Source of the DNA: Terriglobus roseus
GTDB taxonomy: Bacteria > Acidobacteriota > Terriglobia > Terriglobales > Acidobacteriaceae
Direction of reading: 5' to 3'
NCBI RefSeq assembly: GCF_900102185.1
Contig: NZ_LT629690.1
Location: forward strand, 1,674,001 to 1,738,000
Length of the DNA: 64,000 bases
In this document: positions 1-64,000 of the stretch, piece by piece
How the letters are laid out: every line of letters begins with the position of its first letter
How positions within the stretch are numbered: position 1 is the first letter of the stretch
Position numbers and translations under genes: made by a program
The notes under the pieces: model-generated
Database searches by the model: none
Told to the model about the DNA's origin: nothing
Seen by the model: only the letters and a program-made list of their open reading frames with translations

Positions 1-1
1 G

Positions 2-574
2 ATGGCCGAGGACGAAGGGCATTTCAACATTGACGACGTGGTCCGTGGGTTGAGCGCGAAGCTGGTGCGACGGCATCCGCATATCTTTGGCGACGTGGTT
101 GCCGAGACAGCAGGCGACGTCGTTCAGACGTGGGATGCCGTGAAGCAGAAGGAGCGTGAAGGCAAGCCAGCGAAGGATGATGGATTGCTGGGCGAGGTGC
201 CGCGCTTCGTGCCCGCGCTTGTTGAGGCTCGCAAGCTGGGGTCTAAGGCTGCCAAGGTCGGCTTTGATTGGCCGGATGCCAGCGGCTTATTGGACAAGGT
301 ACAGGAAGAGATCGCCGAGGTTCGTGAAGAGATGACGGCGAACCCTAATCCCGATTTGCTGGAAGAAGAGATTGGTGATCTGTACTTTGTGCTGACGAAT
401 CTTTCGCGGCATTTGCATGTGGATCCAGAACAGGCGTTGAAGAAAGCGAATACCAAGTTTCGCCGGAGATTTCGCGCGATGGAGCAGATGGCCGGTGAAG
501 AATTTGCGGCATTGCCGCTGGACGAAAAAGATGCGCTTTGGAATAAGGCAAAGCTCAAGGAGAAGAGCCTGTGA
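2..574 (+). CDS. mazG: MazG nucleoside triphosphate pyrophosphohydrolase (5' partial)
   Basis: MazG hydrolyses NTPs to NMP and PPi and cleans nucleotide pools. The 190 visible residues match the second half of the family: an RRHPHIFGDV segment, then KVGFDWPD, then the metal-binding EEIGDLYFVLTNLSRHL helix and the KFRRRFRAME tail. Family members are about 260 residues, so roughly the first 70 lie left of the window, and the ATG at position 2 is probably internal. The stop overlaps the next gene by 4 nt, which implies translational coupling with the GNAT gene. Family assignment is secure. Confidence 0.93.
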   Translation: MAEDEGHFNIDDVVRGLSAKLVRRHPHIFGDVVAETAGDVVQTWDAVKQKEREGKPAKDDGLLGEVPRFVPALVEARKLGSKAAKVGFDWPDASGLLDKVQEEIAEVREEMTANPNPDLLEEEIGDLYFVLTNLSRHLHVDPEQALKKANTKFRRRFRAMEQMAGEEFAALPLDEKDALWNKAKLKEKSL

Positions 575-1320
575 GTGAGCTTCGTGTGGAGCAGTTGCAT
601 ACGTTAGAAGAGTTTGATGCCTGCGTTCATTTGCAGCAAAAGACCTGGCAGTATTCCGCGGGTGAGTTACTGCCGCGTCGGGTGTTTTTTCTTGCCGATA
701 AGTTAGGCGGACACGTGCTGGGTGCGTGGGACGGCGATACCTTGGTGGGATTCAACTTAGGCTTAGCTGCTCAGCGCAATGGCATGGGATATATCCATTC
801 GCAGATGTTGGCAGTATTACCGGAGTATCGCAATAGCGGCCTGGGGCGCACGATGAAGCTTCGGCAGCGCGATATTGCATTGGAGCAGGGGATCAAGCTG
901 ATTGAGTGGACTTATGATCCGCTGGAAATAAAGAACAGTTTTTTTAACCTCGCGCGTCTGGGTGCTATTAGTCGGAGATATATTCCGGACTTTTACGGGG
1001 CATCGTCATCGCCGCTACAAGGTGGTTTACCTACGGATCGCCTCTATGCGGAATGGTGGATTGATTCGGATCATGCAAAGCGCGTGATGGCACGCGAGCC
1101 GATCAAAGAGATGATAGTTGCCAGTGTCTCTGTACCTGCCCAGATTTATGCGTGGAAGGCGGATGGTGACAAACATGCCGTGGAGACGCAATCACGGGTG
1201 AGGGAAGCGTTAGAGCGGCATTTTGCTGAAGGGCTTTCTGTCATTGGTTATAACCGCGCCGAAGACGGCACCGGTGTATTCCTGCTCGGATCAGCGCCGG
1301 CTGAATTTCCAAAGTATTAG
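571..1320 (+). CDS. GNAT family acetyl/succinyltransferase, COG3375-like
   Basis: A 249-residue acyl-CoA transferase of the GNAT fold. The acyl-CoA loop appears as LPEYRNSGLGRTMKLRQRD near residues 84-102, followed by the EWTYDPLEIKNSFFNLARLG segment typical of the COG3375 subgroup. The gene starts inside mazG (4-nt overlap) and ends just before the enolase-superfamily gene. In other bacteria this subgroup sits beside N-succinylamino acid racemase, where the GNAT enzyme succinylates D-amino acids. That role is inferred here from context only; the acyl donor and acceptor cannot be read from sequence. Confidence 0.85.
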   Translation: MSELRVEQLHTLEEFDACVHLQQKTWQYSAGELLPRRVFFLADKLGGHVLGAWDGDTLVGFNLGLAAQRNGMGYIHSQMLAVLPEYRNSGLGRTMKLRQRDIALEQGIKLIEWTYDPLEIKNSFFNLARLGAISRRYIPDFYGASSSPLQGGLPTDRLYAEWWIDSDHAKRVMAREPIKEMIVASVSVPAQIYAWKADGDKHAVETQSRVREALERHFAEGLSVIGYNRAEDGTGVFLLGSAPAEFPKY

Positions 1321-1326
1321 GAGTTG

Positions 1327-2439
1327 ATGATGAAGATTGATGCGATTGTTCTGCGCGAAATCAAGATGCCGCTTGTGCATCCCTTCCGTACCAGCTTTGG
1401 TTTGACGACGGATCGTCGCATTCTTCTGATTGAGTTGCAGAGTGAAGGGTTTACTGCGTGGGGCGAGTGCGTTGCGGGTGAGCACCCATTCTTTTCTGAC
1501 GAAATGATCGATACCGCGTGGTTCATCACAGAGCATGAACTGGCGCCGCGGTTGGTGGGTAAGGATATTGCAGCAGGACGTGATGTTCCGTCACTACTGT
1601 TGCAGGTGCGTGGACATCGCATGGCCAAAGCTGCGCTCGAGAATGCTGTTTGGGATCTGGAGGCTCAAGTCAAACAAATATCTCTGGCGAAGCTGTTGGG
1701 CGGCACGCGCGAGAAGATTGCCTGCGGTGTTTCTATTGGCATGGAGATGGATATTCCGAAACAGCTTGACCGCGTTGCGAAGGAAGTTGCCGCGGGATAT
1801 CAGCGCATTAAATTGAAGTGCCAGCCGGGCTATGACTCGGAGATGTTTGCTGCTGTACGTGAACGGTGGCCGGATATTCTTCTGAGTTGCGATGCGAATT
1901 CTGCTTATAAGTTGAGCGATGCGGATCACATTGCATCATGGGACCAGTACAAGCTGCTGATGATTGAACAGCCGCTCTGGTACGACGATTTCTATTTCCA
2001 TGCGCAGTTACAGAAACGCATTCATACCGCGATCTGTCTGGATGAATGCATTCGCAATTCGCGTGATGCTCAGGCTGCATTGGAATTAGGCAGTGGTCGA
2101 ATTATCAACATCAAGGTCGGTCGCGTGGGCGGCTTTACGGAAGCGATTGCTGTGCATGATGTGGCGCAGAAACACGGCGTGCCGGTGTGGTGCGGCGGAA
2201 TGCTGGAGAGTGGCGTTGGGCGTGTGCAGAATATTGCACTGAGCAGCTTGCCGAATTTTTCGCTGCCAGGCGATGTCTCCGCTTCTGCACGTTATTGGAC
2301 AGAAGACATTATTGAGCCGGAAGTTACTGTCAGCCGCGAAGGTGAGATTGTTGTTCCTCTGGCTGCAGGCCGTGGTTATGAAGTGCGACGAGATCGCGTG
2401 GAAGCGCTCACAGTTCGGCAGCAGCGCATTACGGCTTAA
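1327..2439 (+). CDS. menC: o-succinylbenzoate synthase / N-succinylamino acid racemase (enolase superfamily)
   Basis: A muconate-lactonizing subgroup enzyme of 370 residues. The catalytic KxK pair is K162/K164 (RIKLKCQPG). Metal ligands are D189 (SCDANSAY), E214 (IEQPLW) and D239 (LDECIRN), and the second base is K263 (NIKVGRVGG). All are present, so the enzyme should be active. An AGGAG at 1319-1323 favours ATG 1327 or 1330 over the in-frame TTG 1324. The partner GNAT gene upstream argues for racemase activity on N-succinylamino acids. Menaquinone synthesis (MenC) is the alternative; no other men genes are in the window. The 3' end overlaps the convergent gene by 11 bp. Confidence 0.88.
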   Translation: MMKIDAIVLREIKMPLVHPFRTSFGLTTDRRILLIELQSEGFTAWGECVAGEHPFFSDEMIDTAWFITEHELAPRLVGKDIAAGRDVPSLLLQVRGHRMAKAALENAVWDLEAQVKQISLAKLLGGTREKIACGVSIGMEMDIPKQLDRVAKEVAAGYQRIKLKCQPGYDSEMFAAVRERWPDILLSCDANSAYKLSDADHIASWDQYKLLMIEQPLWYDDFYFHAQLQKRIHTAICLDECIRNSRDAQAALELGSGRIINIKVGRVGGFTEAIAVHDVAQKHGVPVWCGGMLESGVGRVQNIALSSLPNFSLPGDVSASARYWTEDIIEPEVTVSREGEIVVPLAAGRGYEVRRDRVEALTVRQQRITA

Positions 2440-3289
2440 CGGCAGGGATTGCCAGGAGGGTATTCACCGCATCGTGTACCGAAGGTGCGGTTGGAAGAAA
2501 GCGTACGTCTGTAACAGTCAGTGTTTGTTGATACGGCGCAACATGCACCATTAGCTCGCGGAGTTTTACATCCATCTTGATTTCCGAGAAGGCGTCGTGC
2601 GTAAGGCTGACTGGTTTCTGCTCATAAGAGAGGGTGCCGCCCTGGTAGACACGCGCCAGGATGCCGAACATGAGGTTCAAGTTCTGAATAATGCGTACCT
2701 CGATACGCGTTAGATGGTGCGTTTCAGCGTCGATCCAGATGCGTCCGGCAATGCCCATGAGCAGTGACTGGGTTGTAGAGCCAGGATGAAATTGGGGGTT
2801 GGGAGCGTAGTCAAGAACGACCTGCTGCCTTGGATAATTCGGAAGCTGTGGCTGTCCCGCAACGGGCGTGAACAGCATGGCTTTGGGCAGCGTTTTCATC
2901 AGCTCAATGCCATACTTATCGCTGCTTTCAGATTTCTGGCGGCGCTTGCGGACGTCCTCCGGTGTAAGTGCGCGAAGACGTGCCAATTCACCAGTTTCTT
3001 CTTCAGCTGTTAACGGACGTCCTTTAAACGTAAGGGTGCGGGAGATATTGCCGTCCTCGGTCTCGATGACTTCGCGGATGCTGTCTTCTTTTTGATCAAG
3101 GCGATGGATGCGATATTGCAAACCCCATCCGCGATGGTGGAAGTCGTCCAATTGGAATTGGACCGCCTGCTGAAGAATGGCGGAGATTGAAGACGGGCTG
3201 AGAGATTCTTGTGCCCGTGCAGTAAAGCTGGAGAAAAGACTGGTCATGACCAGCCACACAAAGTACTGATTCCGAACGATTCTCAACAT
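2429..3289 (-). CDS. Secreted hypothetical protein
   Basis: 286 residues with a signal peptide (hydrophobic VWLVMTSLFSSFTARAQE, cleavage probably after ARA). The rest is soluble, with paired beta-strand patterns such as GRIWIDAETHHLTRIEVRI, reminiscent of outer-membrane lipoprotein-sorting (LolA/DUF-like) folds that read a mature sugar or lipid target. I do not recognise a specific family. It is transcribed towards menC and overlaps its end by 11 bp. Its start is divergent from the bactofilin gene, so the 135-bp gap at 3290-3424 should hold both promoters. Confidence 0.75.
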   Translation of the reverse strand: MLRIVRNQYFVWLVMTSLFSSFTARAQESLSPSSISAILQQAVQFQLDDFHHRGWGLQYRIHRLDQKEDSIREVIETEDGNISRTLTFKGRPLTAEEETGELARLRALTPEDVRKRRQKSESSDKYGIELMKTLPKAMLFTPVAGQPQLPNYPRQQVVLDYAPNPQFHPGSTTQSLLMGIAGRIWIDAETHHLTRIEVRIIQNLNLMFGILARVYQGGTLSYEQKPVSLTHDAFSEIKMDVKLRELMVHVAPYQQTLTVTDVRFLPTAPSVHDAVNTLLAIPAVKP

Positions 3290-3424
3290 GGGCGACGTCT
3301 AACTCTGCCGTAGGATGCCTTCCTAGCCTACTAGGTGACTTTGCAGATGCGGACTCAATCTCGCGTTGCCGTGCAGCCTGCACTTGATTAGACTCACCGG
3401 GAGGTCAAGAGGAGAGTGCGGACG

Positions 3425-3760
3425 ATGGCAGTAGAGGGAGCAACGGTTCTGGGAAAATCGATTCATGTAAGCGGTGAAATTTCCGGTGCGGAAGATGTCA
3501 TCGTTCATGGCAAGCTGCAGGGCAGCGTTTCGCTGAAGGAAAGCCGTCTAACAGTGGGTCCAGATGCTCAAGTAGATGCGGAATTGCACGTGCACGACGC
3601 GATTTTCATGGGCGAAGTGAAAGGCAATGTAACGGCGACAGGGCGAGTAGAGCTACGCAAGGGAGGCTCGCTGATGGGCGATCTCAACGCGGCTCGGTTG
3701 TCGATCGAAGAAGGTTCAGCGATTCAAGGAAAAGTCTCGCTTAGCGGTACGAAGGAATAG
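3425..3760 (+). CDS. Bactofilin family cytoskeletal protein
   Basis: Bactofilins polymerise into membrane-associated filaments that organise envelope synthesis and cell shape. The 112 residues show the expected short right-handed beta-helix: regularly spaced G-x-hydrophobic rungs such as VHGKLQGSV, MGEVKGNVTATGRVEL and LMGDLNAARL. The N-terminus is the usual short polar tail (MAVEGATVLGKSIHV). An AGGAG at 3410-3414 sits 10 nt before ATG 3425; an in-frame GTG at 3416 is too close to it. No M23 peptidase partner is adjacent. Confidence 0.9.
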   Translation: MAVEGATVLGKSIHVSGEISGAEDVIVHGKLQGSVSLKESRLTVGPDAQVDAELHVHDAIFMGEVKGNVTATGRVELRKGGSLMGDLNAARLSIEEGSAIQGKVSLSGTKE

Positions 3761-3778
3761 CGCTTTCGTTTTAAGCGC
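3760..3778. terminator. Weak hairpin after the bactofilin gene
   Basis: GCGCTT and AAGCGC arms flank a 7-nt loop starting right at the bactofilin stop. There is no T-tract after it, so it may only be a 3' stabilising stem. Confidence 0.35.
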
Positions 3779-3825
3779 AGCGATTAACCGGACAAAATGC
3801 GCCGGAGGCAGAACTGGGGGTAGAT

Positions 3826-4443
3826 GTGCGTCTATTTGGTGGAAGCGAATCACGTGGATCGGGAACGAAAGCGAGTGCTCGCATCCCCAGGCCTTCCAGT
3901 GGATGGACCCAGCTCCAGAAATCGCTGCGCGAACAGGAAGGTTTGCGAATCCTGGATATCGGTCCCACGTCGTCTACGAATATCAACTTCCTTACAGCGT
4001 TGGGGCACAGTGTGTACATGGCGAATCTCGTGGAGGATGCTATCGATCCGAAATGGGCGCAGCCGGATGCAGACACGCCTTTTCCTGTAGAGGATTTTGT
4101 ACGTCAGAATCTGGATTTTGGCGACAGGCTCTTCGATACGGTGTTTTTCTGGGATGTTGCTGATTACTTCCCAACTGAATTGCGCGCGGCAGTCGTGAAC
4201 CGTATTCATGAGGTAATGCAGCCTGGTGGGCAACTACTGGCCTTCTTTCATGTCAAGCCTGAAAGCGGGCTACAACGCTACCATCTGCGTGACGACGCCC
4301 AAGTCGATACCCAGTTTGCCGCGGAGGCCGAGGTGCGCAATACGCTGACCAATCGGCAAATTGAACAACTCTTCAACGAGTTCACGAGTTATAAATTCTT
4401 TCTTGCAAAAGACAATCTGAGAGAAGTGCTTGTAACTCGATAG
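3826..4443 (+). CDS. Class I SAM-dependent methyltransferase-like protein
   Basis: 205 residues from a GTG start preceded by a GGGGGTAG-type ribosome site. Rossmann strand 1 is LRILDIGPTSSTNINFL (about residues 41-57). The post-motif segment FDTVFFWDVADYF and RIHEVMQPGGQLLAFFHVK (strand 5 region) are standard for methyltransferases. The usual glycine loop GxGxG is replaced by GPTSSTN, so SAM binding is not assured. The N-terminal 35 residues are basic and Ser/Gly rich. An ATG at 3824 opens a different, shorter frame without homology signs. Substrate unknown. A strong terminator follows. Confidence 0.7.
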   Translation: MRLFGGSESRGSGTKASARIPRPSSGWTQLQKSLREQEGLRILDIGPTSSTNINFLTALGHSVYMANLVEDAIDPKWAQPDADTPFPVEDFVRQNLDFGDRLFDTVFFWDVADYFPTELRAAVVNRIHEVMQPGGQLLAFFHVKPESGLQRYHLRDDAQVDTQFAAEAEVRNTLTNRQIEQLFNEFTSYKFFLAKDNLREVLVTR

Positions 4444-4444
4444 G

Positions 4445-4484
4445 CAAGACAAAAGGGGAAGCCGATGGCTTCCCCTTTGTCTTG
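4445..4484. terminator. Bidirectional rho-independent terminator
   Basis: Arms CAAGACAAAAGGGGAAGCC and GGCTTCCCCTTTGTCTTG pair almost completely with a GAT loop and one bulged A. It lies between the methyltransferase (+) and the small basic protein (-), both of which it can terminate. Confidence 0.85.
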
Positions 4485-4499
4485 ATCAATATTCCGATA

Positions 4500-4781
4500 T
4501 TACTTCTGTGACTTGCGGGTTTCAGCCCAACGCTTCTTCTGTGCGTCGGCAATTCGCTTACGCGCCTCTGCGCTCAAAGTGCGCTTCTTGGGAGTCGCCT
4601 TGGAAGCAGATGTCGTGATGCTCTTGCGTGGACGTCCCACAGCCTTCTTTACCGCCGGGGCAGCACTGCTACCGCCAGCAAGCAATGCACGCGCCTGCTG
4701 CAGCTTTGCAATCTGCGCATCAATCTCTGCAAGAATACGATTTACTTCCAAGAAAACCCCCCGAAGAGCATAAATGCTCAT
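4500..4781 (-). CDS. Small basic AT-hook-like protein
   Basis: 93 residues. Residues 8-35 form an amphipathic helix (EVNRILAEIDAQIAKLQQAR) suited to dimerisation. A GRPRK AT-hook core follows near residue 49, then a Lys/Arg-rich tail with KKRTLSAEARKRIADAQKKR. The layout resembles small nucleoid or histone-like DNA-binding proteins, and DNA binding is inferred from the GRP core and charge. No Shine-Dalgarno sequence is evident. The first codons lie in a perfect GAGCAT-AA-ATGCTC dyad (4766-4779), which could mask the start. Confidence 0.7.
   Translation of the reverse strand: MSIYALRGVFLEVNRILAEIDAQIAKLQQARALLAGGSSAAPAVKKAVGRPRKSITTSASKATPKKRTLSAEARKRIADAQKKRWAETRKSQK
4766..4779. promoter_or_regulatory. 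Palindrome over the start of the AT-hook-like gene
   Basis: GAGCAT and ATGCTC are perfect arms separated by AA and cover codons 1-5 of the minus-strand gene. It could be a translational hairpin or a protein site; this may also be chance in a short stretch. Confidence 0.4.
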
Positions 4782-4869
4782 TGAGACAAAGTTTAGATCA
4801 AAGACTGCCTATTTGGATACAGATTGGAGTAACACAAATCAAGACATAGGTAATCACTTTGTTGTCAGA

Positions 4870-7233
4870 TTAGAAACTATCTGTACGGGATGAAGTAAGT
4901 GAATAGCCCGGATTTTCATCCGTATCTTCAAAACGGGAAACTGCTCCCAACCCTCGTCGCTGGCTACCGTCGTCAATCGCTGCCCTTAACTGCTGCGATG
5001 TTACTGTGCGATCGTTCGCATAGGATGCCGCAAGGCGAGTCAGCGCAAAGGACACAATGTCAGAGTGATGCAGATCATCCATGTGCGGATCTCGCCGCAT
5101 ATTCAGCCAGAGACGATGTACAAGTTGGACATCGCTGGCCGGAATAGTGGGTGCGTGAGGACCAATATGAAAACTCTCTGCCTCACCCGTTGGTGGTACG
5201 ACATAGAAGGTGAATTGGCGTTTGGGTTCAGGTAATGCTTCCCACGCCTGGCCTACGTGATAGGCCTGCTCTTGAGCCGTTAATTTCGTGGATAGACCAG
5301 AAACTACCGCGGCTACGTCTAGAGAATTTGCCGTGCGAACAATGGCGGCGAAGATATCTCCTGCAGGAACTACCACTAGACCAATATGTTTGCCAAAGCT
5401 TTCTGCAACGGAGACAGCCTTAGTGAACAACATTTGTTCGTGCTCGCTGAAGAGCTGCTCAGAAGCGTCAACATATTCGGGCCCGCCTGCGCCCATCATT
5501 CGTGCCGCGAGAACGACGATGTCCTGTTCTTCCGTATCGGTGCGCGCCAAAGCCCATTTCAAAGCATGCGGAGTAGCAGCATCGCGCATGGTTACCAATA
5601 CGCCGCCTGGACGAATGGCAAGATCATCACGACCGACTTCTTCCGAATGCTCTAACTGGAAGTGTTCCTTCATCTGACGTTCTGTTTGTTTATGACGGCG
5701 TTTGTTATCCCGTTCCGACAAAGAGAAGATGATGAAGAATCCGATGGCGAAAATAATTCCGCTAACTGTAGCTACTGATTTCGTAAAGAGGTTCACGACA
5801 GCTGTGGTGAACAGCACGAGGAAGACACAGAATAGGCCAATCGGCAGTTCGGTCTTACCAATGCGAAGGTTCACGGGAACCTTCGCGCCACGTTCGCCCT
5901 TATATTTCCAGCGAAGAACGAGCATTGCCAGCGCATTGAAGGTGAAGCTCCAAATGACGCCGAAGGCGTACGCTTCGCCGATCATGATGACGTCGCCGCG
6001 CGTTACTACGATGACGAAGAGCTGAATCAACGCCACCATGTTCACGATGCGGTAGCTGGTGCCGAAGCGCTTCTGTGGCTTGCGGAACCAATCCGCTAGT
6101 ACGCCATCTTCTGCCACGCGCATAAGTACGCCCGTGGAGCCCACGATGGCGGTGTTCACGGCGCCGCCCAGAATCATGAAGCCGACGATCACTACGAAGA
6201 CTCGGAAGGCAACGCGGAGCGCCAGCGGGCCGACCATGTACATCGCCATGCCAGCGATCAGGTTGTCACGGTACACGCTGACACGAACGCTGTCAGGAAT
6301 GAGCATGACCGCCAGTAGAGAGCCCAGCCCAGTGAAGACCATGCTGTAAATGGCGATGACCAAAGCAGCGCGCTTAAGGTTCTTCAGCTTAGGATGTTCA
6401 ATTTCGCGATTGACTTGTGCGAGCGATTCTTCGCCAGACATCGCCAGCACTGAGTGACCGAAGGCCATTAGGACGCCGAAGAGTCCGAGGTTCTTCGCGA
6501 ACTGAGTGTTTTTCAGGAAGCCCAGAGCATCGGGGCTGAACTTGAAGTTTGCGGGTGTCGGGAACGGAGGTAGGGTGGCTCCGTTGTGTCCTACGCTGAA
6601 CAGTCCCCAGCCAATAAGAATGATCACCATCACGGTGGTGACCTTCATGATGGTGAGAGCCTTTTCGCTGGATTCTTCAATGCCCTTGATGTTCTGCCAC
6701 CAGAAGAAAAAGGTGATCAGAACGGCGATGAACGCCGAGGTATGGTTCACATTGAACTGGTGCGGTACGCCTGCTGCGTTCACAGCCCAATGGTGATACC
6801 GGGGTGAAGCTGCGGCCTGAGAGAGCAGGCCATTAAGAAGACCGACGATATATTGTCCGGCCGATACGCCTGAGATGGGGCCTGTGAGGACGTAATCGAA
6901 CATCAGCGCGGAGACGCTGACCTTGGCGAAGGTGCCCCCCAGAGCCTCCTTCACGATGCGGTAGACGCCACCGCGTGTGTACATGGAACAGCTCTCCACG
7001 TAAACCGCTCGCACCGCATAAGAGAAGAACATGGTGCCCAGGATGAGCCAGGGGGCGGATTTGCCAACCGCCTCTTCCGCGATGCCACCCGCATAAAAAG
7101 CCGAAGATCCAAGATCGTTGAGAACGATGGCGGCCGCTCGCCAAAAGGAAATGAAGGTCAGCATCACAGAGGATGCGACCACGAGGCGAACACGATTCGG
7201 AACGGGTGGTGTGTAAGTGCGTTTCGACGCCAT
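4870..7233 (-). CDS. APC superfamily amino acid permease with C-terminal universal stress-like region
   Basis: 787 residues from ATG 7233. Residues about 15-510 carry twelve or so hydrophobic segments of the APC fold, beginning with VRLVVASSVMLTFISFWRAA and including FGHSVLAMSGEESLAQVNRE. Residues about 530-787 are cytoplasmic and resemble a UspA fold (GGVLVTMRDAATPHALKWAL ... LDVAAVVSGLS), perhaps a nucleotide-sensing regulatory domain. An in-frame GTG at 7278 would add 15 residues without a clear ribosome site. Substrate unknown; an amino acid is likely. It is monocistronic, with the small membrane protein gene just upstream on the same strand. Confidence 0.85.
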   Translation of the reverse strand: MASKRTYTPPVPNRVRLVVASSVMLTFISFWRAAAIVLNDLGSSAFYAGGIAEEAVGKSAPWLILGTMFFSYAVRAVYVESCSMYTRGGVYRIVKEALGGTFAKVSVSALMFDYVLTGPISGVSAGQYIVGLLNGLLSQAAASPRYHHWAVNAAGVPHQFNVNHTSAFIAVLITFFFWWQNIKGIEESSEKALTIMKVTTVMVIILIGWGLFSVGHNGATLPPFPTPANFKFSPDALGFLKNTQFAKNLGLFGVLMAFGHSVLAMSGEESLAQVNREIEHPKLKNLKRAALVIAIYSMVFTGLGSLLAVMLIPDSVRVSVYRDNLIAGMAMYMVGPLALRVAFRVFVVIVGFMILGGAVNTAIVGSTGVLMRVAEDGVLADWFRKPQKRFGTSYRIVNMVALIQLFVIVVTRGDVIMIGEAYAFGVIWSFTFNALAMLVLRWKYKGERGAKVPVNLRIGKTELPIGLFCVFLVLFTTAVVNLFTKSVATVSGIIFAIGFFIIFSLSERDNKRRHKQTERQMKEHFQLEHSEEVGRDDLAIRPGGVLVTMRDAATPHALKWALARTDTEEQDIVVLAARMMGAGGPEYVDASEQLFSEHEQMLFTKAVSVAESFGKHIGLVVVPAGDIFAAIVRTANSLDVAAVVSGLSTKLTAQEQAYHVGQAWEALPEPKRQFTFYVVPPTGEAESFHIGPHAPTIPASDVQLVHRLWLNMRRDPHMDDLHHSDIVSFALTRLAASYANDRTVTSQQLRAAIDDGSQRRGLGAVSRFEDTDENPGYSLTSSRTDSF

Positions 7234-7343
7234 CTTGTACCGGGCCTGTCCGCTTAATGTGCCAAAGAATGCGCACACGCGAAAAAGCGCCCAGCGGTGA
7301 GTCTACTGCTGGCTGGGATGGCAGTCAATGATGTCGTGTCAGG

Positions 7344-7508
7344 TTAGTGCAGATTGTCTGTTGCGCTGTCTTGTTCGCCGTTGTCCGAAAAGAAGTCGTG
7401 CATGTCTTTGACCAGGGTGATTGCGACAACAATGGCCGAACCTCCCATACCGATAAGGAACATGGGGATGAGCACGTGGGACAGTCCGCGGATGATCAGA
7501 TCCAGCAT
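7344..7508 (-). CDS. Small (54 aa) single-span membrane protein
   Basis: A short frame read by hand. It starts MLDLIIRGLSHVLIPMFLIG, continues through MGGSAIVVAITLVKDMHDFF, and ends in an acidic polar tail. One 22-residue hydrophobic segment is flanked by charges in the pattern expected of a true membrane protein, and codon use matches neighbours. ATG 7508 is divergent from lnt with a 56-bp gap. The length, single transmembrane segment and DMHDFF tail look like a conserved acidobacterial small protein, though I cannot search for homologues. Function unknown. Confidence 0.65.
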   Translation of the reverse strand: MLDLIIRGLSHVLIPMFLIGMGGSAIVVAITLVKDMHDFFSDNGEQDSATDNLH

Positions 7509-7564
7509 CGATGTTCATTGTAATCGCAACACGGGGATTGGCGAGGGGTGCTAGACTCCACGCG

Positions 7565-9121
7565 ATGCGAGTCCTCTCGATGCGCGCTCTTGTTGCGCTT
7601 CTTCTGACCAGTTTCCTGCAGGTTGTGATTTTTCCCGTTGCCGGGCCACTGCCGGTGTGGCGCGCCGCCTTCTCGTGGTTCGCACTGGTACCGCTGTTGT
7701 GGCTTCTATTGGTGGAGGGCCGCGGGTGGAGCGCATGGAAATGCGCCGCTGTTGGCTATGCGAATGGTGTGCTCTGGTACCTGGGGACTTGTTACTGGGT
7801 CTACTCCACCATGCACATCTACGGAGGACTACCGTCTCCGGTCGCGGCGCTCGTGATGGTGCTGTTCTGTCTTTATTTAGGGCTTTACCACGCGCTGTTT
7901 GCGGGCTTATTGGCCGTGGCGAGAAGAGCGGGGATTACAGTGGCGCTGATTGCTGCGCCGTTTTTATGGATCGGGGTCGAGCTGGCCCGCGCGCGCATCA
8001 CCAGTTTTCCCTGGAACCTTCTGGGCTACTCGCAGGTTGATAGCTATGCATTAACCCGGCTGGCTCCGCTGACAGGTGTTTACGGCATCAGTTTTGTGTT
8101 GATGGCGGTGAACGCGGCGATTGCTGCGGTGGTTGTATTGCCACGCAGGCGCATTCCTACCGTGATTGCATTGTGCGGTGCTGTGTTGGCGGCGGGTGTG
8201 CAGAATGTGGGCGGATGGATGGCGCCTCAGCGTCAGGCCGGTTCACAAAAGGCCGTGTTGATGCAGCCAAATCTTTCCGTGGGACAGGAAGAGACGGAAG
8301 ACGCTGCGACATTGGCAAGAAACTTTGCAGGCCTGTCCGTGCAGGCAGCTTCGTTGGACGATTCTCCAACGCGCATCGTGTTATGGCCGGAATCTCCTTC
8401 GCCGTTTTATACGAACCGGCCCGACTTTCCAGCGGTCGCAACTCAACTTACTGAGGCAGTACACGCACCGTTGATTGCCGGATCCATTGGCATAGAAGCG
8501 GCTCCGAATGAACGACGCGGCTACCACGTCTATAACTCGGCGGCGCTATTCGTTCCGAACCAGGGATATGTCGGGCGATACGACAAGATTCATCTGGTGC
8601 CATTTGGCGAATTCACTCCGTACGCCAGCTTATTTTCCTTCGCGAGCGGATTGACGCAGGCCGTGGGCACTTTTGATCGAGGAAGCAGCCGAGTGCCACT
8701 GGGCGCGGACGGTCATCGTTATGGCGTCTTCCTTTGCTACGAATCCATCTTCAGTGACGAAGTGCGACAGTTCGTGGCAAACGGCGCCGAGGTGCTGACG
8801 AATCTTTCTGACGATGGCTGGTATGGCGATACCAGTGCACCCTTCCAACACATCAACATGGCAAGGATGAGGGCGATTGAGAACCATCGCTGGGTATTGC
8901 GGGACACCAACAATGGCATCACGGCTTCGATTGACCCGAACGGACGCGTGGTGGAGCGCATGGAACGCCATCAGCGCGGCGCTGCTGCCATGCACTTTGA
9001 CTATCTTCACGACATTACCTTCTACACCCGGTTCGGCGATGTCTTTGCGTTTGTATGTGTGGGGATCGCGGTAGTGCTTTTGCTCTATGCGGTGACCCGG
9101 CAGAACATCGCGATAGACTGA
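7565..9121 (+). CDS. lnt: Apolipoprotein N-acyltransferase
   Basis: Lnt transfers a third acyl chain to the N-terminal cysteine of lipoproteins in the inner membrane. The N-terminal 210 residues hold about six membrane spans, followed by the periplasmic nitrilase-like domain. The catalytic triad is visible: E276 (LWPESPSPF), K341 (YDKIHLVPFGEF) and C391 (FLCYESIF). A last membrane span lies at the C-terminus. ATG 7565 is chosen because it opens the first hydrophobic helix; ATG 7580 is possible. The stop is 7 nt from prfB. lgt and lspA, the other lipoprotein-processing genes, are elsewhere in the window. Confidence 0.95.
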   Translation: MRVLSMRALVALLLTSFLQVVIFPVAGPLPVWRAAFSWFALVPLLWLLLVEGRGWSAWKCAAVGYANGVLWYLGTCYWVYSTMHIYGGLPSPVAALVMVLFCLYLGLYHALFAGLLAVARRAGITVALIAAPFLWIGVELARARITSFPWNLLGYSQVDSYALTRLAPLTGVYGISFVLMAVNAAIAAVVVLPRRRIPTVIALCGAVLAAGVQNVGGWMAPQRQAGSQKAVLMQPNLSVGQEETEDAATLARNFAGLSVQAASLDDSPTRIVLWPESPSPFYTNRPDFPAVATQLTEAVHAPLIAGSIGIEAAPNERRGYHVYNSAALFVPNQGYVGRYDKIHLVPFGEFTPYASLFSFASGLTQAVGTFDRGSSRVPLGADGHRYGVFLCYESIFSDEVRQFVANGAEVLTNLSDDGWYGDTSAPFQHINMARMRAIENHRWVLRDTNNGITASIDPNGRVVERMERHQRGAAAMHFDYLHDITFYTRFGDVFAFVCVGIAVVLLLYAVTRQNIAID

Positions 9122-9128
9122 AGAAGTT

Positions 9129-10257
9129 ATGTTGACCGATCTTGAATACCAATACTCCCCGGTTCGTGCCCGCGTGCGCGATCTGCGGGAGTATCTTTGA
9201 CTCGCCCAAACTCAAACAGCAACTGGAAGCCGTTGAGACGCAGATCGCAGATCCTGCGATCTGGGCTGATGCTGCACGTTCGCAGCCGCTGATGCGCGAA
9301 CGGAAACGCTTGGAAACATTGCTTGCCGACGATGCGGAGTTATCGCGCCGCAGTGAGGATGTAGAGGCGTACTTCGATCTGGCGCGTGAAGGCGAAGACG
9401 TAGAAGCCGATCTATCCAAGGCGATCGAAGAGATTGATCGCTTTGCCGAAGAACTCGATGCGAAGACGATGCTCTCGCAAGAGAGCGATCCGTTGAACGC
9501 TATCGTCACGGTGCACCCCGGTGCAGGCGGAACAGAAAGCCAGGACTGGGCGGAAATGCTGATGCGTATGTATCTTCGCTGGGCTGAACGCAACGGTTTC
9601 AAGACGGAAATCAACGAAATTCAAGATGGCGATGAAGCAGGCATCAAGTCGGCAACATTCACCATCATTGGTGATAACGCCTTTGGTCTGATTAGTGGCG
9701 AGACAGGTGTGCATCGGCTGGTGCGTATCTCCCCGTTTGATTCGGCCAAGCGCCGTCATACTTCGTTTTCGTCTGTCTTTGTGTCGCCTGAAATTGATGA
9801 CTCGATTGTGATCGACATTAAGCCGGATGAGCTTCGTATTGATACGTATCGTTCCGGTGGCAAGGGCGGACAGCATGTGAATACCACGGACTCCGCGGTG
9901 CGTATTACGCATCTCCCGACGGGGATTGTTGCTGGTTGCCAAAACGAACGTTCGCAGCACAAGAACAAAGAGAAGGCGATGAAGATGCTGCGGTCGCGCC
10001 TTTATGAATTTGAACTTGAGAAGAAGCGTGCAGCGAGCAAGAAGCTAGAAGATTCGAAGCTGGATATCAACTTTGGATCGCAGATTCGTTCCTATGTTCT
10101 GCAGCCCTATCGGATGGCAAAGGATCTGCGCACACGCGTGGAAGTAGGCGATGTGGACCGCGTGCTGGATGGCGATCTTCAGCCATTCATCCGCGGCTAT
10201 CTCAAGATGCGTCGTGAGGGCAATATCCCCGCAGCGATGGTCGATGACATCGATTGA
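9129..10257 (+). CDS. prfB: Peptide chain release factor 2, expressed by programmed +1 frameshift
   Basis: RF2 reads UGA and UAA. The frame opens at ATG 9129 (MLTDLEYQYSPV...), hits an in-frame TGA at 9198-9200 after 23 codons, and continues in the +1 frame from GAC 9199. The slip site is CTT TGA C, preceded by CGGGAG as the internal Shine-Dalgarno element. The product would be 375 residues. The anticodon-like SPF tripeptide (ISPFDSAK) and the catalytic GGQ (SGGKGGQH, about residue 246) identify RF2. Low RF2 stalls at TGA and favours the shift: the classical autoregulation. The gene sits between lnt and the yjaB-like gene with gaps of 7 and 4 nt. Confidence 0.95.
9184..9201 (+). other. prfB +1 recoding site
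   Basis: TGCGGGAGTATCTTTGAC holds the internal ribosome-binding element (GGGAG), a 3-nt spacer, the slippery CTT and TGA followed by C. The canonical form is AGGGGG-TAT-CTT-TGA-C; here the purine tract is CGGGAG. Confidence 0.93.
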
Positions 10258-10261
10258 TTCA

Positions 10262-10717
10262 ATGGTTCTGCGGCGTAATGAACGAACGATAAGGCGATCG
10301 ACGGAAAACGATGTAGATCGTGTTCTGGAGATATGGCGAGACTCCGTCGACGCGACACATCATTTTCTTTCGAAGGAAGATCGTGTTGCCATTGAGGGAG
10401 AGGTTGTCTCGTTCCTTCCGGACGTACCGCTTTGGGTCGCCGTCGATGAGAAGGACAGACCTCTGGGCTGGATGCTGCTTGACGGAGATCGCATGGAAGC
10501 ATTGTTCATTGATCCGGTGAGTCGTGGCGAAGGCGTGGGCCGTGCGTTGGTACAGCACGCGCTATCGCTGCGCTCTACAATCTTCACGGACGTCAACGAA
10601 CAGAACTTGCAGGCCGTTGGATTCTACGAGCATCTTGGCTTTGTGCCGATTGGACGTTCGGAACAAGATGGGCAGGGGCGTCCTTATCCCTTGATTCATC
10701 TGTCCTCCAACTCCTAA
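10262..10717 (+). CDS. yjaB: GNAT N-acetyltransferase, YjaB-like
   Basis: 151 residues. The protein follows E. coli YjaB closely through RDSVDATHHFLSKEDR, VPLWVAVDEKDRPLGWMLL, EALFIDPVSRGEGVGRALVQ and DVNEQNLQAVGFYEHLGF. Motif A (RGEGVGRALV) binds acetyl-CoA. YjaB-type enzymes are reported to acetylate protein lysines; the substrate here is unknown. ATG 10262 lies 4 nt after the prfB stop, so it is co-transcribed with lnt-prfB. A large inverted repeat (10730-10774) follows the stop. Confidence 0.85.
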   Translation: MVLRRNERTIRRSTENDVDRVLEIWRDSVDATHHFLSKEDRVAIEGEVVSFLPDVPLWVAVDEKDRPLGWMLLDGDRMEALFIDPVSRGEGVGRALVQHALSLRSTIFTDVNEQNLQAVGFYEHLGFVPIGRSEQDGQGRPYPLIHLSSNS

Positions 10718-10729
10718 GAGCTATGACAA

Positions 10730-10774
10730 CCAGCTATTTCACGTTAGAAAGATGTTTCTCCGTGAAGTAGCTGG
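10730..10774. repeat. Long inverted repeat between yjaB-like and DinB genes
   Basis: CCAGCTATTTCACG and CGTGAAGTAGCTGG form a 14-bp stem with one G-T pair. The 17-nt loop contains a second stem, AGAAA/TTTCT. No T-tract follows, so this is not a classical terminator; an attenuator, mRNA stabiliser or dyad protein site are possible. Confidence 0.6.
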
Positions 10775-10787
10775 CATCCAATGCTGC

Positions 10788-11294
10788 ATGGTTAACTCCG
10801 CGCTGGAATCCGAACTTAAGAAACAACTCAAGGCGCTGCTGGATGGTGGGCAGGCGCACGCGAAGCTGGATGATGCAGTATCCAATGTGCCTTTTGATGT
10901 GCAGGGGAGAGTGCCAGAGGGATTGCCGTATTCACCCTGGCAGTTGCTGGAACACATTCGCATTGCGCAGAAGGACATCATCGAATTTAGCGACAACAGT
11001 GACGGCAGTTACAAAGAACTGAAATGGCCTGATGATTACTGGCCCAAGTCTCCGGAGCCGCCCGATGAGAAGGCATGGGATGCCAGCGTAAAGTCGCTGA
11101 AAAGAGATCGTGCTGCCTTTGAAAAGCTGTTGGCTGAGCGCGATTTGATCGAGCCATTTTCATGGGGTGATGGTAGCCAGAATCTGTTGCGTGAGGCTCT
11201 CTTGATTGCAGATCATGAGGCGTACCACACGGGCGAACTGGTGATGGCGCGACGTCTTCTGGGTGCATGGAAGCCGAAGAAAGGGCACGCGTGA
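10788..11294 (+). CDS. DinB/YfiT-fold family protein
   Basis: 168 residues from ATG 10788. DinB-fold proteins are four-helix metal-binding enzymes, often thiol transferases. The histidine pattern is present: WQLLEHIRIAQKDI near residue 49 and LLIADHEAYHTGEL near the end. An upstream ATG at 10752 would add 12 residues but lies in the loop of the inverted repeat, and the helix starting ALESELKKQL fits the family start better. The 3' end overlaps the CoA-binding gene by 28 bp. Substrate unknown. Confidence 0.82.
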   Translation: MVNSALESELKKQLKALLDGGQAHAKLDDAVSNVPFDVQGRVPEGLPYSPWQLLEHIRIAQKDIIEFSDNSDGSYKELKWPDDYWPKSPEPPDEKAWDASVKSLKRDRAAFEKLLAERDLIEPFSWGDGSQNLLREALLIADHEAYHTGELVMARRLLGAWKPKKGHA

Positions 11295-11692
11295 ACTCAT
11301 CGGAAGATATCGAGAGGATGCTAGTGGCTAAGACGATTGCGGTTGTCGGCCTATCAGACGATCCGACGAAGGCGAGCCACTTTGTATCTGCTTATATGCA
11401 ACGGGCGGGGAAGAAGATTCTGCCAGTGAACCCTGCCGTCACGTCGGTGCTGGGTGAGACAAGCTATGCATCCCTGAGCGAACTTCCTGAGAAGCCGGAT
11501 GTTGTGAATGTATTCCGCTTACCCAGGGCGATTCCCGCGATTGTCGACGAGATGATTACGCTTGGGTTAAAAGCTCTGTGGGTGCAGCAGGGAATCCGAA
11601 ACGAGGAAGCCGCTCGTAAGGCCGAAGCAGCCGGTATTCATGTCGTGATGGATCGTTGCATTATGGTTGAGCATCGGATGCGTACGCGCTAA
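11267..11692 (+). CDS. CoA-binding domain protein (YccU-like)
   Basis: 141 residues forming a single Rossmann-like CoA-binding domain. It opens with KTIAVVGLSDDPTKASHFV (dinucleotide-type loop) and contains ILPVNPAV and KPDVVNVFRLP. It ends with LWVQQGIRNEEAARKAEAAG and VVMDRCIMVEH, all typical of the YccU family. An alternative GTG at 11291 would reduce the overlap with DinB to a 4-nt type junction. Its biochemical role is unknown in general. It ends 1 nt before the dsbD frame. Confidence 0.85.
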   Translation: MEAEERARVNSSEDIERMLVAKTIAVVGLSDDPTKASHFVSAYMQRAGKKILPVNPAVTSVLGETSYASLSELPEKPDVVNVFRLPRAIPAIVDEMITLGLKALWVQQGIRNEEAARKAEAAGIHVVMDRCIMVEHRMRTR

Positions 11693-11693
11693 G

Positions 11694-13829
11694 ATGCGTC
11701 GCGCCACTACAATGAATGCAATGCACTCACTCCGTAGATTCCGCCTCCTTGCCGCCCTTTTGCTAACCCTATTTCCGGGTTGTCTTTTTGCGCAGATTGG
11801 AACTGTGGTGGGCAATGGCGGGCCGGGGCCTGCCAAGGCTCAGCACCTTACAGTGGAGATGATCTCCGCCGGCCCACAGATAGCCGCCGAGGGAACGCAG
11901 ACGGTGGCGTTCGTCTTCTCCATGGAGGAGGGGTGGCATGTGTACTGGAAGAACGCCGGGTTTGCCGGGTTTCCTCCTAAGGTGAAGTGGACGGTGCCGG
12001 ACGGCATTACCGCTGGGCCCCTGCAGTTCACCGCGCCGGATCGCTTGCCGCTGGATACGACCGTGGACTACGGCTACCAGGATTCGGTGGCTTATCCCGT
12101 GACGATCGAGGCGGGGAGCAAGCCCAAGGTGGACAAGAACGGCAATGTGCATCTTGGCGCCGAGATCAGCTGGCTTGTATGCAAGCAGGTCTGCATTCCC
12201 GGAAGGGCGAACCTCGGGCTGGACCTGAAGGTGGCTCCGGTCAGAACGGCCGTCAGTCATGACGGTGAGAAGGTGGGCGAGCTTGGTGCGGCGCTGAAGG
12301 GGATGCCGAAGCCATTGCCGCTTAGCTTCCGGATTAAGGCGACCACTGCAGGGGACAGTATTGTCCTGACCGCGATTACCGGCACGCGCGAGACGGATGC
12401 CGAGTTCTTCCCAGCAGAGCCGGATGTGATCGCCGATGTGGCGCAGATCGAGACCGACATCCTGGACAACGGAGCCCAGATCCACTTCACTCGCTCGCCG
12501 AACGCCAAGACTCCGCCGAAGCAGTTAATCGGTGTACTGAAGCTGGCCACAGAGGAGAGCTACGAGATCGATGTACCCATCATGCCTGGGCCTCCGCCGG
12601 TTCATGCGGGTTCAGGGAAGCTGGGCACGGCAACGGCAGTCGGCGCTGCTGCGCTGGCGTTTCTTGGTGGTGTACTGCTGAACCTGATGCCGTGTGTGTT
12701 CCCGGTGCTGTTCCTGAAGGCGCTGTCACTGTTACAGACCCGGTCGTCACAGAAGCAGCATGTGCGTGCACATGGCGTGGCGTACACGCTGGGTATTGTG
12801 GCGTCGTTCTGGCTGGTGGTTGCGGCGCTGTTGGCGTTGCGTGCTGAGGGACGTCAGCTGGGCTGGGGATTCCAGTTGCAGTCGCCGGGATTTGTCGTAG
12901 TGCTAACCAGCTTCCTGTTCTTCTTCGCTCTGTCGCTCGCAGGCATGTTCGACTTTGGCCTGTCGCTCACGAGTGCAGGTGATTCGCTGACCCAGAAGGG
13001 CGGTTACACGGGTAGCTTCTTTACCGGTGTGCTGGCGACGGTGGTGGCTACGCCTTGCGTGGGACCGTTTATGGGAGCGGCGATCGGGTTTGCCCTGGCG
13101 CAGCCTGCTCCTGTGACGTTCCTGGTGTTCACTGCGTTGGCGCTTGGTCTGGCAGCGCCTTACATGCTGCTGACTCTGAATCCCACTTGGGTAAGGCTGC
13201 TGCCGAGGCCCGGTGCTTGGATGGATCTGCTGAAGCAGATCACTGCGTTGCCGCTGTTCATCACGGTGATCTGGCTGGTTTACATCTACGGTCGTTTGTC
13301 CGCTGCGAATGGCATCTTTGCCATGTCGATGCTGCTTGGTGGATTGATGTTGGTGGTGATTGCGGCTTGGACGCTTGGTCGCTGGCCGGTTCGTAAGTGG
13401 AGTACAGCAGTTGCTGCGGTACTTTGCGTGCTTGCCATCGCCGTGCCGCTGTATGCTTCGCGCGAGACCAAGAGTGCTGTGACCTGGCAGACGTTCGACG
13501 CGGATGCTGTTGCCAAGGCGCGTTCGCAGGGCAAGGCAGTGTTCGTCGACTTCACGGCTGCGTGGTGCTTGTCGTGCCAGGTGAATGAGCGTGTGGTGCT
13601 GAAGTCCGACGAGGTGGAGAAGCAGTTATCGCAGCCGAACGTGGTTGCGATGAAGGCCGATTGGACGCAATACGACGCGAAGATCACCACGGCATTGCAA
13701 TCTGCCGGACGCGATGGTGTTCCGACGTACATCGTTTATCCGGCGAACCCATCTGCACCGCCTGACATTTTGCCCGAGGTGCTTAGCAAGAGTGTTGTGC
13801 TGGGTGCGCTGGAGAAGGATTTGAAATAG
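11694..13829 (+). CDS. dsbD: Thiol:disulfide interchange protein DsbD family
   Basis: This protein moves electrons from cytoplasmic thioredoxin across the membrane to periplasmic thiols. The 711 residues show the full three-part layout. A signal peptide (LLAALLLTLFPGCLFAQ) leads into an N-terminal beta domain with the redox pair WLVCKQVCIPG. A membrane core carries both redox cysteines (LMPCVFPVLF and TPCVGPFMGAA). The C-terminal thioredoxin domain has WCLSC near residue 623. ATG 11694 is just after the previous stop; ATGs at 11712 and 11721 are equally possible. Clients may include lipoprotein and Sco-type thiols, an inference. Confidence 0.92.
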   Translation: MRRATTMNAMHSLRRFRLLAALLLTLFPGCLFAQIGTVVGNGGPGPAKAQHLTVEMISAGPQIAAEGTQTVAFVFSMEEGWHVYWKNAGFAGFPPKVKWTVPDGITAGPLQFTAPDRLPLDTTVDYGYQDSVAYPVTIEAGSKPKVDKNGNVHLGAEISWLVCKQVCIPGRANLGLDLKVAPVRTAVSHDGEKVGELGAALKGMPKPLPLSFRIKATTAGDSIVLTAITGTRETDAEFFPAEPDVIADVAQIETDILDNGAQIHFTRSPNAKTPPKQLIGVLKLATEESYEIDVPIMPGPPPVHAGSGKLGTATAVGAAALAFLGGVLLNLMPCVFPVLFLKALSLLQTRSSQKQHVRAHGVAYTLGIVASFWLVVAALLALRAEGRQLGWGFQLQSPGFVVVLTSFLFFFALSLAGMFDFGLSLTSAGDSLTQKGGYTGSFFTGVLATVVATPCVGPFMGAAIGFALAQPAPVTFLVFTALALGLAAPYMLLTLNPTWVRLLPRPGAWMDLLKQITALPLFITVIWLVYIYGRLSAANGIFAMSMLLGGLMLVVIAAWTLGRWPVRKWSTAVAAVLCVLAIAVPLYASRETKSAVTWQTFDADAVAKARSQGKAVFVDFTAAWCLSCQVNERVVLKSDEVEKQLSQPNVVAMKADWTQYDAKITTALQSAGRDGVPTYIVYPANPSAPPDILPEVLSKSVVLGALEKDLK

Positions 13830-13835
13830 CAGGTT

Positions 13836-13866
13836 GGAGGGTACCCCTCCCCCCTGTTTTTCTAAA
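13836..13866 (+). terminator. Possible terminator after dsbD
   Basis: GGAGGG and CCCTCC arms with a TAC loop, followed by a C-run and TTTTT. It forms the left edge of the interspersed repeat and could end dsbD transcripts. Confidence 0.45.
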
Positions 13867-14075
13867 ATCGTCTTTCTATTGGGTTTACTGTTTGGGTGTC
13901 GCTAAAATCGTCTTCCCATTGGAGTTACAGGCAAAATCGTCTTTCTAAAAGAGTTAGGGCCGCGCTTAGCACGGCCCTTTCCTCTTCTGTTTCTATTTTA
14001 GTGGTTTCAGGGAAATAGTATGCCAAGTTTATTTCTTTTAGTTTGTTGGGGTTGAGTGGTTCAGGGACTTGACAG
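13844..14075. repeat. Interspersed intergenic repeat, copy A
   Basis: About 232 bp, closely matched by 47871-48114. Order: C-run and TGTTTTT; three units with AAAATCGTC at 13864, 13904 and 13933; a variable spacer containing a GGGCCG/CGGCCC hairpin; a block with a CTATTT/AAATAG dyad; a block ending GGGGTTGAGTGG...CTTGACAG. The unit spacings (40 and 29) are identical in copy B, while the middle spacer differs. No coding potential. The remainder up to 14324 shows only short GC-rich hairpins such as CGCCTTCGGCG. Confidence 0.9.
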
Positions 14076-14324
14076 CACTTCGTGCGGTTCTCGACGCCTT
14101 CGGCGTGGACCAGCCGCGTGCTTCTTCGAGGCGCTCGGGGTGGAAGATATGCTCCTGTTTGTTTTGGTGGCGGCGCGGTTTTCAGTTCTTCTTGTAGCGC
14201 CTGCGTCGGCGTGGCGTTTCCGAGGACATCGTCTCATCATTAGCTGCTTAAATCACGCGGAACGACGTGGCCTGAACTCCTCCCGTATCCCTCTGGTGAC
14301 GAGAACGGCGTTTCTCGGGACCTA

Positions 14325-14843
14325 TCAGCGAACGTTCATGTCCTCTGCGATTTGCAGAAGATCTGGATGACGTCGCAGCGTTGGAGAGATCAGCTGTCGA
14401 TCAAGCTCTACCAAGATGCTTCCTACGGCCAACGCCAACTTTTTGAATTCATCGTCGGGTTCAACGCCTTTGGCGCGATCGAGAATCTCCTGTAGAGCCA
14501 TGTCACAAGTTTTTACTGAGTCTAGTAGCTGACGAGCTTGTGCCGGGATGGAAAAGAGATTGTTGGGATTGTCCGTAGTTGTACTCACTTCGGTCGGAGC
14601 ATCTGAATCCCCGTCTGCGAGAATTGCGATCTCAACTTTGTCACCTGGGACGAGTGGAAAGCCTCCCCATGTTGAATGAGTCGTGTTCGGCTCAGCAGAT
14701 GTGTCGACGGCGTTGAGCCAGACTCGATCATTCGACTCGGATTCAATACCATTGCTCAGACTGACATGAGCTCCGAGCCAGCCCGCGGCTGTCAAAGAAG
14801 CGCGAACTTTATGTTGACCATTTACCGCTAGTGAGAGTCGCAT
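14325..14843 (-). CDS. Hypothetical protein in accessory patch
   Basis: 172 residues, no signal peptide and no membrane span. The N-terminal half looks beta-rich (VRASLTAAGWLGAHVSL, GGFPLVPGDKVEIAIL). The C-terminal half is helical (ARQLLDSVKTCDMALQEILD, LALAVGSILVELDRQL). I do not recognise the family. It is isolated, flanked by the interspersed repeat and by integrase debris, and its base use looks less GC-biased than neighbours, so acquisition by transfer is likely. Confidence 0.6.
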   Translation of the reverse strand: MRLSLAVNGQHKVRASLTAAGWLGAHVSLSNGIESESNDRVWLNAVDTSAEPNTTHSTWGGFPLVPGDKVEIAILADGDSDAPTEVSTTTDNPNNLFSIPAQARQLLDSVKTCDMALQEILDRAKGVEPDDEFKKLALAVGSILVELDRQLISPTLRRHPDLLQIAEDMNVR

Positions 14844-14943
14844 AGTCGGATTCTAGTCGTTACGCGCGAAGACCCGCAGCCGTGAACCTTTCCGTTTTTG
14901 CCTATCGCGCGGAAGAGGGTTCCACCTTGTAACCTCGCAGCAC

Positions 14944-15332
14944 CTATCCACGCGTCACCGCATGATTGCGTAGGTCGCGCAGTTGCTTTCCACAATGTGC
15001 AGCGAGGAGCTTGTTACCCTGTGCAACGAGGTCGGGGCTGAGGAGTCCACAATCTGAAGCTTCGTATGTGAGCCTGCGAACGGCTGCAAGTCGCAAATTG
15101 ATGGTTGACGGGGCGTAGCTACGCTGCTCCAAAGCGATGCGGTAGCGGGTCACGACTGTTTGTTGAAGGCGAGACGCGGCTCTGAACAGTACCACTCGGT
15201 GAAGTCGCGGATCGCATGTTCATATGACCGTCGCGAGTTTAAGGATGGAAGGCTGTTGAGGACCGCTGACTTTGAATAATCGAGATCGGGGAGCTTGAGG
15301 ACACTCTTGGGCCTCTTAACTCTTTTCGCCAT
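14944..15332 (-). pseudogene. Tyrosine recombinase (integrase) remnant, frameshifted and truncated
   Basis: Only the N-terminal core-binding domain remains. From ATG 15332 the frame reads NSRRSYEHAIRDFTEWYCSE and PRLAFNK, then stops at 15150. The match resumes in another frame at TVVTRYRIALEQRSYAPSTI and NLRLAAVRRLTYEASDCGLL. A single missing A near 15158 (AACAAACAGTC where AACAAAACAGTC is expected) would explain the shift. The catalytic domain with Arg, HxxR and Tyr is absent, so the protein cannot recombine DNA. It marks an old mobile-element insertion. Confidence 0.8.
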
Positions 15333-15460
15333 ACTGACGGCCTCCAGCCGTGCCGAAAAGAATTTCTCAGAATGATCGGGCCTCATAAGTCGGCTTGTCG
15401 TCCGCAATCAGTCCCGCAAAATATCGCTCGGTGAGTTTCGTAAGAGGCTCGATCTTGCTG

Positions 15461-15700
15461 CTTCACTTCGTTTCGCCTGGAATGACGGCCTTGGCTGTAG
15501 GAGATTCGCTTTGCGAAGCTGGTTTGAGGTTATGGCTGAAGAGATTTTGGGCTGAGCGAGAACGATAGAGCGGGCCTTTGGCCCTTTGTTTTCGCGGGTG
15601 CTGGCCTACCTAGGCCTTCAGCCTAGGCTAATATCTTGTCGCGCCTTTGGCGCTTGCGTTCGTTGTTGCGCTTACTATTTCGTCGTGGCCATGGCGTTTG
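15461..15700. repeat. 240-bp direct repeat, left copy
   Basis: Begins CTTCACTTCGTTTCGC and runs through GATAGAGCGGGCCTTTGG, a CCTAGGCC-TTC-AGCCTAGG hairpin and GCGCCTTTGGCGC. The right copy is at 15842-16081 in the same orientation, with scattered differences. Confidence 0.8.
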
Positions 15701-15714
15701 ATCGCTGCGCGATA

Positions 15715-15818
15715 CCCAGGTTAGCTTCGCGAAACCTGGGGCACCCCGGTTGCTTTGGGGATACCGTTTTGATCCCACGTCTCAAAGGCGAGACGTGGGG
15801 CACCCACATTCTCGTGGG
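15715..15818. repeat. Array of perfect hairpins followed by GCACCC
   Basis: Four stems in a row: CCCAGGTT/AACCTGGG (15715-15740), CCCC/GGGG, CCCACGTCTC/GAGACGTGGG with an AAAGGC loop (15774-15799), and CCCAC/GTGGG. Two of them are followed by the same G-GCACCC tail. It lies between the two 240-bp repeats; no coding function is seen. Confidence 0.75.
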
Positions 15819-15841
15819 GGATAGGAATGCGGATCCTTCGG

Positions 15842-16081
15842 CTTCACTTCGTTTCGCTCAGGATGACGGCCTTTGGCCGTATGAGCATCGCTTTTGCGAA
15901 GCTGGTTTGTTTTTGTGGCTGAAGAAGATTTGGGTCTAGCGAAACGATAGAGCGGGCCTTTGGCCCTTTGTTTTCGTACGAGACCGTCTACCTAGGCCTT
16001 CGGCCTAGGCTAATATCTGGTCGCGCCTTTGGCGCTTGATTCGTTGCCGTGTTGGCTGTTTCGTCGCGGACATGACGCTTG
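15842..16081. repeat. 240-bp direct repeat, right copy
   Basis: Partner of 15461-15700 at a 381-bp offset. The hairpin CCTAGGCC-TTC-GGCCTAGG is perfect here. The whole stretch 15408-16183 contains no credible gene. Confidence 0.8.
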
Positions 16082-16183
16082 TTGCTGTGGTTTGTGTGTT
16101 GTTGAGATTTTCTTTTGTATTGCGGCGGCTGAGGGCTATAGGCAGCAAGGGAATTGCTGTTCGATGGTTTTCTTGCTCACGAT

Positions 16184-16222
16184 AAAAAGCCCGTCATCCT
16201 TTTTCGGATGACGGGCTTTGTT
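16184..16222. terminator. Strong bidirectional terminator
   Basis: AAAGCCCGTCATCC and GGATGACGGGCTTT are perfect 14-bp arms around a TTTTTC loop, with A-run before and T-run after. It ends the minus-strand gene at 16239. Confidence 0.9.
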
Positions 16223-16238
16223 TGGAAGTGCTTTGTGG

Positions 16239-17546
16239 CTATGCGTTCTTCTGACGTTCGAGTGCGTTTTGCAGAACGATCTCAAGTGCTGGCTTTACGC
16301 GGGCGTATTGCTCTTCTGTGATCTTGCCGGTCAGCTTGTCGCTTTCCAGTTGGAAGAGTTCGTCGCGCAGGACGCTGAGAAGGTTGGCGGGAGCCACGTT
16401 GGCGTGCGACGGGACAACGGAGGCCGTGGTGGGGCCGTTGCCTGTGGCGGGAGTGGTTGCCGTTGCTTGCGCGTTCTGCGGACGCGAGAGCAGGAAGCCT
16501 GCGCCTGCCGCGAGAAGGAGACCCACGCCTGCGATGATCCACCACTTGTACTTGGAGAGCGGATCGGGAGTGTCGATGGGGTTGCCGAGGCCGCCGCCGG
16601 GCTTCTCAGCCGATGGGCCGGTGGGCTGTGCCTGCATGGGGCCTTGCGGTGCGCCTGCTGCGCCGGGCTGTGCGGGTGAGCCTTCGGTGGTGTCGGTGGG
16701 CTTGGGGAGCTGGCCGTTGCCGCTGACGGTGAACTCTGCCACGTCACCTGCGGCGAGGTTGCGAGCGACGAAGGTCTGCGCGTCGACCTCATCCTGGATG
16801 GGCGCCCAGGGGGTGCTGCCGCCGTCAAACTTCATCTGCTTCGGCATCATGACGATGACGTTGTCTGCAGGCATGACGGTGGTGGGGGTGAGCTTCATGC
16901 TGCCGGAGTAGGGCACGTGATAGCTGACCTGAAACTGTGTCTGGCCGCCGGGACGGATGGCGAAGTTGAAGCTGTAGTGGCCCTTCTTTGCCAACGGCAT
17001 GGGCTGCGACTGGACGGTCATGCCGCCGGGACCCTGGGCTGCGCCGCCTTCGATGACTGCGCCATCGGGAAGGGTGAAGTCAAAGGTGGCTTCCGGGGAG
17101 AACTGCGTCCTGGGCGGTGTGGATTCGTTCTTGAGGAAGAAGTGCTGCACGATGCGCAGGTTCTTGTTTTCAGTGTCGGTCTGCAGACGCATGACGTCCG
17201 CTTCGAGGCGCACGCCGGGAACTTTGGCGGCGACGCTGTAGACGTCGATGTCGACGGAGGTGGTTCCCGGAGGTGCTGGCTTGAAGTAGTTCGCGCCCTC
17301 GTGGGTGACGCGGACGAGGTGGATGCCTTCGTCGGGGACGTCGAGCGAGAAGTGGCCCTTGGCGTCAGAGGTGGTGTGCGTGGCTTCCTGCATGCCCTGC
17401 GCAAGGCGGATGAGCGTGACGGTGTCGCCAGCGGACGGCTTGTTGATGGTGCCGTTGGTGACGGTGCCGGTGATGGTGCTGGCGGCGAATGCGGAGAACG
17501 GCAGCGCGAGGAGCGCCGCGAGGGCTTTGAGTTGGAAGTGACGCAT
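16239..17546 (-). CDS. Exported protein with carboxypeptidase-regulatory-like domain and C-terminal membrane anchor
   Basis: 435 residues. A signal peptide (LKALAALLALPFSAFAA) is followed by a beta-sandwich regulatory-like domain: STITGTVTNGTINKPSAGDT ... DAKGHFSLDVPDEGIHLVRV. A second beta domain of about 170 residues follows, then a Pro/Gly/Gln-rich linker. One membrane span lies near residue 345 (WWIIAGVGLLLAAGAGFLLS). A cytoplasmic helical tail ends with RDELFQLESDKLTGKITEEQ, similar to short CcmI/SHOCT-type helices. It is followed by a strong terminator. The function is not known; envelope anchoring or sensing of carbohydrate is a guess. Confidence 0.75.
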   Translation of the reverse strand: MRHFQLKALAALLALPFSAFAASTITGTVTNGTINKPSAGDTVTLIRLAQGMQEATHTTSDAKGHFSLDVPDEGIHLVRVTHEGANYFKPAPPGTTSVDIDVYSVAAKVPGVRLEADVMRLQTDTENKNLRIVQHFFLKNESTPPRTQFSPEATFDFTLPDGAVIEGGAAQGPGGMTVQSQPMPLAKKGHYSFNFAIRPGGQTQFQVSYHVPYSGSMKLTPTTVMPADNVIVMMPKQMKFDGGSTPWAPIQDEVDAQTFVARNLAAGDVAEFTVSGNGQLPKPTDTTEGSPAQPGAAGAPQGPMQAQPTGPSAEKPGGGLGNPIDTPDPLSKYKWWIIAGVGLLLAAGAGFLLSRPQNAQATATTPATGNGPTTASVVPSHANVAPANLLSVLRDELFQLESDKLTGKITEEQYARVKPALEIVLQNALERQKNA

Positions 17547-17552
17547 CGCCTT

Positions 17553-17960
17553 TTAGTTTAACTGCGATGGGGCAGATTGCCGACTGATGAGGGCTTGTCT
17601 GTCCGCCCGAACTTTTAAGCGCAGCCCGAGAAGTAGCCAGCTTACACCGGCCACGATAAACAGCCGTGGCTGTTTATCGACTACAGCCGATACGCTAAAT
17701 CCGACAAGGGCAATTGCGTAACCGGCGATCTGCAGCACTTCAAGATTTAGAAAGCGACAAGGGCGGTCACTGTGCGCGGTTCGCCAACGAAACCAGATGT
17801 AGTTTCCTGCAATCGCAATGACGAGAGTCAGAACAGCGAGCTTCCAGTATTTGAAACCGGAGGACAAAAACACTGCCGAGACTACTAAGGCGCCTAGATT
17901 CCAAGCCGCAATCGGCACAACGGATTGCAATCGTTTAAGAAAGGCAATGTCTCTGTCCAT
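17553..17960 (-). CDS. Small integral membrane protein
   Basis: 135 residues with four likely membrane spans: AAWNLGALVVSAVFLSSGF, WKLAVLTLVIAIAGNYIWF, IAGYAIALVGFSVSAVV and LFIVAGVSWLLLGLRL. Short charged loops and a basic tail follow. No family recognised. Gaps of 6 bp to the downstream gene and 16 bp to the upstream acylase on the same strand suggest one operon of three genes. Confidence 0.65.
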   Translation of the reverse strand: MDRDIAFLKRLQSVVPIAAWNLGALVVSAVFLSSGFKYWKLAVLTLVIAIAGNYIWFRWRTAHSDRPCRFLNLEVLQIAGYAIALVGFSVSAVVDKQPRLFIVAGVSWLLLGLRLKVRADRQALISRQSAPSQLN

Positions 17961-17976
17961 AACGCGGTCCTACAGT

Positions 17977-20193
17977 TTAGAAGACTTCCTTCGAGCTTAG
18001 ATTTGCAAGGATTTCTTTGCGGGTGCGCCATACGTCGCGCCACTGTTTCTTTTCGGCGAGTGGTAGTTCGTCGGTGTGGAAGGGCGAGCCGAGCTGCGAA
18101 GATTCGCCGTAGTAGACGAAAGTCTTGGCTTGCTTGACGCCGGTTTTGCTGAACTCGAGCGCTACGGTGAAGCCGTCGCCGTGGACGGGGGTTTTGGTGC
18201 CGTTGAGCATGGGGCCCCAGGTAATGACGCGGAAGATGCCGAGGTTGCCGGGGCCGCCGTTGCCGGGGAGGCTGACGCCGTTGATGGCTTCGCCGCGCGG
18301 GGCGGAGGTGTTGCCGTCGGACTGGCCGTTGATTTCAAACTTCATGACTTCGCCCCAGGGGCGGTCGGGGGCGCCGTAGGTTTTGGCGGTTTCGTCGTAG
18401 GCGGCGTCGAGCATCTGCGCGGCGAGTTTGGGGTCCTTGATGCCGCGTGGGGTGGTGAGTGGCTGGTTGTAGTCGTAAGGGACGGCGAAGTTCTGCATGG
18501 ACTTGGGTGTCTGCATGCCGACGGTGGGGCCGATGAACTTCTGCGCCCAGACGTAGAAGAGGAATGCGCCGCGGGAGTTGGCTTCGGTGGTGTGGTCCCA
18601 GTTCTTGAGGATTTCTGCGGCCTTCTTTGCCTTGGGTGAGCCGTATTGCGCGACGGCGGATTGCAGGTCGTCCATCATGCGGTCGGCCATCTCCATGCGG
18701 GTGGAGAATTTTTTCTGCAGCAGCATGTCGAAGGTGAATTTCTTGTCTTCACTGAGCATGCGCAGCGCGCGGTCAGAGCGGAAGAGCGGGAAAAAGGATG
18801 AGACGTATGCCGGGTACTTTGCGCGGTCGATCATGGTGGGCCATGCGGCGTCCCATGGTGGCTGGTTGGAGTTTTGTACGTAGCCGCTGGCGGGGTCGAC
18901 CTGTTTGGGGAGTTCGTCGTAGCTGAGGATGCCGTGGGGCTTGGTGGTGGAGATGGAGCCGTCGACGGGCTTGGTCCACATGGCCCAGTCGCCGGTGCGA
19001 CGTGGGACGTTGGCGTTGAAGAGGTATTCGATGTGGCCGTCGCGGTCCGCGTACAGGATGTTGTACATGGGGACTTCGAGGCGCTTGAGTTGGGTTTGGT
19101 ACTCGGCGAGGTTGTGCGCGGTGTCCATCTTCCAGTACTGCTCGAGGAAGAAGGGCTTGTCGAGGCCAGCGGCGTAGAGAGCGATGGGAATGCCGTTGTC
19201 GCGACGGACGATGGGGCCGTGGACGGTCTTCTGTACCTGCACGATTTCGGTGGTGAGGCTGCCGTCCTTCTGCTTGATGCGGAAGGGATATTGTGCGGTT
19301 TCGTACTTGAGGACTTTGCCGTCGTAGAGGTAGCCGCCGTCCTGTTCCTTGATGGCGAATTGCAGTGCGCCGTTGTTGGTGTTCACGGTGTTGGTGATGG
19401 CGACGTAGTCCGAGAAGCAGAAGCGCATGACGGGCAGGCCGACCTGCGATGCGCCGAAGAGATTGATACCGGGCGCGACGAGTTGCGCTTCGAAGTAACT
19501 CTGTTCGCCTGCCATGGCGAGGTGCGGATTCATGAGCAACATTGCGTTGCCGCTGGCGGTGTGCGAGGGGGCGATGGCCCAGCCGTTGGAGCCGTCCTGC
19601 ATGTCCATGTTGGTGGGCGAGTAGGGCGATTCAGGCATGCGGAGTTCGGCTGTTTCGGTGTCGCGCGCGTTCATGAGGCGGTTGCTGGCGACGAACTCGA
19701 AGTTGACGAAGTGATGCGTGTGTTGGACGATGTCGAGCGCGGTGATGGGCAGGACTTGTTTGGCTTCGGCGCTGAGTTTGTCGGGGTGCTTGGCGGCGTA
19801 GGCGTTGATGCCAGCGGCGAAGGCTTCGAGGTAGCTGCGGAACTCGGGTGTCTGCTGCGAGAGCCACAGTTGTGAGCGCTTGGGGACTTCGTTAAGCAGG
19901 ACCCAGCGGTCGGTCTTGAGGTTTTTGTCTCCGTCGCCGGGCCCGTAGATTTCACTGGAGCGGCCGCGTGATCCGGCCATGACGTGCATCAACAGTTCGC
20001 CGTGGGCTTCGGTCTGCGCGTAGCCGTAGAGGTAGAACATGTCCTTGGTGGACTTGGCGAAGATGTGTGGGACACCCCATTTGTCCCAGAGGATCTCAGA
20101 GCCTTTCTGCGGTTTGTACTTGGGTTGTGCAAGAGCAGGGAGGCACGCGGCTGCGATGAGGGCAGCAGAGAGAATACGGCGGCGCAAGGGCAT
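17977..20193 (-). CDS. Penicillin acylase family Ntn hydrolase
   Basis: 738 residues exported by a signal peptide (LSAALIAAACLPALAQ). These enzymes are made as a pro-form and cut before a Ser that becomes the catalytic N-terminus of the beta chain. Here that Ser is about residue 202 in QDGSNGWAIAPSHTASGNAM. The alpha-chain landmark LWDKWGVPHIFAKSTKDMFY and the later RRDNGIPIALYAAG also fit. Substrates in the family include penicillins, aculeacin-like lipopeptides and N-acyl homoserine lactones; the actual one cannot be told. Expected location: periplasm. Confidence 0.9.
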   Translation of the reverse strand: MPLRRRILSAALIAAACLPALAQPKYKPQKGSEILWDKWGVPHIFAKSTKDMFYLYGYAQTEAHGELLMHVMAGSRGRSSEIYGPGDGDKNLKTDRWVLLNEVPKRSQLWLSQQTPEFRSYLEAFAAGINAYAAKHPDKLSAEAKQVLPITALDIVQHTHHFVNFEFVASNRLMNARDTETAELRMPESPYSPTNMDMQDGSNGWAIAPSHTASGNAMLLMNPHLAMAGEQSYFEAQLVAPGINLFGASQVGLPVMRFCFSDYVAITNTVNTNNGALQFAIKEQDGGYLYDGKVLKYETAQYPFRIKQKDGSLTTEIVQVQKTVHGPIVRRDNGIPIALYAAGLDKPFFLEQYWKMDTAHNLAEYQTQLKRLEVPMYNILYADRDGHIEYLFNANVPRRTGDWAMWTKPVDGSISTTKPHGILSYDELPKQVDPASGYVQNSNQPPWDAAWPTMIDRAKYPAYVSSFFPLFRSDRALRMLSEDKKFTFDMLLQKKFSTRMEMADRMMDDLQSAVAQYGSPKAKKAAEILKNWDHTTEANSRGAFLFYVWAQKFIGPTVGMQTPKSMQNFAVPYDYNQPLTTPRGIKDPKLAAQMLDAAYDETAKTYGAPDRPWGEVMKFEINGQSDGNTSAPRGEAINGVSLPGNGGPGNLGIFRVITWGPMLNGTKTPVHGDGFTVALEFSKTGVKQAKTFVYYGESSQLGSPFHTDELPLAEKKQWRDVWRTRKEILANLSSKEVF

Positions 20194-20266
20194 GGACGGC
20201 TCCTCGTGTGTCGCTGAGATGAATGGGGTACTGAGGGGAGATTAACAGATGGGGGATATCTGCAAG

Positions 20267-20291
20267 AACCGCCATCTGTGCGATGGCGGTT
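20267..20291. terminator. Terminator hairpin downstream of hpt
   Basis: AACCGCCATC and GATGGCGGTT are perfect arms around TGTGC, immediately after the hpt stop on the minus strand. The T-tract is poor (TTCTTGC). Confidence 0.6.
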
Positions 20292-20296
20292 CGTTG

Positions 20297-20854
20297 TTAT
20301 GCCTTGTCTTCAGGGAAGAGGCGGATGTCTGCTACGTTGCGATACTTTTCTGCGTAGTCCATGCCGTAACCAATCACGAAGCGATTGGGGATGCTGAAGC
20401 AGACGTAGTCGGCTTCGATGGGAACGAGACGACGCTCTGGCTTGTCGAGGCAGGTGGCAATCTTCAGCGATGCGGGCTTGTGCTGGAGCATGAGGCGACG
20501 CAGATAGCTGAGGGTGAGGCCGGTATCAAGAATGTCTTCCACCACGATGACATGCTTGCCTTCAATGGGAGTGTCGAGGTCCTTAATGAGCTTGACTGCG
20601 CCACTGGAGGTCTTGCCTTTGCCGTAAGAGGAGACGGCGACGAAGTCGAAGGTGTTGTCAACTTCAATGGCTCGCGCGAGGTCAGCGAGGAAGATTGCGG
20701 CTCCCTTGAGCACGCCAACGAGGACGATGTTTTCGCCTTTATAGTCGTCGCTGATCTGTTTGCCGATGGCTTTGACGCGCTCTGCAATCTGGTCTGCGGA
20801 AAAGAGAATCTCGCACTCGGAGGCGGGAACTGCGGGTGTGGTGGGTTGTGCCAT
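20297..20854 (-). CDS. hpt: Hypoxanthine phosphoribosyltransferase
   Basis: Purine salvage enzyme joining hypoxanthine or guanine to PRPP. The PRPP loop is HVIVVEDILDTGLTLSYL. The flexible loop region VSSYGKGKTSSGAVKL and the C-terminal PNRFVIGYGMDYAEKYRNV complete the type I HPRT pattern. ATG 20854 gives 185 residues, the usual length; an in-frame start 39 nt upstream would add a non-family extension. It is divergent from lgt with a 62-bp gap that must hold both promoters. Confidence 0.95.
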   Translation of the reverse strand: MAQPTTPAVPASECEILFSADQIAERVKAIGKQISDDYKGENIVLVGVLKGAAIFLADLARAIEVDNTFDFVAVSSYGKGKTSSGAVKLIKDLDTPIEGKHVIVVEDILDTGLTLSYLRRLMLQHKPASLKIATCLDKPERRLVPIEADYVCFSIPNRFVIGYGMDYAEKYRNVADIRLFPEDKA

Positions 20855-20916
20855 GAGGTATAGCGTAACCGATTGACGCCCTGTACGGTTCATCCCCGAT
20901 ATACTGGGTGAAGCGC

Positions 20917-21744
20917 ATGTTTCCGTATCTTCACCTCGGCTCAGTCACTCTGGGCACCTTTGGCATCCTGATGTGGCTTGCGGCCGTGACTGCGGCCTGG
21001 GTGCTGCACCGTTCCTTTGTCCGCGCCGGCGTTACGGCAGATGCGATTGTGGTGGTTGCCACGGTCATGATTGCCGGTGTGATCGGCGCCAAAGTCTGGC
21101 ACGAATTGCAGAATCCCTTCGCGCTGCGTATGCAGATGGAAGAGATCATCCTGCCCGGATGGCATGAGCCGGGACAGGTGATTCTGCGTTTCCTGCATTG
21201 GTTCCAGGCAGGGTTTGCGTGGTTCGGCGGTCTGCTGTTCGGCGTGGGAACGCTGATGTGGCAGGGACGTTCGCTGAAGATTGGCGCTGTCCGCATTCTT
21301 GATTTTGCTGCTCCGGCGGCTGCTGTTGGCTATGGTGTGGGGCGTATTGGCTGCCTTACGTCTGGCGATGGCGACTACGGCATTCCAACGAAGCTGCCGT
21401 GGGGCGTGCATATTCATGACGATGCGCTTGATCCGCCGCAGCCCAATCCTCCGGATCTGCTGGTTCATCCGACGCCGGTGTACGAGTTCTTGTTTTCGAT
21501 AGCGCTTGGCTGGTACCTGTGGGTGCGTGGACGGAAGAACCTGCCCATTGGACAGCTCACCGGCGAATACCTTGCCATTAGCGGCGTGGGCCGTTTCCTG
21601 GTGGAGATCATTCGCCGCAATGAGAAGCTCTATTTCGGCATGAGCAACGCGCAGGTGGCTGCACTGCTGACGATTGTGATTGGGTTGATTCTGATCGTGC
21701 TGGCAAAGCGTCACCCTGCGACCGAAACTGCCGCAGCCGTCTAA
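20917..21744 (+). CDS. lgt: Prolipoprotein diacylglyceryl transferase
   Basis: Lgt attaches diacylglycerol from phosphatidylglycerol to the lipobox cysteine, the first step of lipoprotein maturation. The 275 residues contain about seven spans and the signature GYGVGRIGCLTSGDGDYG, followed by LVHPTPVYEFLF and EYLAISGVGRFLVEIIRRNE. ATG 20917 is preferred to GTG 20908 because MFPYLHLG is the typical start. It faces the SprT-like gene convergently, with 13 bp between stops. lnt and lspA in this window supply the later lipoprotein-processing steps. Confidence 0.94.
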   Translation: MFPYLHLGSVTLGTFGILMWLAAVTAAWVLHRSFVRAGVTADAIVVVATVMIAGVIGAKVWHELQNPFALRMQMEEIILPGWHEPGQVILRFLHWFQAGFAWFGGLLFGVGTLMWQGRSLKIGAVRILDFAAPAAAVGYGVGRIGCLTSGDGDYGIPTKLPWGVHIHDDALDPPQPNPPDLLVHPTPVYEFLFSIALGWYLWVRGRKNLPIGQLTGEYLAISGVGRFLVEIIRRNEKLYFGMSNAQVAALLTIVIGLILIVLAKRHPATETAAAV

Positions 21745-21757
21745 GAACCGTTTTGAA

Positions 21758-22447
21758 CTAAAGCTGTTTCAGAAAAGCCTTCGCCTCTTCCAGTTCGGGG
21801 AACAAACGTTCCTCGGCCTGGAATTCGCGCGAGTGGACGCAGCGTCGCCCGGCACGCACACGTACTGGATGCTTCAGGTGAAGCATCTCGTGGTACATGA
21901 GATATTCAATCGCGTAGCGCGGCACCTTTGGGCCGTCGAAGACGCGGCTGACCACGATGGTGTTGTGTGCGGCGTCGTAATGGCCAAGCATTCTGCGGGC
22001 GCGATGCGCGCTCCATGTGAGCACAGGGCGTCCTAAGAGACCATGAAAGAAGCGACGGTTGACGGTTTCGAAGACCTCTTCCAAGTCGTAATAGTGACCT
22101 ACGTGGGTGTGAATCTGTTTGCGGCCACGAGTCTGGCGCGCCTGTTCTGCCTGTCTGCTTACTGCTTCTGATTGCGTGTACCGGCGGTAGCGATCGTTGT
22201 GGAATGCCTCAATCGGCTTGCGGTAAAGCTTGGCGAGAAGGATGTGTGCGATGGCCTGCAGGACGGAGGGCGGAGCGCCTTCGAGCAGGTCCGAGAGACT
22301 GACATGCAGGCGACCTTCGCGCAGGCGGATGGTGGTATTGAGTGAGACGAATCGCCTGAATTTGATTTCAAACGGAGGCATGGGCGCACGCGGACGGAGA
22401 TCGCGATACGCAACCTGGAAGATCTGTTGCAGTTCCAACTGTGTCAC
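21758..22447 (-). CDS. SprT-like zinc metallopeptidase
   Basis: 229 residues. The zinc motif HEMLH sits in EYLMYHEMLHLKHPVRV near residue 185, with a third ligand likely in RCVHSREFQAEERLF. The preceding NRRFFHGLLGRPVLTWSAHR is the strand-helix unit of SprT/WSS-type domains. The N-terminal third is a helical region of unknown role. SprT relatives act on DNA-protein crosslinks in eukaryotes, while bacterial roles are unclear. It is probably the last gene of the ileS-lspA-uvrA operon, 23 bp after the previous stop. Confidence 0.82.
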   Translation of the reverse strand: MTQLELQQIFQVAYRDLRPRAPMPPFEIKFRRFVSLNTTIRLREGRLHVSLSDLLEGAPPSVLQAIAHILLAKLYRKPIEAFHNDRYRRYTQSEAVSRQAEQARQTRGRKQIHTHVGHYYDLEEVFETVNRRFFHGLLGRPVLTWSAHRARRMLGHYDAAHNTIVVSRVFDGPKVPRYAIEYLMYHEMLHLKHPVRVRAGRRCVHSREFQAEERLFPELEEAKAFLKQL

Positions 22448-22470
22448 TACCGGTAGTGTAAATGGCCGCG

Positions 22471-23043
22471 TTATTCGTGATGAATTTCGCCTACGCCACC
22501 GGGGTTGGCGTTCTTATCCGGCGGATGCGCTTTGAAGTAGGCAGCCTGTGCCGGGATCATTTCAGTCACTTCAGCTTTTACGTCTGCGACGGTCTCCAAA
22601 GCGAGCTTCCGGGTTAGCTCATAGCTCTCATCTACTGGAGGCTGTTTCAGTACGCTTTCCCAACGCTCCATCGCGGTGACGAGTTTGGGGAGAGGCTTTC
22701 GTAGATCGCGATGCGCCTTGTCGTATTCCTCAAGGTTGTCTTCAAACTCGTCGACCAGTCCGGAGATATCTTCCATGTTCTGCTTGAGGTCTTCGCGACG
22801 GCCCTGCGCGCGTTTGTCAGCCAGGATGGACTGCATGCGCTGCACACGGGCTTCAATGATCTCTTGAAAGACGACCACGCGATGCGCCGGGTCAGCGGCG
22901 GCATCGCGGATCTTTTCTTCTTCTGCTTCAGAGATGGCCGTGGAATGCCTTTGGCCATGCGCGGAAAGAGCGCACAGCGCTATCCATCCACATATACGGA
23001 GAACGCGCTTCGCCACTATTTTCTTATTTGGCAAAGACCGCAC
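22471..23043 (-). CDS. Exported helical protein of unknown function
   Basis: 190 residues with a signal peptide (VLRICGWIALCALSAHGQ). The mature part is almost wholly helical and rich in charge: EIIEARVQRMQSILADKRAQ, then NMEDISGLVDEFEDNLEEYD. It ends in a flexible tail. Its start overlaps the upstream gene by 20 bp, so the two are co-translated and may act together. No family recognised. Confidence 0.7.
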   Translation of the reverse strand: MRSLPNKKIVAKRVLRICGWIALCALSAHGQRHSTAISEAEEEKIRDAAADPAHRVVVFQEIIEARVQRMQSILADKRAQGRREDLKQNMEDISGLVDEFEDNLEEYDKAHRDLRKPLPKLVTAMERWESVLKQPPVDESYELTRKLALETVADVKAEVTEMIPAQAAYFKAHPPDKNANPGGVGEIHHE

Positions 23044-23536
23044 TCAACAACGATGTCTGCGCCTGATCCAGTCGCTTGAGAGCCGACTGCACCACGGGCT
23101 TCATATCGCCAGAAGCTCCACGCACCAGATCCTTCAATCGTCGATTGGTGGTGTGCAACAGCATTTCAGCCTTTTTCAAGCCTTTGCTGTCGAGCTTCAT
23201 GGTGATTTCCATCTGCGCCGTGCAGGCTTCCAGTTGTTTCAGCGTGGCCTGCGCGTGTTCATCGTCACCGTCAGCAATCTGTTTCGTAGCCAGCAAGCTG
23301 ATCTTGTCCGCCAGATCGGCGAACAGTTGCATCTGATCGCGCGGGGCCGCTTGTTCCGCGCGCAGTTGCAGCGTGGCAATCATTGTGGGGTCGATTGTTA
23401 CGAGGTTATCCGCTGCATGCAGAGCCAGCGGCATCAAGGCCATCATTGCACCGCAGCATGCGGCGGCGCGGAGTCGCGAGGGAAGCGAATGGGGAATTGC
23501 GTGAGACCGGAACTGCGAGGGCACTGCGAACTGCAT
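23024..23536 (-). CDS. Exported helical protein of unknown function
   Basis: 170 residues from ATG 23536, chosen because AGGTG lies 5-6 nt upstream; an ATG 15 nt earlier lacks this. A long basic N-region, a hydrophobic stretch (CCGAMMALMPLALHAAD) and a probable cleavage after HAA indicate export. The mature part is helical: DQMQLFADLADKISLLATKQ and ATLKQLEACTAQMEITMKLD. Similar layout to the following gene, with which it overlaps. Function unknown. Confidence 0.7.
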   Translation of the reverse strand: MQFAVPSQFRSHAIPHSLPSRLRAAACCGAMMALMPLALHAADNLVTIDPTMIATLQLRAEQAAPRDQMQLFADLADKISLLATKQIADGDDEHAQATLKQLEACTAQMEITMKLDSKGLKKAEMLLHTTNRRLKDLVRGASGDMKPVVQSALKRLDQAQTSLLSAVFAK

Positions 23537-23572
23537 AGCACACCTCCCCAAAGCCGGGGCACATACGGAGGC

Positions 23573-24895
23573 CTACTTGGTCGTTCTTGTCAGGATTTGC
23601 AGCCGCTGCTGCGCCTGCCATTCCTGATCCGGATACTTACCACCAGACTGTGACAGAAACTGGCGGTATGCATCTGCCGCCTGCTTCGTGTGATGCAGAG
23701 TATCATGCGCCGTTGCCGCCAGAAATGTAAAGGGGGGAGATGAGGGTGCCAACGGTTCCCGGATGGCTAGCGCTTTCAGAACCGTGACGGCGTCCTTGTT
23801 CGAGGAGGCTGCGAACGCCAGTTCTCCTGCTGCCTGCGCCAAAGCAGCCTTGGAAGGGAATTTATCCGATTGGGAGACGGCCTTCTGGAGCAGCGGTTCG
23901 GCTTCCGGAGAGCGCCGGAGTCGGATCAAGGTGTCCGCTGCCTCCGACATGAGCGTTACATCGTCAGGCGAGGTTTTCAGGAGAGCTGTGTAGATGGGCT
24001 CGGCCTTTTCCGGGGCACCTGCGGCGGAGTACGCTCGCGCGAGGAGCATGGCTACGGCTACGTTTTCGGGCTCGTCTGCATGGAGCGATTGCAGTGCGGG
24101 CAATGCCGTTTCCGGCTTTCCTTGCAGCAGTTGTTCCGATGCACGTTCGGCCATGAGGGCGTGGTTGCCGGGATGCTGTGCGTGTGCGCTGGTCAACACC
24201 TGGTCGGCCTGGGCGAATTTCTTTTGTTGGGTAAGCGCTCGGGCGTAACCCATGGCCACGTCGACGCTGGCGGGATTGAGCGAGAATGCGTGGGAGTAGG
24301 CCTGTTCCGCGGCTGCGTCGTCACCCATGGCTTCTGCGATTTCGGCGGCGGTGGCGGCATCGTCTGGTGTTTCAGGTGTGTACTTCAGGGCCGAGAGCAG
24401 ATCGTTGCGCGCCATGGTTGGGTTCGATTTGAGATCGATTTCCGCGAGGGCTCGCCAGGCGCGTGCCAGCAGGTCCTTTTCTGCGCTTTCGATCTTTGTT
24501 GCGGAACGTAGTTGATCTTCGGCCTTTGCCGTTTCGCCCATGCGTGCGTAGAGCAAACCCAACGATACGTGTGCACCTGCGTCGTCGTTCTTCAGTGCGA
24601 TGGATTTAGCGTAGGCCGCGGCGGCTTCTGCGTCGTGGTTGAGAGCATCTTGCGCGAATCCCAGGTCATAGAAGACGCGGGCGTTGGCCTGCGACTCGGT
24701 TGCCAGCGGCGTTAGCAATGTGACTGCGTCGGCGTACTTGGCGTTGGCGATGGCGTCTTCTGCCTTGGCAAGCGTTGCCTGCGAAGCGGAGGGCGCAGCT
24801 TGCTCTTGCGGCACTGCGGATGTGGTGCCGGGAGGCATTTCCATTTGCGCTGCTACGGGAAGGGAGAGCAGCAAGGCTGCCGCGAGAATCTTCAT
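23573..24895 (-). CDS. Exported tetratricopeptide repeat protein
   Basis: 440 residues. A signal peptide (ILAAALLLSLPVAAQ) precedes a superhelix of at least nine TPR-like units. Clear units include LAKAEDAIANAKYADAVTLL, FYDLGFAQDALNHDAEAAAA and HVSLGLLYARMGETAKAEDQ, spaced about 34 residues. TPR arrays are protein-interaction scaffolds; the partner is not shown. The ATG overlaps the uvrA stop as ATGA, so translation is coupled. Confidence 0.82.
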   Translation of the reverse strand: MKILAAALLLSLPVAAQMEMPPGTTSAVPQEQAAPSASQATLAKAEDAIANAKYADAVTLLTPLATESQANARVFYDLGFAQDALNHDAEAAAAYAKSIALKNDDAGAHVSLGLLYARMGETAKAEDQLRSATKIESAEKDLLARAWRALAEIDLKSNPTMARNDLLSALKYTPETPDDAATAAEIAEAMGDDAAAEQAYSHAFSLNPASVDVAMGYARALTQQKKFAQADQVLTSAHAQHPGNHALMAERASEQLLQGKPETALPALQSLHADEPENVAVAMLLARAYSAAGAPEKAEPIYTALLKTSPDDVTLMSEAADTLIRLRRSPEAEPLLQKAVSQSDKFPSKAALAQAAGELAFAASSNKDAVTVLKALAIREPLAPSSPPFTFLAATAHDTLHHTKQAADAYRQFLSQSGGKYPDQEWQAQQRLQILTRTTK

Positions 24896-27800
24896 GCTAC
24901 TGCGCCTTCCAATACGGGTTTCAGGAAGCGTCCGGTGTAGGACTCGGGGACACGCGCGATCTCTTCCGGTGTGCCGACTGCTACAACCTGGCCTCCGGCG
25001 GAGCCGCCTTCCGGGCCCATGTCGATGATCCAGTCGGCGCTCTTGATGATGTCCATGTTGTGCTCGATGACGAGCAGCGAGCCGCCACCGTCGATCAGCT
25101 TGCGGAAGGCTTGCAGCAGTGTTGCTACGTCAGCGAAATGCAGGCCGGTTGTTGGTTCGTCGAGGATGTAGAGTACTCGGCTTGCGGCCTTCTTCGTTTC
25201 ACCACGTGGTGAGGTGGAACGGATGTTCGCGAGGTGAGAGGCGAGCTTTACACGCTGCGCTTCACCGCCGGAGAGTGTTGTTGCCGACTGTCCGAGACGG
25301 ACGTAGCCGAGGCCCACTTCTTCGAGGACCTGCAAGCGATCCACGATCTTCGGATTGCCCGCGAAGTAGTGAACTGCGTCACGCACGGTCATGTTCAGCA
25401 CGTCGTGGATGTTGCGGTTTTTGTACTTGATATCGAGGATGCCGGGCTTGTAACGGGTGCCGTTGCATTCTTCGCAGGGGAGTTCGACGTCGGCGAGGAA
25501 CTGCATTTCGACGGTGACGGTGCCGTCGCCTTCGCAGGTATCGCAGCGGCCTCCGGGGACGTTGAAGCTGAATGATCCTGCGGTGTAGCCCTTGCGACGT
25601 GCATCCGGTTGCGACGCGAATAGTTCGCGGATGGCGTCGAAGGCCTTGATGTAAGTGACAGGGTTGGAGCGCGGTGTGCGGCCGATGGGCGATTGGTCTA
25701 CGAGGACGACTTCGCGGATGAAGTGTGTTCCTGTGATCTCGCGATAGAGCTGCTGGACGTCGCTGCTTACGCCTTCTACGCCGAGGGAAAATTCAAGCGC
25801 GCGATGGAGCACCTGGTGGACGATGGTGCTCTTACCGGAGCCGCTGACGCCGGTGACGACAGTTAACATTCCTAACGGAATTTCGATGTCGACACCGCGC
25901 AGGTTGTGAATGCGTGCGCCCTTGAGCTTGAGCATCTCGCGTGTGGGTTCGCGGCGCTCGGCGGGGACGGGGATGCGGGAGCGGCCGGAGAGATACTTGC
26001 CGGTGATGGAGTGGTCGTCTTTGCGAATTTCTGCGACGGTTCCGGTTGCGAGTAGTTGACCGCCGAGTTCGCCTGCGCCGGGGCCTAGATCGATGAGCCG
26101 GTCGGCGCTGGTGATGACGTCGGGATCGTGCTCTACGACGAGGATGGTGTTGCCGAGGTCGCGGAGTTCGTGAAGGATCTTAACCAATTTGGCGGTGTCG
26201 CGCGAGTGCAGGCCGATGGAGGGTTCGTCGAGCACGTAGAGAGCGCCGACGAGGCGTGAGCCTAGTGACGTTGCGAGTTGGATGCGCTGCGATTCGCCAC
26301 CGCTTAGCGTGGAGGAGAGGCGGTCGAGCGTGAGGTACTCAAGGCCTACCTGTTCGAGGAAGCTGATGCGTTGGCGAACTTCTTCGAGGATCTTTCCGGC
26401 GATTTCGGTTTGTGCTGGTGACAGCTTTAGTCCGTCGAAGAAGGCTCGGGCTGCACTGATAGTTAGACCTGCGGCTTCGCAGATGTTCTTTTCGTTCAGC
26501 AGAACTGCGCGTGCTTCTGCACGCAGGCGTTGGCCACGGCAGTCGGGGCATGGGGCGTAGCCGCGGTACTTGGATAGAAAGACGCGGACGTGCAGCTTGT
26601 ACTTCTTCGTATCGAGCAAGCGGAAGAAGCCTCGGATGCCGGGGAAGCCGGTGCCGCCATCCCAGATGGCGTTTTGCTGCGCTGGTGTCAGGTCGTACCA
26701 GGGTGTTTTCAGCGGGATGTTGTTGGCCTGCGCGAAGCGCTTCATCACGCCGTGGTATTCGCGGTACTTTGGCTTCGTCCACGGATCGATTGCGCCTTCA
26801 TCCAGCGTCTTTGACTTGTCGGGGATGATGAGGTCGGGATCGAAGTCGATGGTGTTGCCGAAGCCCTGGCAGCGCGGGCATGCGCCGTATGGGTTGTTGA
26901 AGCTGAAGAGACGCGGCTCCGGGTCGCGATAGGCGCGATGGCAGTTCACGCACTCGAATGCGGCAGAGAAGCGGAGGCGCTTTGGTTCGCTTTCATCGCG
27001 AGGTGCAGTGAGGAAGACAATCTCACCGCTTTCGCGATAGCCGGTTTCAATGGCGTCGACGATGCGCGAACGTACGTCCGCGCTCACGCTGAGGCGGTCG
27101 GCGAGGACGTAAATTGGCTCGCTGAAGTTGAGTTCGAGCAGTGATTCCGGGGTGGAGAACTCTACGATGTTGCCGTTTTGGAAGAGGCGATTGAAGCCCC
27201 GGCGGCGCAGTTCCACGAGCCGTTCTTTTAACGGTTCAGAAGGATCGACGATCGTCTGCTCTGCGGCCTTTGTTTTCTTGGTTGCTACCTTCTTTGGTTT
27301 CGGCTTTGGAGCTTCTTCCTCGACAGGGAGTGCGAACTCCTGCATGGGCTCCAACACGACTTCGCGCCGGATGATGGGGAACAGCGCGTAGAGACGTGCG
27401 CCTTCTTCCATTGCAAGCACGGCAGCGGCGATCTCATCGACCGTGTCGCGCTTGACGATGCCGCCGCAGTGAATGCAGGTGACTGTTCCGCAACGCGCGT
27501 ACAGCAGTCGCATGTAGTCGTAGATTTCTGTTGCGGTGGCTACGGTTGAGCGCGGATTGCGTGTCTGATTTTTCTGCTTGATGGCGATGGCCGGAGCGAG
27601 GCCGTCCATGTGTTCGACATCGGGCTTTTCGATGCGCTCCAGAAACTGACGTGCGTATGCAGAGAGTGACTCCACATAGCGGCGCTGTCCTTCGGCGTAC
27701 ACCGTGTCAAACGCAAGCGAACTCTTACCTGAGCCCGACACACCACTCACGACGGTGAGCATGTTGTGCGGGATGTTGACGTCGATGCCCTTGAGATTAT

Positions 27801-27924
27801 GCGTGCGTGCGCCACGGATCACGATGTGATCGTTGGGGGATACTGCTTTTTGTTCCACTGCGACGCTGCCCTCTTGATCAGAGTGAAGCGGAGTGGATGG
27901 ACCTGTTTTCTTTTCAGGCGCCAC
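24892..27924 (-). CDS. uvrA: UvrABC excision nuclease subunit A
   Basis: UvrA dimers scan DNA for damage and load UvrB. The 1010 residues hold two ABC ATPase halves. First Walker A GVSGSGKSS at 61-69; YAEGQRRYVESLSAYARQFL; zinc module CVNCHRAYRDPEPRLF to CPRCQGFG; first signature LSGGESQRIQLA. Second Walker A GVSGSGKST; zinc module CDTCEGDG to CEECNGTRY; second signature LSGGEAQRVKLA. All catalytic elements are intact. It overlaps lspA by 11 bp upstream and the TPR gene by 4 bp downstream. Confidence 0.97.
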   Translation of the reverse strand: MAPEKKTGPSTPLHSDQEGSVAVEQKAVSPNDHIVIRGARTHNLKGIDVNIPHNMLTVVSGVSGSGKSSLAFDTVYAEGQRRYVESLSAYARQFLERIEKPDVEHMDGLAPAIAIKQKNQTRNPRSTVATATEIYDYMRLLYARCGTVTCIHCGGIVKRDTVDEIAAAVLAMEEGARLYALFPIIRREVVLEPMQEFALPVEEEAPKPKPKKVATKKTKAAEQTIVDPSEPLKERLVELRRRGFNRLFQNGNIVEFSTPESLLELNFSEPIYVLADRLSVSADVRSRIVDAIETGYRESGEIVFLTAPRDESEPKRLRFSAAFECVNCHRAYRDPEPRLFSFNNPYGACPRCQGFGNTIDFDPDLIIPDKSKTLDEGAIDPWTKPKYREYHGVMKRFAQANNIPLKTPWYDLTPAQQNAIWDGGTGFPGIRGFFRLLDTKKYKLHVRVFLSKYRGYAPCPDCRGQRLRAEARAVLLNEKNICEAAGLTISAARAFFDGLKLSPAQTEIAGKILEEVRQRISFLEQVGLEYLTLDRLSSTLSGGESQRIQLATSLGSRLVGALYVLDEPSIGLHSRDTAKLVKILHELRDLGNTILVVEHDPDVITSADRLIDLGPGAGELGGQLLATGTVAEIRKDDHSITGKYLSGRSRIPVPAERREPTREMLKLKGARIHNLRGVDIEIPLGMLTVVTGVSGSGKSTIVHQVLHRALEFSLGVEGVSSDVQQLYREITGTHFIREVVLVDQSPIGRTPRSNPVTYIKAFDAIRELFASQPDARRKGYTAGSFSFNVPGGRCDTCEGDGTVTVEMQFLADVELPCEECNGTRYKPGILDIKYKNRNIHDVLNMTVRDAVHYFAGNPKIVDRLQVLEEVGLGYVRLGQSATTLSGGEAQRVKLASHLANIRSTSPRGETKKAASRVLYILDEPTTGLHFADVATLLQAFRKLIDGGGSLLVIEHNMDIIKSADWIIDMGPEGGSAGGQVVAVGTPEEIARVPESYTGRFLKPVLEGAVA

Positions 27925-28468
27925 GAACTTCTCCTTCAGATGCAGACGACGCTGTTTCTTCCTGCGGCCAGATCATCTCTGCCAGCAGCAGCACGGCGCC
28001 TACGCAGATGGCCGAATCTGCAACGTTGAAGTCTGGCCAGTGGTAGGTGCCGATGTGTACTTCGAGGAAGTCCACCACGTAATGCAGCACGGCGCGGTCG
28101 TACAGATTGCCGATTGCTCCACCGAGAATCAAGGCGAAGCCAACGCTTGCGGCAGACCACGTCTTGCCATAGCGCCACAGCAGGAACGTGATGCCAAGGG
28201 TTACCAGCAGCGAAAACACCACAAGCCCAAGACGCACCGCCATGGGAGAAGCCGAATCCGCGAACATGGAGAACGCCGCGCCGGTGTTCAACACATGCGT
28301 GATCCGAAACACCTTCGGGATTACGATGATGCCGGTGCCGCTTTCAATGTGTGTCGCGACAACAATCTTCGTGATGCGGTCCAGCACGATGACGGCGACT
28401 GCGATAAGCAGCAGCCACCATCGCGCGTCACGCGATGTCCTGGATTTGGAATGCAGTATCTCGCTCAA
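27914..28468 (-). CDS. lspA: Lipoprotein signal peptidase II
   Basis: LspA cleaves the signal peptide of diacylated prolipoproteins. The 184 residues have four spans and both catalytic aspartates: GGAIGNLYDRAVLHYVVDFL and FNVADSAICVG. TTG 28468 is the likely start: AGGAGT at 28476-28481 is 8 nt upstream and the codon lies 5 nt after the ileS stop. Longer frames would run into ileS and lack family character. The order ileS-lspA is common in bacteria. Confidence 0.93.
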   Translation of the reverse strand: MSEILHSKSRTSRDARWWLLLIAVAVIVLDRITKIVVATHIESGTGIIVIPKVFRITHVLNTGAAFSMFADSASPMAVRLGLVVFSLLVTLGITFLLWRYGKTWSAASVGFALILGGAIGNLYDRAVLHYVVDFLEVHIGTYHWPDFNVADSAICVGAVLLLAEMIWPQEETASSASEGEVRGA

Positions 28469-28473
28469 GACAT

Positions 28474-31338
28474 TTACTCCTGTGCGTAGGGTTGAAAGGC
28501 GATCTTCTCCAGCGCGTCGGCGCAGCGGGCGCACACGGTGGGATAGCGGCCTTCGTCGCCAACGTCATCGGTGTAGCGCCAGCAGCGTTCGCAGCGTGTT
28601 CCTTCGGCCTTAACAAAACGAGCCTGCAGCGGCGCGTTATCTACTTCCTTCAGGACAACCTGCGATACGCCGAACAGCTCTGGCAACTGACGCTCATACT
28701 TCGACAACGCAGCGGCGATTTCGCCCGCTGGCACCTCGACTTCAATGCGAGCTTCGAGTGCTTTGCCGATCTCCTTTGCCGCGCGTGCAGCTTCCAGGAC
28801 CTTCAGAGCAGCTTCACGGACGGTGCGGATTTGTGCCATGTCCTTCAACAGTTCAGACGAAGCAGGGGCGAGATCAGAAGCAGAGGGGAACTCTGCGATA
28901 TGAACGCTCTTGGCGCGACCAGCTACCTCTGGCAGATAGCCCCACACCTCATCCGCGGTGAAGGAGAGGATGGGAGCGATCAAGCGCACGAGGGTTTCGG
29001 TGATCTTCCATACCGCAGTCTGCGCGCTCAAACGACGCGTATCCTTCGGAGCCAGCGTGTAGAGGCGGTCCTTCAGTACGTCGAGGTAGAAGGCTGACAG
29101 TTCCGAGTTGCCGAACTCGTTCAGTGCATGGAAGACGCGATGGAATTCGAATTCGTCGTATGCCTTGCGAACCTTCTCGACGAGCTCGGATGCGCGCGCC
29201 AGCATGTACTGATCAAGCGCCTCCATCTGATCCCATGCCACTTCGTCGGTCGCTGGAACGAAACCGTCGAGGTTGGCGAGAAGGAACCGGAAGGTGTTGC
29301 GCAGCTTGCGATAGATCTCTTCCGCAAGGCGCTTCATCAGAGGGACGGATGCGATGACGTCTTCGCGGAAATCGACCGATGCGACCCAAAGACGAACGAT
29401 GTCGCCGCCGAGTTCGTCCATCACCTTAACGGGATCGACGCCGTTGCCGAGCGACTTCGAAAAGGCACGACGCTGCTCATCCAGTGTCCAACCGGATGTG
29501 GCTACGTACTTGTACGGTGCGACGCCGCGGATACCAACGCTGGCAAGCAGCGACGAATGGAACCATCCGCGATGCTGATCACCGCCTTCGGTGTACATGT
29601 CAGCGGGGAAGCGAAGTTCCGGTTCGGTTTCGAGCACGGCATGCCACGATGAACCCGATTCGAACCAGACGTCGAGGATGTCCATCTCTTTGCGGAACTC
29701 TGTGTTGCCGCACTTGCAAGTTGTTCCTGCGGCCAGGAGTTCTTCGGCGCTGTACTTGTACCAGGCGTCGGCGCTTTCGGCTTCGAACTTCTTCACGATG
29801 GACGCGTTGATGGCGGCATCGTTCAACGGCTCATGACATTTTTGGCAGAGGAACACGGCGATGGGCACGCCCCAGATGCGCTGACGGCTGACGCACCAGT
29901 CAGGACGCGTGGCGATCATGTTGCTGATGCGTTCCTGGCCCCATGCGGGGTCCCATGTGACCTTGGCGATTTCATCGAGAGCGCTTTGGCGGAAGGTGCG
30001 GCCATCGGGCATCTGCGTTTCCATGCCGATGAACCACTGTTCCGTGGCGCGATAGATCACGGGCCGGTGGCAGCGCCAGCAATGCGGGTAGCTGTGATGG
30101 GTTTCGCCCTGCGCCATGAGCATGCCGCGATCCTTCAGCAGCTCGATGATGGGCGCGTTTGCCTTGTGGACGTTGAGGTTGTCGTATTCGGGCAGACCGT
30201 TGCGGAGGCGTCCTGCTTCATCAACGTCGCACGCCTGACTCAACGCATATTTCTTGCCGGTGGCAAAGTCGTCCGGGCCGTGCGCTGGCGCGGTATGAAC
30301 GCCGCCGGTGCCTTGTTCGGTGGTGACGTACTCCGCCATGACGCCGAGGATTTCGCGCGGCAGGAAGGGGTGCGCAAAGGTTGCGCGCTCCAACTTTTGG
30401 CCATGGAAGCGTGCGAGGATTTCAAACGCAGGCAACTGCGCCGCAGTACTCAGCGACTCAAGCAGATCCATTGCAACGATGTACACGTTGCCTTTGCCCC
30501 ATGTGGCGTTGTCTTCTGCAATCTGGATGGCCGCGTATTCAAACTCGGGATGGAAGGCGATGGCGAGCGATGCTGGCAGCGTCCACGGAGTGGTGGTCCA
30601 GATGAGGCCGAATACATTGAGGTTCGCCAGCGCGGGATCAATCTTCTCCGGAGCGGAGGTCAGCGGATAGCGCACGTAAACGCTGGGCGACGTGTGCATT
30701 TCGTACTCGACTTCCGCCTCAGCGAGCGCGGTTTTGTCGTGCATGCACCAGTAGACGGGGCGCAAACCCTTGTAGACGAAGTTCTTCTCGAAGAAGGCGT
30801 AGAAGGTTTCCAGGATGCGCGCTTCGTAGCCGAAGCTCATCGTGAGATAAGGATTGTCCCAGCGGCCTAGCACGCCCATGCGGACGAACTGCGACTTCTG
30901 CAGATCGACGTACTTCTGCGCATATTCGCGACACTGCTGGCGGACGGTCAACGCGTCCATTTCCAGCTTCTTGCGGCCGAGCTGCTCGTCGACTTTGATT
31001 TCGATGGGCAGGCCGTGGCAGTCCCAGCCGGGGACGTAAGGTGCGTCGAAACCGGCCATGGTCTTCGACTTCACAACGAAATCTTTAATGCACTTGTTCA
31101 GCGCATGGCCGAGGTGGATGGCGCCATTGGCATACGGCGGGCCGTCATGCAGGATGTATTTTTCGCGGCCTTCGCGGCTCTGGCGGATTTGACCGTACAG
31201 GTCGGAGTCGGTCCATCCCTGCAGGCGCGCCGGTTCATTGCCGGGCAGGTTGGCCTTCATGGGGAAGGCGGTTTTGGGCAAGTTCAGCGTATCTTTCAAC
31301 TGAACGGGCAACTGCTGCGGCGTATTCGCCTGATCCAT
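28474..31338 (-). CDS. ileS: Isoleucyl-tRNA synthetase
   Basis: Charges tRNA-Ile. The 954 residues include the HIGH motif as HLGH (75-78, PPYANGAIHLGHALNK) and the editing-domain block GTGGVHTAPAHGPDDF. The C-terminal zinc finger is CERCWRYTDD...CARCADAL. The KMSKS loop is present as RRAFSKSLGNGVDP: the first two residues are Ala-Phe, while the Ser-Lys-Ser core is kept. Length and class Ia layout are normal. No T-box leader is visible in the upstream 90 nt. It heads a probable seven-gene operon. Confidence 0.96.
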   Translation of the reverse strand: MDQANTPQQLPVQLKDTLNLPKTAFPMKANLPGNEPARLQGWTDSDLYGQIRQSREGREKYILHDGPPYANGAIHLGHALNKCIKDFVVKSKTMAGFDAPYVPGWDCHGLPIEIKVDEQLGRKKLEMDALTVRQQCREYAQKYVDLQKSQFVRMGVLGRWDNPYLTMSFGYEARILETFYAFFEKNFVYKGLRPVYWCMHDKTALAEAEVEYEMHTSPSVYVRYPLTSAPEKIDPALANLNVFGLIWTTTPWTLPASLAIAFHPEFEYAAIQIAEDNATWGKGNVYIVAMDLLESLSTAAQLPAFEILARFHGQKLERATFAHPFLPREILGVMAEYVTTEQGTGGVHTAPAHGPDDFATGKKYALSQACDVDEAGRLRNGLPEYDNLNVHKANAPIIELLKDRGMLMAQGETHHSYPHCWRCHRPVIYRATEQWFIGMETQMPDGRTFRQSALDEIAKVTWDPAWGQERISNMIATRPDWCVSRQRIWGVPIAVFLCQKCHEPLNDAAINASIVKKFEAESADAWYKYSAEELLAAGTTCKCGNTEFRKEMDILDVWFESGSSWHAVLETEPELRFPADMYTEGGDQHRGWFHSSLLASVGIRGVAPYKYVATSGWTLDEQRRAFSKSLGNGVDPVKVMDELGGDIVRLWVASVDFREDVIASVPLMKRLAEEIYRKLRNTFRFLLANLDGFVPATDEVAWDQMEALDQYMLARASELVEKVRKAYDEFEFHRVFHALNEFGNSELSAFYLDVLKDRLYTLAPKDTRRLSAQTAVWKITETLVRLIAPILSFTADEVWGYLPEVAGRAKSVHIAEFPSASDLAPASSELLKDMAQIRTVREAALKVLEAARAAKEIGKALEARIEVEVPAGEIAAALSKYERQLPELFGVSQVVLKEVDNAPLQARFVKAEGTRCERCWRYTDDVGDEGRYPTVCARCADALEKIAFQPYAQE

Positions 31339-31738
31339 CCTGTTCCTCGTGGGCCCTGGCTTTGACGCACCAGCACTTACGGCCAGTCGCTCCCGTCACA
31401 GCGCCCAAACTTCTATTGTAAGCGGTGTTGTGTCATCGCCGGAACAATGGGAACTTCTGCATTCCACACTTCGTATTTCCGCGTTGTGACTTATGCGGGG
31501 TTTCGCGCGTCAAACAGGTACACGACAGTTGGCGCTGTTGTGTGCCCGGACCTGACGCCGGGGTATTCGCTTTTGTACAATGCGGACGGACGCCAAAGAC
31601 GCCGCACCCTGGCTTGTGTACTCTGAAATCCGGCCACTGATTTTGTGAGCCGGAGGATCAAAACGAATCCGGAGCACCGGCCACAGAAAGTTTTCCGCAC
31701 GCGGTTGAGGCGTGCCGAGTGATAGAGATCAAGAGGCG
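31339..31738. promoter_or_regulatory. Divergent promoter region ileS / TonB-like gene
   Basis: 400 bp without a credible gene. For the plus strand, CTGACG at 31552-31557 and TACAAT at 31576-31581 (18-bp spacer) make a plausible sigma-70 promoter, giving a leader of about 150 nt. For the minus strand, TACAAT (31415-31420) could be the ileS -10 box, with no good -35. The rest shows nothing recognisable. Confidence 0.4.
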
Positions 31739-32713
31739 ATGGCGACAATACTTCAGGAACCGCCCACAGAACATAGCCGCCGTACCGACGCCGGACCGAA
31801 CCTCGGCGAACCGGAAGAGTTGAAATCTACCAGCCCGTTCACGTCGCTGGTGGACAACATTAAGGACGTCTTCTTTCCGGAGAAGCTTCCGCCGCTTGTT
31901 CTTGAATCGCAGCCGATCGCCGTCGATAACCCGATGGACGTCAAGCGCGATCCGAAGTCGACGGCGGTGGCTGTCGTTGTCCACGCGCTTATCTTCCTTC
32001 TGATCTGGTACATCGGCAAGAAGGTCATCACTGTTGTGGTGGCCAAGAAGCCGCAGCTTACCCAAGTTTCATTTGACACACCGGCACCCCAGCCTCCGAT
32101 CAAGGCACCTGCCAAGCAGGCCATGGGTGGTGGTGGCGGTGCTCACGATATTGCTCCGGTGACGCAGGGACGTCTGCCGAAGTTTGAGGCGCACCCGATT
32201 GTGCCGCCTTCGAATCCACCGAAGATTGAGCCGAAGCTCACCGTGGATCCTTCCATCAACGTGCAGACGGACCTGCACATGACGAACAACAACATGCCGA
32301 ACCTGGGCATTCCGAATGCGCCGAATGTTGGCGTGGCATCGCTGGGCAATGGCAGTGGTGGTGGTTTGGGCAGCGGCAACGGCAATGGTCTTGGACCTGG
32401 CAGCGGTGGCAATACCGGTGGCGGTGCTTACCGCATTGGTGGCGATGTTTCTGCTCCTGTGCTGATCTACCAGGTGGATCCGGAGTTCAGTGAAGAAGCT
32501 CGCAAGGCGAAGTTCCAGGGTGAGGTGCTGGTGCACCTGATTGTGGATGCGCAGGGTCGGCCTACGAACGTGAAGGTGATTCGTCCGGTGGGTATGGGAC
32601 TGGATGAGAAGGCACGCGAGGCAGTGGCGCAGTACAAGTTCCGTCCGGCTCGTAAGGGCGGTCAGCCTGTGCCGGTGGAACTGAATGTGGCTGTGAACTT
32701 CCAGATCTTCTAA
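31739..32713 (+). CDS. TonB family energy transducer
   Basis: 324 residues. A cytoplasmic N-region of about 75 residues is longer than in E. coli TonB. It is followed by one membrane span (VAVVVHALIFLLIWYIGKKV), a Pro-rich periplasmic linker, a Gly/Asn-rich spacer and a C-terminal TonB domain: GEVLVHLIVDAQGRPTNVKV to YKFRPARKGGQPVPVELNVA. TonB proteins couple ExbBD proton flow to outer-membrane receptors; no ExbBD or receptor is adjacent. ATG 31739 with AAGAGG just upstream is used; GTG 31712 would add nine residues. Confidence 0.88.
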   Translation: MATILQEPPTEHSRRTDAGPNLGEPEELKSTSPFTSLVDNIKDVFFPEKLPPLVLESQPIAVDNPMDVKRDPKSTAVAVVVHALIFLLIWYIGKKVITVVVAKKPQLTQVSFDTPAPQPPIKAPAKQAMGGGGGAHDIAPVTQGRLPKFEAHPIVPPSNPPKIEPKLTVDPSINVQTDLHMTNNNMPNLGIPNAPNVGVASLGNGSGGGLGSGNGNGLGPGSGGNTGGGAYRIGGDVSAPVLIYQVDPEFSEEARKAKFQGEVLVHLIVDAQGRPTNVKVIRPVGMGLDEKAREAVAQYKFRPARKGGQPVPVELNVAVNFQIF

Positions 32714-32733
32714 CGAAGTTCAGAAACGAAATA

Positions 32734-32770
32734 AGAATGCCCGCTTCCTCTGGATGCGGGCATTTCTTTT
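32734..32770. terminator. Bidirectional terminator
   Basis: AATGCCCGC and GCGGGCATT arms with an 11-nt loop, followed by TTCTTTT. It separates the TonB-like gene from the convergent helicase. Confidence 0.85.
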
Positions 32771-32781
32771 GCTTTGAGCGC

Positions 32782-35700
32782 TTATCCGAAGAGTGAGTAT
32801 TGGCCGTCTTTATCTGGTTCTGCTTCTGCTGCTTCTGCAATGGGAGCGGGTGTCTCTGTGGTGGTTGTGTAGGGCCACCAGATGAGGCGATCCATCAGCG
32901 GGTAGAAGAGAGCGAGATGAATTGGGGTTTCCGGCGGTAGAGTGAGGCGGCGGACTTCGGCGTAGGTGCGGAGTTGCGCTTCGTAGGCGGCGCGTTCTTC
33001 TGCAAGATAGGCGTTGCGGGTGGACTCGGTTTCGTTGGGACCGGTGCGGTCGCCGGTTTTGAAGTCGATGATCCAGAAGACGTCGTCGCCGGATTGATTT
33101 GGTTCTTGTCCGGCGAAGAAGCTGCGGTCGAGACGGATGCGTGTTTCTGAACCGGCGTCGCCGGTGTGCCATGCCGACTCACCGGAGGCGGCGGTGTGTG
33201 GCGTGAGTATCCAGCGACCCTCTGGACTTTGCAGTGTGGCCGTGAGGGCTCGGAGGACTGTGCCTGAGGCTCGTTCCACTACTGAGGGTGGTAGCGAGCC
33301 TGCGCGAAGCGTGGCGCGGACGGCGGGTTGCCAGGATTGCACTGTGTGGAGCAGGGAGTGTGCGGCTTCGGCGACGGTTTCGCCGGTAGCGGTTCGTGTT
33401 GCGAGTTCGTTGGAGAGGCGGTCTACAAACGCGTGGATGGCGTTGCCGACGGCTCGTGCTCCAAAGGTTCCGGCTGGGCGAGCGAATGGTTGCGGGGCGG
33501 GAGTGTCGTCTGCGCTCGCAGGCATTGTCGCGCGGAGACGTTCTACGGCGTGAACGTCCGATGGAAGGCGCTGGATGTTTGGGAGCTGGACTTCACGCGC
33601 TGTTTTGGGAGCGGGGAACGGGATGAGTTCTGCTGCCGCTGCGAGGGCGATTGTTTCCGCTTCTGCTTCTTCTGTTTTTTCGGCTTCGGTGACGACGGGG
33701 ATGACGACGTAGTTCTGCGCGGCTGGCCACGCTGCTTTCAGAAGCGTGCCGGCGCGGTTGATGATTTCGCCCTTTTGAGAGAGCTCTGGCGAGGCGAGGA
33801 GATGCAACGAGGTGCGAGCGCGTGTGACGGCTACGTAGAAGAGTCGCTTGATTTCAGCGTAGGTTCGCGCGCGTTTGCGGGTGCGGATGAAGTTCAATAA
33901 CGCGCCGGGCTCGCCACCTTTGCCGGGGAGGGGCGCCATGAGGACGTCGCCGGAGCCGTCCTCGCCTCGTGTGGGTAGTTCAAGCCATTCCAGTGCGGAG
34001 TACGTATCGCGCGTGGGAACGCGGTGAAGGCCGGGGACGATGACGGTGTCCCATTCGAGGCCCTTAGCGCGGTGGATGGTCATGATGTCGATGGCGTCGG
34101 GCGCGTTGCCGGAGCGTGCGAAGAGACGGTCGAGGCGTCGGTTGAGGTGAGGCAGAGTGAATGCCTCGCCCTCTGATTCCATGGCGTCGAGAACGCGCAG
34201 ATAGTCCGCTACGTTTTCGCGTTCGGTGGGTGTTAGATAGAGGTCGCCGCCGAGAGAACGCCATGTGCGTTCCACGCGGTCTGCGAGCGATTCCGTGCCC
34301 GTGTGACGGAGCGCTCCGTCGAGAATGTCGAGCGTGCGGATGACGCGTTCTTTTGCTTGTTCCGGAAGAGCTTCTGCGCGTTCACGCAAACGGTGGCGCA
34401 ATGATTCTTTGCGATGTTCGGGATGATCACCCGCAGCGAGCGTGTGCAGGTGTGCGAGTTCAATGCCGCACCACGGAGCGCGCAGAAGCGCCAGCCATGC
34501 GATGCGATCGGCCGGATGGAGCAGGGCACGCGTGATGGCGACGAGATCGAGAACTTCCTGTTGCTCTGCGAGGGGCTTGAGATCGACGGCGCGATAGGGG
34601 ATGCCTGCTCTTTCAAGCTGCTTCGCAATCTCGATGACGTGATTGCGAGCGCGCGTTAGAACAGCTGCTTTGAAAGGGAATTCTTTGGTATCGCCATCGT
34701 CGATGCGACGCTGTTTTTCCTGCTGCCATGCAGCACGCGCGGCCTTCACCACTGCGAGCGTTTCGCGAGCTTCGCGGCGGATGGCGAAGCGGCGGTTGCG
34801 GCGATTTTCTGCGAGATCGGAAGAGGTGGGAACGGCCTCGATGGTCCAGTCCATACCTTCGCCGGGTTGTGCGGGATTGGCGGCGGTTGCGTCGTGAAAT
34901 ACGACGTCGCCGTCGGCGGGATGGTCCGAAGGGAAGATGGCGCGGAAGGTTTCATTGAACTGCGAAACGATGTGGCCGCCGGAACGGAAGTTGGTTGTCA
35001 GCGGCAGAACTTGAAGAGGGATGTCGCCCAATCTTGCATCGGACATGCACTTTTGGAAGCGGTCCACGCGGGCCTGACGAAAGAGATAGATGCTCTGCTT
35101 GGGATCGCCGACGAGGAAGACAGTCTGGCTGCGGCCATCCCATCCTGCGGTGAGTTGTTCCAGAAGGTCGTATTGACCCGAGGAGGTGTCCTGCATTTCG
35201 TCGACGAGGAGATGGCGGAGGCGTGTACCGAAGACTTCGAGCAGACCGCTTTCCTGGGTTTGCAGAGCGGCTCGCGCGGAGAGCGCTATCTCTGTGAAGT
35301 CGCAGACTTCTTCGCGGGCGAAGAGCAGTTTTAACTCAACGAGAGCGTGTTCGAGGAGACGGAAGAGAGCCTTGGAGACTCGCCATTGATCTTCCGGGTA
35401 GGTGGCTTCGGGCGCGAAAGCTCGTACTGCGTCGACGCGGCGGAAGAGTTCGTCGCAGGCGATCTCTTCGAGGATGGTTTTGAGGCGATCCGCATCGTCT
35501 TTGAAGAGTTTTGTGCCGATGTGATTGACGCTGAATGCTGCGCGGAAGCCATCTGCTTTAAGCATGAGTCGCGCTAGGGCTTGCCAGTGTTGAAGATCGT
35601 CCACGGTGCTGCCGGGCCGATTCTGGCGACCAGCGCAGGGCAGCAGCGGGTTGGGCTCGTCTTTGTAACCGGGCTCAAAGGCGTGACGCTCGGCGATGCG

Positions 35701-36486
35701 CGCGATCTCGTTGAGAGTGTCGTCGTCAAATCCTTCGCAGGCTTCGGCGAGTGCCGCTTCAATCGTTCTGCGCAGAGACGCGTTCAAGCGTGGCAGCGTG
35801 ACATTTTCAAGATGTTCTTCTGTGAGGCGTTCGCCGAGAGGGATGAGGCTGCCCCATTGGTCGCGCGTGGCGAGCATGTCAGCGAGGACGCGTTCGCAGA
35901 ACGGAAGGTCGCCATCGCGATGCAGGAGTACGGTTTCAATTGCCGCATCGAGAACTGGATCACCACCGCCGAAACGCATCATCACGGCGTGTGCGGCTTG
36001 CAGATAGAACGGTCGTGGGTCGGTGACAGGGCTGACTGATGACATGCCGCCGGAGGTGATTGGTAGTGCTTGCACGATGAGTGCGCAGAGCGAGTCGATG
36101 GTGCGGATGTTGAGAAGATGCGGGCGGTCGAGGATGCGCCAGCCACGTTCGCGGTCGCGCTGCAACGCGGCTTCGGCCAGTTGATGGGTGAGTAGCGCGA
36201 ACTCGTTTGTTGGAGGTTCGGTAGCGATGCTGGCAGAGCGGAGCGCCTTCAGAACGCGCTCGACCATTTCAGCTGTGGCCTTCGTAGTGAAGGTGAGCGC
36301 GAGGACTTCGGCGGGGTCGTCTACGGTGCCGAGCAGCTTGAGGAAACGCTGAATCAGCAGCCCCGTTTTGCCTGAGCCTGCGGGTGCTTCCACGATGCAT
36401 GATGAGGTGATGTCTAACGCGGCTTCGCGTTCTCGTAGATCAGCAATTTGTTGCGAGGGCGCGGCGGTGGGGAATGGGACGATCAT
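32782..36486 (-). CDS. AddA-like UvrD/Rep superfamily helicase-nuclease
   Basis: 1234 residues. Superfamily 1A motifs are in order: Walker A APAGSGKTGLLIQRF near residue 37, LLVDEMQDTSSGQYDLL (motif II), FLVGDPKQSIYLFRQA (III), LTTNFRSGG (IV), IMTIHRAKGLEWDTVIVPGL (V) and YVAVTRARTSLHLL (VI). A C-terminal RecB-type nuclease is marked by IIDFKTGDR and a following YEAQLRTYAEV. With the overlapping upstream partner it should process double-strand breaks for recombination. It differs from strict AddA enough that I leave out a symbol. Confidence 0.88.
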   Translation of the reverse strand: MIVPFPTAAPSQQIADLREREAALDITSSCIVEAPAGSGKTGLLIQRFLKLLGTVDDPAEVLALTFTTKATAEMVERVLKALRSASIATEPPTNEFALLTHQLAEAALQRDRERGWRILDRPHLLNIRTIDSLCALIVQALPITSGGMSSVSPVTDPRPFYLQAAHAVMMRFGGGDPVLDAAIETVLLHRDGDLPFCERVLADMLATRDQWGSLIPLGERLTEEHLENVTLPRLNASLRRTIEAALAEACEGFDDDTLNEIARIAERHAFEPGYKDEPNPLLPCAGRQNRPGSTVDDLQHWQALARLMLKADGFRAAFSVNHIGTKLFKDDADRLKTILEEIACDELFRRVDAVRAFAPEATYPEDQWRVSKALFRLLEHALVELKLLFAREEVCDFTEIALSARAALQTQESGLLEVFGTRLRHLLVDEMQDTSSGQYDLLEQLTAGWDGRSQTVFLVGDPKQSIYLFRQARVDRFQKCMSDARLGDIPLQVLPLTTNFRSGGHIVSQFNETFRAIFPSDHPADGDVVFHDATAANPAQPGEGMDWTIEAVPTSSDLAENRRNRRFAIRREARETLAVVKAARAAWQQEKQRRIDDGDTKEFPFKAAVLTRARNHVIEIAKQLERAGIPYRAVDLKPLAEQQEVLDLVAITRALLHPADRIAWLALLRAPWCGIELAHLHTLAAGDHPEHRKESLRHRLRERAEALPEQAKERVIRTLDILDGALRHTGTESLADRVERTWRSLGGDLYLTPTERENVADYLRVLDAMESEGEAFTLPHLNRRLDRLFARSGNAPDAIDIMTIHRAKGLEWDTVIVPGLHRVPTRDTYSALEWLELPTRGEDGSGDVLMAPLPGKGGEPGALLNFIRTRKRARTYAEIKRLFYVAVTRARTSLHLLASPELSQKGEIINRAGTLLKAAWPAAQNYVVIPVVTEAEKTEEAEAETIALAAAAELIPFPAPKTAREVQLPNIQRLPSDVHAVERLRATMPASADDTPAPQPFARPAGTFGARAVGNAIHAFVDRLSNELATRTATGETVAEAAHSLLHTVQSWQPAVRATLRAGSLPPSVVERASGTVLRALTATLQSPEGRWILTPHTAASGESAWHTGDAGSETRIRLDRSFFAGQEPNQSGDDVFWIIDFKTGDRTGPNETESTRNAYLAEERAAYEAQLRTYAEVRRLTLPPETPIHLALFYPLMDRLIWWPYTTTTETPAPIAEAAEAEPDKDGQYSLFG

Positions 36487-39236
36487 GCTGCGCCCTCCTC
36501 TTCCGTTTCCTCCAATGTGTCGTCATCAGGTTCGAGACGCGTTACGTCTACTCGGCATAGCAGGCGGCTGGGGCAGCGCTTGCAGGTGGTGAGGTAGTCC
36601 TTGGGTTCGACGACGGCCTCGCCGCGTGCGAATTCTTCTGCAAGTGCGGTGAGGTCGCGCTGCCACTCTTCCATGCGTTCCTGAAAGGTGGGTTCGGTGC
36701 GTCGACCTTTCGAGGCCTGATCGCCGAGGAGAGCGCGGTCTGCGAGCATCTCTTCGAAGTTCATACCGAACTTGCCGACACGGACGCGTCCGAAGGCGAT
36801 GCCCTGGACATCGGGGATGCCGCTGGCGATGGCGTACAGCGGGAGCTGAGGTGCGTCGGGGCGGTCGCCAAACCAATCCTTGCGTTCGGCTGCTCCGGTT
36901 TTGTAGTCGACGAGTAGCGTGGCTTCGCTGCCGTCCGCGAGCGGAATGCGGTCGATACGGTCTACGCGAAGATTCATGGCAAGCGGTCCGATGTGCGCTT
37001 CGTCCACCTCGACTTCCATGCCTTCTACCCAGAATGGTTTGCGAAGGGATTCGAAGTCGAGCCAGTCGGACAGCAGACGATGAAGACGCTTGCGTTGCAC
37101 TTCAACATAAGCGCTGTCCCATCCGGCGGCTGGGCGCGCGGGTAGCGCCTGTGCGATGCATTCGGCAAGCAACGTGTCGCGTGCTGTGGTGCCATCGTTG
37201 TATCGCGTTTTGTTGAGTGCCGATAACTGTTCGTGCGTCTTGCAGTTATCCCAGAAAAGTTGAAGTGCGGTGTGCACCTCGTCGCCCCGCTCGCCGGCAG
37301 AGAGACCAGCTTCAATGGTTTCCATTTCGCGAGTTTGCAGACGATGCAGTGCGAAGGCACGGAAGCCGCATTGAGCTTGTTCGGTGAGGATTCCTACGCC
37401 ACCCGATGCGATGCCAGAGAGGTTGGGTAGTGAGAGAGTGTCAACGTGCTCTTCCAGCAGGATTGAGGTTGAGGCACTGGAGACGGAAGCGTTCTCACGT
37501 TGCATGCCAGGAAGGGAAGAGATCAGCGGCGATGGGCGAGACTCTCCCTCGGAACGCGCGGCGGCGTAACTAAAACATGCTCCGGCGGCGCTGTTGAGGC
37601 AGCGCAGGGTGATCTGCCGAGCGGAGTCTTCGTCGACGAGAGCGTCTGATCCGGGCATGTTCCATGTGCGCTGAAAGCGCGCTGGGAGCAGTGGGCTGGC
37701 TGAGATGCGTTGCGGCCAGGTCTGTTCGTCGGCGTGAAGAAACCAGAGGAAGTTGCTGGTGCTGCCCGCGGCTTCGGTGGGTGTCATCACCTGGATGGGA
37801 GCGCTGGTGTTTTCGGGGGCAAAGACTGTTTCGTTGAGCGTTGCGGTAAGCGTATCCAGCCATTCTGCGAAGGTGATGTGGCCGCCGAGGAGGTCGAGTG
37901 TAGCGACGCGATCGAGTGTTTCGTTCCAGCGCTGTTGTGCCTGGAATTCTGCGCTGTTTAGATCGGCTCCGGGCCATTCCGCGGTCTGCAGCAGCTTGCG
38001 AGCGCCGTCGGAGAAGCTGGCAAAGCTGTGTGTGGCCTGTGTCCATTGGGCTGCTGCTTTTGCGAGCTCTTCGAGGTGGTTGGACGTGAAGGGATCTTCC
38101 TTGTGCAGAAGGCGCTGCGCTTCACGAAGGGTGATCGTGCCGCTGAGGCCGGTGGCGCTGCGAAATTTGCGTGTGTTGCGCAGTGTCCAGGCTTCCAGTT
38201 CTGCTCCGCGTTCAGGGGATGGAGCTAGCGAGAAGAACGGGCTTCGGAGAATTGCTCCTGCATCTTCGACAGAGACAGCGGAGGCGCACCAGCGCAGCAA
38301 AAGGAGAGCGTCCGCGACCATGGGAAGTTGAGGCAGCGGTCGTCCCGTGGAGAACTCGTAGGGAGAGTTGCTGTGGGGCTGCGTGACATCTTCCAACCAG
38401 GGGGCAACGGTGGCGCGGAGAGCCCGTTCCAGCACTGGTCGGCATTCCTGCAGATCGGGCACGACGATGGCGATGCGCGCGGTGGGAGTGGTGGTTAGCG
38501 TGGCGCTTGCCCATTGGCAACACGCTTCGATTTCTGCGTGGAGGTCATTACAGCGAACGAGCGTTGGAGGTGTTTGCTGCGGCATGTGCGCGGGAAGATG
38601 CTCGATGGCTGCGCCTGCATGCTCCAGCGCGTTCAGCAGAGCTTGCTGCGATGGCAGCAGCGCGTCGAAACCGTAAAGGATGTATTCCTTCTCCGGCGTG
38701 AGGACGTTGCGACGGAAGAGGCTGCTGAGTTCTACGTCCAGATGCGAGGTGGGCAACAGTTGTTCACTTTGGCAGGCGCTTAGAAAGTCGCGATACCAGC
38801 CGTGGAAGGCTGCTGCATCAGAGAGTGTGTTCGAGGGTGTGCGGGCGAAACTGTCTTCAAGGTCATATGCGCCGAGAAGTCGAAGAGCCCGACTGCATTG
38901 CCGAGCAACGGAGCGTGCGGACTGGAGGCCAAGATCGCCGGAAGCTTCCAGTATTCGCATCCATAAGGATTGTTCTTGCAGGCTGTTCAGCAGTACGGCT
39001 TGGACGTGGCCGTGGAGAATGGCTTCGTTCCAAAGGGATGAGGTCCAGCCGCTCCATGAAAAGACGCGCGCTGGTTGCCATGCGCTTAATCCCTCTGCGC
39101 GGCGTTGGGCGTCGTAGAGCCGCGTCAGGGTACGTGCCGACCGTACGTTTGGTGTGAGGAGTGTCGCGCCACGCAGCATGGCCGCCATCAGGTCGCCGAG
39201 GCGGTTTGGTAGCAGATTCGCTGCGGCGACTGACAT
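36483..39236 (-). CDS. AddB-like PD-(D/E)XK nuclease, probable Fe-S protein
   Basis: 917 residues with an inactive-helicase-like N-terminal region and a C-terminal nuclease: LLVDYKTGAAERKDWF plus the QLPLYAIASG helix. Four cysteines fit the AddB iron-sulfur staple. One lies before the nuclease (QAQCGFRAFALHRL) and three lie after it (TCKRCPSRLLCRVD). The downstream helicase starts at the ATGA stop overlap, so the pair is made together. Both subunits keep a nuclease motif, as in AddAB rather than RecBCD. Confidence 0.85.
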   Translation of the reverse strand: MSVAAANLLPNRLGDLMAAMLRGATLLTPNVRSARTLTRLYDAQRRAEGLSAWQPARVFSWSGWTSSLWNEAILHGHVQAVLLNSLQEQSLWMRILEASGDLGLQSARSVARQCSRALRLLGAYDLEDSFARTPSNTLSDAAAFHGWYRDFLSACQSEQLLPTSHLDVELSSLFRRNVLTPEKEYILYGFDALLPSQQALLNALEHAGAAIEHLPAHMPQQTPPTLVRCNDLHAEIEACCQWASATLTTTPTARIAIVVPDLQECRPVLERALRATVAPWLEDVTQPHSNSPYEFSTGRPLPQLPMVADALLLLRWCASAVSVEDAGAILRSPFFSLAPSPERGAELEAWTLRNTRKFRSATGLSGTITLREAQRLLHKEDPFTSNHLEELAKAAAQWTQATHSFASFSDGARKLLQTAEWPGADLNSAEFQAQQRWNETLDRVATLDLLGGHITFAEWLDTLTATLNETVFAPENTSAPIQVMTPTEAAGSTSNFLWFLHADEQTWPQRISASPLLPARFQRTWNMPGSDALVDEDSARQITLRCLNSAAGACFSYAAARSEGESRPSPLISSLPGMQRENASVSSASTSILLEEHVDTLSLPNLSGIASGGVGILTEQAQCGFRAFALHRLQTREMETIEAGLSAGERGDEVHTALQLFWDNCKTHEQLSALNKTRYNDGTTARDTLLAECIAQALPARPAAGWDSAYVEVQRKRLHRLLSDWLDFESLRKPFWVEGMEVEVDEAHIGPLAMNLRVDRIDRIPLADGSEATLLVDYKTGAAERKDWFGDRPDAPQLPLYAIASGIPDVQGIAFGRVRVGKFGMNFEEMLADRALLGDQASKGRRTEPTFQERMEEWQRDLTALAEEFARGEAVVEPKDYLTTCKRCPSRLLCRVDVTRLEPDDDTLEETEEEGAA

Positions 39237-39243
39237 TCTCCTT

Positions 39244-40419
39244 TTATACGCTTTTCGCGTGTGTGGAAGAGCGGGTAAAAACCGCCAGAAGGATCAACAG
39301 GAGCAGTCCCGTGATCGGTATCGCGAGGGCTGTGCGCAGCGAACCAGTACTGCGAGAAACTACTCCGAGAAGCAGAGGCAGAATAGCTGCGCCGATTCCG
39401 GAGAGGGCGATGATGATGCCGGTTTCACGAGCCGATGCTCCACGACCGAGCATTGTCGAGAGAACCAACGGAAACCATGGTGCGAGCGAGAGTCCGAGCA
39501 ATGCGGACAACAGCGTGATCGACATTGCTCCACTGGAACGGCTCAGGAGCGCAACGATTGCAGTGGCTGAGCTCAACGTAGCGATGAGGAATACGCGTTC
39601 GCGAAGAAACTTCAGCAATAGCGGCGCGAGTGCGCGTCCGCCGGTGATGCCAATCCAGAGTGCCGTTGCGCCTAATGTGCTGATGCGTAGAGTGGCGTTG
39701 CCGTAGCGGGTCCCGAAGGTGGTGATCCATCCGCTGAGGCATGTCTCGACGCCGCCGTAGAGAAGAAGCATTGCGGCAAAGGAGAGGAATGCGGTGCGGG
39801 GTAGTTGGCTTTTGGTTTGCTGCGTCTGTTCTTGCTCTTGCGAAAGGCCGCCACGAACAGACCATGCAGCCCATGAAAGGACGATGACGAACAGCACTGT
39901 GACAGCGCCAAGAACAACCGGTAGCGATATGGACGATAAGATGCTTCCGAGAAGGAAAGGCGCGGTGACTGCACCGAGGCTCCAGGTGAAGTTGATAAGT
40001 GCCAGCGCGGAGCTTCGCTGTTCTTGGAAACGCTGTGCTGCCAAAAGGTTTACCGATGTGAGCATTTGGCCCACACCGAAACCGAGGGGGACGAGTGCTG
40101 CCGCATCCCAGAGAACGCCTGCATGCAGCCCGGAGCATAGCGCCAGGAATAGGAAGCCAGCGGTTGCGGCGGCTAGTCCCCGAACGAGACAGTAGTACAG
40201 GCGATGCGACGTGGTGATGCCACCGAAGAATGCGCCGATAAATTGTGCCGTGAAAAAGAGGCCGCTGCCGGAGTCGGTGGCGTGGGCGCTGGCTGCGAGC
40301 GCCGGAAGGACAGGGCCAAGGAAGACGGTGCCGAATCCTGAGAACAGCATGGCCGCGTGAAAAAGTGAAAGAGACGGCTCCGGCGTGCGCTCGGCTGGCG
40401 CAGCCTGTAATGCGGGCAT
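39244..40419 (-). CDS. Major facilitator superfamily transporter
   Basis: 391 residues with about twelve spans, starting FHAAMLFSGFGTVFLGPVLP. The central loop after span 6 carries the short charged SQEQEQTQQTKSQLP. ATG 40419 has AGGAGG 5 nt upstream, which fixes the start. A longer open frame further upstream is only the antisense of the Sco gene. Seven bp separate it from the AddB-like gene, so all three genes may share a transcript. Substrate unknown; a sugar or drug are both possible. Confidence 0.85.
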   Translation of the reverse strand: MPALQAAPAERTPEPSLSLFHAAMLFSGFGTVFLGPVLPALAASAHATDSGSGLFFTAQFIGAFFGGITTSHRLYYCLVRGLAAATAGFLFLALCSGLHAGVLWDAAALVPLGFGVGQMLTSVNLLAAQRFQEQRSSALALINFTWSLGAVTAPFLLGSILSSISLPVVLGAVTVLFVIVLSWAAWSVRGGLSQEQEQTQQTKSQLPRTAFLSFAAMLLLYGGVETCLSGWITTFGTRYGNATLRISTLGATALWIGITGGRALAPLLLKFLRERVFLIATLSSATAIVALLSRSSGAMSITLLSALLGLSLAPWFPLVLSTMLGRGASARETGIIIALSGIGAAILPLLLGVVSRSTGSLRTALAIPITGLLLLILLAVFTRSSTHAKSV

Positions 40420-40482
40420 GGTTCCTCCTGGCTGGCCGTCGCCCTTTGGCGCTCGACTGCCTGTTACCTTTCGCAACGTATC

Positions 40483-41391
40483 ATGGATAGTATGAAGTGG
40501 TTTTTCCGGAATGCTGTTTTTGCCGTTGTTCTGATTGCGGTTGCAGGGCTGGCGGGCTGCGGTAAGTCGACGGAGCGGCTGGGTAGCGCGACGCAGACCT
40601 TCACCATTAAAGGCACTGTGCTGGCTGTGGATCAGGAAAAGGGAGAACTCACGCTGCAGCATGACGCTGTTCCTGGCTTCATGGAAGCCATGACCATGCC
40701 GTACAAGTTGGAGCGACCTGAGATGGCGAAGGAGTTTCATCCCGGCGACATTATTCGCGCGCGTTTGTTGGTGGATAAAGATTCCGACGGCATTTATCAC
40801 CATCCACGGCTGAATGAGATTGCCATTCTGGCGCAGAAGCATCTTGATGTGACGCCGACGGCGAACTATCACGTTCCCACGAAGGGTGATGCGATCCCTG
40901 ATTTTGAGATGACAGATCAGGATGGAAAGCCATTCCGCTTTGCTTCGTTGAAGGGCAAAGCAGTTTTGTTGACGTTCATCTACACGCGTTGTCCCATTGG
41001 GGATTACTGCCCGAAGATGAGCCGCAACTTTCAGGCGATTCGCGGCATGATGCAGAACGATGCCGCCGTGCGCGACCATGCGGATTTTGTTTCTGCATCG
41101 TTTGATCCTGCGTTTGATACGGCAAGTGTGTTGCGTGCCTATGGAAAGAACTACGTGGGCAGCAATGATTTTTCGCACTGGCAGTTTGTTCGCCCGAAGG
41201 ATGACAAGACTCTGAAGGCGATGGAGCAATTCTTCAACCTGGGCGCCACACCGGAAAGCAACGGCAGCCTGACGCATTCATTATCGACAGTTTTGATTGA
41301 TCGTGACGGGCATATCTCAGAGTGGTTTCCGGGCAACGCGTGGAGCCCTGCGGATGTCTACGCAAAGATGAAAGCACTTACCGCGAAGTAA
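40483..41391 (+). CDS. Sco1/SenC-type copper chaperone with N-terminal CusF-like domain
   Basis: 302 residues. The lipobox VAGLAGCGKS near residue 27 predicts a lipoprotein. Residues about 40-100 form a CusF-like copper-binding barrel: TIKGTVLAVDQEKGELTLQH and FMEAMTMPYKL. The thioredoxin-fold Sco domain has YTRCPIGDYCPKM for the copper cysteines and SLTHSLSTVLID for the histidine. Sco proteins load copper into cytochrome oxidase. The fusion of a metal-binding barrel to Sco occurs in other bacteria. It is divergent from the MFS gene with a 63-bp gap. Confidence 0.92.
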   Translation: MDSMKWFFRNAVFAVVLIAVAGLAGCGKSTERLGSATQTFTIKGTVLAVDQEKGELTLQHDAVPGFMEAMTMPYKLERPEMAKEFHPGDIIRARLLVDKDSDGIYHHPRLNEIAILAQKHLDVTPTANYHVPTKGDAIPDFEMTDQDGKPFRFASLKGKAVLLTFIYTRCPIGDYCPKMSRNFQAIRGMMQNDAAVRDHADFVSASFDPAFDTASVLRAYGKNYVGSNDFSHWQFVRPKDDKTLKAMEQFFNLGATPESNGSLTHSLSTVLIDRDGHISEWFPGNAWSPADVYAKMKALTAK

Positions 41392-41445
41392 CGCGCGGCT
41401 GTTTCAACGATCGCAAAGACGCCCATTAGGGAGGGGCACAGACAC

Positions 41446-43335
41446 ATGGGTTCTATGGGATCGATGGGTGGTGGAAGACATCTTCATAATGCGGAACGCA
41501 CTGCGCGGAATCCTTCACGTGCTATTTCTGCGGAGATGACGCGCAAGAAGAAATTACCTCCTATGAAGCGTGTATTGCCGGAGGTGATGAAGCTGGTGAA
41601 GCCGCGGCTTCCGCTGCTGATCTTCAGCTTTTTTGTTCTCATCATCAATCGCGTATGCGGGTTGGTGCTGCCTGCGTCGACCCGGTTTCTGATTGACAAC
41701 GTGATGCGGCAACATGAGATGTCGCTGTTGCCAAAGATTGTTGCAGCCGTTGCAAGCGCGACGATTCTGCAGGGCATTACGACCTATGCGTTGACACAGA
41801 CGCTATCCAAGGAAGGACAAAAGCTGATCGCAGAGATGCGTGTGAGAGTTCAGGCGCACATCGGCAGACTTCCGGTGAAGTACTACGACGAGAATCGTTC
41901 GGGCACGCTGGTTGCGCGCATCATGACGGATGTGGAAGGCGTGCGCAACATCATTGGCACCGGCCTTGTGGACTTTGTGGGTGCGCTGCTAACGGCGGGG
42001 CTTTCCTTCATCTATCTGATGCGACTCTCCACTGGCATGACGCTATTGAGCTTTGCCATCTTGGGCATGTTCGGATTGGTGATCTTCCGCGCGTTCAAGG
42101 TGATTCGTCCCATCTTCCGTGAACGCGGTGCCATTAACGCTGAGGTCACGGGAAGGCTTACGGAATCGCTTGGCGGTGTACGCGTGGTGAAGGGGTATCA
42201 CGCAGAGGCAGCAGAGGCGAAGGTGTTTGCTGCGGGTGCAGAACGTCTGCTGAAGAACGTGATCAGTTCGCTGACGGCGCAATCGGTGATGGCGCTTACA
42301 TCGCAGGTGATGATGGGTGTTGTTGGTGCGCTGATTATGTATCTTGGCGCGCGTCAGGTGGCATCAGGACATCTCACGACTGGCGGCTATGTCACTTACA
42401 CCATGTTCCTGACGTTCATGGTGGCTCCGCTCATGAGCATGGTCAACATTGGCACGCAGATCACAGAGGCGCTGGCTGGTCTTGATCGTACTGCGGAGAT
42501 CATGAATGAGCACGACGAAGATGCAGCGCCGCGCAGGTCAACAGAACTTGGCCCTATTACCGGCGACGTGATCTTTCAGGATGTTCACTTTGAATATGAG
42601 CCGGGCAAGGAAGTGTTGCATGGCATCACCTTTGAAGCAGAGCCTGGTTCTGTGACTGCGCTGGTGGGATCGTCTGGCTCTGGTAAATCGACCATCATCT
42701 CGCTGGTGTGTGCTTTCCATGATGCGACGACCGGACAGGTGCTGGTGGATGGGGTGGATCTGTCGACGGTGCGCCTGGATAGTTTCCGTTCGCAGTTAGG
42801 CGTGGTGTTGCAGGAGACTTTCCTGTTCGATGGAACGATTCGCGACAACGTGAAGTTTTCACGGCCCGATGCAACGGAGGAACAGTTTCTGGAGGCTTGC
42901 CGCATCGCACGTGTCGATGAGTTTGCGGAGAACTTCGCTGAAGGATACGAAACGATTGTTGGTGAGCGCGGTGTGAAGCTATCCGGCGGTCAGCGGCAGC
43001 GTCTTTCGATTGCCCGCGCGATCCTTGCCGATCCTCGTATTCTCATTCTGGATGAAGCGACAAGTTCACTGGATTCCGAGAGCGAAGCGATGATTCAACA
43101 GGGCCTGAATCACCTGATGCAGGGCCGTACGACCTTTGTTATCGCACATCGTTTGAGCACGATTCGCAATGCGAACCAGATTCTTGTGATTGAAGCGGGA
43201 AGAATTGTCGAGCGCGGCACACATGCAGAGCTGTATGTGCTGCATGGTCGCTATCGCGAGTTATATGACCGCCAGCATGGTCTGGAGCAGAATCTGTTTC
43301 TTGCGCCCGGTGAAGAGCCTGTGCCGGTGGAGTAA
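41446..43335 (+). CDS. ABC exporter, MsbA-like fused permease-ATPase
   Basis: 629 residues. A basic Gly/Met N-tail of about 45 residues is followed by six spans (residues about 50-335). The ATPase has Walker A VGSSGSGKSTIISL, Q-loop GVVLQETFLFDGTIRDNVKF, signature LSGGQRQRLS, Walker B ILILDEATSSLDSESE and H-loop FVIAHRLST. It is a homodimeric type IV exporter, for lipid, drug or peptide. A GGGAGGGG site 9 nt upstream supports ATG 41446. It is 54 bp after the Sco stop and may be co-transcribed with it. Convergent with the S9 peptidase. Confidence 0.93.
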   Translation: MGSMGSMGGGRHLHNAERTARNPSRAISAEMTRKKKLPPMKRVLPEVMKLVKPRLPLLIFSFFVLIINRVCGLVLPASTRFLIDNVMRQHEMSLLPKIVAAVASATILQGITTYALTQTLSKEGQKLIAEMRVRVQAHIGRLPVKYYDENRSGTLVARIMTDVEGVRNIIGTGLVDFVGALLTAGLSFIYLMRLSTGMTLLSFAILGMFGLVIFRAFKVIRPIFRERGAINAEVTGRLTESLGGVRVVKGYHAEAAEAKVFAAGAERLLKNVISSLTAQSVMALTSQVMMGVVGALIMYLGARQVASGHLTTGGYVTYTMFLTFMVAPLMSMVNIGTQITEALAGLDRTAEIMNEHDEDAAPRRSTELGPITGDVIFQDVHFEYEPGKEVLHGITFEAEPGSVTALVGSSGSGKSTIISLVCAFHDATTGQVLVDGVDLSTVRLDSFRSQLGVVLQETFLFDGTIRDNVKFSRPDATEEQFLEACRIARVDEFAENFAEGYETIVGERGVKLSGGQRQRLSIARAILADPRILILDEATSSLDSESEAMIQQGLNHLMQGRTTFVIAHRLSTIRNANQILVIEAGRIVERGTHAELYVLHGRYRELYDRQHGLEQNLFLAPGEEPVPVE

Positions 43336-43357
43336 CCAGCACAGGCATTTCACGTCG

Positions 43358-45463
43358 TTAGTCGATGGCGAGTTCGCGCAGGATGAATGCGTAATCCATT
43401 GCGATTTCTTTCAGGTAGTCGTAGCGACCGGAAGCTCCGCCGTGACCTGCGTCCATGTTGATGTGAAGTAGCAGCGGGGCATCGTTGTTTGTTTTCAACG
43501 TGCGCAGCTTCGCCGTGAACTTCGCGGGTTCCCAGTACATCACTTGCGAATCGTTCAGGCTGGTCTTGATCAGTGTTGCGGGATATGCGCCTGCAGACAG
43601 ATTGTCGTATGGCGAATAGCTGCGCATGTAAGCGAAAGCATCGGGCTCATTTGGATTGCCCCATTCCTCGTATTCGCCAACAGTAAGCGGAAGCGATGCA
43701 TCGAGCATCGTGTTCATCACGTCGACGAAGGGCACATGAGATAACACGATGCGGAAGAGATCAGGCCGCAGGTTGGCAACGGCGCCCATCAACAGACCAC
43801 CTGCGCTGCCGCCTTCAATGATGACTTTGTCGTTTGCGCCGTAGCCTTCGGCGACGAGATGTTCCGTGCAGACGATGAAGTCGGTGAAGGTGTTGCGCTT
43901 GTGCATCATCTTGCCAGCGTCGTGCCATGTGTCGCCCAGGTCGCCGCCACCGCGGATGTGTGCGTATGCCATCACAATGCCGCGATCCAACAGCGAAAGA
44001 CGGCTTGATCCGAAGCCTACTGGAAGTGCGTATCCGTACGAACCGTAGCCATAGACGTAAAGAGGATTGGTGCCGTCTTTGTGGAATGTGTCGCGGCGAT
44101 AGACGAGCGAAACGGGGACTCTTACACCATCAGTCGCGATGGCCCAGATGCGTTCCGCGGCGTAGCGTGTACGGTCGAATCCGCCTGGAACTTCCTGCTG
44201 TTTCAGCAACGTGCTTTCGTTGGTGTTGACGTTGTACTCGTAGACCGATGCGGGTGTGACAAGCGAGGTGTAGCTGTAACGGAAGCTGTCGGTGTCGAAG
44301 ATGCGATTTACGCTGAGGCCAGCGGAGTACGTGGGTTCAGGGAAGGCGACGGTGACCGGATCAGCAGCTAGCTTTTCGCCGTTATACCGAAAGACACGCA
44401 TTCTATCGAGGCCGAGAACTGTTTCCGATGCGATTGCGAAGTTTTGGAAGACGTCGAAATCTTCGAGCGGAACTTCCTTGTCTTCCGGTAGCAGTTCTTT
44501 CCAGTGTTCGCGTGATGGTGTGGTGACTGGCGTTACGACAATGCGGAAGTTCTTTCCGGTGTCGTTGGTGCGGATGTAGAAGAAGCCATCGCGATGATCG
44601 GGATAGTATTCCTGATCGTTGATGCGTGGTGCGATCAGCGTAAATTCTGCCGTAGGTTGCGATGCATCTGCGAAACGGTATTCGCTGGTAGTGTGCGAAC
44701 CGGATTCAAGGAAGAGATACTTGCGGTCGCGTGTACGTCCAACGCCGACGTTGAAGCGTTCGTCTTCTTCATGAAAGATCTGAACATCGCTTGATTGCGG
44801 TTCGCCGAGCGTGTGACGGAAGACACGATCCTGACGTTTGGTTTGGTCATCTTCCGTGCTGTAGAAGAGAGTTGTTGAATCGGCAGCCCACGCAATGGAA
44901 CCTACACGCGTGGCGGTATCGGTTAGGTCGGCGCCGGTGCTGAGGTCGCGGATGTGTAGTGTGTACTGACGGAAACCAGTGTTGTCTGTGGTGTAAGCCA
45001 GTAAGGTGCCTGAGGGGCTAATACCCAATGCGCCAAGCGACATGAACGGCTGGCCTTCGGCTAACTTGTTGACGTCGAGGATGACTTCCTCTGTTGCGTT
45101 TGCGTCGTAGCTTTGGTCGGATGCTGAAGCGCGGCGGCAATAGATGGGGTATTGAAGACCCTCGATCGTATGCGAGTAGTAGTAATAACTACCGTCGCGA
45201 TAGGGAACGGAGGTATCCGTTTCTTTGATGTGCGTGAGCATTTCGTCGTACAGCGTCTTCTGCAGATCCTTCGTGGAAGCCATCACCGCTTCGGTGTAGG
45301 CATTCTCGGCTTCGAGATATTCGCGTACTTCCGGCGCATCCTTTTCACGTAGCCAGAAGTAGTCGTCTTCGAGCGTGGTGTTGTGAATATTTGTGGGGTG
45401 CGGTTTGCGCGTGGCGACGGGAGGCTTAGCGTCCTGCTTGGCGGCGTTTAGAAGGTTGCTCAT
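43358..45463 (-). CDS. ptrB: S9 family oligopeptidase (protease II type)
   Basis: 701 residues. An N-terminal seven-bladed propeller domain (YFWLREKDAPEVREYLEAEN onward) gates an alpha/beta-hydrolase domain. The catalytic Ser is in EGGSAGGLLMGAV, and the acid and His follow in the last 130 residues (LKTSLNDSQVMYWEP; NMDAGHGGASGRYD). The HxxGH-type GHGGASGR block is typical of oligopeptidase B, which cuts small peptides after basic residues. No signal peptide, so cytoplasmic. ATG 45463 is preferred to the upstream ATG 45541, which lengthens the protein without family resemblance. Confidence 0.9.
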   Translation of the reverse strand: MSNLLNAAKQDAKPPVATRKPHPTNIHNTTLEDDYFWLREKDAPEVREYLEAENAYTEAVMASTKDLQKTLYDEMLTHIKETDTSVPYRDGSYYYYSHTIEGLQYPIYCRRASASDQSYDANATEEVILDVNKLAEGQPFMSLGALGISPSGTLLAYTTDNTGFRQYTLHIRDLSTGADLTDTATRVGSIAWAADSTTLFYSTEDDQTKRQDRVFRHTLGEPQSSDVQIFHEEDERFNVGVGRTRDRKYLFLESGSHTTSEYRFADASQPTAEFTLIAPRINDQEYYPDHRDGFFYIRTNDTGKNFRIVVTPVTTPSREHWKELLPEDKEVPLEDFDVFQNFAIASETVLGLDRMRVFRYNGEKLAADPVTVAFPEPTYSAGLSVNRIFDTDSFRYSYTSLVTPASVYEYNVNTNESTLLKQQEVPGGFDRTRYAAERIWAIATDGVRVPVSLVYRRDTFHKDGTNPLYVYGYGSYGYALPVGFGSSRLSLLDRGIVMAYAHIRGGGDLGDTWHDAGKMMHKRNTFTDFIVCTEHLVAEGYGANDKVIIEGGSAGGLLMGAVANLRPDLFRIVLSHVPFVDVMNTMLDASLPLTVGEYEEWGNPNEPDAFAYMRSYSPYDNLSAGAYPATLIKTSLNDSQVMYWEPAKFTAKLRTLKTNNDAPLLLHINMDAGHGGASGRYDYLKEIAMDYAFILRELAID

Positions 45464-45610
45464 CACTTTCAGGATACGCAACGACTGACTGTGGTTTCCA
45501 TCAAGACACAATGGCGTGGTCTGGCGCGGCAACGGCGCCATCGGGAATTCACTCTATCTCGCGTGAAGACGCGGGAACTGCAAACAAAGCAGACCGCAAG
45601 GAGAACGACC

Positions 45611-46123
45611 ATGAACATTCGGACGATCGCACTTTCGGCAGCACTGTTTGCATGTACCGTACCGGCAGCTTTCGGGCAGGCGTTTAGCGATCAAGACAAG
45701 AGCTTCCTTAAGGATGCCGCGGAAGCCAATCTGGCTGAGGTCAAAGCGGGCGAACTGACCGTGAAGACGACGAAGAACCCGGACGTCAAGATGTTCGCGC
45801 AAAAGATGATCACCGATCATCGTGCGCTGTACAACGGGATGAAACCGGTGGCTGCCAAAGCTGGTGTGACTCTTCCAACATCACCTTCGATTGGCGAGGA
45901 TGCAACCTATGCCAAGCTGAAGATGCTTACCGGTGAGACATACGACAAGAGTTATGTGAAGTCGATGGTTGAGGATCACCACCAGGATCTGGACAAGATG
46001 AAGCAGGAGAATCAGGCGACAAACAATCCTGACATCAAGAAGCTGACGGAACATGCTTCTACTGTGATCGCCGAGCATACGAAGATGATTGATGGCATTG
46101 CCGGGAAGATGGGCATTCAGTAA
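45611..46123 (+). CDS. DUF4142 family exported protein
   Basis: 170 residues with a signal peptide (IALSAALFACTVPAAFGQ). The mature part is a four-helix, ferritin-like domain of the DUF4142 type: FLKDAAEANLAEVKAGELTV, DVKMFAQKMITDHRAL and SMVEDHHQDLDKM with paired histidines. Metal binding is plausible but not shown. GGAGAACGACC provides the ribosome site for ATG 45611. It is followed by a clear terminator; divergent from the S9 peptidase. Function unknown. Confidence 0.85.
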   Translation: MNIRTIALSAALFACTVPAAFGQAFSDQDKSFLKDAAEANLAEVKAGELTVKTTKNPDVKMFAQKMITDHRALYNGMKPVAAKAGVTLPTSPSIGEDATYAKLKMLTGETYDKSYVKSMVEDHHQDLDKMKQENQATNNPDIKKLTEHASTVIAEHTKMIDGIAGKMGIQ

Positions 46124-46149
46124 GCCACACTTTTCAAACGACAGAGTGA

Positions 46150-46182
46150 GGCGGATGCACGCGATGCATCCGCCTTCGTGTT
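46150..46182 (+). terminator. Rho-independent terminator after DUF4142 gene
   Basis: GGCGGATGCA and TGCATCCGCC perfect arms around CGCGA, followed by TTCGTGTTT. Confidence 0.8.
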
Positions 46183-46223
46183 TATGGAACCATTTGCCAT
46201 GCGGGGGCGTATCATCATTCGTG

Positions 46224-47069
46224 ATGGCTAGACGCATCCTGCGGTACTGGGGCTTTGTCGTTGCGGTTGTGCTGCTCGGGTGGGTCTTCCCCGCAGTGGC
46301 GGAGACCGTTAAAGACATGCCGATGCCCACGGCATATGTGAACGACTACGCGGGCGTTCTGAGTGATTCCACCAAATCTGACCTGAACGATCAGTTGCGT
46401 GCCCTGGATACACAGGCGCATGCGCAGATGTTTGTTGCGATCATTCACAAGATCGAAGGCGCTTCTTCGCCTGCCGAGTTTGCGAATGAGCTGTTGGCGA
46501 AGTGGAAGCCGGGGCAGAAGGGGCAGGACCGGGGGGTGGTACTGGTCGTTGCCGTGGATGACCATAAGTACCAGTTCGAGATTGGGTACGGGCTTGAGGG
46601 CATTCTGCCTGACGGCAAGACCGGCGACATTGGCCGCGATATGGTTCCTGACCTGAAGACGGGGAACTATAACGGCGCGTTGCGCACGGCGGTTGGTGAA
46701 GTCTCGGATGTGATTGCCAAGGATGCGGGTGTGACTCTGAACACTCCGCAGCCGGTACAGACGTATCGCCGTAAACAGCGCAGTTCTAGTCCGTTTTCCG
46801 GCATTCTTATCTTCCTTGCCATTCTTTTCTTCATCTTCCTGGCTTCGCGTGGTGGACGTGGGGGTGGGGGGCGGTATGGTGGTGGCGGTGGCGGCGGAGG
46901 GTTCCTTACCGGGATGATCCTGGGCAACCTGCTGGGCGGTGGCCGACGTGGCGGTGGTTGGGGTGGTGATGACTCCGGCTGGGGCGGCGGTGGAGGCGGC
47001 GGTGGAGGAGGCTTCAGCGGCGGCGGTGGCGGAAGTTCGGGTGGAGGAGGCGCTGGCGGTAGCTGGTAG
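46224..47069 (+). CDS. TPM domain protein with Gly-rich tail (YgcG-like)
   Basis: 281 residues. Signal peptide or anchor WGFVVAVVLLGWVFPAVAE. The TPM_phosphatase domain covers residues about 35-165, from YVNDYAGVLSDSTKSDLNDQ to DRGVVLVVAVDDHKYQFEIG and YGLEGILPDG. One membrane span (ILIFLAILFFIFLAS) follows, then a tail of about 70 residues that is mostly glycine with Ser and Trp. TPM proteins pair with LemA in many genomes, as here. GTG 46221 is an alternative start. Role in envelope maintenance inferred from family only. Confidence 0.88.
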   Translation: MARRILRYWGFVVAVVLLGWVFPAVAETVKDMPMPTAYVNDYAGVLSDSTKSDLNDQLRALDTQAHAQMFVAIIHKIEGASSPAEFANELLAKWKPGQKGQDRGVVLVVAVDDHKYQFEIGYGLEGILPDGKTGDIGRDMVPDLKTGNYNGALRTAVGEVSDVIAKDAGVTLNTPQPVQTYRRKQRSSSPFSGILIFLAILFFIFLASRGGRGGGGRYGGGGGGGGFLTGMILGNLLGGGRRGGGWGGDDSGWGGGGGGGGGGFSGGGGGSSGGGGAGGSW

Positions 47070-47229
47070 CTCCTAGCCGGGGGCATGGTAGATGGTCACT
47101 CCTGGCAAAGGGATGGTGTTGGCGACTCGTATGGCAAAGACGCGGTAGCAGGTAGAAGACGCGGAGCTGGTAATTGACATGCCAAAGACATTGGAAGGTA
47201 GTACAACAGCAGGAACAAACGGGGGAACG

Positions 47230-47802
47230 ATGAAGAAGGGACTGATTGGCATCATTGTGCTGGTGGTTCTGGTTGTGCTGGTAGGTATGAGCTATATCTC
47301 CGCGCGCAACTCCATGGCAGTGAAGAGCAACCAGGTGGATGCGGCGTTCAGCGCTATTGACGTGGATCTACAGCGGCGAGCGGACCTGATCCCGAACCTG
47401 GTGGCCAGCGTGAAGGGCTATGCCAAGGTGGAGACGGACGTTCTGACCAAGATTGCAGAGGCTCGCAGCGGCCTGTTGCAGGCTCGTACACCGGATGAGA
47501 AGCTGGCGGCGAACGATCGCCTATCGACTGCCATTCTGCCGTTGACGCGGATGCAGGAATCTTATCCGGACCTGAAGAGCAACCAGCAGTTCATGCGGCT
47601 GGAAGATGAACTGTCGGGCACAGAGAACCGCATTGCCGTGACGCGCAAGCGCTATAACGACGCGATTCTGGACTACAACAACACCATTGCAGTGTTCCCG
47701 AACAGCCTTTGGGCTTCCATTGCAGGGTTCAAGCAGAAGAACGGTTATTACCAGGCTGATCCGGGATCGAAGGCCGCTCCAAAGGTAGATTTCGGTAGCT
47801 AG
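47230..47802 (+). CDS. lemA: LemA family protein
   Basis: 190 residues from ATG 47230, the usual family length. One N-terminal span (LIGIIVLVVLVVLVGMSYIS) is followed by a helical bundle with the family core VDAAFSAIDVDLQRRADLIP and NLVASVKGYAKVE, and later ENRIAVTRKRYNDAILDYNN. GGGGGAACG provides the ribosome site; an upstream ATG at 47179 would add 17 polar residues before the span. It is the partner of the TPM gene 160 bp upstream. Function of LemA is not settled. Confidence 0.92.
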   Translation: MKKGLIGIIVLVVLVVLVGMSYISARNSMAVKSNQVDAAFSAIDVDLQRRADLIPNLVASVKGYAKVETDVLTKIAEARSGLLQARTPDEKLAANDRLSTAILPLTRMQESYPDLKSNQQFMRLEDELSGTENRIAVTRKRYNDAILDYNNTIAVFPNSLWASIAGFKQKNGYYQADPGSKAAPKVDFGS

Positions 47803-47826
47803 CTTGTTGGGCAATCAGAAGGGAAG

Positions 47827-47856
47827 GCGAGCTTTCGGGCTCGCTTTTCTTTTCGA
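47827..47856 (+). terminator. Rho-independent terminator after lemA
   Basis: GCGAGC and GCTCGC arms with a TTTCGG loop, then TTTTCTTTTC. Immediately upstream of the interspersed repeat copy B. Confidence 0.88.
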
Positions 47857-47870
47857 TTGTTGGGCTGGGT

Positions 47871-48114
47871 CCCCCCTCCCCCTGTTTTTTCTAAAATCGT
47901 CTTTCTATTGGGTTTACGTTTTGGCTGGCGCTAAAATCGTCTGCCCATTGGGGTTAGAGGCAAAATCGTCTTTCTAAAGGGGTTAGGAGAAAAGCAGCGA
48001 GTTAGCTCACCAGCAACTTCGTTCGCTATTTCTATTTTAGTGGTTTGGTGGAAATAGAATGCCAACCCTATTTCTTTTGATTTGTTGGGGTTAAGTGGTT
48101 TGGGGGCTTGACAG
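47871..48114. repeat. Interspersed intergenic repeat, copy B
   Basis: About 244 bp matching 13844-14075. The three units carry AAAATCGTC at 47893, 47933 and 47962, at the same 40 and 29 spacing as copy A. The first unit and its flanks (CTAAAATCGTCTTTCTATTG and on to GGGTTTAC) are identical to copy A over 27 bases. The spacer between the units and the CTATTT/AAATAG dyad is unrelated to copy A. The remainder to 48205 shows nothing I recognise. Confidence 0.9.
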
Positions 48115-48205
48115 GATTTTCTGGGAGCGAACGCGCTTCCTTTCACTGTGGCCCCCTGCGCGATTGCCGATAGATTTTATTTACTTTTTCTTTGGTGGGA
48201 ACAAC

Positions 48206-48613
48206 ATGCATGAGACGGGCTTGAAAGAAGAGTCGCATGAAGCGGAGATTCGGCGCGCCCGCGAGAATTCCAATCGTGCGATTGCGCGACGGAATCTGGT
48301 GGGTGTTGGAGCATCGCTTGGCGAAGACTATGTGGGAGTCATCGGCGATGGGACGTTCGTCTCATCGCGCGCCGAGTATCTCCGGTTGTTTAAAGCAGGC
48401 TTCGATCGACCGAAGGAGGGCATGGCCTATGTGCGCACACCTGAGGTCATCCATGTAGCAGACGATCAGGCTTTGGCTGCCGAGCATGGAAGTTGGGTGG
48501 CAACTCTGCCTTCTGGTTCCGTTGCGTATACCGGTAGCTATTCTGCGATGTGGCGACGAACAGCGGCTGGCTGGAAGATTCGATCAGAGATGTTTGTCAC
48601 CCTTCGTGGCTAG
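48206..48613 (+). CDS. SnoaL-like / DUF4440 nuclear transport factor 2-fold protein
   Basis: 135 residues. The NTF2-like pattern is visible: helix AEIRRARENSNRAIARRNLV, strand VGASLGEDYVGVIGDGTFV, then the beta-sheet with AAEHGSWVATLPSGSVAYTG and SYSAMWRRTAAGWKIRSEMF. Such proteins are small ligand-binding or isomerase-like enzymes, mostly of unknown substrate. ATG 48206 is preceded by GGTGGGA. It is isolated between the repeat and the arsenic genes, with 40 bp to the arsC stop. Confidence 0.8.
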   Translation: MHETGLKEESHEAEIRRARENSNRAIARRNLVGVGASLGEDYVGVIGDGTFVSSRAEYLRLFKAGFDRPKEGMAYVRTPEVIHVADDQALAAEHGSWVATLPSGSVAYTGSYSAMWRRTAAGWKIRSEMFVTLRG

Positions 48614-48653
48614 CGGCGTTTGCTGGAGAACGGGCTTTGGTCGCTGGAGTTTC

Positions 48654-49052
48654 CTACGAACCGCTCTCTTGCTGTAATAGGTTTTCGATTCTTTGCTTCA
48701 CTTCGTTGCGTATCTCGCGTACCTGTTCGATGCGAAGTCCTTTGGGATCGCGTAGTGGCCAGTCGTCACGGCGTAGTCCTGGGACATATGGGCATTTTTC
48801 TCCGCACCCCATGGTGATGAGGAGATCGGCGTTGCGAGCGAGTTCTTCGGTGAGTTTTTGCGGTTGCGCGTTGCTTAGGTCAATGCCGACTTCGCGCATT
48901 ACTTCCAGCACCTCAGGATGAACACGCGTACCGGGTTCTGTTCCTGCCGATATCGCACGCTCTTTGGATGGGTCTGCTAGTGCGTTGAAGAATGCAGCGG
49001 CCATCTGTGAGCGACCAGCGTTGTGAACACAAGCGAAAATTACAGTCTTCAT
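48654..49052 (-). CDS. arsC: Arsenate reductase, thioredoxin-coupled LMW-PTP type
   Basis: Reduces arsenate to arsenite. The 132 residues follow the low-molecular-weight phosphatase fold: the P-loop is FACVHNAGRSQMAAAFF (C-x5-R form) near residue 8. A redox pair is likely in DLLITMGCGEKCPYVPG, and the catalytic Asp is in RRDDWPLRDPKG. It lies 20 bp downstream of arsM on the same strand, with the divergent arsR-acr3 completing the arsenic set. Its product, arsenite, is the substrate for ArsM and Acr3. Confidence 0.92.
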   Translation of the reverse strand: MKTVIFACVHNAGRSQMAAAFFNALADPSKERAISAGTEPGTRVHPEVLEVMREVGIDLSNAQPQKLTEELARNADLLITMGCGEKCPYVPGLRRDDWPLRDPKGLRIEQVREIRNEVKQRIENLLQQESGS

Positions 49053-49072
49053 GATTTCTGTTCTCTCAGCGG

Positions 49073-49951
49073 TTAAGTGCGGGGCTTGATGGCGTAGATC
49101 TTTACGCTGGCAGCGGCCTGATTTACGTCATAGGTGTCGAGCAGCGCAGACAAGTCATCATGCAGACTGGTGGCCGTTGGTTCAGGTGTGCAGCATGCTT
49201 CCTGAACCACGGCAAACGGGTTGGACTCATTCATGGCGGGGGAGCAGCATCCCGCCTGGTTTTCAACTTTCTTGTATGCGTTCAGATCGGAGCCGCTGTC
49301 GACGATCTCGACGTACTCGAAGCCTGCTTTCAATAGTTCTTTGCGATACGTCTCGATGCGGATTGCTCCCGCGATGCAACCTACATAGGCGGCGAGGCTT
49401 GTCGCGATAGCCTCTGGAAGCTCCTTCTTCAGCGCGATATCGCTCACTGCCAAGCGCCCTCCGGGCTTGAGTATCCGTGCGATTTCACGGAAGACCGCGG
49501 GTTTGTCAGGCGCAAGGTTTAGAACGCAGTTGGAGATGACGCAATCGACAGAAGCGTCGGGCAGCGGAATGTTGTCGATATTGGCCAGGTGGAATTCGAC
49601 GTTGGTGTAATCACCCTTCTCCGCATTCGACCTTGCACGTTCAATCATTGCGGCTGTCATGTCGATGCCGATGGCCTTGCCTGTTGGTCCGACCTGTTTT
49701 GAAGCGAGGAACACATCGAGCCCACCGCCGGAGCCTAAATCCACAACCACTTCGCCAGTTCTCAGGTTTGCGGTGGCTGTTGGGTTACCGCAGGAGAGTC
49801 CCATGTTGGCTTCCGCGGGGATGGACGTTAGTTCTTCAGCGCTGTATCCGAAAGCTTCTGCAACTGCCTTTACACCCGCGTGATTGCTGGAGAGAGTACT
49901 CACCGCCACTGCGCCATACTTTGCTTTTACCGAATCGAGAATCTCTGACAT
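49073..49951 (-). CDS. arsM: Arsenite S-adenosylmethionine methyltransferase
   Basis: Methylates As(III), giving volatile or exportable forms. The 292 residues contain the ArsM hallmark [18 protein letters not shown], motif [14 protein letters not shown] and the [15 protein letters not shown] segment. [10 protein letters not shown] supplies a further conserved cysteine. The C-terminus is rich in Cys pairs ([10 protein letters not shown] and EACCTPEP), a likely metalloid-binding tail. Adjacent to arsC and divergent from arsR; the 73-bp gap holds dyad symmetries expected of ArsR sites. Confidence 0.93.
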
Positions 49952-49960
49952 GTGTGCCTT

Positions 49961-50002
49961 ATATATCCGCTAAGGCGAATATATGTATTGCGAACATATT
50001 CG
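49961..50002. promoter_or_regulatory. Dyad-rich ArsR operator between arsM and arsR
   Basis: Two overlapping dyads. ATATATCCGC-TAAG-GCGAATATAT (49961-49984) has one mismatch. CGAATAT and ATATTCG (49976-50002) are perfect arms 13 bp apart. A TATATATATAAA tract lies only about 8 nt before the arsR ATG, so arsR may be leaderless. Function inferred from position and symmetry. Confidence 0.6.
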
Positions 50003-50024
50003 TCAATGCGTATATATATAAAGC

Positions 50025-50435
50025 ATGGCTCGTAAAGCGGAATTCGACATGGAGCAGTTTTTTCAAGCGCTAGGCGATAGGACACGTCTGCGATTGCTCA
50101 ACCTGATGGGGGAGCAGGAAGTCTGCGTCTGCTACTTCGTGGAAATTCTTGATGCGCCACAGCCAAAGATTTCGCGGCATCTTGCTTATCTTCGCAAGGC
50201 TGGAATTGTTTCAGCGCGACGCGAAGGTAAGTGGATGCACTATCGCATTGTGATGCCTGCGCATATTGGTGCGACACAGATTCTTAAGCAGACACTTGCT
50301 TCGTTAAAAGAAGAGAAGACGATGCAGGTGGATAAAGCGCGACTGAGTAAGGCCTGCTGCTCTCCGGCGAAGTACGCACTGGATGGAGCGCCAATCCCTG
50401 CGTCAATTTCTGAGCCGTGCTGCGAGACCTGCTAA
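50025..50435 (+). CDS. arsR: ArsR/SmtB family metalloregulator
   Basis: 136 residues. Winged helix with the As(III)-binding ELCVC-type site written as [20 protein letters not shown], then [22 protein letters not shown]-terminal tail with KACCSPAK and SEPCCETC adds five cysteines beyond the fold, possibly extra metalloid ligands. It should repress both divergent operons until arsenite binds. The stop TAA overlaps the acr3 ATG by one base, coupling the two. Confidence 0.93.
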
Positions 50436-51529
50436 TGGCCACCGCCTCCTTTACCAATGGCCAGATCTGCGCTCCTGCAGTGCGCAAGCGACTTTCGTTT
50501 CTGGACCGTTTCCTAACGCTATGGATTTTTCTTGCGATGGCGATTGGCGTTGCAATCGGTCACTTCATGCCGTCGTCTGCGGCTTTCGTGAATCGTTTCC
50601 AGAGCGGAACGACAAACATTCCAATCGCCATTGGACTCATCGTGATGATGTTTCCGCCGCTGGCAAAGGTGCGCTACGAAAAACTTGGTGAGGTGTTTCT
50701 TAACAAGCGCGTGCTTGGTCTTTCGCTGGTGCAGAACTGGTTGATTGGGCCGGTGCTGATGTTTCTGCTTGCCATTCTTTTTCTACGTGGCGAACCGGCT
50801 TACATGCGTGGCTTAATTCTGATTGGGATTGCGCGCTGCATTGCGATGGTGCTTGTGCGGAACGAGCTGGCAGAGGGCGATACAGATTATGTCGCTGGGC
50901 TTGTCGCCATCAACAGCGTCTTTCAGGTGCTGTTTTATAGCGTGTATGCGTGGATGTTTCTGACGGTTTTGCCGAAGTGGTTCGGGCTGACTGGAAGCGT
51001 TGTTTCGATTGGCATTGCCGATATTGCGAAGAGTGTTGGACTGTATCTTGGTGTGCCATTTGTTGCGGGATTTGTGACACGCTTTGTGCTGATACGAGCG
51101 AAAGGTGAGGAGTGGTATAGGACTCGCTTTGTGCCGCGCATCAGTCCGCTCACGCTTGTGGCGCTGCTGTTCACCATCCTTGTGATGTTCTCGCTTAAGG
51201 GTGACTTGATTGTGCGGCTTCCGCTGGATGTGGTGAGGATTGCGATTCCGCTGGTGATCTACTTCCTCATCATGTTTCTTGTCAGCTTCTTCATGGGCAA
51301 GCAGCTTGGGGCGGACTATGCACAATCTGCTACGTTGTCGTTCACTGCGGCAGGCAACAACTTTGAGTTGGCGATTGCTGTTGCTGTAGCTGTCTTTGGT
51401 TTGAACTCAGGTGAGGCATTTGTTGGTGTGGTTGGGCCGCTTATCGAGGTGCCCGCGCTGATGGGGTTGGTGAAGGTGGCCTTCTGGCTGAGAGGCAGAC
51501 TGTTTACCGGCCTTGATGGAAAACTATAA
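50435..51529 (+). CDS. acr3: Arsenite efflux transporter Acr3
   Basis: 364 residues with about ten spans. Acr3 landmarks are [20 protein letters not shown], the span-4 cysteine in [20 protein letters not shown], and [20 protein letters not shown] (discontinuous helix). It exports arsenite made by ArsC, driven by proton motive force. ATG 50435 sits in TAATG with the arsR stop; an upstream in-frame start lies within arsR. Member of the Acr3 rather than ArsB family. Confidence 0.94.
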
Positions 51530-51549
51530 AGACGAAATCGGGTGTTAGG

Positions 51550-51577
51550 TAGGCTAGTCGATTTCTTTATGGCCAAA
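51550..51577 (+). promoter_or_regulatory. Orphan copy of the TetR operator/start-site motif
   Basis: TAGGCTAGTCGA followed by TTTCTTTATGGCCA nearly repeats 55057-55081 (TAGACTAGTCTA then TTCTTTATGGCCA). The ATG here opens only a 33-codon frame with no TetR resemblance, so this is a relic or an unused operator. Confidence 0.6.
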
Positions 51578-51616
51578 AAAAACCGGTGTTTCTACGTGCG
51601 CAGGAACACCGGTCCC
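51575..51616. terminator. Bidirectional terminator between acr3 and SDR gene
   Basis: ACCGGTGTT and AACACCGGT arms with a 14-nt loop. On the minus strand the stem is followed by TTTTTTTT, making a strong terminator for the SDR gene. Confidence 0.8.
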
Positions 51617-51653
51617 TCCCTTGTTGTTTCATGTTTTGAAAATCTAATTTGGC

Positions 51654-52475
51654 TTATTGCATGGTTTTCATGAGCACCCAATCCATCATTCGATCCGGGA
51701 GGAGCCACTTCAAAAACAGGATGGGACCTGCCATATAACCTCCGTGATAGCGCGCGCTTGGCCGCTTGCTCTTGAGTGCCTTCAGCAGAAGATCGGTGAT
51801 GACCTGGGGCGGGGGCATTGTGCGTTTCAGAATCGGTGAGTTCATCATCACCTTCACCAGCGGACCATATGCGCCCTGGCCTGAATACTGTTCCGCCGAG
51901 CCGAATGCGATGGGGCCCCATTCCGTCTCTATGCCTCCCGGTTCGATCACGACGACATCGATGCCGAACTGCCGGACTTCCATGCGGAGAGTGTCGGAAT
52001 ATCCTTCCAGCGCGTGCTTCGACGCGTAATACCAGCCACCTAATGGTCCCGCAAACTTTCCGCCAATCGTTGAGATGTTCACGATCCTGCCGGACTTCTG
52101 CGCGCGCATGTGTGGCAGCACAAGTTGTGTAAGACGAGCTACGCCGATCAGATTGACTTCCATCTGCCGTCTGGCCACATCCATTGGCACGTCTTCCAAC
52201 GCACCCATCTGCCCGTAACCTGCGTTGTTGACGAGAACGTCAATGCGTCCTTCGTCGCGAATGATGCGGTCTATGGCAGTGGTCATCGCTGCGTCGTCTG
52301 TGACATCCATCTCAAGAGCAACACCGCCGGCGGATTCGATGTCGGCCATTCTTTCCACTCTTCTAGCCGCGCCATACACCTTGTAACCGTTCTGAAGAAG
52401 CTGCAGTGCAAAGTCCTTACCAATACCCGAGGATGCCCCTGTTACGAGAACGACAGGTTTCTCTTTACCGCTCAT
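51654..52475 (-). CDS. Short-chain dehydrogenase/reductase
   Basis: 273 residues, classical SDR. NAD(P)-binding TGASSGIGKDFALQLLQ near residue 13, NNAGYGQMG, active-site IVNISTIGG and YYASKHALEGYSD (YxxxK). The C-terminal 60 residues are hydrophobic and may form a membrane-facing lid. The substrate is unknown. Divergent from the HxlR regulator, which probably controls it. Confidence 0.9.
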   Translation of the reverse strand: MSGKEKPVVLVTGASSGIGKDFALQLLQNGYKVYGAARRVERMADIESAGGVALEMDVTDDAAMTTAIDRIIRDEGRIDVLVNNAGYGQMGALEDVPMDVARRQMEVNLIGVARLTQLVLPHMRAQKSGRIVNISTIGGKFAGPLGGWYYASKHALEGYSDTLRMEVRQFGIDVVVIEPGGIETEWGPIAFGSAEQYSGQGAYGPLVKVMMNSPILKRTMPPPQVITDLLLKALKSKRPSARYHGGYMAGPILFLKWLLPDRMMDWVLMKTMQ

Positions 52476-52526
52476 TCTTTGCTCCTAACTGGCAGACTGG
52501 AACCGCCATGTTGCGAGTATGCTGTG

Positions 52527-52572
52527 GTCAGTATCAAATGGCAATAAGGCACCTTTTTGGCTGATACTTACC
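52527..52572. promoter_or_regulatory. Inverted repeat between SDR and hxlR-type genes
   Basis: GTATCA (52532-52537) and TGATAC (52563-52568) are perfect arms with 25 bp between, inside the 109-bp divergent gap. An inner AAGG-CA-CCTT dyad sits between them. A plausible HxlR binding site, by position. Confidence 0.5.
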
Positions 52573-52584
52573 TTGAGGTAACTA

Positions 52585-52980
52585 ATGGCGATTGATTGGG
52601 AATATGCGAATGCGGCCTGCGAAAAATTAGGACCGGAGAGGGACTCGGTTGCGCGAGAGGTCGTTAACCAGATGGCCGAGAAATGGACATTGTGGACGAT
52701 GGCCGTGCTTGCAGAAGCTGACGCACCGATGCGATTTTCTCGCGTCATGGAAAGAGTTGAAGGTGTAAGCCAGAAGTCGCTTACAAAGACACTGCGTCAG
52801 CTTGAACGAGATGGGCTGGTAACGCGCGTTGTATTTCCCGAGGTGCCGCCGCGGGTGGAATACACCATTAGTCCGTTGGGCATTGCGATGCTGGAGCAGG
52901 TTCACCCGCTCTGGATGTGGACTGTCAAGAATCTGGATAAGTTCGAGAAGGCAAGACGTCAGTACGACAAGAAGAGATAA
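52585..52980 (+). CDS. HxlR family transcriptional regulator
   Basis: 131 residues. The winged helix has the family order: VAREVVNQMAEKWTLWTMAV, RFSRVMERVEGVSQKSLTKT, LRQLERDGLVTRVVFPEVPP and RVEYTISPLGIAMLE. HxlR proteins respond to redox or electrophile signals and often sit divergent from an oxidoreductase, as here. No conserved N-terminal cysteine of the QsrR type is obvious; one Cys is at residue 12. Confidence 0.92.
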   Translation: MAIDWEYANAACEKLGPERDSVAREVVNQMAEKWTLWTMAVLAEADAPMRFSRVMERVEGVSQKSLTKTLRQLERDGLVTRVVFPEVPPRVEYTISPLGIAMLEQVHPLWMWTVKNLDKFEKARRQYDKKR

Positions 52981-53022
52981 GAAAGAGAGTTAGCAGAAGT
53001 ACCGTGCCAACTCTCTTTCTCC
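52980..53022. terminator. Bidirectional terminator
   Basis: AGAAAGAGAGTT and AACTCTCTTTCT form a 12-bp stem between the hxlR-type gene and the convergent sulfatase remnant. Confidence 0.8.
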
Positions 53023-53072
53023 TGATTTGCGGGGCTCGGGGGGTAGTTCTTTCTCCCAAGAACCGCCCGTGT

Positions 53073-54936
53073 TTATTCGTGTGATCCGGCAAATGCCGTC
53101 TGCATTTCGTGCAATTTGGTTTCATCGGCAGGGCTTAAGTTCATGGGGCCCAGCTCGATGTCGACTCGGTTGATTTTGCCAGTGAAGGGGTAGGGTGTAT
53201 TTGGCAGCTTCAACCCACCACAGATCCTGCAGTTGGCGAAGCTTTTCAGGGTATTTCTTGGCGAGGTCGTTTGCCTGTGAGAAGTCCTCATCGAGCTTGT
53301 AGAGTTCCCATTGCGCTGTATCGGGATCCCAGTTTGGACGATTCGATTCCCAGGGGACAAAGGAAGGCGAGGATGCCATCCAGCCGTCGTGATAAAGACC
53401 GCGGTTGCATGCGATCTCAAAGTATTGCGTCTTATGACGGCTTGGGGCTTTGGCGTCTTCAAAGGTGAAGGCAAAGCTGACACCTTCGATTGGCTTTTGC
53501 ACCACACCATTCAGCTCGCGTGGTGCGGTGATTCCGCAGACCTCATACAGCGTGGGCACGATGTCGATAACGTGTGTGAATTGCGAGCGCACACCGCCTT
53601 TGTCCTTGATGCGGTCGGGCCAGGAGATGATCATGGGGTTGCGTGTGCCACCAAAGTGGCTCGCTACCTGCTTGGTCCACTGGAATGGCGCGTTCATGGC
53701 GTGCGCCCATCCTGCGGGGAAGTGATTGAAGTGCTTTGGGCCACCGAGCTCGTCAATGACCTTGATATTGTCCTGCCATTTTTCTGAGAAGCCATTGAAG
53801 AACAGGTTTTCGCAGAGTGAGCCATCGAGGCCGCCTTCTGCGCTCGACCCGTTATCGCCTGCGATGTAGATGATGATGGTGTTGTCGCTGCCGGGAAGTG
53901 CTTTTACGGCGTCGACGATGCGGCCGAGTTCGTAGTCACACTGTGCGCCGTAACCAGCGAAGACCTCCATCATGCGTGCGTAGAGGCATTTCTGATCGGC
54001 GTTGAGAGAGCTCCATGCTGGCAGGCCTCTGGAGCGTTCGGTGAGTTTGGTGTCTTTGGGGACGACGCCGAGTTTCTTTTGGCGTTCGAGCGTTTGTTCG
54101 CGGTATTTATCCCAGCCCTCATCGAACTTGCCCTTGAACTTATCGATCCATTCTTTCGGAGCGTGGTGCGGAGCGTGAGTGGCGCCGGGCGCGACGTAGA
54201 GGAAGAAGGGACGGCTTGGTGCAATGCTTGTGGCCTGTCGGACCCAAGCGATGGACTTATCCGCGATGTCTACGGTGAGGTGATAGTCGGGATCCGTGGA
54301 GCGAGGAACGAGATTGCGATTCTCGTACAGGATGGGGTCCCAGTGATTCATGTCGCCCGCGTTGAAGCCGTAGAAGTAATCGAAGCCGTGACCGTTGGCC
54401 CAGCGATCAAATGGCCCGGCGGCGCTGGTGTCCCATGGCGGCGTGTTGTGATTCTTGCCAATCCATGCGGTCATATAGCCGTTCTGGCGCAGGACTTCAC
54501 CGATGGTGCCGCAGCTCTTTGGCAGGATGCAGGTGTAACCGTCGTAGCCGGTGGCAATCTCAGTGATGCCGGCGAATGCTGCGTCGTGATGATTGCGGCC
54601 AGTGATGATTGACGCGCGCGTGGGGCTGCAGAGAGCCGTGGTGTGGAAGCAGTTGTAGCGCAGACCTTCACCTGCGAGGCGATCCATGGTGGGCGAGGGG
54701 ATGCCGCCGCCGAAGGTACTGAACTCACCGAAGCCGCAATCGTCAATCAAGATGAGAAGGATGTTGGGCGCGCCTTCGGGAGCTTGTACAGGCTTGGGGA
54801 ATTTGGCTGGATCGGAATCGAGATACGTGCGGCCAATTTCGCCGGGGAAATGAAAGTCAGGACGAGGAAGGATGTTGGGTGTACCTGCAGCACCCGCTTC
54901 AGGAGCTGCACTTGCTGTGATCTTCGATTTCGCCAT
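53073..54936 (-). pseudogene. Arylsulfatase with internal deletion and frameshift near the 3' end
   Basis: Type I sulfatases hydrolyse sulfate esters using formylglycine. The N-terminal 590 residues are intact: LIDDCGFGEFSTFGGG (metal site), TTALCSPTRASIITGRNHHD (C-x-P-x-R to be converted to formylglycine), PGATHAPHHAPKEWIDKF and ISWPDRIKDKGGVRSQFTHV. After WWVEAAKY the frame runs into 18 unrelated residues and stops at 53122. The true C-terminus, FTGKINRVDIELGPMNLSPA..., continues in another frame to 53073. Relatives are about 750-800 residues, so about 130-150 C-terminal-domain residues appear deleted. The catalytic core might still fold. No maturation enzyme is adjacent. Confidence 0.8.
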
Positions 54937-55056
54937 TGGGTTTCCGTCCCTTCACGGAAACGCTAGTGCGTCGAATTTCTACGAACAACTGATGGTTTTT
55001 ACAGGCGGCCGCCTGATTCAAGGAATGTGGAGTCTAGGAAGAATCCGAGGGGTGGG

Positions 55057-55068
55057 TAGACTAGTCTA
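55057..55068. promoter_or_regulatory. TetR operator upstream of tetR-type gene
   Basis: TAGACTAGTCTA is a perfect 12-bp palindrome ending 6 nt before the ATG of the TetR gene. It matches the site before the SDR gene (AGACTGGTCTA, 55709-55719), implying autoregulation. Confidence 0.65.
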
Positions 55069-55074
55069 TTCTTT

Positions 55075-55662
55075 ATGGCCAGCAGAACCACACGCGAGAA
55101 TTTGATTGAAGTCGGTCTGGAGTTGGTGCGTTCGGCGGGGTATTCCGCTACGGGAATCAACCAGATACTTGAGGTTGCCAAGATTCCGAAGGGGTCGTTC
55201 TATCACCACTTCTCGACGAAAGACGAGTTTGTGATGGAGGTGATCCGGCGCTATGCGACCGGTGAGCTGGATCGTCTGGAACGCAATCTGGATGATTCGA
55301 CACGCTCGCCGATGAAAAAGCTGCGTCGTTATTTCAAGGACCTGATGGCGACCTATGGGCGGCGCGGTGGGCCGATTGCAGGATGCCTTCTGGGCAATTT
55401 GAGCCTTGAGATTGGCGGACAGAATGCCGAGATCCGGAGCCTGCTGAGCACGATCTTCGATGCCTGGCAGAACGCCTTGGCGAAGACGCTGCGGGACGCG
55501 ATTGCTGCAGGCGAACTGCCCAAGACGGCGAAGGCAGATGATCTGGCTGCGCTGCTGGTGAATGGATGGGAGGGCGCGCAGGTGAGGGCAAAGGCTGACC
55601 AGAGTGATAAGCCCCTGGAGTTGTTCTTCGACAACACTTTTAACGTTCTGCTGAAAGGCTGA
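55075..55662 (+). CDS. TetR family regulator, LmrA/YxaF-like
   Basis: 195 residues. N-terminal helix-turn-helix: RENLIEVGLELVRSAGYSAT and GINQILEVAKIPKGSFYHHF, followed by STKDEFVMEVIRRYA. The C-terminal ligand domain has GGPIAGCLLGNLSLEIGGQN, a block typical of the LmrA/YxaF branch. These repress nearby oxidoreductases or efflux genes. ATG 55075 follows the operator almost directly, with no ribosome site, so a leaderless mRNA is likely. Divergent from the sulfatase; the SDR and monooxygenase genes follow. Confidence 0.92.
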   Translation: MASRTTRENLIEVGLELVRSAGYSATGINQILEVAKIPKGSFYHHFSTKDEFVMEVIRRYATGELDRLERNLDDSTRSPMKKLRRYFKDLMATYGRRGGPIAGCLLGNLSLEIGGQNAEIRSLLSTIFDAWQNALAKTLRDAIAAGELPKTAKADDLAALLVNGWEGAQVRAKADQSDKPLELFFDNTFNVLLKG

Positions 55663-55708
55663 AGTTTTTCATATTTTGCGAGAGAAAAGATTTTCTGAAT
55701 CAAAGAAC

Positions 55709-55719
55709 AGACTGGTCTA
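55709..55719. promoter_or_regulatory. TetR operator upstream of SDR gene
   Basis: AGACTGGTCTA matches 10 of 11 bases of the operator before the regulator. It sits 57 bp upstream of the SDR start. Confidence 0.6.
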
Positions 55720-55775
55720 ATCAATTCAAATGTGACCGGGATTACGGCCAACTTAACGAACAAGAGGTGAATGAA

Positions 55776-56579
55776 ATGTCTTCCGCAAACTCCAAAGGTG
55801 CAGTCGTGATTACCGGTGCATCGGGCGGTATTGGTGCTGTTTATGCTGATCGTTTTGCAAAGCGCGGATATGATCTGTTGCTGATTGCGCGTGATGGGGA
55901 GCGCCTTAACAACGTTGCCGACACGGTGTCGAAGCAGAATGGCGTGAAGGTCGAGACGCTGGTTGCGGACCTTACTGATAAGCCTTCTTTGCTTGCAGTT
56001 GAAGCGAGACTTAAGGCCGACAAGAATGTGTCGATTCTTGTGAACAATGCGGGCTTTGGTGGCACGAAGTCTCTTGTCGACTCGGACGTGGATGAACTTG
56101 AGAACATGATCTTCCTGAATGTGACGGCGCTTACTCGCCTGACGTCTGCAGTGCTGCCTAACCTGATTGCGAAGAAGGCCGGTGCGGTGATCAATGTTTC
56201 GTCTGTTGTGGCAGTGAATCCTGACGCGCTGAACGGTACCTACAGCGGATCGAAGGCCTATGTGTTGAACTTCACGCAGTCGCTTTTCAATACGCTGAAG
56301 GATGCGGGTGTACAGGTGCAGGCGGTTCTGCCGGGCGCCACGAGAACAGACTTCTGGGATCGCGCTGGTCTGGCGGTACACAATCTGCCGGAAAAGAATG
56401 TGATGAGTGCCGAAGATTGCGTTGATGCATCGCTGGTCGCGTTTGACGAGAAGGAACTGGTTACGATTCCAGCGTTGCCGGATGTTGAGGTATGGAACCG
56501 CTATGAGCAGGCGCGCCTGGCGCTGTATCCGTTCCTGTCGAGCAAGGACGCGGCTCCTCGCTACACGACGAAGTTCTAA
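55776..56579 (+). CDS. Short-chain dehydrogenase/reductase under TetR control
   Basis: 267 residues, classical SDR: TGASGGIGAVYADRFAKRGY near residue 15, NNAGFGGTKS, INVSSVVAVNPDALNGTYSG and the SKAYVLNFTQSL helix. The active-site Tyr is in GTYSGSKAY (YxxxK). AAGAGG at 55762-55767 lies 8 nt before ATG 55776; GTG 55767 overlaps that site and is less likely. The upstream operator and the preceding tetR gene imply ligand-induced expression. Substrate unknown. Confidence 0.9.
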   Translation: MSSANSKGAVVITGASGGIGAVYADRFAKRGYDLLLIARDGERLNNVADTVSKQNGVKVETLVADLTDKPSLLAVEARLKADKNVSILVNNAGFGGTKSLVDSDVDELENMIFLNVTALTRLTSAVLPNLIAKKAGAVINVSSVVAVNPDALNGTYSGSKAYVLNFTQSLFNTLKDAGVQVQAVLPGATRTDFWDRAGLAVHNLPEKNVMSAEDCVDASLVAFDEKELVTIPALPDVEVWNRYEQARLALYPFLSSKDAAPRYTTKF

Positions 56580-56584
56580 TCGCA

Positions 56585-56620
56585 AGGCAAACGAGAGCTG
56601 CTGAAGCTCTCGTTTTGCCT
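56585..56620 (+). terminator. Rho-independent terminator after SDR gene
   Basis: AGGCAAACGAGAGCT and AGCTCTCGTTTTGCCT pair with one bulge around GCTGA. It partially separates the SDR gene from the monooxygenase. Confidence 0.75.
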
Positions 56621-56653
56621 CTACTGGTGTTGTGATGGAAAAGGGTGAATGTC

Positions 56654-56950
56654 ATGAAGGATGGAAAGCTGTATCTGCTTGCGGAGTTTTCGGTAAAGCC
56701 TGAGGTGCTGGAAGAGACCAAGAATATCTTTTCTACGCTTCTGCCTATCGTGCTGAAGGAGCCGGGATGTGAGGCGATGTATACGACCTCGATTGAGGGT
56801 GCCCCGAACAAGCTGGTGTTCTTTGAGATCTTCTCGTCGGAGGAGGCACACAGGTTCCATATGGCTCAGCCGTACACGCAGAAGTTGGGTGCGGATCTGG
56901 AAGGAAAGCTGCTGGAACCGATGAAGATTACGAAGCTGAATTCCTTCTAA
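56654..56950 (+). CDS. Antibiotic biosynthesis monooxygenase (ABM) domain protein
   Basis: 98 residues forming one ferredoxin-like ABM domain: KLYLLAEFSVKPEVLEETKN, EPGCEAMYTTSIEGAPNKLV, FFEIFSSEEAHRFHMAQPYT. Such dimeric proteins oxidise quinol-like or other small aromatics, or act as quinol monooxygenases (YgiN-like). AAGGG lies 8 nt upstream of ATG 56654. It follows the TetR-controlled SDR and may share its inducer despite the terminator between them. Confidence 0.87.
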   Translation: MKDGKLYLLAEFSVKPEVLEETKNIFSTLLPIVLKEPGCEAMYTTSIEGAPNKLVFFEIFSSEEAHRFHMAQPYTQKLGADLEGKLLEPMKITKLNSF

Positions 56951-56962
56951 GTTGGCATAAGA

Positions 56963-56995
56963 AAAGCCGGGCTGATTAGCCCGGCTTTCTTTTGT
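56963..56995. terminator. Bidirectional terminator
   Basis: AAAGCCGGGCT and AGCCCGGCTTT perfect arms around GATT, followed by CTTTTG. Shared by the monooxygenase and the convergent protease gene. Confidence 0.9.
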
Positions 56996-57008
56996 TGCTG
57001 ATTGCTTC

Positions 57009-58664
<1,656 letters not shown>

Positions 58665-58768
58665 GAAAGGGTATTCCTCGTTCTTCCTTGGAGCGTACGT
58701 GTCGCGAGATGCGGCACCTCAGCGGATTAGACGCCTCCGCACTGAAATTGTATGCGTGGAAAGGGGTG

Positions 58769-59704
58769 TTATGCAGCGTTGGCTTCGGGTTGCTCAGAGA
58801 CTGGTTGTGATGACAGCAATTCGCTGGCGATGAGACTGATGAGAATGAGCGCCGCGCCGAGACCGGAGCGAAGGGTGAGTCGCTCTCCGAAAAACAACAA
58901 AGCTGTCAGGAGAGCGAAGGCGGGTTCGAGTGCGAGGAGCAGAGCCGTGTGGCTGGCCTGCAGGTATTGCTGTGCCCATGTCTGGACATAGAACGCTGCC
59001 GCTGTTCCGACCAGAGCGCAGAGCAGCATGGCGAAGATGAGGTATCCGCTGATGTCTATGCGGGGTGTTTCTACCAGAGGCATTGCGAGCGCGAGAAAAA
59101 GAGCTGCGAAGCCGATTTGGAGGGTTGCGAGTTGGGACGCGGGGATTTGTCGGGCTAAGTGCGACAGCGACAGCAGATGCGCGGCGAATGCGATGGCGCA
59201 GAGGAAGCTGAGGAGGTCGCCCAGGTGAAGTCCGTGAGTGAATTCGCTTAGCGGCAGATTGGCAGGTGTGGTGAGTAGGACGATGCCTGCAAATGCTCCG
59301 GCGGCTCCAAAGAGGGGCACGATTCCGGGGCGGGGTGCGCCGGGCGGACGGAGTTTGGGGACGATGCAGAAGAGCGGCACAAGAACAACGACTAGCCCTG
59401 TGAGAAAGGCGCAGCGAGGTGCTGTGGTGGTTTGCAGGCCGGTGGTTTGCAGGGCGTAGCCGAGGGCGAGGAAGAGTCCAGCGACAGCACCTGCGCGGAT
59501 GGCCGAACGGGAGAGGTTTCGCAGATGGCGGAGATGGACGACTGCTAACGCGATACATGCGAGCGTCATACGCAGGGTGTTGAAGAGTAAGGGCGAACAG
59601 TCGCGCAGGGCGTTCTGCACCACGCTGAAGGTGGCTCCCCAGACGAGAACGATGGCGAGCAGGAAGGCGTGAGCCAGGAGGGATTGGCGGCGCGTGACGA
59701 TCAT
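58769..59704 (-). CDS. EamA/DMT family transporter
   Basis: 311 residues, ten predicted spans in two EamA repeats: LAHAFLLAIVLVWGATFSVV opens the first and the second follows LLSFLCAIAFAAHLLSLSHL. The last span ends with GLGAALILISLIASELLSS. Substrate unknown; metabolite or amino acid export is usual. ATG 59704 forms an ATGA overlap with the upstream peptidase stop; an ATG 15 nt earlier lies inside that gene. Last gene of the truA operon. Confidence 0.88.
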   Translation of the reverse strand: MIVTRRQSLLAHAFLLAIVLVWGATFSVVQNALRDCSPLLFNTLRMTLACIALAVVHLRHLRNLSRSAIRAGAVAGLFLALGYALQTTGLQTTTAPRCAFLTGLVVVLVPLFCIVPKLRPPGAPRPGIVPLFGAAGAFAGIVLLTTPANLPLSEFTHGLHLGDLLSFLCAIAFAAHLLSLSHLARQIPASQLATLQIGFAALFLALAMPLVETPRIDISGYLIFAMLLCALVGTAAAFYVQTWAQQYLQASHTALLLALEPAFALLTALLFFGERLTLRSGLGAALILISLIASELLSSQPVSEQPEANAA

Positions 59705-60954
59705 GAACGCTCGTCGCATTCGGCGGCGTTTATGCCGGCGTAGCCGCAGAGGTCGAGCAGAACGAGAAGGACGCGGCGGAGGGCGAGATCACGTCCCCGG
59801 GTGTCATGCCATTCATTGGTGGTGTGCACGCCCCCAGCGAGGCCACCGGCGCCGATGGCGACAGCTTCGCGGCCGAGGGAGAGCGGGATGTTGGCATCGG
59901 TGGAGCCGAGGCGTTCTTCGGTGCGAAGGCGCAGATGGCGGTCGGCGGCGTGGATGCTGGCGAGTAGACGCGAATTAGGCGCGAGTTCTCCCGCGGGACG
60001 GTCGCCGATGAGGGTGATGGTTGCTTTCAGGGTTTCGCGGTGAGAGCGCGGGATGGCGAGCATGGCGTCTTCGACGGCGCGGTAGAGACGGACTTCCAGC
60101 GAGAGGATCTGGTTGGCGTCGGTGGAGCGGATGTCGAAGGTGGCGGAGGCGGATTGAGGGACGGAGGTGACCGATGTGCCTCCCCGGATTTCGCCGATGT
60201 TGAGCGTCGTTCTCGGTCGCGAGGGGAGTTTCAGTGCGGCGAGTTCGCTGATGGCCTGCGCGAGGATGACGATGGGGTTGGGCAGAGCGGAGTCAGTCCA
60301 TGCGTGGCCGCCGGGGCCGGTGATTTCGACACGGAAGCGTCGGCTGCCGAGGGCTCGGGTGACGACGGTTTCATTGCCTGCGCCTTCGAGTGCGAGCGAG
60401 CCGCAGATGCGTGATGCGAAGGGTGACCCTTTGAAGAGATGACGCATGCCGCGGAGGTCGCCCTCGGCTTCTTCGCCGGTGTTGGCGGCGAAGAGGATGT
60501 TGGCGGCGGGGTCGATTTCCGCGTGGCGCATGGCGGCGGCGATGGCGAGAAGTGCGGCCAGGCCTGCGCCGTTGTCAGAGATTCCAGGGCCGATGAGGAG
60601 CGATTCGTCTTCGCGGATGTCGAGTTCGGTTTCGGCTGCGAAGACGGTGTCGAGATGCGCGGATAGCAACACGACGGGGGATGTGCCGTCGTCTTCGTGA
60701 AGAAGGCCGAGCGCGTTACCTGCTGCGTCGATGTGGACGTTGGCGAGGCCGAGTTCATTCATGCGGTCGACAAACCATGCAGCGCGTGTGGCTTCACCGA
60801 AGGGCGGCGCGGGGATGGCAACGCATTCCTTCTGCCACGCGCGGAGGCGTGGTTCATGCAGATGGAACCAGCCGAAGGCGCGATGGACGGAGCGGTCCTG
60901 AGCGATCTGAGCGATGCGGGCGAGCGGGAGGAGTTCGCGGTCACGAAGAATCAT
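59701..60954 (-). CDS. M20 family metallopeptidase (peptidase T-like)
   Basis: 417 residues. Zinc ligands and catalytic residues: LSAHLDTVFAAE (HxD), GPGISDNGAGLAALLAIAA (the D-N-G-x-G bridge), ANTGEEAEGDLRGMRHLF (general base EE), and a late HTTNEWHD His. The lid domain is GPGGHAWTDSALPNPIVILA. Family members cut small peptides or deacylate amino acids. It overlaps truA by 4 bp upstream and the transporter by 4 bp downstream. Desuccinylase activity is possible but not indicated by sequence alone. Confidence 0.88.
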   Translation of the reverse strand: MILRDRELLPLARIAQIAQDRSVHRAFGWFHLHEPRLRAWQKECVAIPAPPFGEATRAAWFVDRMNELGLANVHIDAAGNALGLLHEDDGTSPVVLLSAHLDTVFAAETELDIREDESLLIGPGISDNGAGLAALLAIAAAMRHAEIDPAANILFAANTGEEAEGDLRGMRHLFKGSPFASRICGSLALEGAGNETVVTRALGSRRFRVEITGPGGHAWTDSALPNPIVILAQAISELAALKLPSRPRTTLNIGEIRGGTSVTSVPQSASATFDIRSTDANQILSLEVRLYRAVEDAMLAIPRSHRETLKATITLIGDRPAGELAPNSRLLASIHAADRHLRLRTEERLGSTDANIPLSLGREAVAIGAGGLAGGVHTTNEWHDTRGRDLALRRVLLVLLDLCGYAGINAAECDERS

Positions 60955-61805
60955 GCGGAGGCCTCCTCTGTCGTTGGATGGTCGCGATAGACCACCTGCA
61001 TCATGTGCAGCCCCTGTGGGGGTGCGGTGGCTCCGGCGGCGTCGCGTTTCTTTGCGGTCAGGATAGCGGGAATGCTGTCGGCGGGGATGCGGCTGGCGCC
61101 GATTTCAACGCAAGTGCCCACGATGTTGCGGACCATGTGATGGAGGAAGCCGGTGCCGGTGACTCGGTAGACGAACAGGTCGTTGTGGAGGAGCCATTCG
61201 GAGGCAAAGATGGTGCGGATGTTGTTCAGTGGTTCGCCGGATTCCTCGGCTCGGCGTTTGCGATCGGGGTCGCGGGCGGCGAAGGAAGAGAAGTCGTGTG
61301 TGCCGATGAGTGCGGCTGCGGCTTGTTGCATGAGCTCCAGGTTTAAGGGCCAGCGGCAGTCCCATGCGTAACGCGCAATGTGTGGCAGGCAGATGCGTTC
61401 TTCGCGGCTGCCGGGAGTGCGGCGGGGGAAGATGCGGTACTCGTAGGTCTTGTTGAGGACGTTGGCGCGGGCGTGGAAGTCTTCCGAAACGGATTCGCAG
61501 GTGAGAATGCGGATGGCGGAGGGAAGTCGACGATTTAATGCGCGGTGGAGGCGATCTGCAGGAATGTCCGCTTTTAACGTGAGCGAAACAGTCTGGCCCG
61601 AGGCGTGGACGCCGGTGTCGGTGCGTCCGGAGCCCTGCGGGAGGGTTTCTTCGCCGATGGTTTCGCGAAGGACTTCCGCGAGGGTACCTTGGATGGTTCG
61701 CAGGTCGGGCTGGATCTGCCATCCGAAAAAATCCGTGCCATCGTACGCCAGCGTGAGCCGGAAGGTGTGTATTGCGGCTTCTGGCTGGGTCGTGGGATCG
61801 GGCAT
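60951..61805 (-). CDS. truA: tRNA pseudouridine(38-40) synthase
   Basis: Converts U38-U40 of the anticodon arm to pseudouridine. The 284 residues contain FRLTLAYDGTDFFGWQIQPD at the start, the catalytic aspartate in GSGRTDTGVHASGQ and TGTGFLHHMVRNIVGTCVEI. ATG 61805 gives the family length; an in-frame ATG at 61850 would add 15 residues. No strong ribosome site is visible for either. Head of the truA-peptidase-EamA operon. Confidence 0.94.
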   Translation of the reverse strand: MPDPTTQPEAAIHTFRLTLAYDGTDFFGWQIQPDLRTIQGTLAEVLRETIGEETLPQGSGRTDTGVHASGQTVSLTLKADIPADRLHRALNRRLPSAIRILTCESVSEDFHARANVLNKTYEYRIFPRRTPGSREERICLPHIARYAWDCRWPLNLELMQQAAAALIGTHDFSSFAARDPDRKRRAEESGEPLNNIRTIFASEWLLHNDLFVYRVTGTGFLHHMVRNIVGTCVEIGASRIPADSIPAILTAKKRDAAGATAPPQGLHMMQVVYRDHPTTEEASA

Positions 61806-61858
61806 GGCGAGAGGTCCGCGGGAACATTGCGGATGTTTCGAACGTACCATGCACGACT

Positions 61859-62066
61859 ATGCCGTGCGGCATGGCCGGTGGTTGGTATACTTTGACTTCC
61901 GAAGGGAACACGGGCGTACAGGTGGCCTGCGAACGGGTTCAGCCAGCAATCCAATGGATTGAACTGTGCTGATAACCGGCCGCATGTAATTAAGGTGCGT
62001 CCGAACGGGTCCGGTGAACGTCTTCCTTAGGAAAGACTTTCCTCACAGTTGTTGGAGAACACAGGC
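61859..62066 (+). promoter_or_regulatory. Possible promoter and structured leader before TolC-family gene
   Basis: TATACT at 61886-61891 could be a -10 box. Downstream are small perfect dyads AATCCA-A-TGGATT (61948-61960) and AGGAAAG-A-CTTTCCT (62029-62043), and a repeated CGAACGGGT. Just upstream lies the dyad ATGCCG-TG-CGGCAT (61859-61872). The region holds no gene. Confidence 0.35.
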
Positions 62067-64000
62067 GTGAAAGCAGGAACATTGCAGGGAGCGGCCGGAA
62101 TTGCGCTGCTTTTCATGGGAACACTTGGCCAGGAAGTGGCGTTGGCGCAGGCTGGGCAACAGCAGGCTCCTCCGGCTGGCACGCAGACAAACCCCACGGC
62201 ACCTGCCCCTCCACAGGCGCAGCAGATCACTACGACCGGCGCGCCAGGTATCCCACAGGCTCCTGAACCGGCGCATCCGGGACCGCTGTTTCTGCGTGAA
62301 ACGGGCAAAGATTACAGCAATCTGAAGAGCCATTGGAAGAACCCGATTGCTCCGTATACGCCCACGGATTACAACTCGCCGCGCCTGAGCAATACGCCTC
62401 GGCTGGGTGATCTGCTGAAGGACGGCAAGATCTACCTGAGCCTGTCCGATTCCGTGCTGCTGGCGCTGGAAAACAACTTCGATATTGAGATTGCCCGTAT
62501 CAACCTGGACATTGCAGATACTGACATTCTGCGCGCCAAGGCTGGCAGCACGCTGCGCGGTGTTTCCACCGGTATCGTGGCGAACACGCTGGGCGGTACC
62601 TCAACGACTGTGACCGGTGGTGGTGGTCCTGGCGGTACGACGACTTCTTCGGGTGGTTCGGGTACGGGTGCTTCGGGACTCGTGCTGTCGACCAACGGTG
62701 GAGGTCCTACGCCGTTGAACCGCGACCCGCTCGTTACGGGCACGTTGCAGTATGAGAGCGCGATTTCGCCTGGTGGTACGAGCATCTTCAACCCGAACTC
62801 CACGACGACCGATACGGCGACGTACAACTTCGGCTACCAGCAGGGATTCCTGACCGGTACGCAGTTGAATGTGACCTTCAGCAACTCGCGTGTGACTTCG
62901 ACTTCGTTTCTGAGCGCGTACACACCACAGTTCAACTCGTCGTTCAAGGCGACGGTTACGCAGAACCTGTTGCAGGGCTTTGGCCCGTGGATTCAGGGAC
63001 GCTTCGTGGTGCAGGCGAAGATCAATCGCCGTATTACGGATTCAGCCTTCCGTCAGCAGTTGATCTACACCGTGACGCAGGTTGAGAGCATCTACTGGAA
63101 CCTGGTGAGTGCGTACGAAGACGTTCAGGCGAAGACACGCGCACTGGAACAGTCCACGAAGCTGGCACAAGATAACCGTCGTCAGCTTGAGATTGGAACG
63201 CTGGCACCGCTGGATATCATCAACAGCGATCAGGCTGTAAGCACCGATCGCCAGGCGCTGGTGACCTCGCAATCAAACCTGGAGTATCAGCAGTTGCTGA
63301 TGAAGCAGGCGATTGTGCGCGATCTGAATGATCCGCAGCTTGCGACGGCTCCGGTTATTCCGACGGACCGCGTGAGCCTGGAGCGTTTGCCGGAAGAAGA
63401 TACGCCTATCGAAGACCTGGTGAAGCAGGCTTACGTGAACAATCCTTCGATTGAGCAGGCAGTGCTCAATATGGAGACCAACAAGATCACGATTCGTGCG
63501 GAAAAGAATGGTCTGCTGCCGACGCTGAATGCCTATGCGTTCTACGGTGGTACAGGTATTGCCGGTACGGCGAACCCTGCCAGCTCGGCATGTACGAACA
63601 ATCCGACGCTGCCGAATTGCGGTCTGGGTAACTTTGGAGCGTATGGCACGGCGTTCTCCGGCGCATTCAACAACAGCGCCCCGGATCGCGGTGTAGGTGC
63701 GACGCTGAGCATTCCGATTCGCAACCGTCCGGCGCAGGCTGACCAGGCCCGTTCGCAGATGGAATATCGCCAGGCGCAGATGCGTTTGCAGCAGCTGTAC
63801 ACACAGACGCGGATTCAGGTGATCAACGGGCAGTATGCGTTGACGAATGACCGTGCGAGTGTGGTGTCTGCACAGGCTACGCGTGACTATCAGGCACAGG
63901 CTCTGGATGCGGAACAGAAGAAGTTCCGGTTGGGGTCGTCGACCACGGCACTTGTGCTAGCACAGGAACGTGCGTTGGCTCTTGCTGACAACACCCTGAT
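62067..64000 (+). CDS. TolC family outer-membrane efflux channel (3' partial)
   Basis: Translated by hand from GTG 62067, which has GGAG 9 nt upstream. It begins MKAGTLQGAAGIALLFMGTL with a signal peptide to about ALAQ. A Gln/Pro-rich stretch, a Gly/Thr-rich insert and paired outer-membrane factor helices follow: LSLSDSVLLALENNFDIEIA, then TQVESIYWNLVSAYEDVQAK and NRRQLEIGTLAPLDIINSDQ. The second repeat contains EDLVKQAYVNNPSIEQAVLN and SIPIRNRPAQADQARSQME. It runs off the window without a stop after about 644 codons. Expected to form trimers with RND or ABC pumps; none is visible here. Confidence 0.85.
   Translation, partial: MKAGTLQGAAGIALLFMGTLGQEVALAQAGQQQAPPAGTQTNPTAPAPPQAQQITTTGAPGIPQAPEPAHPGPLFLRETGKDYSNLKSHWKNPIAPYTPTDYNSPRLSNTPRLGDLLKDGKIYLSLSDSVLLALENNFDIEIARINLDIADTDILRAKAGSTLRGVSTGIVANTLGGTSTTVTGGGGPGGTTTSSGGSGTGASGLVLSTNGGGPTPLNRDPLVTGTLQYESAISPGGTSIFNPNSTTTDTATYNFGYQQGFLTGTQLNVTFSNSRVTSTSFLSAYTPQFNSSFKATVTQNLLQGFGPWIQGRFVVQAKINRRITDSAFRQQLIYTVTQVESIYWNLVSAYEDVQAKTRALEQSTKLAQDNRRQLEIGTLAPLDIINSDQAVSTDRQALVTSQSNLEYQQLLMKQAIVRDLNDPQLATAPVIPTDRVSLERLPEEDTPIEDLVKQAYVNNPSIEQAVLNMETNKITIRAEKNGLLPTLNAYAFYGGTGIAGTANPASSACTNNPTLPNCGLGNFGAYGTAFSGAFNNSAPDRGVGATLSIPIRNRPAQADQARSQMEYRQAQMRLQQLYTQTRIQVINGQYALTNDRASVVSAQATRDYQAQALDAEQKKFRLGSSTTALVLAQERALALADNTL

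Follow-up and report, generated by a model that had tools for sequence, protein, structure and literature searches.

Repeats dispersed through bacterial genomes are often taken for parasites or relics. The BOX elements of Streptococcus pneumoniae are dispersed, modular and intergenic and contain a repeatable inner module, as does the Terriglobus element described here. Unlike BOX, however, the latter occupies positions common to species, carries a species-dependent unit core and ends in a promoter-like right module, and we know of no sequence relation between the two. A looser analogy is offered by the multi-motif decoy RNAs CsrB and RsmZ and by the ToxI repeat RNAs, in which a short RNA repeats one binding motif. 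These are encoded at one or few loci each, whereas the present element has about 48 copies and its transcription is only proposed.

According to PMC3733652, REPs are palindromes of 20-40 bp, CGTC-tagged repeats were found in five phyla with Acidobacteria not among them, and REP-type transposases occur in T. saanensis and other Acidobacteria. The present element is likewise multi-copy and intergenic, and its unit in this genome happens to contain CGTC. A REP-like nature, one of the options raised by the first-pass annotation, nevertheless does not fit, because the element is 240 bp long, its units are non-palindromic on inspection, and the core is not CGTC in T. roseus DSM 18391 and G005 (units read) or in several other genomes. 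The REP-type transposases of Acidobacteria may bear on a second repeat family, represented at 14076-14108 of the window (the whole stretch of 64,000 nucleotides that was analysed). MerR-type regulators, as stated in PMC8113463, use promoter spacers of 19-20 bp, and their promoters share with our right module -35- and -10-like hexamers at a constant, suboptimal spacing. In contrast, no operator dyad was seen in the spacer here, and about 48 copies lie in a single genome. Among the titles and abstract openings listed from the literature on repeats of Acidobacteria and Terriglobus, no description of this element was present. It is a real, widespread and selected element family with an unusual evolutionary signature, which may act through RNA or DNA, and it points to a previously undescribed regulatory or docking element.

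Copies, architecture and the species-dependent core

A non-coding element of about 240 bp had been proposed at two loci 34 kb apart in the window. Direct reading of the sequence confirms it at both, with three units spaced at 40 and 29 bp in copy A and copy B alike, unrelated spacers between the conserved blocks, and a downstream conserved block, the right module, which ends in CTTGACAG at 14075 (copy A) and 48114 (copy B). The element begins about 5 bp further left than first assigned, with GGTACCCC. On the plus strand of copy A, the C-rich left end GGGTACCCCTCCCCCCTGTTTT (13839-13860), a part whose run lengths vary in aligned copies and which is also present in other genera, is followed by unit 1 (AAAATCGTCTTTCTATTGGGTTTA, 13864-13887, an exact core match), unit 2 (13904-13927, two mismatches to the searched core) and unit 3 (13933-13956, found by core search). 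The exchangeable spacer (13957-13980, plus strand) carries an optional terminator-like hairpin, GGGCCGCGC-TTAG-CACGGCCC-TTT, and the right module TTCTATTTTAG...TGCCAA...CTTGACAG occupies 13991-14075 (plus strand, model R1). Its end motif CTTGACAG (14068-14075, plus strand) contains TTGAC, which is invariant in the 30 sequences of alignment A1. Copy B, also on the plus strand, consists of the C-rich left end (47871-47890) and unit 2 (47933-47956), both read from the sequence, units 1 and 3 (47893-47916 and 47962-47985, core search), and the right module (48030-48114, right-module search). Its spacer (locus L019, 47986-48029, no strand assigned) lacks a strong terminator hairpin (z = -0.91).

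Further copies, which the first-pass annotation had suggested looking for, exist both in this genome and in other Acidobacteriaceae. A BLAST search of the whole genome with copy A returned 40 places (E 8e-118 to 2e-30) and a detached piece of one of them, and queries with either module or with the unit core added eight copies, giving 48 in 4.85 Mb, which is far above chance. The plan of a C-rich left end, three 24-bp units, an exchangeable spacer and a conserved right module ending in CTTGACAG recurs among them. Unit spacing is (40,29) in 80 and (41,29) in 13 of 114 copies from three genomes; L020 is the single copy with a fourth unit, by internal unit duplication. The unit follows the pattern AAAA-(6 bases)-TTC-(TA..)-GG-TTA. 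A 239-column consensus, aligned from 113 of the 114 copies (L037, with a spacer of about 311 bp, was left out), starts with GGTACCCCCTCCCCC, proceeds through unit 1, unit 2 (+40 bp), unit 3 (+29 bp) and the spacer, and continues as TTCTATTTTAG...GGAAATA.CATGCCAACTCTATTTC...TTTGTTGGGG...GGGGCTTGACAG; beyond the right end of the element, the consensus of four genome groups continues roughly as CTTGACAGSNTTT. A right-module match at 52984-53044 of the window (E 1.8e-5) was rejected, as on inspection it resembles a chance inverted repeat after a gene end. In place of the three units, locus L181 of T. roseus DSM 18391 has a ~31-bp tandem repeat, CTGCTTCGATCTCGTCCGCTACTTCCGTCGA, before its right module.

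RNA structure, another of the options considered for the element, is not supported by folding. Compared with shuffles, the gain in folding of a consensus is only 1.7-2.0 SD on each strand, and Rfam gave no match at gathering threshold over copy A or copy B, the best sub-threshold match over copy A reaching 24.1 bits against a cut-off of 91. Only 25 of the 43 copies tested show the supposed pairing of CTAAAAT with ATTTTAG in exact form, since CTATTNTAG frequently has G or C as its middle base, as in 11 of 13 copies read of T. roseus DSM 18391. A GAAATA/TATTTC dyad of the right module was also discarded, being present in this species but, on inspection, not conserved in G004 and G005. As an optional part, the spacer hairpin reaches z below -2 in 85 of the 135 spacers overall; a strong one was found in 26 of 41 spacers of the window genome, many with a T-run after it, and in 2 of 13 of T. 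roseus DSM 18391.

Copies with the same core are present in two sister species (G013 and G007, with G000 denoting the window genome), and diverged relatives occur in T. roseus DSM 18391 (G011, a soil type strain) and in other genera of the family; the right module (model R1) was matched in 10 of the 19 genomes of the genus, with 24 matches in T. roseus DSM 18391, and in 12 of 100 from the family. The core TCGTCT accounts for 118/133 script-matched units in G000, 101/115 in G013 and 54/75 in G007. T. roseus DSM 18391 carries AT(T/C)AGA in 33 of 39 units from 13 independent loci (hand count, with the L189/L190 duplication entered once), and G004 is similar, while the cores of G005 are mixed (TCCTGC, TCCTGG, TCTTAT and others) and G006 has hardly any recognisable unit. 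A free-core pattern was positive in 9 of 150 family genomes, three of the same genus and six from four other genera (g7, g8, g40 and g56), with zero matches throughout in the reversed control. Its five matches in G139 all read ATGTC(A/T), and one match each was obtained in G081 (ATGTCT), G024 (TATTCG), G025 (TCGGAC), G131 (ATAGAA) and G184 (TTCACA). For G025 and G131 core uniformity is not shown, since the units of the sole locus seen carry differing cores.

The 6-base core is largely uniform within several genomes and differs between species even beside the same neighbour gene. The left neighbour is kept across the core change between L015/L090 and L195 of G004 (91% protein identity), and between loci of T. 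roseus DSM 18391 and both L029/L109/L122 (L182, 68-73%) and L012/L051/L089 (L189, 58-60%, where the right neighbour matches that of L089 too). It is also kept between L198 of T. roseus DSM 18391 and L158 of G006 (82%). A weaker match links L014/L097/L087 with L188 and L194 (48-51%, orthology unproven), and in G138, from another genus, the gene end left of the element reads on inspection as that of L186 of T. roseus DSM 18391. For 37 diverged loci, neighbour protein matches were left to left in the same direction 43 times, right to right 8 times and in all other combinations 18 times. The 15-base unit core with at most one mismatch was found at 85 places (71 exact and 14 one-mismatch), all of them within elements, so that no separate RNA target was found; at up to 3 mismatches there were 199 places (the best 100 of them listed) versus 62 in the reversed control.

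Selection, inheritance and one-sided flanks

The first-pass annotation took conserved modules around a variable spacer as a sign of selection on structure or protein binding. Selection on the modules is upheld by the following comparison; the structural half of the suggestion is not supported by the folding described above. Column classes were set from conservation among G007 copies alone, and mismatch was scored in 37 G000-G013 orthologue pairs. From the least to the most conserved class, mismatches numbered 60/182, 291/1236, 352/1656, 260/2305 and 153/3313, i.e., fractions of 0.33, 0.235, 0.213, 0.113 and 0.046, and the neighbouring left genes gave 0.065, 0.035 and 0.154 at codon positions 1, 2 and 3 for the same species pair. 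The most conserved element columns (4.6%) therefore change at a rate close to that of second codon positions (3.5%), while the variable ones (21-33%) exceed third positions (15%). The element modules around the variable spacer are under selection. Relics drifting since insertion would not show such a pattern, and gene conversion alone would level every column alike. Whole-element identity was 0.87 for G000-G013 orthologues against 0.755 for non-orthologous copies, and only 0.77 against 0.746 for G000-G007.

A non-autonomous mobile element had also been suggested, and the tests of mobility speak against it. Flanks were compared for 44 of the 48 G000 copies, 30 G007 copies and 40 G013 copies; the matches listed were 39 in G007 and 42 in G013, some being pieces of one copy. 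Target-site duplications were not detected in the 44 G000 copies (longest shared flank word 3.84 versus 3.69 for shuffled pairing, SD 0.13, P 0.12), nor were terminal inverted repeats (mean local end score 5.33 versus 5.15 in shuffles, SD 0.98, with 0/43 copies above the shuffle 95th percentile). Of the 44 G000 copies, 38 have an orthologue in G013 and 28 or 29, according to the rule applied, have one in G007. For empty sites, twelve left flanks were queried against G007 and G013. Nine stretches lacking a listed copy, eight of them from G007 and one from G013, were inspected, and none was a clean empty site. Seven had no real right-flank match, one (L230) retained both neighbours with other DNA in between, and one (L226) was a truncated remnant that keeps the first ~35 bp of the element joined to a REP cluster and so represents a loss. 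Loss is also suggested at L232, which has no element while the same gene has one in G004 (L195). An autonomous version with a transposase between the modules was not noticed in the partly matching loci L026, L037, L039, L040 and L062-L065, which show complete but diverged modules or, at L037, a small ABM-family frame. The copies mostly keep their positions.

The element stays with its left neighbour, and collinearity is lost only to its right. Across three genome pairs, both flanks were collinear within 400 bp for 34 orthologous copies, the left flank alone for 57 and the right flank alone for none; per G000 locus, a right break in at least one comparison was seen at 30 of 41 and a left break at none. 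Right intergenic gaps are wider (medians 125 bp versus 65 bp on the left), so some right bias is expected, but not 30 to 0 (counted at element loci only). Ten G000-G013 pairs were traced over 20 kb. Six are consistent with ~1.5-5 kb of additional DNA in one of the two species; the other four, where both species have differing DNA over 2.7-10 kb, define no insert. At L037/L066 homology continues ~60 bp beyond the element end before the difference starts, hence the junction is not always exact.

A REP-type hairpin, CACTTCGTGC-GGTTCTCGACGCCTTCGGCG, belongs to the second repeat family and lies outside the element, directly at the right junction of copy A (14076-14108, no strand assigned). The family continues with ...ATGCTCCTGTTTGT...GGCCGCGCGG... 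and was observed there and at L044, L052, L117 and L121 of G007. REP clusters within 200 bp were found on the right of 21 of 30 G007 copies and on the left of none, and the hairpin directly follows CTTGACAG in 13 of these 30 and in 4 of 40 G000 copies. Neither G000, with REP signatures right of 6 and left of 5 among 44 copies, nor G013, with 6 and 7 among 40, shows this one-sidedness.

The promoter-like right module and its possible readings

Read on the opposite strand, the right module has the form TTGGCA-N20-TANAAT. In copy A (minus strand, 13995-14026) TTGGCA lies at 14026-14021 and TAAAAT at 14000-13995, and in copy B (minus strand, 48034-48065) they lie at 48065-48060 and 48039-48034, separated by 20 bp in both. 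A search free over spacers of 14-24 bp, which gave credit for T(-12), A(-11) and T(-7), placed the spacer at exactly 20 bp in 142 of 160 modules, a count that leaves out three loci of other genera (L216, L217 and L222). The -10 variants among these 142 include TAAAAT (78), TACAAT (39) and TAGAAT (13); the 18 modules without the motif include 3 of 15 in T. roseus DSM 18391, 3 of 4 in G005, 3 of 3 in G006, 2 of 2 in G138 and the single one in G105. In alignments made independently of the motif search, the hexamer TANNNT is present: across the 30 sequences of alignment A1, A(-11) and T(-7) never vary and T(-12) exceeds 90%, and the same columns reach 99% in 113 copies. Barring the free -10 base, the columns of both hexamers are invariant or nearly so in A1. 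The motif with a 20-bp spacer was also found in six of nine modules tested from other genera (G111 2/2, G076 2/2, G063 1 and G119 1), with the -10 hexamer changed to TATCCT in G063 and TATGCT in G119, while G138 and G105 do not fit.

A -35 hexamer at the sigma-70-type distance of 16-19 bp was not found, as the TTGGCA-like hexamer sits at 20 bp. Such a spacer lies beyond the usual range and is a real weakness of the promoter reading unless an activator acts. Inspection of the 20-bp spacer revealed no MerR-operator dyad, only GGAAATA on one side being strongly conserved, and inspection of aligned copies revealed no T-run terminator at the left end of the element. A rightward promoter with the perfect TTGACA as its -35 hexamer was rejected, because no TANNNT is enriched rightward among 146 copies (at most 4 per offset). 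For a leftward promoter counts L037, whose spacer holds a complete 102-aa ABM-family reading frame running leftward relative to the element (L037 2144-2452, plus strand) with its start within about a dozen bases of TAAAAT. Against it, only 19 of 44 G000 copies (18 of 43 under a stricter ORF rule) have a left gene running in the direction of the proposed promoter, so that the majority of leftward transcripts would lie antisense to the end of a gene.

We tentatively favor the reading in which the element is a vertically inherited, selected regulatory cassette whose right module would act as a leftward promoter with a nearly invariant upstream site, CTTGACAG/CTGTCAAG. Transcription would run leftward through the spacer and the three 24-base units to give a short repeat RNA or, where the left gene points the same way, a leader of that gene, and an activator might compensate for the 20-bp spacer, as MerR-type regulators do. 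The three units would dock a partner of lineage-dependent specificity, which would give the units of one genome a common core. The tie to the left neighbour would also be explained by such a promoter. Promoter firing, activity of the RNA rather than the DNA, and the existence of a single partner are all inferred by us from these sequence patterns.

A DNA docking array, in which a sequence-specific protein binds the three units as double-stranded DNA and its recognition domain shifts between lineages, is possible and nearly as likely as the leftward promoter; a nucleoid organiser, a boundary factor or a repair-control factor could be the protein, and the right module would bind conserved partners without being a promoter. 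Direct repeats at fixed spacing, (40,29) or (41,29) in 93 of 114 copies, agree with it, as do the site-wise selection, the species-differing core shared at fixed positions and the occurrence of all four gene orientations around the element. However, the promoter-like columns of the right module count against this reading, and neither 29 nor 40 bp makes a whole number of helical turns (10.5 bp assumed). Also against it, the gaps between copies along the chromosome are no more regular than random (CV 0.858 versus 0.97, P 0.19), and even chromosome-wide spacing was dropped. Less probable is a transcription boundary, with the element mainly ending transcription of the left gene through a C-rich, pyrimidine-rich stretch as Rho entry site plus the optional hairpin, and the right module insulating the next gene. 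The strong hairpins with T-runs in the spacers of the window genome would suit this role, as would convergent genes as the commonest context (17/44, or 15/43 under the stricter ORF rule) and the ordinary-looking hairpin seen on inspection after the gene at two element-free G007 sites, L231 and L232. Yet the left gene is transcribed away from the element in 18-19 copies, the hairpin is weak or absent in 11 of 13 spacers of T. roseus DSM 18391, and termination does not need a species-specific core.

Slightly less credit still is due to two further readings, both of which we consider improbable. MITE-like relics, whose transposase is gone and whose conservation came from per-lineage amplification and gene conversion, would account for dispersed copies in intergenic positions, for the unit duplication within L020 and for copies in one species that are missing in another. 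They are hard to reconcile with the 38 orthologous places in G013, the same neighbour genes in species with other cores, the column-specific constraint between orthologues, the lack of target duplications and terminal inverted repeats, and the nine stretches with no clean empty site, where the truncated remnant at one G007 site indicates loss. An attachment or insertion site, likened to the one-sided growth of a cassette platform, would make the right end CTTGACAG a preferred target of REP clusters and acquired genes. The right-only breaks (57 to 0), the right-hand REP clusters of G007, 13 of 30 at the junction, and the extra DNA in six of ten G000-G013 pairs point this way; but REP signatures are one-sided in G007 only, the wider right gap accounts for part of the bias, the ~60 bp of homology at L037/L066 makes the junction inexact, four of ten pairs define no insert, and, in comparison with an integron-type site, where cassettes are joined at a recombinase core site, no far-end motif was found.

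Returning to the leftward promoter and its repeat transcript, a bolder generalization, which we hold to be doubtful, is that about 50 fixed intergenic cassettes per genome, family-wide, each emit or display three species-specific password motifs, which would change in concert across positions when the trans-acting partner of a lineage changes. If true, this would make the cassettes a bacterial analogue of regulatory arrays that co-evolve with their reader. Here selection holds a repeat family at single loci, at positions common to species and in one case to genera, and the element flags sites of one-sided change in gene content. Shared positions with a species-differing core amount to a natural experiment on many binding sites co-evolving with one partner; since the species comparison predicts a binding motif both for T. 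roseus DSM 18391 and for the window species, the partner could be fished out directly.

Finally, some neighbouring and duplicated sequences were also observed. An Acido-Lenti-1 RNA (RF01687) was matched by Rfam at 15991-16036 of the window (plus strand, 38.2 bits versus a cut-off of 37). Two element copies of T. roseus DSM 18391, L189 and L190 (2463981 and 2924502), lie in a 3.7-kb stretch that is 99.97% identical and looks like either a recent segmental duplication or an assembly effect. Moreover, one 2.8-kb gene block (91% identity) recurs to the right of two distinct copies, at L144 (559-3389, G000) and L147 (58-2883 of the G013 right flank, read outward from the element); it looks like a putative arsenite transporter operon, and its second site in G000 seems to hold a truncated remainder.
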